Positions 1-46,867 of a stretch of 46,867 bases of DNA are shown here, piece by piece. Every line of letters begins with the position of its first letter. The first letter of the stretch is position 1. The notes beneath the pieces are model-generated. The model made no database searches. It had not been told where the DNA came from and saw only the letters and a list, made by a program, of their open reading frames with translations. The position numbers were made by a program, and so were the translations under genes. The stretch comes from Peloplasma aerotolerans (GTDB lineage Bacteria; Bacillota_I; Bacilli_A; Acholeplasmatales; Acholeplasmataceae), in assembly GCF_030012175.1 (NCBI RefSeq), contig NZ_JASCXW010000015.1, positions 1 to 46,867 of the forward strand, written 5' to 3'.

Positions 1-515
1 CAAGTGTAAAGCGTGGCGTAAGTAACGAACAGGTTTGTGTATTAATTGGAATTGATGAAACCGATCAAATAATAACGAAGGTTATTGGTCAAGGTAATCC
101 ACTTGGAGAAGATATTTACCAAGCCTTACATTCCAAAATTATTACACAAAGTACACTCATTACGGATAGTAAATCCGCTTATAAAGAAGTCTCTACTATG
201 TTAGACTGTGAACTACATCAGATACCTTCTGGAAAACATCGATTAGGTGATTATAATCTAGGAGTTATGAATCAATATCATAGCGAATTAAAATCATGGT
301 TTAAACGGTTCAAAGGTGTTTCGACAAAACACCTTGAAGGGTATTTGATGTGGTTTCGATTCATGAAAAGTCTAAATTATATATTAGATTTTAATCAACA
401 AGAAAGATTTATGCTTAGTTATGTCATATCAAGAGAGACATCGATTAGAAATAGAGACGTTTCTCAACTACCTTTTCCTGTGGATATCTTTAAACCATAT
501 CAACACTTATCTTGA
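1..515 (+). CDS. IS1595-family (ISXO2-like) transposase, 3' part only
   Basis: DDE-type transposase of an insertion sequence. The reading frame is open from base 3 to the TGA at 513-515; the start and the left end of the element lie outside the window. What is seen is the C-terminal catalytic part: 'GIDETD' near the start, 'TDSKSAY' (second acidic residue region, encoded near 165-182), and the family's terminal block with 'LGDYNLGVMNQYHSELKSW', 'FKGVSTKHLEGYL' and 'WFRF'. This Asn/His...LK...F-GVSTK-LE-YL layout is typical of the IS1595 group. I could not find a convincing right terminal inverted repeat after base 515 because the partner end is not visible. Truncation is by the window edge, not by a visible mutation. 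Confidence 0.85.
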   Translation, partial: SVKRGVSNEQVCVLIGIDETDQIITKVIGQGNPLGEDIYQALHSKIITQSTLITDSKSAYKEVSTMLDCELHQIPSGKHRLGDYNLGVMNQYHSELKSWFKRFKGVSTKHLEGYLMWFRFMKSLNYILDFNQQERFMLSYVISRETSIRNRDVSQLPFPVDIFKPYQHLS

Positions 516-598
516 ACACAGCTTTTTAATAAAAAGATGATAATCAAAAAAGCAATTAAAAGACCAACAATAGTTAATAATATAGGTAACCATATCAT
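500..598 (-). CDS. Probable 32-aa hydrophobic membrane peptide
   Basis: Small gene on the minus strand, ATG at 598-596 and TGA at 502-500. It begins MIWLPILLTIVG and ends KSCVQDKC: one transmembrane segment of about 23 residues followed by a short polar, Cys-containing tail. Support is from signals rather than homology: an AAAGGAG Shine-Dalgarno about 9 nt before the ATG, and a consensus promoter (644-622) that would start transcription about 16 nt before the ATG. Its last codons overlap the end of the transposase gene tail-to-tail by 16 bp. I do not recognise the family. It could be a type I toxin-like or regulatory membrane peptide, or the C-terminal tail may be accidental read-in to the IS. 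Confidence 0.5.
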   Translation of the reverse strand: MIWLPILLTIVGLLIAFLIIIFLLKSCVQDKC

Positions 599-621
599 AA
601 AACCACACTCCTTTAATCATG

Positions 622-649
622 ATTATAGTCCTTTTGCTTTCATTGTCAA
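622..649 (-). promoter_or_regulatory. Consensus sigma-A promoter for the small membrane peptide
   Basis: Reading the minus strand, TTGACA (649-644), a 16-bp spacer, then TATAAT (627-622). Both boxes are perfect consensus. The expected start site near 615 lies just before the Shine-Dalgarno of the 32-aa gene. Confidence 0.7.
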
Positions 650-716
650 ATTAAACGGTGTAAAATAGAATATAATCTAAATCTATAATGATTTTGATAT
701 ATATCATATTTATACA

Positions 717-725
717 TGATATAAT
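717..725 (+). promoter_or_regulatory. Extended -10 promoter for the alkA-gnd-zwf operon
   Basis: TGATATAAT (TG + TATAAT at 720-725) lies 18 bp before the proposed ATG. No good -35 is present at 16-18 bp, which an extended -10 can tolerate. The -10 is followed by CATGAT and AAAGG, the same arrangement as in the divergent promoter at 622. Confidence 0.5.
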
Positions 726-742
726 CATGATAAAGGTGAGTG

Positions 743-1366
743 ATGATTTTGAAACAGATCAAGTATTCGCATCAATCAAAAGAAACTAGTTACTTAATAG
801 AAAAAGATCCTACATTAAAAAGTCTCTTTGAGAGAAAAAAAGAAATCATTGTCACTATTGACGATGATTATTTTGTATCTTTAGTTGGCACAATTATCAG
901 TCAACAATTATCATCAAAAGTAGCATCAGTAATTAATAAAAGAGTTTTAGATTACTTTGAAAATGATATGACTACACAAAAAATTATCGATACACCAGAT
1001 GAAGTATTAAGACCTTTGGGATTGTCATTTCCTAAAATTAAATATTTAAAGTCGCTTGCTGAATGCATTACAAATCATACGGTTGACTTATCAAATCTAG
1101 AGAACCTATCGAATGAAGAAGTGATTGAAATGCTTACGAAAATCAAAGGTATAGGTGTTTGGAGTGCTCAAATGTTTTTAATCTTTTCGTTAGGCAGAGA
1201 AGATGTCTTTTCAGTTTTAGATTTAGGTTTAAGAAATGCAGTTAAAACATTATATGAAAATCCTGACTTAACAAACCAAGAGATTGAAATTATAAGTGAA
1301 AAATGGATACCTTATCGCTCGATTGTTTCACATTACTTGTGGCATGCATGGGATAATGAATCTTAA
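743..1366 (+). CDS. DNA-3-methyladenine glycosylase II-like (HhH-GPD)
   Basis: Base-excision repair enzyme of the AlkA/HhH-GPD superfamily, expected to remove alkylated purines from DNA. About 207 aa, the short bacterial form without the N-terminal AlkA domain. The helix-hairpin-helix is at residues 131-145 ('LTKIKGIGVWSAQ') and the catalytic aspartate is D160 in 'FSVLDLGLRN'. An AAAGGTGAG ribosome site at 732-740 precedes three candidate starts: GTG 740 (too close), ATG 743 and TTG 749; I chose the ATG, but TTG 749 has the better spacing. It is first in an operon with pentose-phosphate genes, a grouping without obvious functional logic. Substrate range cannot be read from sequence. Confidence 0.85.
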   Translation: MILKQIKYSHQSKETSYLIEKDPTLKSLFERKKEIIVTIDDDYFVSLVGTIISQQLSSKVASVINKRVLDYFENDMTTQKIIDTPDEVLRPLGLSFPKIKYLKSLAECITNHTVDLSNLENLSNEEVIEMLTKIKGIGVWSAQMFLIFSLGREDVFSVLDLGLRNAVKTLYENPDLTNQEIEIISEKWIPYRSIVSHYLWHAWDNES

Positions 1367-1384
1367 TGAAAAAGGAGAATGAAA

Positions 1385-2284
1385 ATGAAAATTAGATTAA
1401 TTGGATTAGGGAAAATGGGAAGAAGTATTGCTTTAAACTTGAAAGATCACAACCATGAAGTGCTAGGCTATGACATCAAAGAGTCAGCGAGAGACAAATT
1501 TGCTGAACTTAAACTCGATGTTGTTCATGATTTACCAAGTTTACTCAAAAGGGATGAAAAAGAAAGAGCTGTTGTTTTACTGTTTGTCCCAAATGAAGCA
1601 GTTGACTCTGTCTTAGAAAAACTGATTCCTATACTTAATAAAGATGACATTGTCATTGATGGTGGTAATTCTAACTTCAATATTTCTATAAAAAGATATC
1701 ATCTCCTTAAGGGAAAAGGTATTGATTTTGTTGATTTAGGTACAAGCGGTGGTATCAGTGGTGCGAGATATGGGGTTTGCTTAATGGCTGGTGGTAGTAA
1801 AGAAGTAGTAACTTATCTAGAACCTATGTTTAAAGATATATCTCAAGAAAATGGTTATGCTTATGTAGGTAAACCAGGTGCTGGTCATTTTGTAAAAATG
1901 GTACATATTGGTATCGAGTATGGTATGATGCAAGCAATTAGTGAAGGGTTCAGCTTACTCGAAGCTTCTCCATTTGAACTTGACTACGAAGAGATATCAA
2001 GAGCATGGAGCAATGGATCACTAATAGAATCAGCACTCATTAAACATGCACACAATGCTTTTGCTAAAGATAGTCATCTAAATGATCTAGAAGGTAAAAT
2101 CGATGATACTGGTGAAGGTATGTGGATGATTGAAGAAGCATTAAAATACAAAGTATCATTACCAGTGATTACACAATCACTTTATGCAAGATATAAATCA
2201 AAAGATAATCGCTTATTTGGAGAAAAAGTGGTTGCAGCAATGAGAAAGGAATTCGGTGGTCATGCCGTCTATAGGAAAAAATGA
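1385..2284 (+). CDS. 6-phosphogluconate dehydrogenase, decarboxylating, short form
   Basis: Oxidises 6-phosphogluconate to ribulose 5-phosphate and CO2 in the oxidative pentose phosphate pathway. At 299 aa it is the short (YqeC/GndA-type) class rather than the ~470-480 aa class, a copy of which is also present at 35716. Visible motifs: Rossmann GLGKMG at residues 7-12, 'DGGNSNF', the substrate loop 'GTSGGISGA' and the catalytic stretch 'HFVKMVHIGIEYG' (Lys and His/Asn region). The upstream in-frame ATG at 1379 lies 1 nt after the GGAG Shine-Dalgarno (1374-1377), so ATG 1385 with 7-nt spacing is the start. It overlaps zwf by an ATGA, indicating translational coupling with the preceding enzyme of the same pathway. 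NAD versus NADP preference is not clear. Confidence 0.9.
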   Translation: MKIRLIGLGKMGRSIALNLKDHNHEVLGYDIKESARDKFAELKLDVVHDLPSLLKRDEKERAVVLLFVPNEAVDSVLEKLIPILNKDDIVIDGGNSNFNISIKRYHLLKGKGIDFVDLGTSGGISGARYGVCLMAGGSKEVVTYLEPMFKDISQENGYAYVGKPGAGHFVKMVHIGIEYGMMQAISEGFSLLEASPFELDYEEISRAWSNGSLIESALIKHAHNAFAKDSHLNDLEGKIDDTGEGMWMIEEALKYKVSLPVITQSLYARYKSKDNRLFGEKVVAAMRKEFGGHAVYRKK

Positions 2285-3645
2285 AGAAACTGATTATAAC
2301 AATTTTTGGTTCTACAGGTGACCTAACATCTAGAAAGTTATTACCTGCACTCTCAAAGCTTTTTGTTGAAAAGCAAATTCCTGAGGAAACATTAATTATA
2401 GCATTAGGCAGAAAAGAGTATGATACAGATAGCTATCTTAAGCAAATGAAGCATAATTCTGCATCAGATTTAGATTCAGACATCTTAAAGAAACTGGTTA
2501 AGTATCTAAAACTTGATATTACTGATTTAAAACAATACAAACCATTAGTAGATTTAATTCAAGAGCACAAAGATTCAAAAACAAGAGAATTATATTATTT
2601 AGCTATAGGACCTGAATTGTTTCCTATTGTTTCAACTAACATTAATGCATCGAGCTTAGTAGAAATGGGAAATAAAAACCAGTCTATTATATTTGAAAAA
2701 CCTTTTGGACATGATCTGAAAAGTGCTAAAGAGATTAACGAAATGCTTTGGAGTTGTTTTGATGAAAAACAAATTTATCGTATTGATCACTATTTAGGAA
2801 AAGAAATGATTCAAAACATTATGATGGTACGATTTGCAAATCGGATATTTGAAGATATCTGGCATAATCGTACGATTAAAAATGTTAAGATTATTGCTAA
2901 AGAAACCGATGGTGTACTAGGTAGAGCAGGTTATTATGATACTTCAGGTGCATTAAAAGATATGGTCCAAAGCCATTTGCTGCAAATGCTGAGTTTGATT
3001 GCTATGGATGTGCCTTTATCTTATTTTAGTGAGGATGTAAAAAACGAAAAAGTTCAAGTCCTTAAACATTTAAGTTTTGATAAAGACTTGATGTTATGTG
3101 GACAATATGATGGCTATCTTGAAGAAGATAACATACCAAATGATTCAAAAACAGAGACATTTGTCTTTCTAAAAACATTTGTGAATACACCAAGATTTAA
3201 AGGTGTACCTTTTTACTTGATGACAGGTAAAAAATTAGATCAAAAAGAATCGGTTATTATTATCGAGTTTGAAGAGACAAATGAACAAAGGAAATGGGAT
3301 TTACCACTTTCAACAAACAAACTTTATATTAAAATCGCTCCACTAGATGGTGTCGGTCTTATTTTAAATTCAAAAGTACCTGGGTTAAGAGATGATGTTG
3401 AAACAGTTGAATTAGAGTATTGTATCGCATGCAATGCAGTAGGCAACATGTCAGAAGCATATGAGAAACTACTTTTAGATATACACAACCACCACAAAAC
3501 TTTATTTACAAGATGGGATGAAATTGAGTATGCATGGCATTTTATTGAACAAGTAGATAAAGATAAAAAAGATCCTATCAAATATAAGAATTTCGAAGCA
3601 TTAGAAGAAGAAATACTTAACATGACAGGAGAGAAAATGAAATGA
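2281..3645 (+). CDS. zwf: Glucose-6-phosphate 1-dehydrogenase
   Basis: Oxidises glucose 6-phosphate to 6-phosphogluconolactone with NAD(P)H production, the entry step of the oxidative pentose phosphate pathway. 454 aa, slightly shorter than typical (~490). Key elements: nucleotide site GSTGDLTSRKL (10-20), 'EKPFG' (139-143), the substrate signature RIDHYLGK (167-174), and 'DMVQSHLLQM' carrying the catalytic His (about H232). It starts at an ATG overlapping the stop of the short 6-phosphogluconate dehydrogenase, so both oxidative steps are coupled. No 6-phosphogluconolactonase gene is seen next to it; the lactone may hydrolyse spontaneously or the gene is elsewhere. Confidence 0.95.
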   Translation: MKKLIITIFGSTGDLTSRKLLPALSKLFVEKQIPEETLIIALGRKEYDTDSYLKQMKHNSASDLDSDILKKLVKYLKLDITDLKQYKPLVDLIQEHKDSKTRELYYLAIGPELFPIVSTNINASSLVEMGNKNQSIIFEKPFGHDLKSAKEINEMLWSCFDEKQIYRIDHYLGKEMIQNIMMVRFANRIFEDIWHNRTIKNVKIIAKETDGVLGRAGYYDTSGALKDMVQSHLLQMLSLIAMDVPLSYFSEDVKNEKVQVLKHLSFDKDLMLCGQYDGYLEEDNIPNDSKTETFVFLKTFVNTPRFKGVPFYLMTGKKLDQKESVIIIEFEETNEQRKWDLPLSTNKLYIKIAPLDGVGLILNSKVPGLRDDVETVELEYCIACNAVGNMSEAYEKLLLDIHNHHKTLFTRWDEIEYAWHFIEQVDKDKKDPIKYKNFEALEEEILNMTGEKMK

Positions 3646-4262
3646 AAGTCTATGATGTTTCAATGACTATATCTAAAAACATACAAGTTTATAAAAATAA
3701 ACCGGAGAAAAAACCTACATTTGAAGTTGTTTCTGACTTCGATTATGCTTCAAGTCATGAAACCAACATGACGTTTAATTTGCACACAGGAACGCATATG
3801 GATTTTCCACTACATATGATACCTTTCGGAGAAACATCTGATACTCTAGATTTAGCAAGATTGATTAGAGAAGTTAAAGTTTTTGATTTATCTCATTTAA
3901 AAGATTGCATCGATATCAAAGATGTTGAAAAACTTGACATTCAAAAAGATGATTTTGTACTGTTCAAAACCAAAAATAGTGAAGAAGAAAACTTTAATTT
4001 CAAATTTATATACTTAAATGACAAAGCAAGTAAATACCTAGCTGAAAGAAAAATTAAAGGTGTTGGAGTTGATGGTTTAGGTGTTGAAAGAGATCAACCC
4101 AATCATCCTACCCACAAAACATTATTTAAACATGATATTATCATCATAGAAGGATTAAGACTGAAAGAAGTTAATGAAGGTGTCTATATGATGTATGCAC
4201 TTCCCATTAAAATTAAAGGTGTTGATGCATTACCATTAAGTGTTATATTAACCAAGGAGTAA
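3642..4262 (+). CDS. Cyclase-family metal hydrolase (kynurenine formamidase-like)
   Basis: Member of the cyclase family (PF04199), metal-dependent amide or ester hydrolases that include kynurenine formamidase. 206 aa, the usual length. The metal signature HTGTHMDFPLH is at residues 48-58, and a second conserved stretch 'GVGVDGLGVERD' follows near residue 140. The start ATG overlaps the zwf stop, with AGGAGAG about 8 nt upstream. No tryptophan-degradation gene is nearby, so a true kynurenine formamidase role is doubtful; position directly after zwf might hint at a lactone-like substrate, but that is only a guess. Confidence 0.8.
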   Translation: MKVYDVSMTISKNIQVYKNKPEKKPTFEVVSDFDYASSHETNMTFNLHTGTHMDFPLHMIPFGETSDTLDLARLIREVKVFDLSHLKDCIDIKDVEKLDIQKDDFVLFKTKNSEEENFNFKFIYLNDKASKYLAERKIKGVGVDGLGVERDQPNHPTHKTLFKHDIIIIEGLRLKEVNEGVYMMYALPIKIKGVDALPLSVILTKE

Positions 4263-4265
4263 AAC

Positions 4266-4817
4266 ATGATTAGATCAGCAACTTATAATGATTTAACACA
4301 AGTATGGCAGTTAAGATTAGAAACAGCTCAACTATTGAAAGATCGCAAGATTGATCAATGGCAATATGAAAACCCTTCATATGAAACCATAAAAAAAGAT
4401 ATCGAAAACAACGAATTCTTTGTTTATGAAGAACAAGGTGTTATTTTAGGTATGATATCTATTAAAAGTGGTATTGAACGCACCTATAATGTGATCTATG
4501 ATGGAAAATGGGGTTATGATCTACCTTACTTAACTATTCATAGATTAGCAGTTAAAAGAAGTCTATTAGGCCAAACAGTTGCTAAAGAACTGATGCAATT
4601 TGCAGAAGAACTAGGCAAATCAAAAGGTATTTATTATATAAGAATTGATACACATGAAAAAAATAGATATGCTATTAGATTATTTGAATCCTTTGAATAT
4701 ATCAAAAGAGGATGGATTATGCTAGACGATAAAGAAGGTGACCTTAAAAGGTTAGCCTATGATAAGAAACTAAAGGAGGATATGCATGAAGATCTGGATA
4801 GATATGACAATGCTTAA
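4266..4817 (+). CDS. GNAT-family N-acetyltransferase
   Basis: Acetyl-CoA dependent acyltransferase of the GNAT superfamily, 183 aa, substrate unknown. It begins 'MIRSATYNDLTQVWQLR', a classic GNAT beta1-alpha1, and has the motif A region 'LTIHRLAVKRSLLGQTVAKELM' (split here; acetyl-CoA pyrophosphate loop approximates R/Q-x-x-G/L-x-A), then 'IRIDTHEKNRYAIRLFESF' typical of motif B. The start follows AAGGAG by 6 nt. Its last 32 bp overlap the next gene, whose Shine-Dalgarno lies inside this coding sequence, so the two are probably translationally linked. Confidence 0.8.
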   Translation: MIRSATYNDLTQVWQLRLETAQLLKDRKIDQWQYENPSYETIKKDIENNEFFVYEEQGVILGMISIKSGIERTYNVIYDGKWGYDLPYLTIHRLAVKRSLLGQTVAKELMQFAEELGKSKGIYYIRIDTHEKNRYAIRLFESFEYIKRGWIMLDDKEGDLKRLAYDKKLKEDMHEDLDRYDNA

Positions 4818-5703
4818 AGATGAACATTTTGATTATTTCGTTGAAAAATATCCAAAAATAACTTTCGAAAGCAATATAGAAAATGCATACGATGCTGACG
4901 CAATCTTTTGTATGCCAGGAATTGCTATTAAAAATAAACTAGAATTATTTCCAAATTTGAAGTGGATTCAATTATTGACCGCAGGATATGATCCTGTAGA
5001 TGTCGATTATATACACCAAAGAAACATAGTGTTAACCAATGCAAAGGATGTCTTTAGCATCCAAATTGCAGAGGATGTCATTTCCAAGATTTTGTATTTC
5101 AATAAAAACATAAAAGCTTATGCAAAACAAATGGAAAATGGACTTTGGAAACACCATAAAGTCGATTACGAAATCTCATTATCAACTATAGGGATTATTG
5201 GAACAGGCTCTATTGGTCTAGAAGTTGCTAAAAGATTAAAAGCATTTGAGACAAATGTTGTTGGTTATAAAAGAACAAGAGTAGACTTACCTTACTTTGA
5301 TAAAATATATTATGGTAAAGAAGGACTACATCAAGTCTTAAAAGAAAGCGATTATGTAATCATCTCACTACCCCTTAATAAAAATACTTATCATCTCATC
5401 GGGAAAAAAGAACTAGAAATGATGAAACCAAGTGCATTACTAATCAATGTGGCAAGAGGTGATATCATTAATCAAGATGCTTTAGCAGAAGCACTAAGCA
5501 AAAAAACGATTAGAGGAGCTGGGTTAGATGTAACCTCTCCGGAACCCTTACCAAGTAATCATCTTCTATGGAAATTAGACAATGTCTTCATTACACCTCA
5601 CAATTCTAGTTCGGGACCTTACATGATTCATAGATTAATTGATGAGGTCGATGATACTTTAAAGAGATATATAAACGAGCAAGAACTAGATAATACGATT
5701 TAG
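4786..5703 (+). CDS. D-2-hydroxyacid dehydrogenase
   Basis: NAD(P)-dependent reduction of a 2-ketoacid to a D-2-hydroxyacid, in the phosphoglycerate/glyoxylate/lactate dehydrogenase family. 305 aa. The Rossmann motif GTGSIG is at residues 139-144; the catalytic triad is visible as R224 ('NVARGD'), E253 ('SPEPLP') and H272 ('TPHNSS'). A strong AAAGGAGG lies 7 nt before the ATG. It is the last gene of the 743-5703 operon and is followed directly by a hairpin terminator. The natural substrate cannot be deduced; no serine-biosynthesis genes accompany it, so it is unlikely to be SerA. Confidence 0.88.
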   Translation: MKIWIDMTMLKDEHFDYFVEKYPKITFESNIENAYDADAIFCMPGIAIKNKLELFPNLKWIQLLTAGYDPVDVDYIHQRNIVLTNAKDVFSIQIAEDVISKILYFNKNIKAYAKQMENGLWKHHKVDYEISLSTIGIIGTGSIGLEVAKRLKAFETNVVGYKRTRVDLPYFDKIYYGKEGLHQVLKESDYVIISLPLNKNTYHLIGKKELEMMKPSALLINVARGDIINQDALAEALSKKTIRGAGLDVTSPEPLPSNHLLWKLDNVFITPHNSSSGPYMIHRLIDEVDDTLKRYINEQELDNTI

Positions 5704-5711
5704 CACGTAGT

Positions 5712-5736
5712 GCCTATGATATATCATAGGCTTTTT
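5712..5736 (+). terminator. Rho-independent terminator of the zwf operon
   Basis: Perfect palindrome GCCTATGATATATCATAGGC (5712-5731) directly followed by TTTTT (5732-5736), 9 bp after the stop codon. Confidence 0.9.
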
Positions 5737-5772
5737 AAATTATGTTAAAAAACCGTTTACATTTTAAAAATG

Positions 5773-5800
5773 TTGACATAATCTTAATATATGATAGAAT
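5773..5800 (+). promoter_or_regulatory. Promoter of the acc-fab operon
   Basis: TTGACA (5773-5778), 16-bp spacer, TAGAAT (5795-5800) with an upstream TG (5792-5793) making an extended -10. Predicted start near 5807, leaving a leader of about 260 nt before accB. Confidence 0.8.
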
Positions 5801-5806
5801 AAATGC

Positions 5807-6066
5807 AGGTATATTCTTTGAATTTCAAATCATTTGAAATGCAAAGCGAAAGGGGTGCTGCTTCAAGCAATGGAATGGTAGTTTATTTCGTTGATTTAGA
5901 GGGGATTATTTTTTGAAACATACTCGATAAATAAACTGTCATTTGAGTTTTAAACATCTTAAATACTATCTAGTCTAATCAAGACGATTTGAACACACCT
6001 TACAGATAGATTTTCGGTGAAGAAATGATTTAAAAAAACAAATGAAAAGTGAAATGGTACATATAT
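5807..6066 (+). promoter_or_regulatory. Structured 5' leader of accB
   Basis: Gene-free stretch of about 260 nt between the acc promoter and accB. It holds a long hairpin at 5816-5846 (CTTTG/CAAAG outer stem, one mismatch, then ATTTCAAAT-C-ATTTGAAAT), a pairing AGTTTATTT (about 5880-5888) with AAATAAACT (about 5930-5938) enclosing ~40 nt, and a small hairpin GTCT-AATCA-AGAC near 5973-5985. No terminator-like U-run was seen inside. It does not match a riboswitch class that I recognise. The accB ribosome site is weak, so translation control through this leader is plausible. Confidence 0.45.
5817..5829 (+). promoter_or_regulatory. FabT-like operator
   Basis: TTTGAATTTCAAA, a perfect inverted repeat TTTGA-N3-TCAAA about 10 bp downstream of the predicted start site. 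Known FabT (MarR-family, acyl-ACP-dependent fatty-acid repressor) sites of streptococci and lactococci have this half-site pair with the same 3-bp centre. A further TTTGA half-site follows at 5833, and a one-mismatch copy TTTGA-GTT-TTAAA lies at 5942-5954. No fabT gene is in the window, so the regulator is inferred. Confidence 0.5.
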
Positions 6067-6513
6067 ATGACAATTAAAGAAATACAAAACATCATCAAAG
6101 ATTTCGAGAGTTCATCTTTGATGTCTCTTGAACTGGAAATGGATAATTTTAAATTAAGACTCTCGAAAAATAAGGACAACCATATTGTTGTCAATGGAGA
6201 ATCAAAAGAAGAGGACAATGGAAAACAAACTAACAGTCAACAAGCTCAGTTAAAACAAAACAATCAAAACGTTATTCAATCACCACTCGTAGGAACCTTT
6301 TATGCATCTGCTACACCTAACGGAAAACCTTTCGTTGAAGTTGGTCAGCAAGTTAAAAAAGGTCAAGTCGTGTGTATTATAGAAGCGATGAAAATTATGA
6401 ACGAAATAACATCCCCTTTTGACGGTGTCATTAAGGAAGTTTTTGTGCATAATGGTGAAGTCGTTGGATATAATCATACACTGATGCGTGTCGGTGACAA
6501 AAATGAAAAATAA
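6067..6513 (+). CDS. accB: Biotin carboxyl carrier protein of acetyl-CoA carboxylase
   Basis: Carries biotin between the carboxylase and carboxyltransferase sites during malonyl-CoA formation. 148 aa. The N-terminus 'MTIKEIQNIIKDFE' matches the AccB start; a Gln/Asn-rich linker spans residues 45-70; the biotinyl domain (71-143) carries EAMKIM with the target lysine K109. The open frame extends upstream to a GTG at 6049, but family alignment favours ATG 6067. No clear Shine-Dalgarno precedes it, unusual here and compatible with leader control. First gene of the accBCDA-fabHDGFZ-birA operon; its end overlaps accC by 11 nt. Confidence 0.93.
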   Translation: MTIKEIQNIIKDFESSSLMSLELEMDNFKLRLSKNKDNHIVVNGESKEEDNGKQTNSQQAQLKQNNQNVIQSPLVGTFYASATPNGKPFVEVGQQVKKGQVVCIIEAMKIMNEITSPFDGVIKEVFVHNGEVVGYNHTLMRVGDKNEK

Positions 6514-7867
6514 AATATTAATCGCGAATCGTGGCGAAATTGCGGTTCGTGTGATTCGTGCAGCAAAAGAACTTGGAATTGAAACGGTTGCCGTGTATTC
6601 AACAGCCGATGAAACAAGTTTGCATGTTAAGTTAGCAGATGAAGCAATCTGTATCGGTGGAAATCAAAGTAAGCAAAGCTATTTAAATATGAATAGCGTG
6701 TTAAGTGCTGCAATTTCTACAGGGTGTAATGCAATTCATCCGGGATATGGATTTTTATCTGAAAACAGTGAGTTTGTTGAAATGGTTGAAAGATGTAATA
6801 TTATATTTATTGGTCCTAAGTCAAAGACAATAGGTCTTATTGGTGATAAAGCATCAGCAAGAAAAATCGCTAAAGAAAATGGTGTGCCCATTGTAGAAGG
6901 TAGCGATGGAGTGGTTGAAGATGTCCATGAAGGACTAAAAATAGCTAAAAAAATAGGATACCCTGTTATGATCAAAGCTTCAAGTGGTGGCGGAGGTCGT
7001 GGCATTAGTATTGTGCGCTCAGACGAGGAGTTTATGGGTGCTTTTGAGCGTACCTCTATGGAAGCGGAGACAAGTTTTGGAGATAAAGCTTTATATATCG
7101 AGAAATTTATTGAATCTCCAAGACATATAGAAGTTCAAATCATGGCAGATACGAAAGGCAATGTTGTCCATTTATTTGAACGAGATTGTTCAATGCAACG
7201 CCGAAATCAAAAAATGATCGAAGAAGCACCATCTCCTGTTTTAAATGATATCTTAAGAAGAAAAATTGGTGCAGCATCAATCAAACTCGCAAAAGCAATT
7301 GATTATGTAAATGCAGGGACGATGGAGTATATCGTGGATTCTAAAGGGAATTTTTATTTTATTGAAATGAACACAAGAATTCAAGTAGAACATCCCGTCA
7401 CTGAAGCGATAACTGGTATTGACTTAGTTAAAGAGCAAATCAAAGTTGCTTACGGAAAAGAGTTGTCATTTAAACAAAGAGACATTAAGATCAATGGCCA
7501 TGCTATTGAATGTAGAATCAATGCGGAAAATGCCATGAAAGGATTTATTCCTACACCAGGTAAAATCAACAATATTTTATTTCCTGGTGGCTTAGGTATT
7601 CGTATTGATACCCATATTTATCCTGGGTATGAAGTACCTCCTTTTTATGATTCTATGATTGCAAAACTTATTGTCCATGCCCCAACGAGAAGAGAAGCGA
7701 TTAAAAAAATGCGTGTTGCACTCGAACAATTTGTTGTAGAAGGAATCGCAACGAATATTGAATATCAATATTTAATTATGCACAATCCTGACTTTATCAA
7801 AGGTCAGTATGATACTGGGTTTATAGCTCGCTTCAATGTATTAGTGGAGGCAGAGAATCGTGAATGA
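6503..7867 (+). CDS. accC: Acetyl-CoA carboxylase, biotin carboxylase subunit
   Basis: ATP-dependent carboxylation of biotin on AccB. 454 aa, normal length. N-terminal 'ANRGEIAVRVIRA' (8-20), ATP-grasp glycine-rich loop SGGGGRG (161-167), 'ERDCSMQRRNQK' (226-237) and the catalytic/metal region EMNTRIQVEHPVT (288-300). An in-frame GTG at 6488 exists, but ATG 6503 fits both the family N-terminus and the GGTG ribosome site at 6493. Overlaps accB upstream and accD downstream (8 nt), so subunits are translationally coupled. Confidence 0.96.
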   Translation: MKNKILIANRGEIAVRVIRAAKELGIETVAVYSTADETSLHVKLADEAICIGGNQSKQSYLNMNSVLSAAISTGCNAIHPGYGFLSENSEFVEMVERCNIIFIGPKSKTIGLIGDKASARKIAKENGVPIVEGSDGVVEDVHEGLKIAKKIGYPVMIKASSGGGGRGISIVRSDEEFMGAFERTSMEAETSFGDKALYIEKFIESPRHIEVQIMADTKGNVVHLFERDCSMQRRNQKMIEEAPSPVLNDILRRKIGAASIKLAKAIDYVNAGTMEYIVDSKGNFYFIEMNTRIQVEHPVTEAITGIDLVKEQIKVAYGKELSFKQRDIKINGHAIECRINAENAMKGFIPTPGKINNILFPGGLGIRIDTHIYPGYEVPPFYDSMIAKLIVHAPTRREAIKKMRVALEQFVVEGIATNIEYQYLIMHNPDFIKGQYDTGFIARFNVLVEAENRE

Positions 7868-8744
7868 TTTTTTAAATGATCGTAAAACTAAATTAGAGGA
7901 TTTTAAAAAAAATATCCGCAAGAAGCAAACAAATTATGAGCCAATCGATATTCCTGATGGCTTGTTTGTTAAATGCGAGCATTGTGGTGCAGCTATTTAT
8001 GAAAAATCATTAGAGGCAAATCATTCGATTTGTCCTTATTGTGAATTTCATTTTAGAATGGGTGCATTTAAAAGACTTGATTTAACAGTTGATCAAGGAA
8101 GCTTTCAAGAAATTGATCAAATGATTATGTCTTCGAATCCCCTAGATATGCCTGATTATCCTGATAAGATAAAAAAAGGCAAGAAATTATCTAAAATGAA
8201 TGAAGCATTTCTTAGTGGAACAGCAACCATCGTTGGTCTACCTTGTGCAATCGGTATATTGGATAGCAATTTCATGATGGGAAGTATGGGAAGTGCTGTT
8301 GGTGAAAAAGTAACTAGATTAATAGAGTATGCTATGAAACAAAAATTGCCACTCATCATTTTCTCAGCTTCAGGTGGAGCACGTATGCAAGAAGGTATTT
8401 TATCATTAATGCAAATGGCAAAAACAAGTGCTGCACTTCACTATTTTGATCAAAGAAAACTACTATATATCAGTGTTTTAACAAACCCAACAACTGGTGG
8501 TGTAGCTGCAAGTTTCGCTTCATTAGGCGATATCAATATTGCTGAAAAGTCATCACTTATTGGCTTTGCGGGAGCAAGAGTTATTAAACAAACGATTAGG
8601 CAAGATTTACCAGATGGTTTTCAAACTGATCAATTCCAACTTGACCGTGGTCAAGTCGATATGGTAGTTCACCGTAAAGATATGAGGAAAACCTTGTATA
8701 AATTACTACAACTTCATCTAGAAAGAGGTGAAAAGCATGAGTGA
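7860..8744 (+). CDS. accD: Acetyl-CoA carboxylase, carboxyltransferase beta subunit
   Basis: With AccA transfers the carboxyl group from biotin to acetyl-CoA. 294 aa. The N-terminal zinc ribbon has four cysteines (C39, C42, C58, C61; 'CEHC' and 'CPYC'). The crotonase-like core shows 'SASGGARMQEG' and 'NPTTGGVAASFASLGD', the oxyanion-hole regions. The start is GTG at 7860, supported by GGAGG at 7846-7850 with 9-nt spacing; it overlaps the accC stop by 8 nt. The end overlaps accA by 8 nt. Confidence 0.95.
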   Translation: MNDFLNDRKTKLEDFKKNIRKKQTNYEPIDIPDGLFVKCEHCGAAIYEKSLEANHSICPYCEFHFRMGAFKRLDLTVDQGSFQEIDQMIMSSNPLDMPDYPDKIKKGKKLSKMNEAFLSGTATIVGLPCAIGILDSNFMMGSMGSAVGEKVTRLIEYAMKQKLPLIIFSASGGARMQEGILSLMQMAKTSAALHYFDQRKLLYISVLTNPTTGGVAASFASLGDINIAEKSSLIGFAGARVIKQTIRQDLPDGFQTDQFQLDRGQVDMVVHRKDMRKTLYKLLQLHLERGEKHE

Positions 8745-9576
8745 AACGAATACAGCTTGGCAGAAAGTCAAACTCGCTAGACACCCTAAACGACCTACCA
8801 GTCAATATTTAATTAAGGAATTATTTACTGATTTTATTGAATTACATGGTGATCGAGGATTTGGTGATGATTATGCAATTATTGGTGGTATTGGAACGAT
8901 TAACAGTATTCCAGTAACAATTATTGCTGAAGAAAAAGGCGTTACGACTGAGGAAAAAATCAGGCATAATTTTGGAATGCCACACCCTGAAGGCTATCGC
9001 AAAGCGATACGTTTAATGAAACAAGCAGAAAAATTTAATCGACCGATTATTTGTATCATTGATACACCAGGTGCTTATCCAGGTATCGGTGCAGAAGAAC
9101 GTGGTCAAGCACAAGCGATTGCTTATAACCTAAAAACGATGATGGGTCTAAAGACCCCAATTATTGTAGTTGTATTAAGTGAAGGTGGATCCGGTGGGGC
9201 ACTAGCCATTGGTGTTGGTGATCAAGTTTTAATGTTTGAAAATAGTATTTACGCTATTTTATCACCAGAAGGATACGCATCCATTATTTATAAAGACAGT
9301 TCGAAAGCAGATCATGCTGCTAGTATTATGAAATTAACCGCACAAGACCTTTTAGGTTTTGGTGTTATTGATACCATTGTTCCTGAAAATGAGGGACTAC
9401 ATATTGATCCTGATTTTGGAATAAAAGCACTAAAAAAAGAATTAACAAAATCTATTACAAAACTATCCAAACTTTCTACATCTAAATTATTAGATCAAAG
9501 ATATCAAAAATATAGAAAGATGGGTGTGTTTGTCGAACAAGGAGAAGACAATGAAAGCAAACCAACCAATGGTTAA
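8737..9576 (+). CDS. accA: Acetyl-CoA carboxylase, carboxyltransferase alpha subunit
   Basis: Partner of AccD in the carboxyltransferase. About 279 aa, somewhat shorter than the E. coli form (319). Recognisable stretches: 'ELHGDRGFGDD', 'NFGMPHPEGYRKA', 'IDTPGAYPGIGAEERGQ' and 'SEGGSGGALAIGVGD'. ATG 8737 is chosen over the upstream in-frame GTG 8728 because AGAGGTG (8724-8730) would overlap the latter. Its C-terminal end overlaps fabH by 26 nt, with the fabH ribosome site inside accA. Confidence 0.95.
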   Translation: MSETNTAWQKVKLARHPKRPTSQYLIKELFTDFIELHGDRGFGDDYAIIGGIGTINSIPVTIIAEEKGVTTEEKIRHNFGMPHPEGYRKAIRLMKQAEKFNRPIICIIDTPGAYPGIGAEERGQAQAIAYNLKTMMGLKTPIIVVVLSEGGSGGALAIGVGDQVLMFENSIYAILSPEGYASIIYKDSSKADHAASIMKLTAQDLLGFGVIDTIVPENEGLHIDPDFGIKALKKELTKSITKLSKLSTSKLLDQRYQKYRKMGVFVEQGEDNESKPTNG

Positions 9577-10489
9577 AGTTATTTCAAGTGGAAAGTATGC
9601 ACCTTCTACATTGATAACTAACGAAGACCTAGAAAGATTAGTTGATACATCAGATGAATGGATTGTTACCCGTACAGGAATAAAAACTAGACATCGTGCA
9701 GTAGACGAAACAACCAGTGATATGGCATACAAAGCTGCTATGGAAGCGATTAATCGTGTAAATTATGATAAAGATAAAATTGATTTGATTATTATGGCAA
9801 CCATTACTGGTGACCAAATGACACCAGCAACAGCAAATTTCGTACAAGCTAAGTTAGGATTAAATCATGAAGTGATGAGTTTTGATATTAATGCTGCATG
9901 TACAGGTTTTGTTTATGCACTAGAAACTGCTGCATCCTTATTACAAACAGGAAGATTTAGAGCTGCATTAGTTATTGGCGGCGAACAGTTAACCAAAATT
10001 GTTGACTACACAGATCGTAACACATGTGTCTTATTTGGTGATGGTGCTGGAGCAATGATTTTAGAACCCTCAACGCATGAAAGAAATCAAGCATTTTTCT
10101 TTAATGCAGCAAGAGGAGATACAAATAATACTTTAACTGTAGTTAATCATATCAAAATGGATGGTAAGCGTGTCTATTTATTCGCTATTGATGCTATGGA
10201 GCAAGCAATACGTAAAGTTTTAGAATCCTCTGGTTTAGCGATTGAAGATATTGATGTGATTATTCCACATCAAGCAAACGAACGAATTATTCAATCTGTT
10301 TCTAAATCAATGGGTATTCCAATGGATAAATTTATGTTAAACTTAAGTGAATACGGTAATACTTCAGCCGCAAGTATTCCGATTACAATCGCTGAATATT
10401 ATGATCAAAATGAAGTAAAAAATAAAAAAATATTGTTGGTTGCATTCGGTGGCGGATTTACATGGGGTAGTGCAATACTACAATTGTAA
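9551..10489 (+). CDS. fabH: 3-oxoacyl-ACP synthase III (FabH)
   Basis: Condenses acetyl-CoA (or a branched acyl-CoA) with malonyl-ACP to begin fatty-acid chains. 312 aa. The Cys-His-Asn triad is visible: C117 in 'INAACTGF', H240 in 'IPHQANERI', N270 in 'YGNTSAAS'. The frame is open upstream to 9524, but AAGGAGAAG (9539-9547) places the start at ATG 9551; an in-frame ATG at 9569 would give the more standard FabH N-terminus. Primer preference (straight or branched) is not readable with confidence. Confidence 0.95.
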   Translation: MKANQPMVKVISSGKYAPSTLITNEDLERLVDTSDEWIVTRTGIKTRHRAVDETTSDMAYKAAMEAINRVNYDKDKIDLIIMATITGDQMTPATANFVQAKLGLNHEVMSFDINAACTGFVYALETAASLLQTGRFRAALVIGGEQLTKIVDYTDRNTCVLFGDGAGAMILEPSTHERNQAFFFNAARGDTNNTLTVVNHIKMDGKRVYLFAIDAMEQAIRKVLESSGLAIEDIDVIIPHQANERIIQSVSKSMGIPMDKFMLNLSEYGNTSAASIPITIAEYYDQNEVKNKKILLVAFGGGFTWGSAILQL

Positions 10490-10499
10490 GGATTGAATC

Positions 10500-11444
10500 A
10501 TGAAAAAATTAGCTTTAGTATTCGTAGGTCAAGGTAGTCAATATTTAAATATGGGTCTTGATTATGTTGATATGTTTCCAGAATTGAAAGAAAAAGAAGG
10601 GATTGCATCAAAACTTTTAGGTTATGATGTAAGAAACATGCTATCTTCTACTGATGGAAAAATCAATGATACAAGATATACTCAACCTTTAATGATGTTA
10701 GCAACCATTTTTGCTTATGAAGCTTTTTTAAAACTCAATGTAGAAGTTGATGCAGTTGCGGGGTTTAGCCTAGGCGAACATGGTGCATATTATGCTGCTC
10801 AAGTATTCAATTTTGAGCAAATCATGAAAATAGTTGATTATCGAGCTCAACATATGCAGACATGTGCCATAAATCATCCAGGTAAAATGGCTGCAATCAT
10901 TGGATTAAATAAAGAATTAGTTGATCAAGCATGTCGCGAAGCAGCAGATCAAGGTATTGTTGTAAGTGCAAATTACAATTCACCTGTTCAAGTTGTTATT
11001 AGTGGCGAAGAAAAAGCAGTAATAAAGGCAATGGAAATTGCAAAATCATTAGGAGCTAAACGTGCTTTAGAACTTAATGTCAGTGGTGCTTTCCATTCAC
11101 CATTAATGAAACAAGCAGCAGATCAAGTTTATGAATTTATTAAAAAAGAAAGTTATCAAGAACCCACTGTCCCACTTTATATGAACACAACAGCAAAACC
11201 TCTCGAATCATCAAAGCTTTTTGATGAGATGAGAAAGCAAATTCAATCACCTGTTTATTTTGAACAAATGATTAACCAGATGATTGAAGATGGTATAACC
11301 CATTTTGTAGAAATAGGACCAGGAACAGTTTTAAGTGGACTCATCAAAAAAATTAATATGAATGTAGAAGTAACTCATCTAGATCAGGCGAGTGAATTAG
11401 ATTCATTGAAAGGATGGTTAAGCGACCATGAATTTAGAAAATAA
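10500..11444 (+). CDS. fabD: Malonyl-CoA:ACP transacylase
   Basis: Loads malonyl groups from CoA onto acyl carrier protein. 314 aa. It has the N-terminal 'FVGQGSQ', the nucleophile motif GFSLGE with S90, and the catalytic His H199 in 'GAFHSPLM'; 'FVEIGPGTVLSGL' is the typical C-terminal block. Starts 10 nt after fabH with AAGGAT upstream, and ends overlapping fabG by 17 nt. Confidence 0.95.
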   Translation: MKKLALVFVGQGSQYLNMGLDYVDMFPELKEKEGIASKLLGYDVRNMLSSTDGKINDTRYTQPLMMLATIFAYEAFLKLNVEVDAVAGFSLGEHGAYYAAQVFNFEQIMKIVDYRAQHMQTCAINHPGKMAAIIGLNKELVDQACREAADQGIVVSANYNSPVQVVISGEEKAVIKAMEIAKSLGAKRALELNVSGAFHSPLMKQAADQVYEFIKKESYQEPTVPLYMNTTAKPLESSKLFDEMRKQIQSPVYFEQMINQMIEDGITHFVEIGPGTVLSGLIKKINMNVEVTHLDQASELDSLKGWLSDHEFRK

Positions 11445-12171
11445 AGTTGCAATCGTTACTGGAGGAGCTGCTGGAATCGGTAGATTCATTTCCTTAGAAC
11501 TCGCTAGACGAGGCGCAAAAGTCGTTTTAAATTACAATAGAAGTGAACAAAAGGCAAACGAACTCGTTGAAGAAATCAAAGCATTCGGTGGACAAGCGTA
11601 TGCTGTACAAGCAGACATCTCAAACTATGAAGATGCTGAAAGACTAGTCAAAGAAGCTATTAGCAAGTTTGGGACTTTAAACATTGTGATTAACAATGCA
11701 GGTATCACTGATGATGCATTAATCTTAAGAATGAGTGAAGATCAATTTGATCGAGTTATCAATACGAACCTAAAAGGTGTATGGAATGTATCAAAACATG
11801 CAGCAAAACCATTGCTCAAATCTGGTTATGGAAGAATCATTAACATATCAAGTGTTTCTGGTGTTTTAGGAAACGCTGGACAATCTAATTATAGTTCTGC
11901 GAAAGCAGGTGTCATTGGTTTAACCAAAGCACTAGCAAGAGAATTCGCATCTCGTGGTGTCACTGTCAACGCGGTTGCCCCAGGATTTATCGAAACAGAA
12001 ATGACCAAAAAATTATCTCAAGAAATCTCAGATGCGTGGAGCAATCAAATTCCACTAAAACGTTTTGGTCAATCCGAGGAAGTTGCATATGCAGTATGTT
12101 TCCTAGCAAGTGAAGAAGCAAGTTATATAACTGGCCACACCTTAGAGGTTGATGGCGGATTAGTGATGTAG
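11428..12171 (+). CDS. fabG: 3-oxoacyl-ACP reductase (FabG)
   Basis: NADPH-dependent reduction of 3-oxoacyl-ACP, first reductive step in FASII. 247 aa short-chain dehydrogenase. Cofactor motif TGGAAGIG (11-18), 'NNAG' (89-92), catalytic S142, Y155 and K159 in 'SNYSSAKAG', and the usual ending 'EVDGGLVM'. The operon context between fabD and fabF separates it from general SDRs. The start lies within fabD, 17 nt before that gene's end. Confidence 0.95.
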   Translation: MNLENKVAIVTGGAAGIGRFISLELARRGAKVVLNYNRSEQKANELVEEIKAFGGQAYAVQADISNYEDAERLVKEAISKFGTLNIVINNAGITDDALILRMSEDQFDRVINTNLKGVWNVSKHAAKPLLKSGYGRIINISSVSGVLGNAGQSNYSSAKAGVIGLTKALAREFASRGVTVNAVAPGFIETEMTKKLSQEISDAWSNQIPLKRFGQSEEVAYAVCFLASEEASYITGHTLEVDGGLVM

Positions 12172-12179
12172 GTGAAAAT

Positions 12180-13418
12180 ATGAAAAAAAGAGTTGTTGTA
12201 ACAGGAATGGGACTCGTAAGTCCTGTAGGAAACACGGTTGAAGAATCATTTAAAAATTTAGTTGAAGGAAAAAATGGTATTGACTTCATCACACTTTATG
12301 ATGTTGAAACATGGAAAGTTAAAATTGCAGGAGAAGTCAAAAACTTAAATTTCGAAGATTTTCTTGATAAAAAAGAAATTAGAAGAAATGATCGTGTGAT
12401 GAATCTTGCATTAGTCGCTACACATGAAGCTTTTGAACAATCAAAACTTGATATTAGTCAACTCAATCCCTTTAGAGTCGGGACTTTCATTGGTAGTGGT
12501 ATTGGTGGACTAACGACGATTTTTGAAGAAACAAAAGTAAGCGTAACCCGTGGACAAGATCGAATATCTCCATTTTTCATACCTAACTCAATCATCAATC
12601 TTATTGGTGCGAAAATAGGTATCAAATATCAAGCAAAAGGACCTAATATGCCTCAAGTCACTGCTTGTTCAGCAGCAACCAACTCCATTGGTGAAGCATT
12701 TAGATACATTAGAGATGGTTATATAGATGTCGCAATCACTGGTGGTTCTGAAGCACCTATAAATGAACTTGGATTAGGTGGATTTTCAAGTTTAAAAGCT
12801 TTGAATTTCTCAAACGATCCAAATGCTGCATCAGTTCCATTTGACACCAGAAGAACAGGTTTCGTCATTGCAGAAGGCGCAGGCACATTAATCTTAGAAG
12901 AATATGAACATGCAAAGAAAAGAAATGCTCCTATTTTAGCTGAAATGGTTGGATATGGGACGACATCTGACGCATTCCATATGACAGCACCAGATGAAAA
13001 TGCTGAAGGTATTGAAATGTGTTTAAGACTTGCTATGGAAGATGCTCATATAAAGCCTGAAGAACTTGGTTATATTAATGCGCATGGTACATCAACTGTT
13101 TTAAATGATAAATATGAAACATTAGGCTTTAAAAAAGCGATGGGTGATGCTGCTTATCAAGTGAGTATTAGCTCAACGAAGTCTATGACAGGACATGCTT
13201 TAGGTGCTGCAGGTGCGATTGAAACGATTGCTGCTATTATGGCACTTCGAACTAACACAATACCACCAACCATTAATTTAAACTCTCCAGATCCTGAGTG
13301 TGACCTAGATTACACACCACATAAAGCTGTCAATAGAGAATTAAATTATGTGATGAATGTCAACATAGGTTTTGGTGGACAAAATGCAGCTATTATTTTT
13401 AAGAAGGTGAACTCATGA
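12180..13418 (+). CDS. fabF: 3-oxoacyl-ACP synthase II (FabF)
   Basis: Chain-elongating condensing enzyme of FASII. 412 aa. Catalytic residues are seen as C163 ('TACSAATNS'), H302 ('NAHGTSTVLND') and H339 ('GHALGAAGAIE'), with K334 in 'STKSMTGH'. Start at ATG 12180, 9 nt after fabG, with a GGTG ribosome site. The stop overlaps fabZ by an ATGA. It is the only elongating condensing enzyme in the cluster. Confidence 0.96.
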   Translation: MKKRVVVTGMGLVSPVGNTVEESFKNLVEGKNGIDFITLYDVETWKVKIAGEVKNLNFEDFLDKKEIRRNDRVMNLALVATHEAFEQSKLDISQLNPFRVGTFIGSGIGGLTTIFEETKVSVTRGQDRISPFFIPNSIINLIGAKIGIKYQAKGPNMPQVTACSAATNSIGEAFRYIRDGYIDVAITGGSEAPINELGLGGFSSLKALNFSNDPNAASVPFDTRRTGFVIAEGAGTLILEEYEHAKKRNAPILAEMVGYGTTSDAFHMTAPDENAEGIEMCLRLAMEDAHIKPEELGYINAHGTSTVLNDKYETLGFKKAMGDAAYQVSISSTKSMTGHALGAAGAIETIAAIMALRTNTIPPTINLNSPDPECDLDYTPHKAVNRELNYVMNVNIGFGGQNAAIIFKKVNS

Positions 13419-13846
13419 AATTAAATCAAGAAGAAATCAAACAAATTATTCCACATCGTCATCCATTCTTGTTTTTAGATGAGATTATTGAACTTGAAAG
13501 TTTGAAATACGGTGTTGGTGTCAAATATGTCAAAGAAGATGATTACTTTTTTGAGGGGCATTTTCCAGGAAAACCAGTTATGCCTGGTGTTTTAATTATT
13601 GAATCTTTAGCACAAGTCGGTGCAGTTATCTTATTATCAAGTTCAGAATATAAAAATAAAATTGCCTATTTTACAGGCATTCAAAAAGCGAAATTTAGAA
13701 AAAGCGTCGTTCCAGGAGACAAATTAGTCTTAAAGTGTGAATTAACGAAAATTCGTAAATCATTTGGTTTTGGTTTAGCAAGAGCTTATGTCAATGACCA
13801 ATTGGTGTGCGAAGCGGAAATATCTTTTGCCATAGGAGAGTTATGA
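13415..13846 (+). CDS. fabZ: 3-hydroxyacyl-ACP dehydratase (FabZ)
   Basis: Removes water from 3-hydroxyacyl-ACP to give trans-2-enoyl-ACP. 143 aa hot-dog fold protein. 'IIPHRHPFLFLDEI' at the N-terminus and the catalytic motif 'EGHFPGKPVMPG' with H49, followed by E63 in 'IESLAQ'. ATGA overlaps with both fabF before and birA after. The enoyl reductase that should follow in the cycle is not encoded in this cluster. Confidence 0.95.
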   Translation: MKLNQEEIKQIIPHRHPFLFLDEIIELESLKYGVGVKYVKEDDYFFEGHFPGKPVMPGVLIIESLAQVGAVILLSSSEYKNKIAYFTGIQKAKFRKSVVPGDKLVLKCELTKIRKSFGFGLARAYVNDQLVCEAEISFAIGEL

Positions 13847-14376
13847 TATCTTATACATTGCTAGAATTTGATACATTAACATCCACGAGTGATTTTCTTA
13901 AGGAAAATTACTCTTATTTTCCACATATGACATTTATCAAAGCTAGTTATCAATCTCAAGGAAGAGGTCAATATGATAGAACTTGGGATTCCAATCCTAA
14001 AGAGAATCTACTATTTTCTATACTATTAAAAGATATTGGTGTTTCAAAAGCTTATGAAATTAAATTATGGATAATGGAAACACTCGTTCAACACATTCAA
14101 AACCATGGCATTAACGTCTATTTTAAAGAACCCAACGACTTATATGTAGGTGATCAAAAGATTTGTGGTATCTTAATTGAAACCAAATCTTCTGAAAATA
14201 TATTTGATTATGTAGTTATTGGAATTGGTTTAAATATCAATCAAACTGAGTTTGAAAACTTTAGTGCAACTTCAATTAAAAATGAACTTCATAAATCAAT
14301 TGACATTAAGAAACACTTTAATCAGTTATTAAGTTTACTGATTAGTCAATATGAAAAGTATATAAAATTGAAGTAA
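13843..14376 (+). CDS. birA: Biotin--[acetyl-CoA-carboxylase] ligase, catalytic domain only
   Basis: Attaches biotin to AccB through biotinyl-AMP. 177 aa, notably short: there is no N-terminal helix-turn-helix and little or no C-terminal SH3-like domain compared with bifunctional BirA (~320 aa). The catalytic features are present: 'GRGQYDRTW' (40-48), 'KEPNDLYV' (usually KWPND), 'KICGILIE' (107-113 with the key Lys K107) and 'GIGLNIN'. The true start is ATG 13843, overlapping the fabZ stop, with AGGAGAG upstream. Being at the end of the acc-fab operon, it is made together with its substrate protein. It cannot act as a biotin repressor. Confidence 0.9.
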   Translation: MISYTLLEFDTLTSTSDFLKENYSYFPHMTFIKASYQSQGRGQYDRTWDSNPKENLLFSILLKDIGVSKAYEIKLWIMETLVQHIQNHGINVYFKEPNDLYVGDQKICGILIETKSSENIFDYVVIGIGLNINQTEFENFSATSIKNELHKSIDIKKHFNQLLSLLISQYEKYIKLK

Positions 14377-14393
14377 AAATATTAGAAAAAGAA

Positions 14394-14402
14394 TGTTATA
14401 AT
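14394..14402 (+). promoter_or_regulatory. Extended -10 promoter for the DUF1295 gene
   Basis: TGTTATAAT (TATAAT at 14397-14402) 32 bp before the next ATG; no clear -35 at the right distance. No terminator hairpin is visible after birA, so read-through from the acc-fab operon is also possible. Confidence 0.45.
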
Positions 14403-14434
14403 ACTTATAGAAAACATAAAAGCGAGGGATTCAT

Positions 14435-15343
14435 ATGTCGAAAAAATATCAGACGATGATTTGGATTTTCCTAATTTACATCGTTGCGTTTGCTATAGGG
14501 GGACTAACATTTTTTTATTTAATAGATCTCCTAAATCCAGCATCATATATACCTGTATTACTTATAGGTAATGTTGTTGCTACATTAGTTGTGTGGTTAT
14601 TTACTTTACTGTTAAAAAATGCGAGTGTTTATGATCCATATTGGAGTGTGGCGCCTCCTGTTATCTTAGTCTTTGTCATTATTTATTTGAATATAACAAT
14701 TAATTTAAGTAACTTTTTACTCATCGTTGGTATGATGATTTGGAGTGTTCGTCTTACCTATAATTGGGCAAGAAATTGGACTGGTTTTGGTGAACAAGAC
14801 TGGCGTTATACAATGTTATATCAAAAATCACCAAAACTCTTTTTCTTTACCAACTTATTTGGGATTCAATTGATGCCGACAATGATTGTATTTATTCAAT
14901 TAATCGGAGCTGTTTACTTTTTAATTCAAACACCTGCTATTAATCCAATCATTGCACTTGGTGCATTAATGATGGTTGCTGCAGCTTTAATACAGTATGT
15001 AGCAGACCAACAAATGAAAAACTTTAAAGAACGTCATCAAATCGAGAAAAGATGTATTGAAGAAGGGTTATGGAAATATTCAAGGCATCCTAATTATTTT
15101 GGAGAAGTTATGGTATGGTGGGGACTATACATCATGTATTTTGGAAGCACTTTGAAACTAGATTTAATCATACTTGCTCCTCTAGCGATGACAGCTCTGT
15201 TCTTATTTATTAGTATCCCTATGATGGAAAAGAAAATATTGAAAACACGTCCTGAATATGCATCATATCAAGAACGTGTTTCCATGCTTATTCCATTTTT
15301 AAGAAAAGAAAACGAAGAACAACCTGTACAAGAAAACTCTTGA
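14435..15343 (+). CDS. DUF1295 / steroid 5-alpha-reductase-like membrane protein
   Basis: Integral membrane protein of 302 aa with about eight hydrophobic segments. The C-terminal signature 'RHPNYFGEVMVWWGLYI' (roughly 215-231) is typical of the DUF1295 (PF06966) branch of the isoprenylcysteine methyltransferase/steroid reductase fold. Function in bacteria is not established; an NAD(P)H-dependent reductase or methyltransferase acting on a lipid would fit the fold. GCGAGGG precedes the ATG by 7 nt. It stands alone between the fatty-acid operon and the fluoride-controlled antiporter; the stop codon overlaps the -35 box of the next promoter. Confidence 0.8.
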   Translation: MSKKYQTMIWIFLIYIVAFAIGGLTFFYLIDLLNPASYIPVLLIGNVVATLVVWLFTLLLKNASVYDPYWSVAPPVILVFVIIYLNITINLSNFLLIVGMMIWSVRLTYNWARNWTGFGEQDWRYTMLYQKSPKLFFFTNLFGIQLMPTMIVFIQLIGAVYFLIQTPAINPIIALGALMMVAAALIQYVADQQMKNFKERHQIEKRCIEEGLWKYSRHPNYFGEVMVWWGLYIMYFGSTLKLDLIILAPLAMTALFLFISIPMMEKKILKTRPEYASYQERVSMLIPFLRKENEEQPVQENS

Positions 15344-15367
15344 CAATCATTATTATATCTTTATAAT
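15340..15367 (+). promoter_or_regulatory. Promoter of the fluoride riboswitch transcript
   Basis: TTGACA (15340-15345), 16-bp spacer, TATAAT (15362-15367). Perfect boxes; predicted start near 15374, immediately before the aptamer. Confidence 0.85.
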
Positions 15368-15375
15368 ATAACACA

Positions 15376-15458
15376 GGGAATGAACGTCTCCCTTAGCAAT
15401 GCTAAAACCGCGCAAGCTAATGACTTCTACAACATTTTTGTTGTTGGAGTCTTTTATT
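15376..15458 (+). ncRNA. Fluoride riboswitch (crcB motif) with terminator platform
   Basis: The leader shows the crcB-motif arrangement: GGGA (15376-15379) pairing with TCCC (15389-15392) around the loop ATGAACGTC, an optional extra hairpin TTAGC-AAT-GCTAA (15393-15405), then AACCGCGCAAGCTAATGACT ending in TCTAC near 15430, which matches the conserved 'GCUUAGCUAAUGACUCCUAC' part of known fluoride aptamers. Loop GAACGTC can pair with GACTTC as the pseudoknot (one bulge). The aptamer 3' strand GACTTCTACAAC is repeated in complement by GTTGTTGGAGTC (15439-15451), followed by TTTTATTT: a classical terminator that fluoride binding would prevent. It controls the antiporter directly downstream. Confidence 0.88.
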
Positions 15459-15474
15459 TAAGGAGAAGGTCTAT

Positions 15475-16653
15475 ATGTTACTCAGTGCAGCATTAATTAT
15501 TATGACAAGCTTATTATTAACTCAAATCTTTATCAAACTTAAATTACCTGGACTTATTGGAATGTTGGTTTCAGGTATTATTTTAGGACCATATGTATTG
15601 AACCTTATTGATCCTAGTATTTTAAGTCTATCAACAGATTTAAGACAAATTGCTTTAATTGTTATCTTAGTACGTGCAGGATTATCACTAGACCTAAAAG
15701 ATTTAAATGAAGTTGGTAGACCAGCATTGCTACTATCTTTTATTCCTGCAACGATTGAAATGATTGCGATTATTATATTTGCACCGATATTTTTTCAGAT
15801 TTCATATATTGAAGCAGCCATTTTAGGAGCAATCGTTGCTGCAGTATCACCTGCAATTGTTGTACCAAGAGTGCTAAAGTTAATGAAAACAGGATATGGT
15901 AAAGATAAGAAGATACCACAATTAATTTTAGCTAGTGCATCGATTGATGATGTTTATGTTATTATTCTATTTACATCTTTCATACATGCATATACAACTT
16001 CAACATTTAATTTATTGACCATCTTACTCATACCAATAGCAATTATTTTGGGTGTTTTATTAGGAATAATCATAGGAAGTATACTCGTATGGATCTTTAA
16101 AAAGTTCCATATTAGAGATACGCTTAAAGTGCTTATTATCTTTTCGGCAGCATTCTTACTCATTGTTTTAGAACATATATTATCAAATTATGTTCCTGTT
16201 TCAGGATTACTAGCAGTTATAGTGTTAGGTGGAACTATACTAAAACAATATGATTTACTCGCTCAAAGATTAGTGATTAAATTTGAAAAAATATGGGTTA
16301 TTGCTGAAATTATGTTATTCGTTTTAGTTGGTGCTGCAGTTGATATTCGCGTCTTATCAAGTGTTGGGTTATTTGCTTTCATCCTCATTATGATTGCTAT
16401 AATCTTTAGAATGCTTGGCGTCATCATTGCATTAATTAAATCGAATTTAAACAACAAGGAAAAATTATTTGTAGGATTTGCTTATTCACCAAAAGCTACA
16501 GTTCAAGCAGCAATCGGTGCGATTCCTTTAGCACTTGGTATACCAAGTGGTCATTTAATCTTAAGTATTGCTGTTTTAGCAATCTTAATCACTGCCCCAT
16601 TTGGAGCGATTATGATGGATAGTTCCTACCTAAAATTACTTAAAAATAGCTAA
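15475..16653 (+). CDS. Cation:proton antiporter, fluoride-riboswitch controlled
   Basis: 392-aa membrane protein of the CPA superfamily with about 12 helices. It carries a paired-aspartate motif 'SIDDVYVI' (D158, D159), the ion-binding signature of electrogenic NhaA/NapA-type Na+/H+ exchangers, and a broken-helix motif 'AVSPAIVVPRV' (123-133). It has no RCK or other cytoplasmic domain. AAGGAGAAGG lies 6-7 nt before the ATG. The only upstream promoter feeds through a fluoride riboswitch; Na+/H+ antiporter genes are a known class of fluoride-riboswitch targets, alongside crcB/Fluc and ClC-F. It probably helps the cell survive fluoride, by fluoride export or restoring pH after HF entry; which one is not known. 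Confidence 0.88.
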   Translation: MLLSAALIIMTSLLLTQIFIKLKLPGLIGMLVSGIILGPYVLNLIDPSILSLSTDLRQIALIVILVRAGLSLDLKDLNEVGRPALLLSFIPATIEMIAIIIFAPIFFQISYIEAAILGAIVAAVSPAIVVPRVLKLMKTGYGKDKKIPQLILASASIDDVYVIILFTSFIHAYTTSTFNLLTILLIPIAIILGVLLGIIIGSILVWIFKKFHIRDTLKVLIIFSAAFLLIVLEHILSNYVPVSGLLAVIVLGGTILKQYDLLAQRLVIKFEKIWVIAEIMLFVLVGAAVDIRVLSSVGLFAFILIMIAIIFRMLGVIIALIKSNLNNKEKLFVGFAYSPKATVQAAIGAIPLALGIPSGHLILSIAVLAILITAPFGAIMMDSSYLKLLKNS

Positions 16654-16732
16654 ATAACTATAAAAGAAGTATTAATAAGAGTAAAATATATGTATATATA
16701 TCATAAGTTATTAGTGATTTATCTAAAAAAAA

Positions 16733-16741
16733 TGTTAAAAT
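16733..16741 (+). promoter_or_regulatory. Possible extended -10 promoter of the Trk operon
   Basis: TGTTAAAAT in the 162-bp AT-rich gap before the first RCK gene. -35 is not clear. Downstream, a perfect inverted repeat TGTAC-TAT-GTACA at 16778-16790 could be a regulator site. Confidence 0.3.
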
Positions 16742-16815
16742 GATATATGATTGAAAAATTAAATGTTTGATCTTCTATGTACTATGTACAAAACCAGCTC
16801 GAAGGAGATATCAAA

Positions 16816-17235
16816 ATGAAGAGAAATAAATTTATTGTCATCGGTTCAGGTCGCTTAGGATCCAATATTGCAACCAAAATGTCTGAATTAGGTGAAGATG
16901 TTATCATCATTGATGCCACTGACGATTCCTTTAGAAAACTACAAGAATCTTTTTCAGGTTATCAAGTTGTCGGCGATGCAACTGATTTATCCGTTTTAGA
17001 GAATTCCTATATTAAACATGCAAAAACCGTCGTGATAACTACCGATAGTGATAATACAAATATCTATTTAGCTCATATTTGTTATTACGTCTACAATGTT
17101 CCTCATATTTTTGTACGTTTATCAGATACAGATAAAGGACGACTTCTAGAAGGCACATATATAAAAGCAATCTATCCTTTCACACTATCTTTAAACGAGT
17201 TTATCAACTTAAGTCATGAGGAGGATGAAAAATGA
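16816..17235 (+). CDS. RCK_N-only K+ uptake regulatory protein (TrkA/KtrA type)
   Basis: Cytosolic nucleotide-sensing subunit of a Trk/Ktr potassium transporter. 139 aa, only the N-terminal RCK (Rossmann) domain: GSGRLG dinucleotide loop at residues 9-14 and 'VIIIDATDDS' with the ribose-binding acidic residue. There is no RCK_C domain. The open frame begins at 16777, but GAAGGAG (16800-16806) fixes the start at ATG 16816. Ends with an ATGA overlap into a second RCK protein. Together the two seem to form one heteromeric ring under the TrkH channel. Confidence 0.85.
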   Translation: MKRNKFIVIGSGRLGSNIATKMSELGEDVIIIDATDDSFRKLQESFSGYQVVGDATDLSVLENSYIKHAKTVVITTDSDNTNIYLAHICYYVYNVPHIFVRLSDTDKGRLLEGTYIKAIYPFTLSLNEFINLSHEEDEK

Positions 17236-17894
17236 AAATCGTGATCACAGGCGGAAAACATGAAGCCGACTTTATTGTCAAGATGTTAAAAGAAGAACAC
17301 CATCAACTCATTGTCATTAATCAAGATCGTGAGTTTGCTGAATATATTAGTTCTAACAATGATATCCCTGTGTTTCCAGGAGATCCAACAAAAGCATATT
17401 GTTTATCCGATGCTGAAGCAGATAATGCTGATGTGTTACTTGCTTTATCAGATAATGATACAGATAATTATATTACTTGTATTACTGCTAAAAGGTTATT
17501 TAATATTAAAAAAACAGTTTCTAAAGTTAGAAATCCTAAAAACGTTGAGTTATTCAAAAAACTGGGTATCGATAGTGTTATATCATCTACTTATTTACTA
17601 GCACAAACCATTTTAAATGAATCTTCAGTAGAAAACATTATTAAAACTTTATCCATAGAAGATGAAAAAATAGTTATGTTAGAACTAGGTGTAGAAGAAG
17701 ATTTTGCACTCGTTAATAAGAGAGTTATGGATATTCAATTTCCTAGAAATATTAATATTGGATGTATTTTTAGAGACCCTCATGTCATTATTCCTAAAGG
17801 GGATACAGTTGTTAGGTCTGGAGATAAATTAATCATCATTTCAACACCATCTGAACAAGATGAAATTATCGAATTTATTCAAAAGAGAAGATAA
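17232..17894 (+). CDS. TrkA/KtrA-type K+ uptake protein (RCK_N + RCK_C)
   Basis: 220 aa. Residues 1-130 form an RCK_N fold and 135-220 an RCK_C domain ('GDKLIIISTPSEQDEIIEF' at the end). The usual GxGxxG is degenerate here: the N-terminus reads 'IVITGGKHEADF', although later parts such as 'GDPTKAYCLSDAEADNADVLLAL' are conserved. The preceding protein has the intact glycine motif but no RCK_C domain, so they look complementary. AGGAGG lies 7 nt upstream, inside the previous gene. It is followed by trkH after 4 nt. Confidence 0.88.
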   Translation: MKIVITGGKHEADFIVKMLKEEHHQLIVINQDREFAEYISSNNDIPVFPGDPTKAYCLSDAEADNADVLLALSDNDTDNYITCITAKRLFNIKKTVSKVRNPKNVELFKKLGIDSVISSTYLLAQTILNESSVENIIKTLSIEDEKIVMLELGVEEDFALVNKRVMDIQFPRNINIGCIFRDPHVIIPKGDTVVRSGDKLIIISTPSEQDEIIEFIQKRR

Positions 17895-17898
17895 TCAT

Positions 17899-19395
17899 AT
17901 GGAAAAGAAAATCATCTCAGGATATCCATTAATCATTAATTATTTAGGTATATTTGCGATATTAGTAGGTATTATCAATATGATACCGCTTGTTTTGATT
18001 GCGTTTAGAACTAGTGAAATCGCCAATGCACACCTATTTCTAATACCAGGTATAGCTAGTATGCTAATTGGGTTTATCATTGTCCTTCTTTTTAAAGGTA
18101 GAGAAAAAGGCAAGTTGGAAAGACACCAAGATGCAATACTAGTTGTTTCAATATGGATTATGGCAATATTAATATCTTCTATCCCATTTCTACTGACAGG
18201 AAATTACACATTCACACAAAGTGTATTTGAAGCAACCAGTGGTTATTCAACAACTGGTTTAACCGTTACTGATGTTGAAAGTGCACCTGACTCGTTATTA
18301 CTGTTTAGAAGTTTACTACAGTTTTTTGGTGGTATTGGGTTGGTCTTAGTCCTGACATCTGCAGTATCGGACAAATTTGGAATGAGATTATATAGTGCAG
18401 AAGGGCACAGCGATAAGCTAATGCCTAACTTAATACGCTCAGCACGCATGATTTTATCAATCTATATTGGATATATCATCATAGGATCAATCTTCTATAT
18501 TATATTTGGTATGGAGCCTTTTGATGCAATTAACCATTCAATATCTGCTGTTGCTACTGGTGGTTTCTCGACAAAAGCATTAAGTATTGGTCATTATAAT
18601 AGTCTCGCTATTGAAATAACAACAATCGTATTAATGATTTTGGGTGGAACAAATTTCTTCGTTCACCTGATGTTGCTACGAGGAAAACTTAAAAATGTCA
18701 TTGCTCATGTCGAAATCAAGCTTTTAGGGATTATGATTCTAATTACACTACCGTTATTTACAATCAATTTATTGAGTGTTTATAATGGAGACCTTGGTCA
18801 ATCACTGAGAGTTGGTATCTTTCAATTTTTCTCTGCTGTAACTGGTACTGGCTATCAAACAGTAGATACATTTGTTGGTCCTAATGTCCCCGTTTTATTT
18901 TTCTTTGGTCTTATTATTTTCATGGTATTAGGTGCAGGTATGGGTTCAACAGCAGGTGGGATGAAACAATATCGAGTCGCACTAGCATTTAAAAGTTTAT
19001 ACTGGAACATGAAAGAACAACTTTCACATAAAAAAACAATTAGAACTCATTTCATCAACAAAATTGGGACAAGAACAATTGTTGAAAAAGAAGATATTAT
19101 CCAAAACCACTCGTTCATAATGATTTATATGATTGTATTGCTTATAGGGACGATTATATATACAGGATATGGACACTCATTATCCCTTTCATTATTTGAA
19201 TTTTCATCAGCGTTAGGAACTGTAGGTCTATCTGTAGGTTTAACGAGTATAAGTACACCACCATTGCTTTTATGGACATCAATATTTGGAATGTTTTTAG
19301 GTAGACTTGAGTTTTATGTTATCTTTATTGCAATAACAAAAGTAACAATGGATATCAAACGAGGAAAACAACCGTTTAAAAGAGCTGAAGCATAA
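17899..19395 (+). CDS. trkH: TrkH/KtrB-family potassium transporter, membrane subunit
   Basis: Ion-conducting subunit of the K+ uptake system. 498 aa with four M1-P-M2 repeats. The four filter loops are visible: 'TSGYSTTGLT' (113-122), 'AVATGGFSTK' (217-226), 'AVTGTGYQT' (313-321) and 'SALGTVGLSVG' (437-447), each with the conserved filter glycine. An alternative in-frame start at 17860 lies inside the preceding gene; ATG 17899 is preferred, with AAGAGAAG upstream. Last gene of the RCK-RCK-TrkH operon, with a terminator that begins in its final codons. Confidence 0.93.
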   Translation: MEKKIISGYPLIINYLGIFAILVGIINMIPLVLIAFRTSEIANAHLFLIPGIASMLIGFIIVLLFKGREKGKLERHQDAILVVSIWIMAILISSIPFLLTGNYTFTQSVFEATSGYSTTGLTVTDVESAPDSLLLFRSLLQFFGGIGLVLVLTSAVSDKFGMRLYSAEGHSDKLMPNLIRSARMILSIYIGYIIIGSIFYIIFGMEPFDAINHSISAVATGGFSTKALSIGHYNSLAIEITTIVLMILGGTNFFVHLMLLRGKLKNVIAHVEIKLLGIMILITLPLFTINLLSVYNGDLGQSLRVGIFQFFSAVTGTGYQTVDTFVGPNVPVLFFFGLIIFMVLGAGMGSTAGGMKQYRVALAFKSLYWNMKEQLSHKKTIRTHFINKIGTRTIVEKEDIIQNHSFIMIYMIVLLIGTIIYTGYGHSLSLSLFEFSSALGTVGLSVGLTSISTPPLLLWTSIFGMFLGRLEFYVIFIAITKVTMDIKRGKQPFKRAEA

Positions 19396-19413
19396 AAAGC
19401 AGCTCTTTTTTTT
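19378..19413 (+). terminator. Terminator after trkH
   Basis: AAAAGAGCTG (19378-19387) pairs with CAGCTCTTTT (19400-19409), followed by T residues to 19413. The 5' arm is within the end of trkH. Confidence 0.88.
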
Positions 19414-19543
19414 ATCATAATTTCTATGGTATTATGATAAAATACTATTGCAATGCATCACATCGTTCTATTTTGCATCTTGTGGAAAAACACTTTTTTT
19501 ATATACAAGGAAATACTATACTGAAGATAGGAGGAACTCCTGG

Positions 19544-20068
19544 ATGTTAAAAATCATTTGGAATAAAGATGATTTCGAAAGAGTAAAATCGAAATTAGAT
19601 CAAGAATATCATCTTTATATGACTCAAGATCCAAATGAAGTACCGGTAGGTAAAGTTGGTTTAATATTGTCTGAAAAAAATTTGCATAAATTAAGACCTA
19701 TACTAGAAATTATAGCGCTTGAAAAAACACAAGTTTTATTACAGACCGTATCTGGATGGCTACAAATACATGTTCAAGAGATCATCTATCTAGAAGCTTT
19801 TGGTGATGAGATCTTTATGCACACAACAACCATGTCAAGTCAAGTCATCAAACAACCATTATATCAACTTGAAGAGATTTTAAAACCATATCATTTTGCA
19901 CGTATTGGAAAATCATTTATTGTCAATGTATCTAAAATAAGATATATTCGAACAGCAATTAACGCAAAATTGGATTTAGAATTAATTAACGGTACTCACC
20001 TCGAGGTTTCACGTTCCTTCGTCAAAGATTTTAAGAATGCATTAGGCATTCAAAAAAGGGAGGATTAG
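19544..20068 (+). CDS. LytTR-type DNA-binding regulator
   Basis: 174-aa transcription regulator. Residues 75-170 form a LytTR DNA-binding domain ('IIYLEAFGDEIFMHTT', 'FARIGKSFIVNVSKI', 'VSRSFVKDF'). The first ~70 residues are not a response-regulator receiver; no phosphorylatable Asp pattern is seen. Such stand-alone LytTR proteins usually sit next to a membrane protein that controls them. Here the partner, 1 nt downstream, is a membrane-anchored beta-propeller protein. The frame is open from 19448, but AGGAGG (19529-19534) sets the start at ATG 19544. Confidence 0.85.
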   Translation: MLKIIWNKDDFERVKSKLDQEYHLYMTQDPNEVPVGKVGLILSEKNLHKLRPILEIIALEKTQVLLQTVSGWLQIHVQEIIYLEAFGDEIFMHTTTMSSQVIKQPLYQLEEILKPYHFARIGKSFIVNVSKIRYIRTAINAKLDLELINGTHLEVSRSFVKDFKNALGIQKRED

Positions 20069-20069
20069 T

Positions 20070-22082
20070 ATGACCTTGTTCGGATGGATAGTTTTACTTT
20101 CTTTATCTGTTCTTGGTATCTATTTTGCAATACAATTGATTTCCGATATTTTTTGGAATCTTAAATTATACAAATATCACAACCATATCGGTGTCAAGAC
20201 ACCAAAAGTACCAAGAATCTATTGGATCAAGAGATCTTATGGATTGATTTTGACTTCATTATTTGTTATTACGACATTATTTTCAGGTGCATTTGCGCCA
20301 CCAAATATGCTTGGTGAGCGAAGATTAGTGAATGCAATACCTGTTAATAGTCAATCAAAAATACAAGCTTTGTTAAGTCAAAATCAAAATAGTTGGTTTA
20401 GTGATTTCTTCAGAATGGCTGAAAATGATTTTGCAGTTGATGCTCCAGAAGCTATTGGAGATCAAGGTGCAGCAGAAAGAGATTACATAGGAACAAATGT
20501 TCAAGTAGATGGTGTTGATGAAGGTGATATTGTTAAAACTGATGGGTATGACATCTATTACGCAACACGTTATCAAAATCGAGTTCGCGTGTTTAACATT
20601 GCACTCAATGGCGATATATTACCTCAAGCAGATATTGATTTAGGTGATTTATATGCAGAGTCTATTTATATCACAGAAACACAACTCATTGTTATTGGTT
20701 ATATATATTCATTTATGCCATCTTATTATCCTGAAGCGATGGATTACATTGGTTGGCCATATGCATCTTATACAGGATCAGTTCAAATTTATAACAGAGA
20801 AACATTGGATATTGAGTATACATTAGAGACTGATGCTAATTTCTATCAACATCGCTTAATCGATCAATCACTGTTTTTAGTGTCTAACAAACAGTTGTAT
20901 AATACAGATGACTATCGTCCTATGTTTAAAGAAACTAAGAATGATACAACAGAAACAACTAGACTTAGTTATTCAGATATTTATTATTTTGAAGACATTC
21001 CAATCAGTTCTATGACTGTTGTTACAGGGATTAAGCTAGACACATATGAAGTGAATTCACAAGCATTTTTAGGCAGTGTTAGCCAAATATATGCAACCAA
21101 AGATACTTTGTATACAGCTTATAATTACTATGGATATGAATTTAATGAGTACAAAGGATATGTTCAAATCATAAAATATAACCTTGATAGTGAAACCGGG
21201 ACTGTGACTTATGTAGGACAAAAACAGTTGAGTGGATTTATTCATGACCAATATTGGATGGACGAGCATCAAGGATACTTTAGAGTGGTCACGAGTGCAT
21301 GGAATCCAATTAAAAACGAACTTCACATTTTAGAAGAAGATCCAAACACAGATGAACTCAAGATTGTTGGATCAATTACAAATGGTTTAGGTAAAGTTAA
21401 CGAAACCGTCAAATCGGTTCGCTTTAATGAAGATTTAGCTTATGTTGTGACATTTGAACAAACGGACCCACTCTATACGATTGACTTATCAAACCCTGAA
21501 AATCCAGTGATTTTATCAGCAATAGAAGAACCTGGATATAGTACATATTTACACGTTTGGGGTCAAAATGATCGCTTAATAGGATTTGGGTTTTCTGCTG
21601 ATGAAACAGGAAGAGTTACAGGTTTAAAAATCAGTGCTTATGATACAGCATTAACTGAACCACTTGATACCTATCAATTAAATGATCAAGATGATGATGG
21701 TATATATAGTTATAGTTATTCAGAAGCATCATATAATCCAAAAGCAATGCTTGTATCTCCAGAAAAGAACATTATAGCATTCCCTGTAATGTCATGGAGA
21801 TACTACACCCTTGAAACTGATCAAGGATGGTCATTTAGTTACTTAAGTCATTATTTAATATTTTATATTAATTTTGATGCTGAAGACCCGAATGATGTTA
21901 TTTCTGATCCAATCGTAGTAAGTCATGAGGAAACGGGTTATTATAATAGTATTGATCGTGGTGTCTATATTGACAATATGATTTATACATTATCATTTAA
22001 TCAAATTGTGAGTTTTGATTTAAGTACAATGTCGATTCGTGAAAGTATCATCTTTGATACATACTTTGACGATAAAGAATAA
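20070..22082 (+). CDS. Membrane-anchored beta-propeller protein (PF09826-like)
   Basis: 670 aa. Two hydrophobic segments (about 4-24 and 57-75) are followed by a long extracellular domain. The stretch 'TNVQVDGVDEGDIVKTDG' (142-159) is the hallmark of the Beta_propel family, described as secreted proteins with a C-terminal propeller distantly related to WD40. The rest is rich in repeated Tyr/Asp beta-strand patterns ('VRVFNI', 'VQIYNRE', 'VQIIKYN') consistent with propeller blades. Start ATG 20070 follows GGGAGG by 7 nt and lies 1 nt after the LytTR stop, so both are one operon. No catalytic motif; a surface sensor or adhesion role is possible. Confidence 0.85.
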   Translation: MTLFGWIVLLSLSVLGIYFAIQLISDIFWNLKLYKYHNHIGVKTPKVPRIYWIKRSYGLILTSLFVITTLFSGAFAPPNMLGERRLVNAIPVNSQSKIQALLSQNQNSWFSDFFRMAENDFAVDAPEAIGDQGAAERDYIGTNVQVDGVDEGDIVKTDGYDIYYATRYQNRVRVFNIALNGDILPQADIDLGDLYAESIYITETQLIVIGYIYSFMPSYYPEAMDYIGWPYASYTGSVQIYNRETLDIEYTLETDANFYQHRLIDQSLFLVSNKQLYNTDDYRPMFKETKNDTTETTRLSYSDIYYFEDIPISSMTVVTGIKLDTYEVNSQAFLGSVSQIYATKDTLYTAYNYYGYEFNEYKGYVQIIKYNLDSETGTVTYVGQKQLSGFIHDQYWMDEHQGYFRVVTSAWNPIKNELHILEEDPNTDELKIVGSITNGLGKVNETVKSVRFNEDLAYVVTFEQTDPLYTIDLSNPENPVILSAIEEPGYSTYLHVWGQNDRLIGFGFSADETGRVTGLKISAYDTALTEPLDTYQLNDQDDDGIYSYSYSEASYNPKAMLVSPEKNIIAFPVMSWRYYTLETDQGWSFSYLSHYLIFYINFDAEDPNDVISDPIVVSHEETGYYNSIDRGVYIDNMIYTLSFNQIVSFDLSTMSIRESIIFDTYFDDKE

Positions 22083-22103
22083 ACGTTATACCATAGAGTT
22101 ATG

Positions 22104-22125
22104 AAGAAGCCGGCAACGGCTTTTT
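22104..22125 (+). terminator. Terminator after the beta-propeller gene
   Basis: AAGCCG-GCAA-CGGCTT (22107-22122) with a GCAA tetraloop and T-run to 22125; an outer CATAGA/TCTATG pairing (22092-22097 with 22125-22130) flanks it. Confidence 0.85.
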
Positions 22126-22137
22126 CTATGTCTTATG

Positions 22138-22146
22138 TGCTATAAT
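22138..22146 (+). promoter_or_regulatory. Extended -10 promoter for the CotH-like gene
   Basis: TGCTATAAT (TATAAT at 22141-22146), 30 bp before the ATG. No clear -35. Confidence 0.55.
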
Positions 22147-22176
22147 AAGTATGACATCTATCAGAAAGGTTTATCT

Positions 22177-23646
22177 ATGAAAAAGCTATTATTTATTGTA
22201 TTGATTACCTTTATTTTAATCGTTTTAGGAGCTTGTGACTTAGTATTAGTCCCAAATAACCCACAAAACACATTAGACGATGATTTTTTATCTCCTGATG
22301 CCTTTAATGTCGAGTCTTTTGATCGTCTTTTTAATGATGAAGTTGCGAAGTCAATCACAATTAAGATTACGTCTAGTGCGTGGCATGAACTCGATCAATC
22401 GATGAAGGATTATCATAAACAATTTGGAACATACCGTGCAGGTCTTTATGTAAGAGCAGATATGATATTTGATGATGGTTCTGATGAATTACTGGAAGTT
22501 AAAGATATTGGGTTAAGAACAAGAGGTAATTTATCAAGAGTTAGAATTCAAGATGATTCAGGAAATCTCAATCCTTCTCATTTTAAAATATCATTTGATG
22601 AAGACTTTGGATTAGAATCATTAAGAGCTAATGGCAACAGAAGTGTTTTTGAGTTAGAAGAAATTGATTTAAAATATAATAAAAATTTAGATGATACTTA
22701 TTTAACTGAAAAGTATTCTCTTGATTTATTTGATAAATTCGGTGTTTATGCACAAAAAACTACGTTGACTAAACTATATATTCAAATTGGTGATACAACA
22801 CATTTTTATGGATTATATACCGCATTTGAACCCATTGATAAGAAGTTTTTGGAGCGTCGACTTGATGTTATAGAGACCAAAGGGAATTTATACAAATCCT
22901 TGTGGCAACAATTCGGTCCTGCATCACTTCAAAACAATTATCCTTCTTTAGCTATTGGTATTCGTGATCTTGATACGAACTACCGTCCAACTTATGATTT
23001 GAAAACGAATAAGAGAGTTCATGATACATCTGATTTAGTTGATTTCATTACACAAATCAATATACTAAATCATCAAGCATTTCAAACCTATATAGAAACT
23101 CATGTTGATGTTGATCGCCTCATTAGGTTGTTAGCAGTAGGTGTTCTGCTCGGAAATCCTGATGATTATCGTGCGATGGGCAATAATTACTATTTATACA
23201 ATCAATCAAATTCAAATGTTTGGACAATGATACCATACGATTATGATCATGGGCTTGCTCAAGGATGGGATGGATCACCAATTTTTTCCAATTGGACCGT
23301 TGGTGCAGATATTTATACATGGGGAAATTTGAATGCTCATATGTTAAGCATTGAAAACTATCCTCATCCATTAGTTGATAAAATTTTAAATATTGAACCT
23401 TATCAAGTGTTATATGAAACTTATTTAAGTGAATTAATCAATCCTGAAAATGAACTTTTTAGTTTCGATGCATTTGATCAGTTATACCAACAACAAAAAG
23501 CTTTATATGATCAAGATTTAGATCATGCAATGGTCAATCTTCGATTTGATCTAAGAAATATTGAATGGTATATCAACGCTAAAATAGCTGATATTTCGAA
23601 TCAATTAAGCTATTATCATCAAAATCCTAATCAAAGAGGAAACTAG
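22177..23646 (+). CDS. CotH-kinase-family lipoprotein
   Basis: 489 aa. Signal peptide with lipobox 'IVLGAC' makes C20 the lipidated residue, so the protein is tethered outside the membrane. The body matches the CotH family of atypical protein kinases: 'IGLRTRGNLSR', 'HFKISFDEDFG', 'YGLYTAFEPIDKKFL' and 'MIPYDYDHGLAQG', the latter in place of the typical WD(F/Y)D metal site. CotH of Bacillus phosphorylates spore coat proteins; here no sporulation gene is near, so the substrate is unknown. The true start is ATG 22177, not the 22135 opening, as shown by the signal peptide and the AGAAAGG site. Confidence 0.87.
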   Translation: MKKLLFIVLITFILIVLGACDLVLVPNNPQNTLDDDFLSPDAFNVESFDRLFNDEVAKSITIKITSSAWHELDQSMKDYHKQFGTYRAGLYVRADMIFDDGSDELLEVKDIGLRTRGNLSRVRIQDDSGNLNPSHFKISFDEDFGLESLRANGNRSVFELEEIDLKYNKNLDDTYLTEKYSLDLFDKFGVYAQKTTLTKLYIQIGDTTHFYGLYTAFEPIDKKFLERRLDVIETKGNLYKSLWQQFGPASLQNNYPSLAIGIRDLDTNYRPTYDLKTNKRVHDTSDLVDFITQINILNHQAFQTYIETHVDVDRLIRLLAVGVLLGNPDDYRAMGNNYYLYNQSNSNVWTMIPYDYDHGLAQGWDGSPIFSNWTVGADIYTWGNLNAHMLSIENYPHPLVDKILNIEPYQVLYETYLSELINPENELFSFDAFDQLYQQQKALYDQDLDHAMVNLRFDLRNIEWYINAKIADISNQLSYYHQNPNQRGN

Positions 23647-23666
23647 AGGCTTTTAGCCTTTTTTTT
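23647..23666 (+). terminator. Terminator after the CotH-like gene
   Basis: AGGCT-TTT-AGCCT (23647-23659) followed by seven T's. Confidence 0.8.
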
Positions 23667-23709
23667 GTATGATAAACGTGTTAAAATAAAGTCAAATTGG
23701 GAGGTTCAT

Positions 23710-25104
23710 ATGAAACATATAAAAATAGCTTATATTGGTGGAGGCTCAAAAGAATGGGCTAAAGTTTTTATGAATGATTTGGCACAAGCAGAAGGTATCA
23801 CTGGAGAAATAGCATTATATGATATCGATATTGATGCAGCAAAAAGAAACCAAAAGATCGGTAATAGAATCAACTCACATGAAAAAGCGATTAGTAAATG
23901 GGATTATCAAGTATATGAGAAGATTGATGGAGCTCTAAAAAATGCTGATTTTGTAGCGATTTCAATTCTTCCAGGTACTTTTGATGAAATGATGAGCGAC
24001 GTTCATACACCTGAAGCGTATGGCATTTACCAAAGTGTTGGAGATACCGCAGGTCCAGGTGGCGTTATTAGAAGTATGAGAACCGTCCCTATTTTCGAAT
24101 TTTTCGCTAAAAAAATAAAGGAACATTGTCCAAAAGCTTGGGTATTAAATTTTACCAATCCTATGACAATATGCGTTAAAACATTATATGATATTTTTCC
24201 AGAAATTAAAGCTTTCGGATGTTGCCATGAAGTGTTTCACACTCAAGATTTCTTGTGTAGTGTGCTAGAGGAAGAAAAAGGCATTAAGGTTCATAGAAAT
24301 CAAATATATACAGATGTAACAGGCATTAATCATTTTACATGGATTACAGAAGCGAAGTATCAAGATATCGATCTTATAGGTTTGCTTCCATCATTTCTGG
24401 ATAAATACTATGAAACTGGTTTCAATGAAAATGGAAGTTCTGATTTATATTTAGAGTCTCCTTTTGCACAAGCAAACCGCGTTAAGATGGATTTATATAA
24501 ACAATATGGAATACTAGCTGCTGCTGGAGATCGTCATTTAGTCGAATTTTTAAATCACAATTGGTATTTAAGAGATAAAGAAATGATTGATTACTGGAAG
24601 TTTGCTTTAACGACTGTTGATTTTAGAATTGAACTAAGAGAAGAAAGAATCAAAAAACTTGAATTAGAAGCTGAAGGGAAAAAAGATATTGATCTTTATA
24701 CTTCTGATGAAGAGGCTATTGATTTGATGAAAGCTATATTAGGCTTTAATCAAAAAGTGTCGAATGTGAATACCATTAATTTAGGACAAGTTAAAGACTT
24801 ACCCTTAGGTTCGATTGTTGAAACAAATGCATTATTCACAAACGATCAAGTCATTCCTTTAATGGCGAAGCCCCTGCCTAAAACAGTTAAGAACTTAGTC
24901 CTCAGAAATGCAAATAACATCGAATCCTTATATGAGGGAATTAAAAATAGAGATTTAAATCATATTTTCGAATCTTTTATAAATCAACCATTGTTAGATG
25001 GTTTAACCATTGTTCAAGCAAGAGCACTATTTAAAGAAATGATCGAAAATACAAAAGAATATCTTAATCAATATTTCAATATTGATGGATTTTTAAATAA
25101 CTAA
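23710..25104 (+). CDS. GH4 glycosidase, alpha-galacturonidase-like
   Basis: NAD+ and Mn2+-dependent family 4 glycoside hydrolase, 464 aa. N-terminal Rossmann 'IAYIGGGSKEWAK'; 'NFTNPM' with N150; metal ligands C172 ('CCHEVF') and H208 ('GINHFTW'). 'CHEVF' and 'YQSVGDTAGPGG' resemble the LplD-type alpha-galacturonidases rather than the alpha-galactosidase MelA or 6-phospho-glucosidases. It would release galacturonate from small pectin fragments in the cytoplasm, feeding the uronate operon at 33122. GGGAGG lies 6 nt before ATG 23710. A weak TGTTAAAAT -10 lies at about 23680. No sugar transporter is adjacent. Confidence 0.82.
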   Translation: MKHIKIAYIGGGSKEWAKVFMNDLAQAEGITGEIALYDIDIDAAKRNQKIGNRINSHEKAISKWDYQVYEKIDGALKNADFVAISILPGTFDEMMSDVHTPEAYGIYQSVGDTAGPGGVIRSMRTVPIFEFFAKKIKEHCPKAWVLNFTNPMTICVKTLYDIFPEIKAFGCCHEVFHTQDFLCSVLEEEKGIKVHRNQIYTDVTGINHFTWITEAKYQDIDLIGLLPSFLDKYYETGFNENGSSDLYLESPFAQANRVKMDLYKQYGILAAAGDRHLVEFLNHNWYLRDKEMIDYWKFALTTVDFRIELREERIKKLELEAEGKKDIDLYTSDEEAIDLMKAILGFNQKVSNVNTINLGQVKDLPLGSIVETNALFTNDQVIPLMAKPLPKTVKNLVLRNANNIESLYEGIKNRDLNHIFESFINQPLLDGLTIVQARALFKEMIENTKEYLNQYFNIDGFLNN

Positions 25105-25114
25105 AATAAATGTC

Positions 25115-25142
25115 TTGATTATTAAAAAGTTAGTGATATAAT
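25115..25142 (+). promoter_or_regulatory. Promoter for the UPF0316 gene
   Basis: TTGATT (25115-25120), 16-bp spacer, TATAAT (25137-25142) with upstream TG. Confidence 0.75.
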
Positions 25143-25158
25143 AAGTCAGGTGATTAAT

Positions 25159-25722
25159 ATGTGGGAAACAATATGGGGGTTTTTAACAGCAGTTCCATTA
25201 TGGGAACTTGTGTTGATTTTATTCTCTAAAATAATTGAAGTAACAATAAGTACAATGCGAATCATTTTAATTAGTAAAGGCTATCGTAAACCAGGAACTA
25301 TCCTTTCATTTTTTGAAATCATTTTATGGGTATTCATAGCATCTAGAGTGATTATGGGAATTGCAGAATATCCGATGAAGGGTATTGTTTATAGTGTAGG
25401 TTTTGCAGTAGGTGTCTATATTGGATCGCTACTTGAAAGTAGAGTTGCAGTAGGTAAAATATTGATTCATGTTATAAGTGATGATGATGTCGCTAAAAAA
25501 ATCATGAAAGTTCTAAGAGATAAAGGACATGGTGTCACAAGCGTTGATGCACATGGTAAAGATAGTGATCGTACAGTACTGATGGTATTTGCGAATCGCA
25601 AGAATAAGCAAACCATTATTGACTTAATCGAAGCAACAAGCACAAAGGCACTCATTGTTGCTAATGAAGTATCCATACTGCAAGGTGGATATGTAAGCCC
25701 ATGGCGGCGAATCGCAAAATAG
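25159..25722 (+). CDS. UPF0316 (YebE-like) membrane protein, DUF5698 + DUF2179
   Basis: 187 aa. Three hydrophobic segments in the first ~90 residues (DUF5698; 'EVTISTMRIILISKG' is characteristic), then a soluble DUF2179 domain (about 105-180) with 'LRDKGHGVTSVDAHGKDS' and a C-terminal beta-alpha-beta. DUF2179 domains are thought to bind small ligands; YitT-type proteins and several bacterial membrane proteins carry them. Function unknown. AGGTGA (25148-25153) selects ATG 25159 rather than the in-frame GTG 25150. Confidence 0.85.
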   Translation: MWETIWGFLTAVPLWELVLILFSKIIEVTISTMRIILISKGYRKPGTILSFFEIILWVFIASRVIMGIAEYPMKGIVYSVGFAVGVYIGSLLESRVAVGKILIHVISDDDVAKKIMKVLRDKGHGVTSVDAHGKDSDRTVLMVFANRKNKQTIIDLIEATSTKALIVANEVSILQGGYVSPWRRIAK

Positions 25723-25731
25723 ATTTTAGCA

Positions 25732-25760
25732 TTGTAATAAAGCACAAAAATACGTATAAT
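25732..25760 (+). promoter_or_regulatory. Promoter of tRNA-Val
   Basis: TTGTAA (25732-25737), 17-bp spacer, TATAAT (25755-25760), placing the start just before the tRNA. Confidence 0.75.
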
Positions 25761-25770
25761 ATAAATGGTT

Positions 25771-25845
25771 GGAGTTATAGCTCAGCGGGAGAGCACTACC
25801 TTGACGTGGTAGGGGTCCTGGGTTCGATCCCCAGTAACTTCACCA
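25771..25845 (+). tRNA. tRNA-Val (GAC anticodon)
   Basis: Full cloverleaf: acceptor GGAGTTA/TAACTTC, D arm GCTC-AGCGGGA-GAGC, anticodon arm CTACC-TTGACGT-GGTAG (loop gives anticodon GAC), T arm CTGGG-TTCGATC-CCCAG, discriminator A, and an encoded CCA at 25843-25845. Transcribed alone from its own promoter with a terminator after it. Confidence 0.95.
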
Positions 25846-25857
25846 TTTTTTTATAAG

Positions 25858-25880
25858 ACAACCTTTGTGGTTGTTTTTTT
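25858..25880 (+). terminator. Terminator after tRNA-Val
   Basis: ACAACC (25858-25863), loop TTTGT, GGTTGT (25869-25874), then T-run to 25880. Confidence 0.88.
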
Positions 25881-25966
25881 ATTTTAATCAAATGAGTGAA
25901 TTATCAATAAAAATTAACAAAATTAATATGAAAATTAAGAATATTAATTAAAAGACAAATAAATGG

Positions 25967-25995
25967 TTGACAAATCAAAAATAAAATATTATAAT
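25967..25995 (+). promoter_or_regulatory. Consensus promoter of the ABC exporter operon
   Basis: TTGACA (25967-25972), 17-bp spacer, TATAAT (25990-25995): a perfect sigma-A promoter, about 45-50 nt of leader before the ATG. The rest of the 25881-26044 gap is AT-rich with no gene. Confidence 0.85.
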
Positions 25996-26044
25996 TTGAA
26001 TATATGTTATCATTTGTATAAACTTCATAAAGGTTAGGTAAAAA

Positions 26045-27688
26045 ATGAAATCACTATTATATGAACACAAAACAAAGTTTATCCTCTATGTCATCGCTTG
26101 TTTCATGCCTGTTGTTTCACAGTTAATGCAAATCGGTGTTATAGCACTCATTTTTGAAACTGTAGAAAGACAATCTATGGAATTTTTTAGATTGGTTATC
26201 TTTATAGCAGCAGGATTCTTAATTTTCAATGCAGGAACATTTATATTTTCAAGAATGCTTAGAATCTCTTATATGAAAGATGTTTTGTTATCTTTAAGAA
26301 TTCGCGCATTTGATAAGATAATTGCTATGGAGTATAAACAATTTAATCAACAGTCCAGAGATGTCTACATATCACATTTAATTAACGACATTAACACTTT
26401 TGAAAATTCGTTTTTCTTATCACTCATTAACTTTATTTTTAGATGTGGACTATACATTTGTGTATTAGTCATTCTCTTTTTCTTAAATTGGATTATTGGT
26501 GTTGTTGTTTTTGCGGTATCTATATTCGTTTTACTATTTTCATTATTGTTTCAAAAGAAGACAGTACAACTTCAAAAAGATGTATCTGATCAAAATGAAG
26601 CATTTACAGTCGATGTTGCAAACACATTAAATGGCTTAGAAATACTGAAATTAAACAATATTGAACAAACATTCCTCAAGAAGAATGAAGAGCAAATCTT
26701 AAAACTTGAGGGAAAAAAGAAGAAGTTCAATGTTTTTACATCTTTGCAGATATATACAAATGTAACGATTGGTTACTTACTATTTATGGGTTTACTGATT
26801 TACTTAATGTATCAAACAAGAGAAGGTCTGGGATATGGTGAACTTGTTTTGACAATTCAACTATCGTCAAGTGCAATTTTTCCTTTAGTCAATATGATGC
26901 CACTGATCAATGTCTTAAAATCTTCAAAAGCAATTTATGAAAAAATAACAGTTCCTGAAGAAACAGTCATAACGAATCATGCTCCTAATACATTTAAGTT
27001 TAATGATGAAATCGTATTAAATGAAGTTGCCTTCTCATATGATGATCGTCAATTGTTGAAACCAACAAATCTCACATTGAAAAAAGGTCAAAAATATTTA
27101 ATGAAAGGACCAAGTGGTTCAGGAAAATCAACTTTTATAAAACTTGTTTCACAAATCATTGATGATTATGAAGGACAAATTACTGTTGATGGTATCGATT
27201 TAAAAACAATTTCAGGGCAATCATTTTCTCAACATGTATCTTATATTTACCAAGATGTATTTCTCTTTGAAGCAACACTTAAAGATAACATTGCTTTATT
27301 TAAAGATGTTGATGATCAAAAAGTTATTGAGGCCTGCCATCAAGCAGGATTAAAAGAGTTTTTAGACGCATTACCTCTTGGTATACATACACCAATATCT
27401 GAAAACGGCAAAAACTTATCTGGTGGAGAAAGACAAAGAATTTCGATTGCTAGAGCTTTACTTAAAAAAGCAGACATCTTATTCGTTGATGAAGCTACAT
27501 CAGCCTTAAACGATGAATTAGGTAGACGAATCGAGCAAACATTGCTAGATCTTAATGTTACATTAATTGCGATTAGTCATAAAACATTTGAAGGTATTAC
27601 ATCATCTTACGATTGGGTTTTAGAAATTAAAGATGGATTTGTGGTTCCATATAAAGCATCAGTCTATTTCAATGGGGTGACAACATGA
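26045..27688 (+). CDS. ABC exporter half-transporter (TMD-NBD), first subunit
   Basis: 547 aa type IV (ABCB-like) exporter half: six membrane helices in residues ~15-290, then a nucleotide-binding domain with Walker A GPSGSGKST (355-363), Q-loop in 'YIYQDVFLF', signature LSGGE (458-462), Walker B ILFVDE (478-483) and H-loop 'ISH'. All catalytic residues are present. AAAGGTTAGG is upstream. The stop overlaps the next gene by ATGA, so the two make a heterodimer. Cargo unknown; no peptide precursor or immunity gene is seen beside it. Confidence 0.9.
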   Translation: MKSLLYEHKTKFILYVIACFMPVVSQLMQIGVIALIFETVERQSMEFFRLVIFIAAGFLIFNAGTFIFSRMLRISYMKDVLLSLRIRAFDKIIAMEYKQFNQQSRDVYISHLINDINTFENSFFLSLINFIFRCGLYICVLVILFFLNWIIGVVVFAVSIFVLLFSLLFQKKTVQLQKDVSDQNEAFTVDVANTLNGLEILKLNNIEQTFLKKNEEQILKLEGKKKKFNVFTSLQIYTNVTIGYLLFMGLLIYLMYQTREGLGYGELVLTIQLSSSAIFPLVNMMPLINVLKSSKAIYEKITVPEETVITNHAPNTFKFNDEIVLNEVAFSYDDRQLLKPTNLTLKKGQKYLMKGPSGSGKSTFIKLVSQIIDDYEGQITVDGIDLKTISGQSFSQHVSYIYQDVFLFEATLKDNIALFKDVDDQKVIEACHQAGLKEFLDALPLGIHTPISENGKNLSGGERQRISIARALLKKADILFVDEATSALNDELGRRIEQTLLDLNVTLIAISHKTFEGITSSYDWVLEIKDGFVVPYKASVYFNGVTT

Positions 27689-29310
27689 AAAAACGTTTCC
27701 GTTATTTTATTATTCTATATCGTGTTTTTATCATTATGCTTTTGGTTGCATTTATCAGCTTCAAATTATCATTTGCGATATTTGATACGGTTAACGCATC
27801 AACATCAGCCAATTGGGAAGCATTTTGGGAAAGTGCAAAATGGATGATGATTTATGCATTTGCATTAATGCCAGCAAACTTGATGTTTTCTTATATTAAA
27901 GCTGATACAACAAAACGCATTGTGACGCGTATGAAAACGGATTACTTAAGTGCTGTGTTCGAAAAAAATATTAGTGAGTTCCAAAAAGACAATAATCAGC
28001 AATATGTTTCAGCTATGACCAATGACTTTAATTTAATAGAAAAAGATTATGTTGAACAAATTATCAATATTATCGAAGCGATAGTTAACTTCTTAACCGC
28101 GATATTGATTATTACTTTAATTAGTCCAATCATTCTATTAATTGGCTTAGGTATCGTAGTATTTAATGTCATTATCTCAGCCTTATCATCAAGACCTATC
28201 AAAAAACATAATAAAGAGCGTAGCGAAATGATGGGAGAATATGGTGGCTTCATCAAAGAGATTTTATCAGCGTTTCATATTATTAAGACAAATGATCTTG
28301 AATCAAGAATCGTCGAAAACTATCGAGATAGAAGTGAAAAAGTTCAACACAAAAAATACATTATTGATAAAATTATGAGTTATATCTATGCAATTCAAAA
28401 TGCAAATTTCTCATTAATATTCTTAGTTCTAATGTTTGTCGTTAGCTACTTAACCATTCAAGGTGTCATCTTGTTTGCTGGTGTTGTCGTTGTTGCTCAA
28501 AATGTTGATAATATCATCGGTCCAGTTTCTCAAATATCAGAAGCAGTGCCTAGAATATTATCGGTTAAATCAATATTTACTAGAATTGACCAAACATTGA
28601 AAAACCAATATGTTCATGAAGAAACATTGAGTTTTGATCAATTGAACACAAGTATTCAATTAAATCATGTATCATTTGCTTACAATGAAGAAAATGAGAT
28701 ACTAAAAGATGTTAATCTTAATTTTGAAAAAGGTAAGAAGTACTTAGTCATTGGTCCAAGCGGTGGTGGAAAATCAACCCTCTTGAGATTGTTAAGAAAA
28801 TATTTTGAACCTAATGAAGGGCAAATTCTTATCGATGATCAAAACTTGAATGATATCAAAAAAATAGATTACTTCTCAAAAATCGCAAATATCGAACAAC
28901 AAATTTTCTTGTTTGAAGATACACTTAGAAATAATTTAACTTTATATAAAGATTATAGTGATGAAGAAATATATGATGCTATTAAGCGCGCAGGTCTAGA
29001 ACACTTTGTTAAACAACACCCTGATGGATTAAATCGACTGATCCTTGATAATGGTAAAAACATATCAGGTGGAGAAAAAAGCAGGGTTGCGATTGCTAGA
29101 GGTTTACTCAATCATGCAGAAATCATTTTGCTTGATGAAGCCTTCGCATCACTTGATCCTAAAAGTGCAATTGCTATTGAGGCAAGCTTATTAGCACTAA
29201 AAAACGTGACAGTCATTAATGTTAGTCATGTTATCTTAGAAGAAAACAAATCATCATATGACGATATCGTGATGGTGAAAAACAAGAAAGCAGTTTTAAT
29301 GAGCACATAA
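27685..29310 (+). CDS. ABC exporter half-transporter (TMD-NBD), second subunit
   Basis: 541 aa, same domain order as its partner: membrane domain in residues ~10-290 and NBD with Walker A GPSGGGKST (357-365), Q-loop 'NIEQQIFLF', signature 'ISGGEKSR', Walker B 'IILLDE' and H-loop 'VSH'. The catalytic Glu after Walker B is intact, so it is not the usual degenerate half of an asymmetric heterodimer. Both subunits are only moderately alike and appear to be an old duplication. Confidence 0.9.
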   Translation: MKKRFRYFIILYRVFIIMLLVAFISFKLSFAIFDTVNASTSANWEAFWESAKWMMIYAFALMPANLMFSYIKADTTKRIVTRMKTDYLSAVFEKNISEFQKDNNQQYVSAMTNDFNLIEKDYVEQIINIIEAIVNFLTAILIITLISPIILLIGLGIVVFNVIISALSSRPIKKHNKERSEMMGEYGGFIKEILSAFHIIKTNDLESRIVENYRDRSEKVQHKKYIIDKIMSYIYAIQNANFSLIFLVLMFVVSYLTIQGVILFAGVVVVAQNVDNIIGPVSQISEAVPRILSVKSIFTRIDQTLKNQYVHEETLSFDQLNTSIQLNHVSFAYNEENEILKDVNLNFEKGKKYLVIGPSGGGKSTLLRLLRKYFEPNEGQILIDDQNLNDIKKIDYFSKIANIEQQIFLFEDTLRNNLTLYKDYSDEEIYDAIKRAGLEHFVKQHPDGLNRLILDNGKNISGGEKSRVAIARGLLNHAEIILLDEAFASLDPKSAIAIEASLLALKNVTVINVSHVILEENKSSYDDIVMVKNKKAVLMST

Positions 29311-29327
29311 TAATAACCTTAGGAGAT

Positions 29328-29352
29328 AAACACAGAGGATATCTGTGTTTTT
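29328..29352 (+). terminator. Terminator of the ABC exporter operon
   Basis: AAACACAGA (29328-29336), loop GGATA, TCTGTGTTT (29342-29350) and further T's. Confidence 0.9.
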
Positions 29353-29377
29353 CTTTTTGACTTTTTTTAAAAAGAAA

Positions 29378-29406
29378 TTACAATGAAAGTGAAAATATGT
29401 TATAAT
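29378..29406 (+). promoter_or_regulatory. Promoter of the first MATE gene
   Basis: TTACAA (29378-29383), 17-bp spacer, extended -10 TGTTATAAT (TATAAT 29401-29406). Confidence 0.7.
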
Positions 29407-29425
29407 TTTTTATTGGAGACATAAG

Positions 29426-30805
29426 ATGACAAAAGATGAAAAAAAGCGCAATTTAATATTAAAGGATCCAAACATTTATAAAGGATTATTTATATTAGCG
29501 ATTCCATTGATGCTGAATAACTTTATAAAGACAATTCATGATGTTATAGATATGTACTTTGTTAGTGAGATACCAGGATTTTCTGCAGATGCTGTTAGTT
29601 CTATATCACTAACTTTTCCTGTTGTCTTTACCTTTATATCGCTAGGAATTGGGTTAAGTGCAGCAGGTACTGCATTAATTAGTCAACATGTTGGGTCTGG
29701 ACAAATGGAACAAGCTAAAAAATATGCTACCAACTTAGTGATATTATCATTAATTGCAGGTATCATATTAAATGTTTTTTCCTACATTGGAGCACCACTC
29801 ATTATGAGATTAATGGGTACTGAAGGTTTCGTTTTCGAAAATAGCGTTAAATATTTGCAAATACGTTCCTTTGAGTTGCCTGTCGTTTTTCTATTCTTTG
29901 CATTCACCTCGATTAGGCAATCTAGTGGTGATACAGTTACACCTGTTATCTATGGTGTTATAACCATGATAGTCAATATCATTTTGTCACCGATACTTAT
30001 ATCAACACTCGGTTTTGGTGTTGCTGGTGCTGCTTACGCAACTTTATTTGCTAATGTCGTCATTATGCCATTAGGTTTACTACAACTATTTAGATCAAAG
30101 AGCGGTGTAACCATCGCTTGGAAATATTTAAAATTAGATGCATTTGTATCATCAAAAATAATTAATACAGCAGTCCCTGCTGCATTAGGTCAAGCATTTA
30201 CTGCAATTGGATTTGCGGTGATGAACGGAATTATTGTATCTTATGGAGTACAAACTGTTGCAGCATTTAGTGTTGGTAATCGCTTAAGCAGTTTGATTTT
30301 ACATCCTATTATGGCTATTGGTGGGGTATTAGCTGCATATTTAGGTCAAAATATTGGGAATCAAAATATAGAAAGAGCAAAAGAATCATTTAAAAAAGCG
30401 ATGATTCTATCCGTTGGTTTAATGGTAGTAGGTAGTGCATTGATACTTAATTTTAGAGAATTTTTTGCAAGTTTCTTTATTAAAGATGACCCAGTAGCTT
30501 TAGCGTTAACCGCTGAGTATATGTTTTTCCTACTCATTGGATTGCCATTAATGGCTGTTTTTCAAACCTTTATGGGAACTTTTAATGGTACTGGAAATAC
30601 GAAATTCACTTTTATTCTTACCATTACAAGATTATGGATTCTAAGAGTACCATTAGTCTTTTTCTTCAAGTACTTTACAGATTTAGGTAGCAGCGGTATT
30701 TGGTATGCGATGTTAGCGAGTAATTTAATTATTGCATTTGTAGGACTATTCTTATACTCAAAAGTTGATTTCAAGCCTAAAGTGTCAATAGAAAGAACGG
30801 CTTAA
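29426..30805 (+). CDS. MATE-family efflux transporter (first copy)
   Basis: 459 aa, about 12 membrane helices in two six-helix bundles; starts with the typical cytosolic lead then 'LFILAIPLMLNNFIKTIHDVIDMYFV'. MATE proteins export cationic drugs or metabolites using Na+ or H+ gradients. 'TGNTKFTFILTITRLWILRVP' in the second half is family-typical. TTGGAGAC precedes the ATG by 6-7 nt. Single-gene unit with its own promoter. Substrate cannot be assigned. Confidence 0.92.
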   Translation: MTKDEKKRNLILKDPNIYKGLFILAIPLMLNNFIKTIHDVIDMYFVSEIPGFSADAVSSISLTFPVVFTFISLGIGLSAAGTALISQHVGSGQMEQAKKYATNLVILSLIAGIILNVFSYIGAPLIMRLMGTEGFVFENSVKYLQIRSFELPVVFLFFAFTSIRQSSGDTVTPVIYGVITMIVNIILSPILISTLGFGVAGAAYATLFANVVIMPLGLLQLFRSKSGVTIAWKYLKLDAFVSSKIINTAVPAALGQAFTAIGFAVMNGIIVSYGVQTVAAFSVGNRLSSLILHPIMAIGGVLAAYLGQNIGNQNIERAKESFKKAMILSVGLMVVGSALILNFREFFASFFIKDDPVALALTAEYMFFLLIGLPLMAVFQTFMGTFNGTGNTKFTFILTITRLWILRVPLVFFFKYFTDLGSSGIWYAMLASNLIIAFVGLFLYSKVDFKPKVSIERTA

Positions 30806-30813
30806 ATAATTCA

Positions 30814-30822
30814 TGTTATACT
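30814..30822 (+). promoter_or_regulatory. Possible extended -10 promoter for the small membrane protein gene
   Basis: TGTTATACT (30814-30822), about 24 bp before the ATG; no clear -35. Confidence 0.4.
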
Positions 30823-30846
30823 AAAGATAGACGTGAGGTATTCATT

Positions 30847-31311
30847 ATGAAGAAGATTTTAGCTAAAAAATCTGTATCTAAAATGATTAAAAGCATTATT
30901 GTCATGGTTTTGTCAATGACCGTTATATTGCAGGTTCTTATGTATTACAATTTTAGATTTGAAAATATGCCACCAATTATTAGGGTCGTATTGGCCATCT
31001 TTATTGTCTTATCGATATTTTCAATGATTCAAATTGTTATCCTTTCATTTGTCCCTACGATTATTATGGAATATGATGATACTGGATTATATATCCACAA
31101 AATTAACCAAAAGACAACTTATGTTAAATTTGCGGATATTACGAATGTTAAAGCAACCATCAATATATGGGCGAAACCTTTCTTAGTTTATACTGCAGTC
31201 GTTATTGACACAGATCAAAAAGAGTATGTTGTTAGGCATCTAGATAAGATGGATGATGTCAAAGATATCATTCATCATCTCGCATTTGAAGTCAATGAAG
31301 AAATAACTTAA
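30847..31311 (+). CDS. Small membrane protein with PH-like C-terminal domain
   Basis: 154 aa, family not recognised. Two membrane helices (about 15-35 and 45-70) are followed by a soluble region 75-154 with an alternating beta pattern ('DDTGLYIHKINQKTTYVKFADITNVKA' region) that resembles bacterial PH domains often found after two helices. GTGAGGT is 6-7 nt upstream of the ATG. It lies between the two MATE genes, ending in a strong terminator. Function unknown. Confidence 0.7.
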   Translation: MKKILAKKSVSKMIKSIIVMVLSMTVILQVLMYYNFRFENMPPIIRVVLAIFIVLSIFSMIQIVILSFVPTIIMEYDDTGLYIHKINQKTTYVKFADITNVKATINIWAKPFLVYTAVVIDTDQKEYVVRHLDKMDDVKDIIHHLAFEVNEEIT

Positions 31312-31327
31312 TCAACCGAAAATAAAC

Positions 31328-31364
31328 ATATGAAGTTAGCCTAATTGGGTAACTTCATATTTTT
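31328..31364 (+). terminator. Terminator after the small membrane protein gene
   Basis: ATATGAAGTTA (31328-31338) pairs perfectly with TAACTTCATAT (31350-31360), followed by TTTT. Confidence 0.9.
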
Positions 31365-31404
31365 GATTAAACTAGCTTATAACCTTTTTTCATCTTTATT
31401 TTTA

Positions 31405-31413
31405 TGCTATAAT
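31405..31413 (+). promoter_or_regulatory. Extended -10 promoter of the second MATE gene
   Basis: TGCTATAAT (TATAAT 31408-31413), 40 bp before the ATG. Confidence 0.55.
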
Positions 31414-31452
31414 AATAGGGTTAAACAATAAGACGAAAATGGAAGAGTATCA

Positions 31453-32868
31453 ATGAAAAAAGACAGAGAAGAAATGCTTGGGAAATATGATGTCAAAAAG
31501 CTATTAATCAAACTATCCGTACCTGCTGTATTAGGTATGGTTGTTAATGCTTTATATAATTTTGTCGATACGCTTTTTGTCGCTCAAGGAGCTGGAGAAA
31601 TAGCGATTGGTGGACTTGCATTAGCATTTCCAATACAGATGATTGCGATTGCATTTAGTTTAATGATTGGCATTGGTGGTGCATCTGTATTTTCTAGAGC
31701 ATTTGGTAGAAGAGATTACAAAAAAATGGACCATGCAGTTAACTCTGCACTTCGGGTTGGATTTGTTGGTGCTTTAGCTATTGCTGTTTTAGGTACGATA
31801 TATATTGATGAACTCCTTATATTCTTTGGTGCAACATCATCAAACATAGGATTTGCCAAAGATTATTTATCTATTGTTTTAATCGGCCTTGTTTTCACAT
31901 CGTTAAATATGATTTTAAATAACTTAACAAGAGCAGAAGGTAGACCGAATATCGCAATGGTTTCAATGATGATTGGTACCGGATTAAATATTATATTAGA
32001 TCCAATATTTATTTTCAATTTTGGATTTGGACTAGGTGTACAAGGTGCTGCGATTGCAACCGTTATTTCGCAAATTGCAGCTTTTGGTTATATATTCACG
32101 CAAGCTTTAACTAAAAAATCATCTTTAAATATTAATTTTAAAGGTGGACTCCTTGTTGATTTTCAAACAGTTAAGGAAACGATAGCTGTAGGGTTTCCAA
32201 CATTTTTAAGAAATTCCTTGGGGGCATTTTTAGCGATTGTTATTTATCGCTTGATTAATCAATATGCAGAAGGGGATCCAGCGATTTATATTTCTATCTA
32301 TGGTGTAATCAATCGAGTCGTTATGTTTATTTTCTTACCAGGATTTGGAGTTGTTCAAGGGCTTGTTCCTATCGTTGGTTTTAATTATGGTGCGCAAAAC
32401 TTTGATCGACTTAAATTGGCAATTAAATTAGCAACCAAATTTATTGCTTTGTATTTCGTTGGTGGATTTATTTTCATTCAATTGTTCTCGAAATATATAT
32501 TCACTATTTTTAGTGAAGATCATAATCTGCTATTCATCAATTATGGTTCTCAAGCTTTTAGAATAATGTCATTTGGATTCTTACTTGTTGGATTTCAAAT
32601 CGTTGTGAGTTCTATATTCCAAGCTTTAGGCTATCCACTCCGTGCAATGCTTATCGCACTTTCTAGACAAATTTTATTTTTTATACCTATTGCGTATCTT
32701 TTAACACGTTATATGGGAATTGATGGAATTTGGATTGCTTTTGCAACAGCGGATATTTTATCTGGTCTAATCAGTATTATCTTATTGGTTTATGCAATTA
32801 AAGGCATTGGTAAAATTGAAATGCAATCTTATAAACCAACAAACGAAATCATTCAAGAAGTCATTTAA
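31453..32868 (+). CDS. MATE-family efflux transporter (second copy)
   Basis: 471 aa, 12 predicted helices, with 'LSVPAVLGMVVNALYNFVDTLFVA' as the first helix region and 'FGVVQGLVPIVGFNYGAQNFDR' in the second bundle, a MepA-like pattern. It is clearly a different subfamily from the copy at 29426, so it is not a recent tandem duplicate. GGAAGAG is upstream of the ATG. Monocistronic, with a promoter before and a terminator after. Exported compound unknown. Confidence 0.92.
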   Translation: MKKDREEMLGKYDVKKLLIKLSVPAVLGMVVNALYNFVDTLFVAQGAGEIAIGGLALAFPIQMIAIAFSLMIGIGGASVFSRAFGRRDYKKMDHAVNSALRVGFVGALAIAVLGTIYIDELLIFFGATSSNIGFAKDYLSIVLIGLVFTSLNMILNNLTRAEGRPNIAMVSMMIGTGLNIILDPIFIFNFGFGLGVQGAAIATVISQIAAFGYIFTQALTKKSSLNINFKGGLLVDFQTVKETIAVGFPTFLRNSLGAFLAIVIYRLINQYAEGDPAIYISIYGVINRVVMFIFLPGFGVVQGLVPIVGFNYGAQNFDRLKLAIKLATKFIALYFVGGFIFIQLFSKYIFTIFSEDHNLLFINYGSQAFRIMSFGFLLVGFQIVVSSIFQALGYPLRAMLIALSRQILFFIPIAYLLTRYMGIDGIWIAFATADILSGLISIILLVYAIKGIGKIEMQSYKPTNEIIQEVI

Positions 32869-32877
32869 TACTAAATT

Positions 32878-32920
32878 AAAGGATTTAACCTACAAGATTC
32901 AATGTGGTTAAGTCCTTTTT
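32878..32920 (+). terminator. Terminator after the second MATE gene
   Basis: AAAGGATTTAACC (32878-32890) pairs with GGTTAAGTCCTTT (32906-32918), one T-G wobble, ending in a T-run to 32920. Confidence 0.88.
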
Positions 32921-32961
32921 AATAAACACATGATTTTACAGTAATTTAGAGCATGTAAGCG

Positions 32962-32991
32962 TTGACACATCTTTATATCTTATGATATAAT
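32962..32991 (+). promoter_or_regulatory. Promoter of the hexuronate operon
   Basis: TTGACA (32962-32967), 18-bp spacer, TATAAT (32986-32991) with upstream TG. Start expected near 32998, inside the first direct repeat. Confidence 0.8.
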
Positions 32992-32993
32992 AA

Positions 32994-33026
32994 TATATAT
33001 ACGGACGCAGTCTATATATACGGACG
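32994..33026 (+). repeat. Direct repeat TATATATACGGACG x2 over the uronate operon start site
   Basis: Two identical 14-bp copies at 32994-33007 and 33013-33026, 19 bp apart (start to start, near two helical turns); each is followed a few bases later by AGTC. They cover the predicted transcription start, the usual place for a repressor site. I saw no third copy in the window and no regulator gene nearby. Confidence 0.75.
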
Positions 33027-33121
33027 ATAAGTCAGAGATAAGCAAAAAAAATTAAGTTTTATTGTTTTTCTATGTCAATAACAAAACCAATGATGACCAA
33101 TACAGTCAAGGAGGATTTAAG

Positions 33122-34606
33122 ATGTCTTTTTTACATGAGTTTATTTTATCTTTGCCAAACACAACCGATGCTGAAAAATTAGGTGTATATGAAAATTCTA
33201 TTAACCAATTTGAAGAGTCATGGGTTTTTATGATCAAGGGGGAAACATCTGACTTTCTGATTGTAGCTGGACCAGCTTCGAAAAAATTTGAGGGTGACGA
33301 ATTTTTAGTTGATTCAATAACTTGCATAAAAGCAAATTTAACACATAAAAACGGGAATGTTTTAAGAGAGATGTTTCCATTTACAAAACCAATACCTGTT
33401 TTACAGTCGCAAAGAAGTTTTGGTGTTGGAGATCGCTTAGGTCTAGCTGGACCTGGTCATATTAAAGTTTTTAAAGAATATGATGCGTATCCAATATTAG
33501 CCCAACAATCGATTAGAGAATTAACACTTACAAATAGAACATACGAAGATGTCTTGGATAGTGCATCTTTTTATGCATTTAGAGAAGGTTATAAAGATGG
33601 ATTTGGAGCGGATGGAGATCATTTAAAAAAACCATCAGAAGTTGAGTATGCACTTTCATTAGGTTATACGATGATTACTCTAGATTGTAGTGATTATATT
33701 CGTAATGATGTCCAAGAGATGTCAAAAGAACAAGTTGATGAAGAAACTAAGTTAACAGAGGTTCTAAAAAAACGTTATTTAAATCAAACATTTGATGTAG
33801 AAGGTATGAAGATTCATTTTACTGAAGAAGAGTTAAAAAGAAACGTTTTGGTTTATGGTGAAGCTATCGAGTTTGCTACGGCTATTTACAAAAAATACTT
33901 TATCGAACAAAAAGCTAATGCAAATTTTGAAATATCAATTGATGAAACTGCAACACCTACATCACCAACCCAACATTACTTTGTAGCAAATGAACTAACA
34001 TTGAATGAAGTTAAATTAGACACGATGGCACCTCGTTTTTGTGGTGAGTTCCAAAAAGGTGTAGATTATATTGGTGATATTACACAGTTTGAAGAAGAAT
34101 TGAAGATTCATGCAGCAATCGCTAGAAAATATGGATATAAGTTAAGTATTCACTCTGGATCAGATAAGTTTTCAATTTTTGCTTTAATTGGAAAACATAC
34201 GAGAGGTAACTTTCATGTTAAGACAGCTGGAACGAATTGGCTAGAAGCCATGAGAGCTGTTGCTGCATGTGATGCAAAACTTTATCGTGAAATTCACAAA
34301 TATGCATTATCAATGTTTGATGAAGCACAGAAGTTCTACCATGTAACAACCGATTTGACTAAAATCCCTAATATTGATGAATTAATAGATGAAGAACTCG
34401 TTGATTTATTTAAACAAAATGATGCAAGACAACTGATTCATATCACTTATGGCTTTATTTTAAGTGCTAAAGATAATCAAGGTGAATATTTATTTAAAAC
34501 AAAATTATACAATTTATGGCACAAAGAGGCTGATGTTTATGCTGAAATGTTGTATCAACATATTGGAAAACATCTCAAATTGTTATATAGTGGAATTGAA
34601 AAATAA
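33122..34606 (+). CDS. uxaE: Tagaturonate/fructuronate epimerase (UxaE family)
   Basis: Interconverts D-tagaturonate and D-fructuronate, joining galacturonate breakdown to the glucuronate branch without tagaturonate reductase (UxaB) and altronate dehydratase (UxaA). 494 aa. Recognised from 'RSFGVGDRLGLAGPGHIKVF' (98-117), a hallmark of the UxaE family, and the conserved C-terminal region ('HAAIARKYGYKLSIHSGSDK', 'RGNFHVKTAGTNWLEA'). The start is ATG 33122 after AAGGAGG; the frame is open from 33062. First gene of a five-gene operon. Uronate isomerase (UxaC), needed to make its substrate, is not in the window. Confidence 0.85.
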   Translation: MSFLHEFILSLPNTTDAEKLGVYENSINQFEESWVFMIKGETSDFLIVAGPASKKFEGDEFLVDSITCIKANLTHKNGNVLREMFPFTKPIPVLQSQRSFGVGDRLGLAGPGHIKVFKEYDAYPILAQQSIRELTLTNRTYEDVLDSASFYAFREGYKDGFGADGDHLKKPSEVEYALSLGYTMITLDCSDYIRNDVQEMSKEQVDEETKLTEVLKKRYLNQTFDVEGMKIHFTEEELKRNVLVYGEAIEFATAIYKKYFIEQKANANFEISIDETATPTSPTQHYFVANELTLNEVKLDTMAPRFCGEFQKGVDYIGDITQFEEELKIHAAIARKYGYKLSIHSGSDKFSIFALIGKHTRGNFHVKTAGTNWLEAMRAVAACDAKLYREIHKYALSMFDEAQKFYHVTTDLTKIPNIDELIDEELVDLFKQNDARQLIHITYGFILSAKDNQGEYLFKTKLYNLWHKEADVYAEMLYQHIGKHLKLLYSGIEK

Positions 34607-34624
34607 AAAAGGTAGGTATGAATT

Positions 34625-35698
34625 ATGAAATTTAGAGAACAATATAAATATGCAATGATCGTTCCATCAAGCATGGGTGTAAGACTAACACCAGTCGATA
34701 GACAACCAGTACATACAAGTGAAATGTTTCATTTAAGAGCAACCAGTGCTGAAACTAATGTTTTAAGTATTTCTTCAGGATTAGGTTTACCTGTTAAAGT
34801 TTTAACAACTTTCGTAAAGGGGAGTCCAATTGCGCAACTTATTAAAAACGAATTGAAAAGAAGACATATCGATTACGAAGGTGTAGAGGTTATTCAAGAT
34901 ACCCCTTGGGGATATCGTCACCAATTCAACATCGCAGATAGTGGATATGGTATGCGTGGACCTCGTGTTCAAAACGATCGTGCTGGAGAAGTTGGTAAAA
35001 CACTAAATCTTAAAGATTTTGATCTAGATCGTATCTTTAAAGATGAAGGTGTACAATTATTACATTTATCTGGTTTAATCGCTGCTTTATCTCCTGAAAC
35101 AGGATTGTTTTGTCTTGAACTTGCTAGAATAGCAAAAAAACATGGAACAAAGATCTCGTTTGACTTAAATCATCGTGCTTCTTTTTGGAAAGATAGAGAA
35201 GAAGAACTATCAGCAATTTTTAAAGAAATTGCTAGTGTTACTGATATACTAATAGGGAACGAGGAAGATTTTCAATTAGCACTTGGAATCCATGGTCCTG
35301 AAGCTGGTGGTAAAAACATTGGCGATAAAATAGACAGTTTCAAACAACTGATTATGAATGTTAAAAAAGAGTTTCCAAATGCAACAACTTACGCAACAAC
35401 ATTGCGTCAAGTTGAAAGTGCTAATGAACATTATTGGGGAGCAATCCTTTTAGATGGATCAACATGGACAGTCATTGAACCAAGAAACATTCCTGTATTA
35501 GATCGTATTGGTGGTGGAGATGGTTTTGTTGGTGGACTTTTATATGGGTTCTTAAAAGGTTGGTCATCAGAAAAATGTGCTCAATTTGGTTGGGCAACAG
35601 GTGCACTTGCTACAACATTATTAGATGACTTTGCACTACCCGCAGATGAAGAACAAGTATGGAGTATTTGGGAAGGTAATGCAAGAGTTAAACGATAA
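34625..35698 (+). CDS. PfkB-family sugar-acid kinase (KDG or gluconate kinase)
   Basis: 357 aa ribokinase/PfkB-family kinase. The C-terminal motif 'DRIGGGDGFVGG' carries the catalytic base D299; 'ISFDLNHRASFW' (177-188) resembles the substrate/Mg region of 2-keto-3-deoxygluconate kinases. Operon position after uxaE would normally suggest KdgK. However, no mannonate dehydratase or KDPG aldolase is present, while 6-phosphogluconate dehydrogenase follows directly, so D-gluconate is an alternative substrate. The N-terminus is unusual: it lacks the common 'GE' beginning and starts with 'MKFREQYKYAMIVPSSMG'. AAAGGTAGGT is upstream, 19 nt after uxaE. Confidence 0.75.
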   Translation: MKFREQYKYAMIVPSSMGVRLTPVDRQPVHTSEMFHLRATSAETNVLSISSGLGLPVKVLTTFVKGSPIAQLIKNELKRRHIDYEGVEVIQDTPWGYRHQFNIADSGYGMRGPRVQNDRAGEVGKTLNLKDFDLDRIFKDEGVQLLHLSGLIAALSPETGLFCLELARIAKKHGTKISFDLNHRASFWKDREEELSAIFKEIASVTDILIGNEEDFQLALGIHGPEAGGKNIGDKIDSFKQLIMNVKKEFPNATTYATTLRQVESANEHYWGAILLDGSTWTVIEPRNIPVLDRIGGGDGFVGGLLYGFLKGWSSEKCAQFGWATGALATTLLDDFALPADEEQVWSIWEGNARVKR

Positions 35699-35715
35699 AA
35701 TCTTGGAGGGATATA

Positions 35716-37164
35716 ATGAAAAAAGCTGATATAGGTATGATTGGACTTGCTGTTATGGGTGAAAACCTTGCCATGAATATGGAATCTAAAGGATTTAGAG
35801 TTGCAGCATTTGATATTGATGAAAAAAGAGTCTCTGATTTTGAAAAAGGACGCGCAAAAGGTAAAAATATTATACCTACTTATAAACTAGAGGATTTTGT
35901 TGATGCTCTAGAAAAACCACGGAAAATCATGATGATGATTCGTGCAGGCTCTCCAGTTGATAGTGTTATTGATCAATTGATTCCTTTATTAGATCAAAAC
36001 GATATTATTATTGATGGTGGGAACTCGAATTATCAAGATTCAATAAGAAGAACAAAATATGTTGAAGACAAAGGTTTACTTTTTATAGGATCAGGTGTTT
36101 CTGGTGGAGAAGAAGGTGCTTTGATTGGTCCTTCAATTATGCCAGGTGGTTCTAAAAAAGCTTGGAAACATATTGAACCAATTTTTAAAGCAATTGCTGC
36201 CGATGTTGATGGTGACAAGTGCTGTACATGGATTGGTGATGATGGTGCTGGGCATTTTGTAAAAATGGTTCATAATGGTATTGAGTATGGGGATATTCAA
36301 TTAATAACTGAAGCATACCATTTAATGAAAGATTTATTAAATTTAAGTGCAGATGAAATGCATGAAGTTTTTGTTAACTGGAATCAAACAGAATTAGACA
36401 GTTATTTAATTGAAATCACTGGTGATATCTTGAAAGTTAAAGATGAAGATGGACTTCCATTGGTTGACAAAATATTGGATACTGCTGGACAAAAAGGTAC
36501 TGGAAAATGGACTGCAGTTACTGCTTTAGAAGAAGGTGTGCCATTGACACTGATTACGGAAGCAGTTCACTCTAGATTTATCTCATCTTTAAAAGAAGAA
36601 AGAGTTAAAGCTAGTAAGCAATTTCCAAAGAAACCAAGAAACTTCTTAGGTGATAAACAACAGTTTATCGAAGAAATTAGAAAAGCACTTTATGCAGCTA
36701 AAATCGTTTCATATACTCAAGGCTATGATCTTATGAGAATAGTTGCACAAACATATAAGTGGGACCTCAATTATGGTGATATCGCCTTAATATGGCGTGG
36801 TGGATGCATTATCCGTTCTGCATTCTTAAACAAAATAAAAGATGCTTATCAAAATAATCCTAAACTAGAAAATATGTTGATGGATCAATATTTTGCAGAA
36901 ACAATTAAAGATTTAACTGATAGTTGGAGAAAAGTGATTGCTACTGCAGTCTTAAATGGTATACCCACCCCAGCAATGGCATCAGCACTTAATTATTTTG
37001 ATAGTTATACAACAGAAAACTTACCAGCTAATTTATTACAAGCACAAAGAGATTATTTTGGTGCACACACATATGAAAGAAAAGATAAACCACGTGGTGA
37101 ATTTTTTCATACAAACTGGACAGGTCGTGGTGGAGATACATCATCAACAACTTACAATAATTAA
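35716..37164 (+). CDS. gnd: 6-phosphogluconate dehydrogenase, decarboxylating, long form
   Basis: 482 aa, the standard long class, producing ribulose 5-phosphate and CO2. Rossmann GLAVMG (10-15), 'DGGNSNYQDS', 'SGVSGGEEGALIGPSIMPGG' and the catalytic 'GHFVKMVHNGIEYGDIQ', plus the C-terminal 'HTNWTGRGG' tail that completes the neighbouring subunit's active site. It is the second 6-phosphogluconate dehydrogenase of the window; the short form is at 1385 with zwf. Its place in a uronate operon only makes sense if the operon produces 6-phosphogluconate. AGGAGG-like site (TTGGAGGG) upstream; 17 nt after the kinase. Confidence 0.95.
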   Translation: MKKADIGMIGLAVMGENLAMNMESKGFRVAAFDIDEKRVSDFEKGRAKGKNIIPTYKLEDFVDALEKPRKIMMMIRAGSPVDSVIDQLIPLLDQNDIIIDGGNSNYQDSIRRTKYVEDKGLLFIGSGVSGGEEGALIGPSIMPGGSKKAWKHIEPIFKAIAADVDGDKCCTWIGDDGAGHFVKMVHNGIEYGDIQLITEAYHLMKDLLNLSADEMHEVFVNWNQTELDSYLIEITGDILKVKDEDGLPLVDKILDTAGQKGTGKWTAVTALEEGVPLTLITEAVHSRFISSLKEERVKASKQFPKKPRNFLGDKQQFIEEIRKALYAAKIVSYTQGYDLMRIVAQTYKWDLNYGDIALIWRGGCIIRSAFLNKIKDAYQNNPKLENMLMDQYFAETIKDLTDSWRKVIATAVLNGIPTPAMASALNYFDSYTTENLPANLLQAQRDYFGAHTYERKDKPRGEFFHTNWTGRGGDTSSTTYNN

Positions 37165-37183
37165 CCAATAGGGAGGATATAAA

Positions 37184-38035
37184 ATGAAATTACCGTTTAA
37201 ACCAAACATCAAAGATAAAGTCGTTGTCATTACTGGTGGTGCAGGTGTTTTAGGAAGTGATTTCGCTAAAGCAATTGCAGCATGTGGAGCAAAAGTAGCA
37301 ATCCTAGACTTATCTTTAGAAAGAGCACAAGAAGTAGCTCTTGAAATAAAAAGAGTAGGATTCGAAGCGATTGGTGTAAAAGCTAATGTTTTAGAAAAAG
37401 ATAGTTTAGTTGAAGCTAGAGAAACTGTATTAAAAGTATATGGAACATGTGATATATTAATTAATGGTGCCGGAGGTAATCATCCAAAGGCAACAACTAC
37501 TGATGAGTTTTTCAATAAAGAAACATTTGGTAAAGAAGATAACAAAAGTTTCTTTGACCTAGATTTAAATAGTTTTAATTTTGTTTTTGGTTTAAACTTT
37601 ACAGGTACTTTACTCCCAACACAAATATTTGCAGTTGATATGGTAGATAAACCAGGTTCTGTTATTTTAAATGTTAGTTCAATGAATGCTTTTACACCAT
37701 TAACTAAAATTCCTGCTTACAGTGCAGCAAAAGCTGCAGTATCTAATTTTACTCAATGGTTAGCAGTACATTTCGCAAAAAGCAATATTAGAGTCAACGC
37801 GATTGCTCCAGGTTTCTTTTCTACTGAACAAAACAAAGCATTGTTATGGAATGAAGATGGAACACAAACTGCAAGATCGCACAAAATATTAAACAATACA
37901 CCAATGGGACGTTATGGTGAGCCTGAAGAGCTTATAGGCACATTGTTATGGCTAATTGATAATGATAGTTCAGGATTTGTAACTGGCGTTGTCATCCCTG
38001 TTGATGGAGGATTTTCAGCGTATTCAGGCGTATAA
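37184..38035 (+). CDS. uxuB: Fructuronate reductase / D-mannonate oxidoreductase, SDR type
   Basis: NAD(P)H-dependent reduction of D-fructuronate to D-mannonate. 283 aa short-chain dehydrogenase. Cofactor loop GGAGVLG (18-24), 'NGAGGNHPKATT' with an insertion typical of this subfamily, catalytic S166, Y179 and K183 ('AYSAAKAA'), and 'PVDGGFSAYSGV' at the end. It resembles the B. subtilis YjmF-type mannonate oxidoreductases rather than the long-chain UxuB of E. coli. GGGAGG is upstream. Between gnd and the LarA-like gene in the operon. Confidence 0.82.
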   Translation: MKLPFKPNIKDKVVVITGGAGVLGSDFAKAIAACGAKVAILDLSLERAQEVALEIKRVGFEAIGVKANVLEKDSLVEARETVLKVYGTCDILINGAGGNHPKATTTDEFFNKETFGKEDNKSFFDLDLNSFNFVFGLNFTGTLLPTQIFAVDMVDKPGSVILNVSSMNAFTPLTKIPAYSAAKAAVSNFTQWLAVHFAKSNIRVNAIAPGFFSTEQNKALLWNEDGTQTARSHKILNNTPMGRYGEPEELIGTLLWLIDNDSSGFVTGVVIPVDGGFSAYSGV

Positions 38036-38047
38036 GAGGTGAATTCA

Positions 38048-39316
38048 ATGACTGAGATATTTATTAAAGAAACAAGCAACAATGGATTGAGTGATCAACA
38101 AATTAAAGATGCTGTTAAAAAATCAATAGCTGGAAAATCTTTAAAAAAGGTATTACTTGTTCCACCTGATTTTACAAGATTTTATTCTAATGCTGGCTTG
38201 ATCACGAACACTTATTACCACTTATTAAAAGATTATGCACAAGTTGATATTTTACCAGCACTTGGAACACATGAAGCTATGACTAAAGAAGAATGTGAAG
38301 AAATGTATGGTGACATACCTTTTGAAAAATTCATTTATCATAATTGGCGTGAAGATGTTATAAATATTGGTGAAGTTCCAAAAGAGTACTTACTTGAAGT
38401 ATCAGAAGGTTTATGGGATCAGCCGATTCAAGTGGAAATAAATAAACTTATTATGGATGAAAGTTATGATTTAGTTATTTCCATTGGACAAATCGTTCCT
38501 CATGAAGTTGTCGGTATTGCAAATCATTCAAAAAACTTATTTGTCGGATGTGGTGGAAAAAACATTATCAGTCAATCGCATATGCTAGGCGCCGTTTATG
38601 GTATGGAACGTATGATGGGTAAAGATCATACACCAGTTAGAAAAGTACTAGATTACAGTTTAAAACACTTTCTAAACAAAAGACCTGTCTTATTTGCTTT
38701 AACAGTAACAACAGCACCAGAAGGAAAAACAAAAACACACGGTCTCTTTATAAGTGAATCTAGAAAAGGATTTGAACTTGCAATTGAGTTAGTTCAAGAA
38801 AAGAATCTCAACTTTTTAGATAAAGGTATTAAAAAATGTGTAGTATACTTAGAACCCAAAGAGTTTAGAAGTACTTGGTTGGGGAATAAAGCAGTTTACC
38901 GCACACGTATGGCAATTGAAGATGGTGGAGAACTCATTGTTTTAGCACCAGGCATTACAAAATTTGGTGAAGACTTACATAACGATCATTTGATTCGTAA
39001 ATATGGTTATCAAGGACGACTAAAAGTCTTAGAGCTTTTTAAAACAAATGAAGAACTGCAACAAAACATGAGTATTGCAGCTCATTTAATTCATGGTTCA
39101 TCAGATGGCAGATTTTCTGTCACTTATGCAGTTAAAAAAATAAGTAAAGAAGAAATAGAAAGTGTACACTTTCAAGCAGCAGATTATGATGTAATGATTA
39201 AAAAATATCCACCTGATCAATTAAAAGCTGGTTGGAATACATTACCTGATGGAGAGGAAATCTTTTATGTTCCTAATCCAGCATTAGGTTTATGGATTGA
39301 TAAAAATCGATTTTAA
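38048..39316 (+). CDS. LarA-superfamily nickel-pincer racemase/epimerase (candidate gluconate 2-epimerase)
   Basis: 422 aa, lactate-racemase domain (Lar_N, formerly DUF2088). By alignment to Lactiplantibacillus LarA the key residues are kept: D41/R44 ('DFTR'), H75 ('LGTHEAM'), H152 ('IVPHEVVG'), K162 in 'GIANHSK' at the place of the lysine that holds the nickel-pincer cofactor, and H178 ('SQSHML') as Ni ligand. Such enzymes invert the hydroxyl-bearing C2 of 2-hydroxyacids; family members acting on D-gluconate are known. Next to a mannonate oxidoreductase, D-mannonate to D-gluconate is the fitting reaction (inference). AGAGGTG selects ATG 38048 over GTG 38039. LarB/C/E cofactor genes are not in the window. 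Confidence 0.8.
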   Translation: MTEIFIKETSNNGLSDQQIKDAVKKSIAGKSLKKVLLVPPDFTRFYSNAGLITNTYYHLLKDYAQVDILPALGTHEAMTKEECEEMYGDIPFEKFIYHNWREDVINIGEVPKEYLLEVSEGLWDQPIQVEINKLIMDESYDLVISIGQIVPHEVVGIANHSKNLFVGCGGKNIISQSHMLGAVYGMERMMGKDHTPVRKVLDYSLKHFLNKRPVLFALTVTTAPEGKTKTHGLFISESRKGFELAIELVQEKNLNFLDKGIKKCVVYLEPKEFRSTWLGNKAVYRTRMAIEDGGELIVLAPGITKFGEDLHNDHLIRKYGYQGRLKVLELFKTNEELQQNMSIAAHLIHGSSDGRFSVTYAVKKISKEEIESVHFQAADYDVMIKKYPPDQLKAGWNTLPDGEEIFYVPNPALGLWIDKNRF

Positions 39317-39325
39317 CAAGAATTT

Positions 39326-39364
39326 AAGCATTCACACGTAACTTTTTGTTGCATGAGAATGCTT
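39326..39364 (+). terminator. Hairpin after the uronate operon (weak terminator or attenuator)
   Basis: AAGCATTC (39326-39333) pairs with GAATGCTT (39357-39364); an inner stem GTAAC/GTTGC closes a T5 loop. The following CTTTCATT is a poor U-tract, so termination may be partial, letting some transcription into the ECF gene. Confidence 0.55.
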
Positions 39365-39416
39365 CTTTCATTAAAATAATAGATATAGAAAATAAAAAAG
39401 ACTAGAGGACAAAATA

Positions 39417-39986
39417 ATGAATTCAAATAATGAACAGTTTCAAAAAATCAAAAACAATCCAATTAAAAAAATGGTATTGGCAAGTTTATTTATGGCCCTT
39501 GGTATCATCTTGCCTTTCTTTACAGCAGGACCTGAACTAGGCAGTATATTTTTACCAATGCATATTCCAATTTTATTATGTGGACTCATATGCGGACCTA
39601 AATATGGTTTAACTGTTGGTTTAATCACACCAATCTTTAGAAGTGTTTTGTTTGGATTACCTCCGATGTTTCCAATTGCATTAACAATGACTTTTGAGCT
39701 TGCAGCATATGGTTTCTTTATCGGTTTATTCTATTTGATGTTTCCTAAAAAAATCGGTTATGTTTATGCATCATTAGCGATTGCCATGTTATTAGGTAGA
39801 TTTGTTTATGGAGCAGCTGCAGCAATATTTTATCCTATGGCAGGATTTAATTTTTCATTTGAAATTTTTATTACAGCAGCATTTGTCACTGGATTACCTG
39901 GTATATTAATTCAAATAACGTTCATTCCTATCTTTTTCCATTACTTGATGAGAGCAAATATACTACCTGATTTCGAACAAAGATAA
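39417..39986 (+). CDS. ECF transporter S component (substrate-binding membrane protein)
   Basis: 189 aa with about six membrane helices; the start 'IKKMVLASLFMALGIILPFF' with alanine/small-residue pattern is the typical S-component helix 1 that contacts the energising EcfT. S components bind vitamins or their precursors (group II uses a shared EcfAAT). The vitamin is not identifiable; I see no riboswitch in front. GAGGAC is 6-8 nt before the ATG. It overlaps the next gene by 1 nt (TAATG), so a kinase acting on the imported compound is likely. Confidence 0.85.
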   Translation: MNSNNEQFQKIKNNPIKKMVLASLFMALGIILPFFTAGPELGSIFLPMHIPILLCGLICGPKYGLTVGLITPIFRSVLFGLPPMFPIALTMTFELAAYGFFIGLFYLMFPKKIGYVYASLAIAMLLGRFVYGAAAAIFYPMAGFNFSFEIFITAAFVTGLPGILIQITFIPIFFHYLMRANILPDFEQR

Positions 39987-40786
39987 TGGAAAAATACTAT
40001 TTTGGTAAAATAATAAGATTGAAAAAGAATTATGTTTTGGTTGCCTTATCAAATGATGAGAAGAATCTCATAACAAAAGAAAGTCTTAGTTATCTAGTTA
40101 ATAAATCACTAATTTCAGAGAAAGATAAGATGTTTAAAGATCTAGTAGAATCAAACAAAAAAAAATACAATGGATCTTTAAGTTCAGATTATGCAATTAT
40201 TCATAAAAAGATGATAAGCATGCTTTTTGTGATGTCAGAAATAGATACAGCAATCAATCAAAAGGAAAAAGTAAATATTGCTATTGATGGTCATGCATCA
40301 TCTGGTAAAACAACATTATCATATATGCTTAAAGAAGTCTATGACTGTAATATATTTCATATTGATGATTTCTTTAAAAAGCCAGAAATCAATCAAAATG
40401 AACCTTTTTCAATTTATGGAAGTAATATCGATTTTCAGAAAATAAAAGAAAATATTTTTAATCAAATAGAAAAAGAAGAAGATATCATGTATGAAGAACT
40501 AGATTTGTCGACGCATCAACATAAAAAACCTATCTTGATTCCATATAAAAAATTGAATATCATTGAAGGTTCATTTAGTATGCATCCTAGACTTATTCAT
40601 TATTATGATTTAAAAATATTCGTTAAACTTAGATATCTATCGCAATTAAGACGTATTAGAAAAAGAAATGGATTCATTAAACTTTTTGAGTTTAAGACAA
40701 AGTGGATTCCTAATGAGAATAAGTATTTTAAAGATTTGGATATAATCAACCAAGCTGATTTATCTATTTCATTAAAAGTCAAATAA
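39986..40786 (+). CDS. P-loop kinase, uridine-kinase-like, with N-terminal extension
   Basis: 266 aa. Walker A 'GHASSGKTT' at 102-110 begins an NMP/uridine-kinase-like fold; 'IFHIDDFF' (about 125-132) matches the acidic base/Mg motif of that group, and 'LRYLSQLRRIRKRNG' looks like the lid arginines. Residues 1-95 form an extra domain that I cannot assign. Coupled to an ECF S component, it may phosphorylate the imported vitamin or nucleoside and so trap it, as nicotinamide-riboside or pyridoxal kinases do elsewhere. Substrate unknown; ends just before a bidirectional terminator. Confidence 0.75.
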   Translation: MEKYYFGKIIRLKKNYVLVALSNDEKNLITKESLSYLVNKSLISEKDKMFKDLVESNKKKYNGSLSSDYAIIHKKMISMLFVMSEIDTAINQKEKVNIAIDGHASSGKTTLSYMLKEVYDCNIFHIDDFFKKPEINQNEPFSIYGSNIDFQKIKENIFNQIEKEEDIMYEELDLSTHQHKKPILIPYKKLNIIEGSFSMHPRLIHYYDLKIFVKLRYLSQLRRIRKRNGFIKLFEFKTKWIPNENKYFKDLDIINQADLSISLKVK

Positions 40787-40789
40787 AAA

Positions 40790-40812
40790 AAAGACACTGC
40801 CAGTGTCTTTCT
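40790..40812. terminator. Bidirectional terminator between convergent genes
   Basis: AAAGACACTG-C-CAGTGTCTTT (40790-40810). On the minus strand it is followed by a run of T's (A-run 40785-40792 on plus), so it serves the DUF2188 gene best; the plus strand has TTTCTTT. Confidence 0.85.
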
Positions 40813-40825
40813 TTATGATAGAATG

Positions 40826-41245
40826 TTATGGAGAAACTACTTTTGAACCGGTAGATTCAGCTAACTCTTTTGCATACCCAATGGCTTCAGCCTTTGTATC
40901 GAAATATTTAATAGTTTTTGTGGAACCATCCTTTTTAACACCCCATTTTTCGAAATATTGAGATTTCTTACTCTTATTTTGTGACACATAATAATCAGGT
41001 TCTTGATTCTTCTCAACTTTTTCTTTAGGTACAGGTTCCTTTTTGGGCTCTTTACGAATGAGTTCTTCATCAATAGGTTCAAGTTCTTCATAATCTTTCC
41101 TAATGGCATCTTCAGCAACTGGTTGATGCTCATCGATGTTTACGAATTGCGTCGGTGCAATGGTTTCGTCAACAGGTTTTTTAGTAAGATTTTTTTCATC
41201 TTCCTTAAATTTTTTTCTTCCAAATAACTTTTTGAATAGATTCAT
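40826..41245 (-). CDS. DUF2188-domain protein with charged linker
   Basis: 139 aa, minus strand. A basic N-terminus ('MNLFKKLFGRKKFK') is followed by a long Glu/Lys/Pro-rich, probably disordered stretch (20-85) and a C-terminal DUF2188 domain (about 86-137: 'YYVSQNK', 'KWGVKKDGSTKTIKYFDTKAEAIGYAKELAE'). The domain is small and of unknown function, found alone or as a tail in many bacteria. Two adjacent ATGs (41248 and 41245) are possible; the AGAGGGA site at 41258-41252 fits 41245 better. Convergent with the kinase gene. Confidence 0.8.
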   Translation of the reverse strand: MNLFKKLFGRKKFKEDEKNLTKKPVDETIAPTQFVNIDEHQPVAEDAIRKDYEELEPIDEELIRKEPKKEPVPKEKVEKNQEPDYYVSQNKSKKSQYFEKWGVKKDGSTKTIKYFDTKAEAIGYAKELAESTGSKVVSP

Positions 41246-41275
41246 CATTCATCCCTCTTTTCTATTTATAGTATT

Positions 41276-41281
41276 ATTATA
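41276..41281 (-). promoter_or_regulatory. Possible -10 box of the DUF2188 gene
   Basis: TATAAT on the minus strand (41281-41276), about 30 bp before the ATG; the -35 region (TTTCAA near 41304-41299) is weak. The 41282-41440 stretch between divergent promoters is AT-rich with no gene seen. Confidence 0.45.
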
Positions 41282-41444
41282 CAAAAATTAGGCTTAAATT
41301 GAAAATAATATACGATTTCAGTTGAAAAACAACCTTAAAATGGCCGAATTATCGAAAAAAACTCATTCTTAGTAGTATCGATGATTTAGTTAGTACAACG
41401 ATAAATTCAATAACAATATAAGGTTAATATCATTTAAATATTAG

Positions 41445-41450
41445 TATAAT
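41445..41450 (+). promoter_or_regulatory. Possible -10 box for the Sua5 gene
   Basis: TATAAT at 41445-41450; nearby GGTTAA/TTAATA (41422-41429) could serve as a weak -35. Confidence 0.4.
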
Positions 41451-41506
41451 ATCAAATTTCATGATAATATATTTGTGGCATAACATAATAAAAAGGTGTT
41501 GAACTT

Positions 41507-42541
41507 ATGCAAACAACGATTTATCAAAAACAAGACTTAAAAAAATCAAAAGTAAAAAAACATATTGAAACTGTCTTCCATCAAGGAGGACTTGTTGTGT
41601 TTCCTACTGAGACGGTTTATGGTATTGGTGCGAATGCAACCAATAAAGATGCCGTCAATCGAATATTTCAAGCAAAGGGGAGACCATCTGATAATCCCTT
41701 AATCGTTCATTTGTCCCATCGTAATGATTTAACAGAGTATGTTAAAAATATACCTGATATTGCTTATACCTTAATCGATCAATTTTGGCCTGGACCATTA
41801 ACACTAATTTTTGAAAAAAATGAAAAGATTCCTTATGAAGTTACAGGTGGATTAGATACAGTAGCAATACGCATTCCTGATCATGGGGTTGCTCTTGATG
41901 TTATTCATATTTCTAAATGTCCAGTTTGTGCACCAAGTGCTAATGTCAGTGGTAAACCTTCTTCTACTTTATTTGAACATGTTGTTCAAGACTTTGATGG
42001 AAAAGTAGATATTATCATCAATGGTGGTAAAACAAAAATTGGTTTAGAATCAACCGTTCTTGATATAACATTACCAATACCTACGATATTAAGACCTGGT
42101 TCAATTACACAAAAGATGATAGAAATAGCATTAAACACAGGGATTATTGATGGATCAGAAGTTGATATTAGCGATATTCCAAAATCTCCTGGAATGAAAT
42201 ATACACATTATAAACCCAAAGGTAGTATTTATCTCGTTGATGGAAAGATGGATCAGGTTATTGAATATATCAACTCAAAAATTGAGTTAACAGATGAAAG
42301 TAAAAGTGCAGTTATTTGTGTTGACGAATATATGAGTCAAATACAGGCAAGATATAAGATTAATTTAGGACATATGCATGATTTAAATGAAATTGCTTCA
42401 AACATCTTTATAGCGCTTAGACAGATGGATGCTCTTGATATTGAAACAATTTATATCCCTACGTTACCAGTAGACGATATCGGGCGTGCAATTATGAATC
42501 GATTATCTAAAGCAGCATCTTATCAAATTATTAAACTATAA
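41507..42541 (+). CDS. L-threonylcarbamoyladenylate synthase (Sua5 type)
   Basis: Makes threonylcarbamoyl-AMP from threonine, bicarbonate and ATP, for the t6A37 modification of ANN-decoding tRNAs. 344 aa: an N-terminal TsaC/YrdC domain (about 15-205) with 'VVFPTETVYGIGANA', 'KGRPSDNPLIVH', 'CAPSANVSGKPSST' and 'STVLDIT...LRPGSIT', and a C-terminal Sua5 domain after the linker 'SPGMKYTHYKPKG'. The two-domain length shows it is Sua5 rather than the short TsaC. AAAAGGTG is upstream of the ATG. Single gene. Confidence 0.95.
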   Translation: MQTTIYQKQDLKKSKVKKHIETVFHQGGLVVFPTETVYGIGANATNKDAVNRIFQAKGRPSDNPLIVHLSHRNDLTEYVKNIPDIAYTLIDQFWPGPLTLIFEKNEKIPYEVTGGLDTVAIRIPDHGVALDVIHISKCPVCAPSANVSGKPSSTLFEHVVQDFDGKVDIIINGGKTKIGLESTVLDITLPIPTILRPGSITQKMIEIALNTGIIDGSEVDISDIPKSPGMKYTHYKPKGSIYLVDGKMDQVIEYINSKIELTDESKSAVICVDEYMSQIQARYKINLGHMHDLNEIASNIFIALRQMDALDIETIYIPTLPVDDIGRAIMNRLSKAASYQIIKL

Positions 42542-42552
42542 ATAACTTAAAG

Positions 42553-42580
42553 AAAAAGCACTTCGCAAAGTGCTTTTTTT
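42553..42580. terminator. Bidirectional terminator between Sua5 and mrpD
   Basis: AAAAAGCACTT (42553-42563), loop CGCA, AAGTGCTTTTT (42568-42578) with T's on plus and A's before it giving T's on minus. Serves both convergent units. Confidence 0.92.
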
Positions 42581-44191
42581 CTACATTCTAAAGAATACAA
42601 AGAGTGAAACAAATACCATATATAAGATAAATAAATAATTCGCATTCTCAAATGAAATTGTAAACTCCCTAATTTGCTGTAATGGTCTATAATCTTTAAC
42701 AATAATATAACGATAAACAACTAATCCAATCATCACAAATATCGCATAATCAATCCATTGTCTAATATCAAATATCTTGACATACGATAAATCAACATTA
42801 AAGACGAACTGACCAATTTCTTTATAAAAAATACCAATAGCAATACAAGATACTCCAAGTAACGACATACCTAGTTGTTGCTTCAAGTCATTTCTCTTTA
42901 AAACACGAACCTTTGGACCAAATAAGATTTGCGAGAACTTAATAAATGAAGCAATCGTTCCTATATTAACCAAAGTAAATAAAAACATTTTAAACATATC
43001 GTCTTTAAAATCATACTTCACCATTGTCTTTGAGACAAACCCATTAAATAGTGGAGCTCCACTAATAGAAAGCATTCCGATAATTAATAAAATACCAGTC
43101 CAGGGCATTGATTTCATCACACCTCTAATCTCATAGACCTTCTTGGTTTGATAACCGTAGATAACGATACCAGCCCCTAAGAATAGTAGTGATTTGAACA
43201 AAGCATGATTTAAAATATGCATGATGCCGCCTAAATAGGATAACTGAACGGCTGATGATATACCCATAATCATAATTCCAATTTGTGATACAGTATGATA
43301 AGCTAAAATTTGTTTTAAGTCTTTTTGAGTTAAGGCAAACATCACACCAACTAAAGCAGTGATCACACCAATGTAGAAGAAGATATCGCTTAATCCATAA
43401 TTTGCTGAGTTGAACATATGGAAATTAACTCTAATAAAAATATATAAAGCTCCTTTAACGACAAGACCTGATAATAGTGCAGATATACTAGTTTGAGCTA
43501 CTGCATGTGCTTTTGGTAACCAAGTAAATAAAGGGAAGAATGCAGCTTTAATTCCAATACCACAAATCATCATAATATAGGCTAATTTAACTAAGTCATG
43601 TTGACTGTGCAATTGAATGTTATGAACTAAATACTGAATATTGATTGTCCCATAAACATAATAAATAAAGATAATACCAAATAAGAAGAACATCGCACCT
43701 ATAGTATTTAATAGTAAGTAATAAATGGCTGCTCTAAATGAAGGTCCAGTTTTTTTATAAGCGATTAAAATTGTAATAATAACCGTCATTAATTCTAAGA
43801 AAACAAATAAGTTAAATAGATCATTGGTTTGAATCAATCCTAAGAAAATACCTTGTAAAAACATTAAGAAAAATAAAAACTTATTTTCTCTATAATTTGT
43901 CTTATGTGTATACATGAGTAAGACAAGCCACATAAACAAGGTTAGACCCACAAAAGTTAAGGATAATGTATCATTATAAAAACTGATTGCAAAAAGTTCG
44001 TTCCATCCACCAAAGATTAGCAGCGATAAATCTGGATTTGTAGGCAGTAAATATAAGTATATACCAAACAATACAATCATAGCAAATTGAGCAACAAACA
44101 AGATCCAGGTTACCAATTTATGATTAAAGAGATAAACAATGATTGCTGCAACAATTGGAATGAAAACGAACAAGACAGGGATTAAATGCAT
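42581..44191 (-). CDS. mrpD: Mrp antiporter subunit D (proton-pumping NuoM/N-like)
   Basis: 536-aa, ~14-helix membrane protein of the Complex-I antiporter-like family; a proton-translocating subunit of the multi-subunit Na+/H+ antiporter. Conserved charged residues in helices: 'FLELMTVIITILIAYK' (the key Glu of helix 5), 'GLVVKGALYIFIRV' (Lys) and 'LAYHTVSQIGIMIMG' (Lys/His helix region). Last gene of the operon; starts by a TAATG overlap with mrpC and ends at a shared terminator. No MrpA large subunit is encoded with it, so MrpD is the only antiporter-like pump here. Confidence 0.92.
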   Translation of the reverse strand: MHLIPVLFVFIPIVAAIIVYLFNHKLVTWILFVAQFAMIVLFGIYLYLLPTNPDLSLLIFGGWNELFAISFYNDTLSLTFVGLTLFMWLVLLMYTHKTNYRENKFLFFLMFLQGIFLGLIQTNDLFNLFVFLELMTVIITILIAYKKTGPSFRAAIYYLLLNTIGAMFFLFGIIFIYYVYGTINIQYLVHNIQLHSQHDLVKLAYIMMICGIGIKAAFFPLFTWLPKAHAVAQTSISALLSGLVVKGALYIFIRVNFHMFNSANYGLSDIFFYIGVITALVGVMFALTQKDLKQILAYHTVSQIGIMIMGISSAVQLSYLGGIMHILNHALFKSLLFLGAGIVIYGYQTKKVYEIRGVMKSMPWTGILLIIGMLSISGAPLFNGFVSKTMVKYDFKDDMFKMFLFTLVNIGTIASFIKFSQILFGPKVRVLKRNDLKQQLGMSLLGVSCIAIGIFYKEIGQFVFNVDLSYVKIFDIRQWIDYAIFVMIGLVVYRYIIVKDYRPLQQIREFTISFENANYLFILYMVFVSLFVFFRM

Positions 44192-44520
44192 TATTTATCC
44201 CCCTTTAAAACAGTTTTCCACTCAATGGTTCCATAATGATGGAATATTTTTATGCAAAGCATCAAAGCCATTGATGTTATTGTAGAGCCAATAACGATTG
44301 TTGTAATCATTAAAGCTTGTGGAAGTGGATCTACGACATCTAATCCAATGGCAGTTAATATTGGAATTACGCCACCTTCATAAACACCAAAATTAAGGAA
44401 TAACAAAATAAGACCTGCTTCAATAATGGTTACACAAAAAACAGATTTAATAATATTTCTACTTGTTGCTAGTCCATAGACGCCAACGAGAATAACAATG
44501 AATGATAAAATTGGATTCAT
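44191..44520 (-). CDS. mrpC: Mrp antiporter subunit C (NuoK-like)
   Basis: 109 aa, three helices, homologue of NuoK. 'GVYGLATSRNIIKSVFCVTIIEAGLILLFLNFG' shows the N-I-I-K-S...E pattern with the membrane glutamate of this family, and 'DPLPQALMITTIVIGSTITSMAL' the conserved third helix. AAGGAGGG is upstream; TAATG overlaps on both sides show translational coupling with mrpB-like and mrpD. Confidence 0.93.
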   Translation of the reverse strand: MNPILSFIVILVGVYGLATSRNIIKSVFCVTIIEAGLILLFLNFGVYEGGVIPILTAIGLDVVDPLPQALMITTIVIGSTITSMALMLCIKIFHHYGTIEWKTVLKGDK

Positions 44521-45230
44521 TAACGTCCCTCCTTAAGAAATGCAGTAAAAATAGCAATTAAACCTAATGATACTTTTGCACCAATAATAATGTTAAGCAA
44601 GATTAAATAGATAGATTTTTGGCTCATCGTACCATCTAGTGGTACAAAGTTTGTAAAAACTTCATTTCTTGTAATTAAGCTTGAAAATGCAATAATCAAA
44701 AGAGATATAAACAAAAATTTCTCAATGGTTAAGATCTTATTAACATCGATTGTTTTTGTTATATCGATATAATAAAGAATTAAAATCGCAGTCGCAACGA
44801 TTGCACCCCCTTGGAACCCTCCACCAGGAGATAAATGTCCATTGATAATTACATACATCCCAAACATAAGCATGATTGGATAGAGTAAACGACTGAATGT
44901 AATAAACAGTTCAGGTGTTTTTTGTTTGTCCAACATAAAATTAGCATTTTTTTCACCAATGTTATGCTGCGAAATCCACATTACACCAGAAACTGCAATT
45001 AATAGAATTCCAGCTTCAAATATACTATCAAAAAGACGATAGTCAAGATATATCGCAGATACAAGGTTTCTACTACCCGTATCATAAAAACCATTTTCTC
45101 TAAAAAAGACTTTACCTGCTGAATTATAGATAACATCTAAATCTTGAACAGAAATGATAAATAAATATAAGATGAAACCTAGTAAAAACACTAGACTTAC
45201 CTTTTTTAACCGACTTAAAGTATTAATCAA
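44520..45230 (-). CDS. mrpB: MbhE-MrpB fusion, Mrp/Mbh antiporter subunit
   Basis: About 236 aa. Residues ~1-85 resemble the last part of MrpA (MbhE): 'GSRNLVSAIYLDYRLFDSIFEAGILLIAVSG'. The rest is the MnhB domain with 'GHLSPGGGFQGGAIVATAILILYY' as signature. In most Mbh operons these are separate genes; here they are one protein. The frame opens at a TTG at 45263, but GAAGGTG (about 45243-45237) fits the TTG at 45230, which overlaps the stop of the preceding gene by 8 nt. Non-ATG start is inferred. Confidence 0.85.
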   Translation of the reverse strand: MINTLSRLKKVSLVFLLGFILYLFIISVQDLDVIYNSAGKVFFRENGFYDTGSRNLVSAIYLDYRLFDSIFEAGILLIAVSGVMWISQHNIGEKNANFMLDKQKTPELFITFSRLLYPIMLMFGMYVIINGHLSPGGGFQGGAIVATAILILYYIDITKTIDVNKILTIEKFLFISLLIIAFSSLITRNEVFTNFVPLDGTMSQKSIYLILLNIIIGAKVSLGLIAIFTAFLKEGR

Positions 45231-45768
45231 TGCTTTCACCTTCTTCCAAGGTGATAACTTCAATAAAAGCGTGTCCGCTCGTTTTTTCAGTTAGGTGTTT
45301 CATTAAAACACTACTAGATTTCCCTTTTAAAACAAAACTTTGCTTAGTTTCATCATAAGAGATAATTAAATCAACGTTTAATTCACTTGTCAAATCTTCA
45401 TCAGTACCTTTGATATCCGAACAAATATTAAGTCTTAAGTCATAAGTTTGTACGAAATCAGACATGACTTCGTATAAAGCTTCATTGATATCATCTAAGT
45501 CATGTCTGTCATGATCAACTCGGTCAAGTACAATAAATTCTCTTTGTCTAGAAATTGAAATCACGTAAATCAAAGGAATAATCGCACTACCGATTGCAAC
45601 TTCAGCTATTGCAACATCAGGTGCCTGATTAATTGCATAAAGCGTAGCTGCAACTAATGAAAATGCAGAAATCAAAATAATAATTGTAAAATTCTCTTTA
45701 TGAAGTACGATTGCAAGGGCAATAATAATTAAAAGGATTTGAAGGATAAATGGAACATACTCATTCAT
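45223..45768 (-). CDS. MbhD-like (MrpA C-terminal, DUF4040) subunit with soluble tail
   Basis: 181 aa. Residues 1-70 are three helices with 'LYAINQAPDVAIAEVAIGSAIIPLIYVISI', the DUF4040/MbhD signature equal to part of MrpA's C-terminus. Residues ~75-181 are an extra hydrophilic, acidic domain ('DHDRHDLDDINEALYEVM', 'VFLKGKSSSVLMKHL' region) not found in standard MbhD (~95 aa); I cannot assign it. ATGA overlap with mrpG upstream. With the next gene it replaces the C-terminal part of MrpA. Confidence 0.85.
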   Translation of the reverse strand: MNEYVPFILQILLIIIALAIVLHKENFTIIILISAFSLVAATLYAINQAPDVAIAEVAIGSAIIPLIYVISISRQREFIVLDRVDHDRHDLDDINEALYEVMSDFVQTYDLRLNICSDIKGTDEDLTSELNVDLIISYDETKQSFVLKGKSSSVLMKHLTEKTSGHAFIEVITLEEGESID

Positions 45769-46070
45769 TTTTTTCCACCATCCATTTCATGGATAGGAAC
45801 ACCAATTAAGTATGCTGAACGGATATTGACATGAGAACTAATTGGGTTCGTAATCATTAAGAAAATAATAAGCACAAACAAACGTATGCCATAAGCATAT
45901 TGGGCAGCAGCAAACATTAATGCAAACAACATCAAAAAGCTAGCAACCGTATCAATTGTTGCTGCTGTTAAAATTCTCGTATAAACATTCTTAAGTTTAA
46001 ATATGGCGATCATACCAAAGATTAAGAATAACCAGGATAAAATGAGAATGAAATAAGTGACATAGTTCAT
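45765..46070 (-). CDS. mrpG: Mrp antiporter subunit G
   Basis: 101 aa, three helices. 'IFKLKNVYTRILTAATIDTVASFLMLFAL' corresponds to the MrpG/MnhG core (lying after the usual R-x-P-D-x-x-x-R-x-H-A type loop, here diverged), and 'ITNPISSHVNIRSAYLIG' is the typical 'TNPxxxHxxxRAA' region. GGGGGACGTG precedes the ATG. Overlaps mrpF and the MbhD-like gene by ATGA. Confidence 0.92.
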   Translation of the reverse strand: MNYVTYFILILSWLFLIFGMIAIFKLKNVYTRILTAATIDTVASFLMLFALMFAAAQYAYGIRLFVLIIFLMITNPISSHVNIRSAYLIGVPIHEMDGGKK

Positions 46071-46342
46071 TTTTCACGTCCCCCAGTCATAATAAACTTG
46101 GATAATAAGGTCATGGTTAAGAAACCAATAATACCATATGAGATTGCAATATCAAGAAGAACTACACGTTCCATATAGATTGCGTATACTGCGATGAATA
46201 AAATGACTTTAGCTGAAATCAGATTGAGCATCAAAATGCGATCCCATAATGTTTTACCTCTAACCAATTGAACAAAGGATAAAATCATTGCAAGAACTAA
46301 TAATAGTAATGTGATGAGTAAAAATGTTTGAAGCGTTGTCAT
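46067..46342 (-). CDS. mrpF: Mrp antiporter subunit F
   Basis: 91 aa, three helices. The family pattern 'RGKTLWDRILMLNLISAKVILFIAVYAIY' (G-x-x-x-x-D-R-I/V-x-x-x-N) and 'LLDIAISYGIIGFLTMTLLSKF' (D-x-A-x-x-Y-x-x-x-G-F) are clear. GGGGGAC upstream, ATGA overlap with mrpE. Confidence 0.93.
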   Translation of the reverse strand: MTTLQTFLLITLLLLVLAMILSFVQLVRGKTLWDRILMLNLISAKVILFIAVYAIYMERVVLLDIAISYGIIGFLTMTLLSKFIMTGGREK

Positions 46343-46836
46343 GATTTGTCCCCCTTGATTTTAAGTAGTTTTTCAAATTTTTGTCTAATGGGTCTTTCAA
46401 GATCCTCATGACTTGTTCCTGGCTTTGCTAAAACCATAACAAAAATTGTATGATCAACAATATCCACTGTAATCGTACCAGGTGTTAAAGTAATTGAATT
46501 GGCAACGATAGCAACTTGAACAGGATCTTCAAGGTCAAGTACAATTTTAAAAATAACAGGCTCATATTGTTTAGAAATCAAGTTAACAATATAGATAAAA
46601 CTCGCTTTAAATATTTCTATAAATAAAACGACAAAGTAAAATAACAATCTATGTATCTTAATGCCTTTATACCTAAATCCATGCTCATCATGTAGAATTT
46701 CATAAGCAAAAATAGACACAAAGAAAGAGATTATGATACCGAAGAGTATTGTCGTTATCTCAAAATTGAAATTGAGTATAAACCAAAATACAAGCATCAC
46801 AATAAAAAATTTTATTCTTGGTATGATGTTTTTCAT
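46339..46836 (-). CDS. mrpE: Mrp antiporter subunit E
   Basis: 165 aa. N-terminal two to three helices, then the cytosolic part with 'NSITLTPGTITVDI' and 'VMVLAKPGTSHED', hallmark of MrpE/MnhE. First gene of the seven-gene Mrp operon: CAGGAGT lies 8 nt upstream and a candidate -10 lies just beyond. As the operon seems to begin here, no mrpA precedes it in the same transcript. Confidence 0.93.
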   Translation of the reverse strand: MKNIIPRIKFFIVMLVFWFILNFNFEITTILFGIIISFFVSIFAYEILHDEHGFRYKGIKIHRLLFYFVVLFIEIFKASFIYIVNLISKQYEPVIFKIVLDLEDPVQVAIVANSITLTPGTITVDIVDHTIFVMVLAKPGTSHEDLERPIRQKFEKLLKIKGDKS

Positions 46837-46855
46837 ATGACTGACTCCTGTGAAA

Positions 46856-46861
46856 ATTATA
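46856..46861 (-). promoter_or_regulatory. Possible -10 box of the Mrp operon
   Basis: TATAAT on the minus strand (46861-46856), 20 bp before the mrpE ATG. Its -35 would lie beyond the window, so it stays tentative. Confidence 0.35.
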
Positions 46862-46867
46862 AATTTA

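Follow-up and report, generated by a model that had tools for sequence, protein, structure and literature searches.

Background

Fatty acid synthesis has acetyl-CoA carboxylase as its committed step. The described systems closest to the locus reported here are the FabT regulon, the autoregulation of the Escherichia coli carboxyltransferase, the STAB-SD elements of Gram-positive mRNAs and the orphan structured leaders recovered by comparative screens. In E. coli, the carboxyltransferase and its own message form a complex; acetyl-CoA resolves it and promotes the translation of AccA and AccD (PMC3896788). In STAB-SD, a Shine-Dalgarno (SD)-like sequence of the 5' UTR, at which no translation starts, can pair with 16S rRNA, and the bound 30S subunit blocks RNase J1, according to PMC4113751. 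As for riboswitches, the review PMC9971707 records none for CoA, biotin or lipids, and in PMC8632094 Acholeplasma is mentioned a single time, in connection with a motif upstream of aroF. No riboswitch or leader of the kind described below was found for accB in the open-licence literature searched.

The window analysed here, that is, the whole stretch of 46,867 nucleotides, belongs to the genome of Peloplasma aerotolerans (2.04 Mb in 88 contigs). An earlier note had drawn attention to a long structured leader with FabT-like half-sites in this window. That observation is confirmed, and comparison across the genus adds parts that the note did not contain, namely an extended SD-like element, two covarying hairpins (P2 and P3) and a box 5' of the promoter −35 element.

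Occurrence of the leader

Of 20 genomes of the genus, 19 gave an accB match and 18 carry the leader, before accB only; of the two without the leader, one (G010) gave no accB match and in the other (G015) accB lies at a contig end, with the leader missing. Named sequences among the close relatives of accB include Acholeplasmataceae bacterium contigs, and no accB relative was seen in viral contigs. A covariance model (R1) built from the 18 leaders gave 18 strong matches across 61 relatives, all within the genus, one per genome and each at accB. Since R1 was built from these leaders, their recovery is in part to be expected; the confinement to accB does not follow from the way the model was made, and the R1 search of the 61 relatives found no copy of the motif before other genes. 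Weak R1 matches (E 1e-4 to 0.1) occurred in 11 further genomes, and the four of these 11 that were inspected (G031, G034, G050 and G022) fall in or across coding genes. A second model (R2), run against 296 genomes of the class, returned two matches, both in members of the genus.

The earlier note knew of no riboswitch class of this shape for acetyl-CoA carboxylase, and the Rfam searches agree with it: no family matched positions 5690–6150 of the window at E up to 5, and the loci of 15 relatives, searched at E up to 0.1, gave only two tRNAs, so that no riboswitch or other cis-regulatory family, the T-box included, was recovered. Further accB loci that were printed are organized differently, many with acpP first and some with a short leader. 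In six of them (L037, L038, L040, L167, L168 and L170) the box-bearing promoter is separated from accB by an acyl carrier protein-like ORF, and the leader is of the ordinary short kind. To judge from these arrangements, the long leader may occur where the operon does not begin with acpP.

Operon, promoter and operator

The acc-fab operon (6067–14376, + strand) consists, by ORFs and families, of accB, accC, accD, accA, fabH, fabD, fabG, fabF, fabZ and a biotin ligase gene (birA), all in one direction. Its first gene, accB (6067–6513, + strand), encodes the biotin carboxyl carrier protein. The biotin ligase at the far end (13831–14373) matches the ligase domain from its first residues, and no DNA-binding part was seen in it. 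Beyond the operon, a fluoride riboswitch at 15367–15436 (37.5 bits; gathering threshold 34) lies directly 5' of an ORF at 15475 that resembles a membrane antiporter.

Upstream, a terminator-like hairpin with a T run (5712–5731, + strand) closes a dehydrogenase gene and sets the acc-fab promoter apart. This is a strong promoter of sigma-A type, TTGACA-16-TAGAAT with TGn (5773–5800, + strand; score 11/12), whose −35/−10 spacing of 16 is kept in 18/18 leaders, and 266 nt separate its −10 element from the accB ATG at 6067. No second promoter is positionally conserved in the 18 leaders, just 5' of accB or elsewhere, the best candidates scoring 8–10 of 12 at scattered positions. The untranslated leader of about 260 nt ahead of the entire operon, as first described, is thus borne out.

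The box AACCGTTTACA (5751–5761, + strand) lies 5' of the −35 element and has the form A(C/T)CG(C/T)TTACA; its core, CGYTTACA, stands 19–21 bp upstream of −35 in 18/18 leaders. The longer form AACCGYTTACA has three copies genome-wide, and one of the other two precedes a frame that, by reading, appears aldehyde-dehydrogenase-like. The box is possibly an activator site, and we take it to resemble half a CcpA cre site.

Downstream of the promoter, the FabT-type operator TTTGAATTTCAAA occupies 5817–5829. The half-sites TTTGA at 5817, TCAAA at 5825 and TTTGA at 5833 stand exactly where the earlier note placed them, the last (5833–5837) forming a third half-site whose 8-bp spacing is found in 14/18 leaders as read from the printed windows. 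The palindrome TTTGANNNTCAAA itself is present in 18/18 leaders of the genus, the analysis having demanded it in each, and further copies precede fakB-fabT, acpP and a FabK-like gene, so that palindromic operators are found at fab promoters; genome-wide, palindromes of the operator type number 18, versus 9 for the reversed control. The assignment uses an exact FabT consensus that we presume to be the correct one.

A candidate regulator is encoded on another contig (G000:C60), by a gene for a MarR protein whose best match is the FabT family NF050133 (E 1.7e-32; 112.6 bits against an NCBIfam cut-off of 200) and whose best PDB relative is 6jbx, a fatty acid biosynthesis transcriptional regulator (E 2.3e-21). 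At this locus (L124, 39–1377) a FakB-like DegV gene is followed by the FabT-like MarR gene, and a palindromic box lies at 1366, at their promoter; judged by these likenesses, the pair would link fatty acid uptake with the repressor. Because TTTGANNNTCAAA is kept in 18/18 leaders and the FabT-like gene sits beside the FakB-like gene with a box of its own, the FabT control of the acc-fab promoter that we infer is well supported, and the proposal of a FabT-like operator gains from this gene and its box as well as from the boxes before acpP and the FabK-like gene. A FabT protein would be expected to bind such a site, the more so in the presence of acyl-ACP.

The operator bases could also form a 5'-terminal RNA hairpin, P1 (5816–5846, + strand; pairs 5816–5820 with 5842–5846 and 5822–5829 with 5833–5840), as had been proposed. 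P1 can be folded in each of the 18 leaders, with differing outer pairs; the advantage of own over permuted pairing is modest (497/20000 permutations as low, with relatedness uncorrected), and the double use of these bases as DNA operator and RNA hairpin is therefore weakly supported.

Two hairpins conserved by compensatory change

Taken as a single sequence, the leader folds with ordinary energy (−46.7 kcal/mol, z −0.64; 49/200 shuffles as low), and it is only by comparison, through the compensatory changes that keep P2 and P3 in the 18 leaders, that hairpins stand out beyond chance. The "several hairpins" of the earlier note therefore hold for P2 and P3, and find no backing in single-sequence energy. 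P2 (5874–5943, + strand) has an outer helix pairing 5874–5883 with 5934–5943 and an inner helix of variable sequence, and it covaries strongly. P3 (5955–6019, + strand) has the form CAUC-UU-AAA...UUU-UC-GGUG with a variable apical hairpin; its closing CAUC is invariant in the 18 leaders, the partner strand is nearly so, and covariation lies inside. Both hairpins appear in individual folds as well as in the RNAalifold prediction on the alignment, where 12/22 predicted pairs show changes on both sides. In the covariance-model alignment, which was fitted to the structure, 16/22 pairs show such changes, 92.7% of cells are paired versus 24.1–52.5% for slid controls, and the covariation score is 0.504 versus 0.03–0.13 with slid partners.

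Permutation of strands among leaders, a procedure that ignores relatedness, gave the same picture. The P2 outer helix pairs at −13.3 kcal/mol with its own strand and at about −6.8 with foreign ones, P3 at −6.3 and −3.5 kcal/mol, respectively, and none of 20000 permutations reached the own value in either case, or in the inner part of P2 and the apical part of P3. Under a tree-aware null, in which column changes were simulated on the accB-accC tree, 370/391 cells are paired versus 254.8 +/- 21.3 expected (maximum 312 in 1000 simulations), and 12/22 pairs reach P <= 0.016; the alignment behind this test was made by hand with registers picked for pairing, a bias in favour of the structure. A scan of 466 window pairs on a plain MAFFT alignment, in which no structure was presupposed, gave the windows of P2 and P3 the highest ranks, with z between −8.4 and −4.4. 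Conserved pairing in relatives, with compensatory change beyond phylogeny, is thus present, and P2 and P3 are selected RNA hairpins whose shape is kept while the letters change. That P2 keeps shape rather than letters fits a structural role, and the invariant CAUC of P3 with its near-invariant partner could be a recognition site.

In alignment A2, columns 32–48 (before the SD-like element) and 152–168 (the P2–P3 linker) also pair better with their own than with permuted partners (z −3.8), possibly as a further helix or as an effect of relatedness.

An extended Shine-Dalgarno-like element without a start codon

Between the operator (or P1) and P2 stands the conserved sequence GAAGGGAGUGNUGC, an extended SD-like element (here GAAAGGGGTGCTGC, 5848–5861, + strand; genus consensus GAAGGGAGTGNTGC) with no start codon at usable spacing; by sequence, most leaders have none at a working distance. 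All pairing energies below refer to the usual bacterial 16S end as an assumed anti-SD, as a search for the 16S 3' end in the genus gave no match. With this end the element is complementary to the 16S 3' terminus and is the best anti-SD site in 14/18 leaders and second best in two (L005 and L008); in L003 and L026 it is weak, at best about −7.4 and −6.3 kcal/mol. The accB start itself is preceded by a conserved GAAAAGTGAAATGG (6044–6057, + strand), a weak ribosome-binding site. As the earlier note had remarked, accB has no clear ribosome site: the 22 nt before its ATG pair at only −4.7 kcal/mol, against −5.7 to −10.3 kcal/mol for accC, accD, fabH, fabD, fabG, fabF and fabZ (a comparison covering the operon genes other than accA and birA), and the accB-proximal site ranges from −2.9 to −5.6 kcal/mol in all 18 leaders. 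An in-frame GTG at 6049 was rejected as the accB start because L005 has a stop in the same stretch.

The same layout recurs in eight of eight accB leaders from outside the genus (L019, L020, L145, L146, L147, L021, L035 and L171, of which L020 and L145 are near-identical), where the best site again lies a long way 5' of the gene, at −11.5 to −14.4 kcal/mol, and the one next to accB is weaker (−2.9 to −7.9). R2 found no match in these eight leaders at E up to 10, and the likeness that can be claimed is therefore one of layout rather than homology.

Possible functions of the leader

The reading that we favour, tentatively and at somewhat less than an even chance, is a post-transcriptional role for the leader, in which a STAB-SD-like dock for the 30S subunit would combine with hairpins to stabilise the long mRNA or to adjust its translation. 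A FabT-like repressor on the palindrome at 5817–5829 would control the single promoter of the operon, and the resulting mRNA would begin with a possible P1, the startless extended SD, the covarying P2 and P3, and then the weak accB site. A 30S subunit would dock on the extended SD as in STAB-SD of Gram-positive mRNAs, and the docked subunit and the hairpins would shield the long mRNA from 5'-end decay, limit accB translation, or both; P2 and P3 would then serve as shields or form a control domain. Since STAB-SD by itself needs neither P2 nor P3, the conservation of these hairpins suggests a further role.

A rival reading is a ligand-sensing riboswitch, in which P2–P3 would control accB translation in response to CoA, acetyl- or malonyl-CoA, or biotin. 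Such a sensor might look like the RNA seen here, which has two conserved hairpins, an invariant base to P3 with pyrimidine-pyrimidine mismatches beside it, and a place ahead of the genes for the committed step of the pathway; the want of known riboswitches for CoA, biotin or lipids is a real gap as well as a warning. P2, however, conserves shape and not sequence, unlike a typical aptamer core, and neither usual mode of switching is apparent: no terminator-like site lies on the + strand within the leader, and no alternative pairing that would hide the SD found support, 2630/20000 permutations being as low for the SD with the 3' strand of P3. We regard a riboswitch as unlikely.

Autogenous control, in which an operon protein such as the AccA-AccD carboxyltransferase with its zinc finger would bind P3 or P2 and repress translation, seems to us rather improbable. 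It has its precedent in E. coli, the conserved foot of a hairpin in a structured leader would suit a protein site, and accD is clear here, its translation containing a CxxC...CxxC segment; the E. coli carboxyltransferase site on the acc mRNA, however, lies in the coding region and not in a leader. A more far-reaching form of the sensing readings, quite unlikely in our estimate, would make P2–P3 a new metabolite- or protein-sensing RNA class that sets acetyl-CoA carboxylase synthesis, for example as the first natural RNA to sense CoA esters or biotin; it would work in concert with a FabT operator, the bases of which would double as its 5' hairpin.

The absence of an SD at accB would be explained if the extended SD were a landing site from which the 30S subunit crossed or bypassed P2 and P3 to reach the accB start, and the combination of a strong SD-like element with a weak site at accB, seen both within the genus and in the eight outside leaders, is in keeping with this. 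The distance speaks against it: in the 14 leaders in which the SD is the best site, 166–206 nt separate the end of the SD window from the ATG, and even with both hairpins skipped about 70 nt of single strand remain (an estimate by reading), which makes a landing site distinctly improbable. Attenuation through a leader peptide or upstream ORF is very improbable. A GTG right after the SD core does open frames of 3 to 21 codons in 15/18 leaders, but this start would fall inside the SD duplex, the variable base of the next codon is its first position and not its third, the frames of L005 and L007 stop after three codons, and L003 and L026 have no frame; a conserved short ORF with coding-type variation is not seen, the frames look non-coding, and the attenuator was rejected. 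That only the FabT operator matters and the rest of the leader is spacer, as the ordinary single-sequence energy might suggest, is hardly tenable, being already contradicted by the compensatory changes that 18 species show in P2 and P3.

Comparison with known systems

The conserved structured leader on the acc-fab mRNA, placed over a FabT-type operator, is a concrete RNA in which to probe post-transcriptional control of the pathway, and if the startless SD element is the working part, the STAB-SD idea would extend to a core metabolic operon. With the FabT regulon of Streptococcus, Enterococcus and Lactococcus the locus shares a palindromic operator at the promoter of acc-fab, further boxes ahead of acpP and of a FabK-like gene, and, as a putative FabT homologue, a MarR-type protein. 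It differs in that the fabT-like gene lies outside the acc-fab operon, on another contig and next to a FakB-like DegV gene, and in its long structured leader, which is absent from the available text of the FabT descriptions PMC9083066 and PMC13046290. Like the orphan structured leaders that comparative screens of bacterial intergenic sequence have turned up, this one is restricted to a genus, covaries and precedes a single downstream gene, whereas no motif listed 5' of accB was found in Rfam or in the literature searched. The autoregulation of the E. coli carboxyltransferase likewise involves post-transcriptional control of acetyl-CoA carboxylase genes, but its site is in coding mRNA, and here the structured RNA is the 5' leader of accB. 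STAB-SD of the cry3A type in Gram-positive bacteria shares with this leader an SD-like sequence in the 5' UTR with no usable start codon after it; here, by contrast, the element stands behind a possible 5' hairpin and ahead of two covarying hairpins, and stabilisation of the acc-fab mRNA is predicted.
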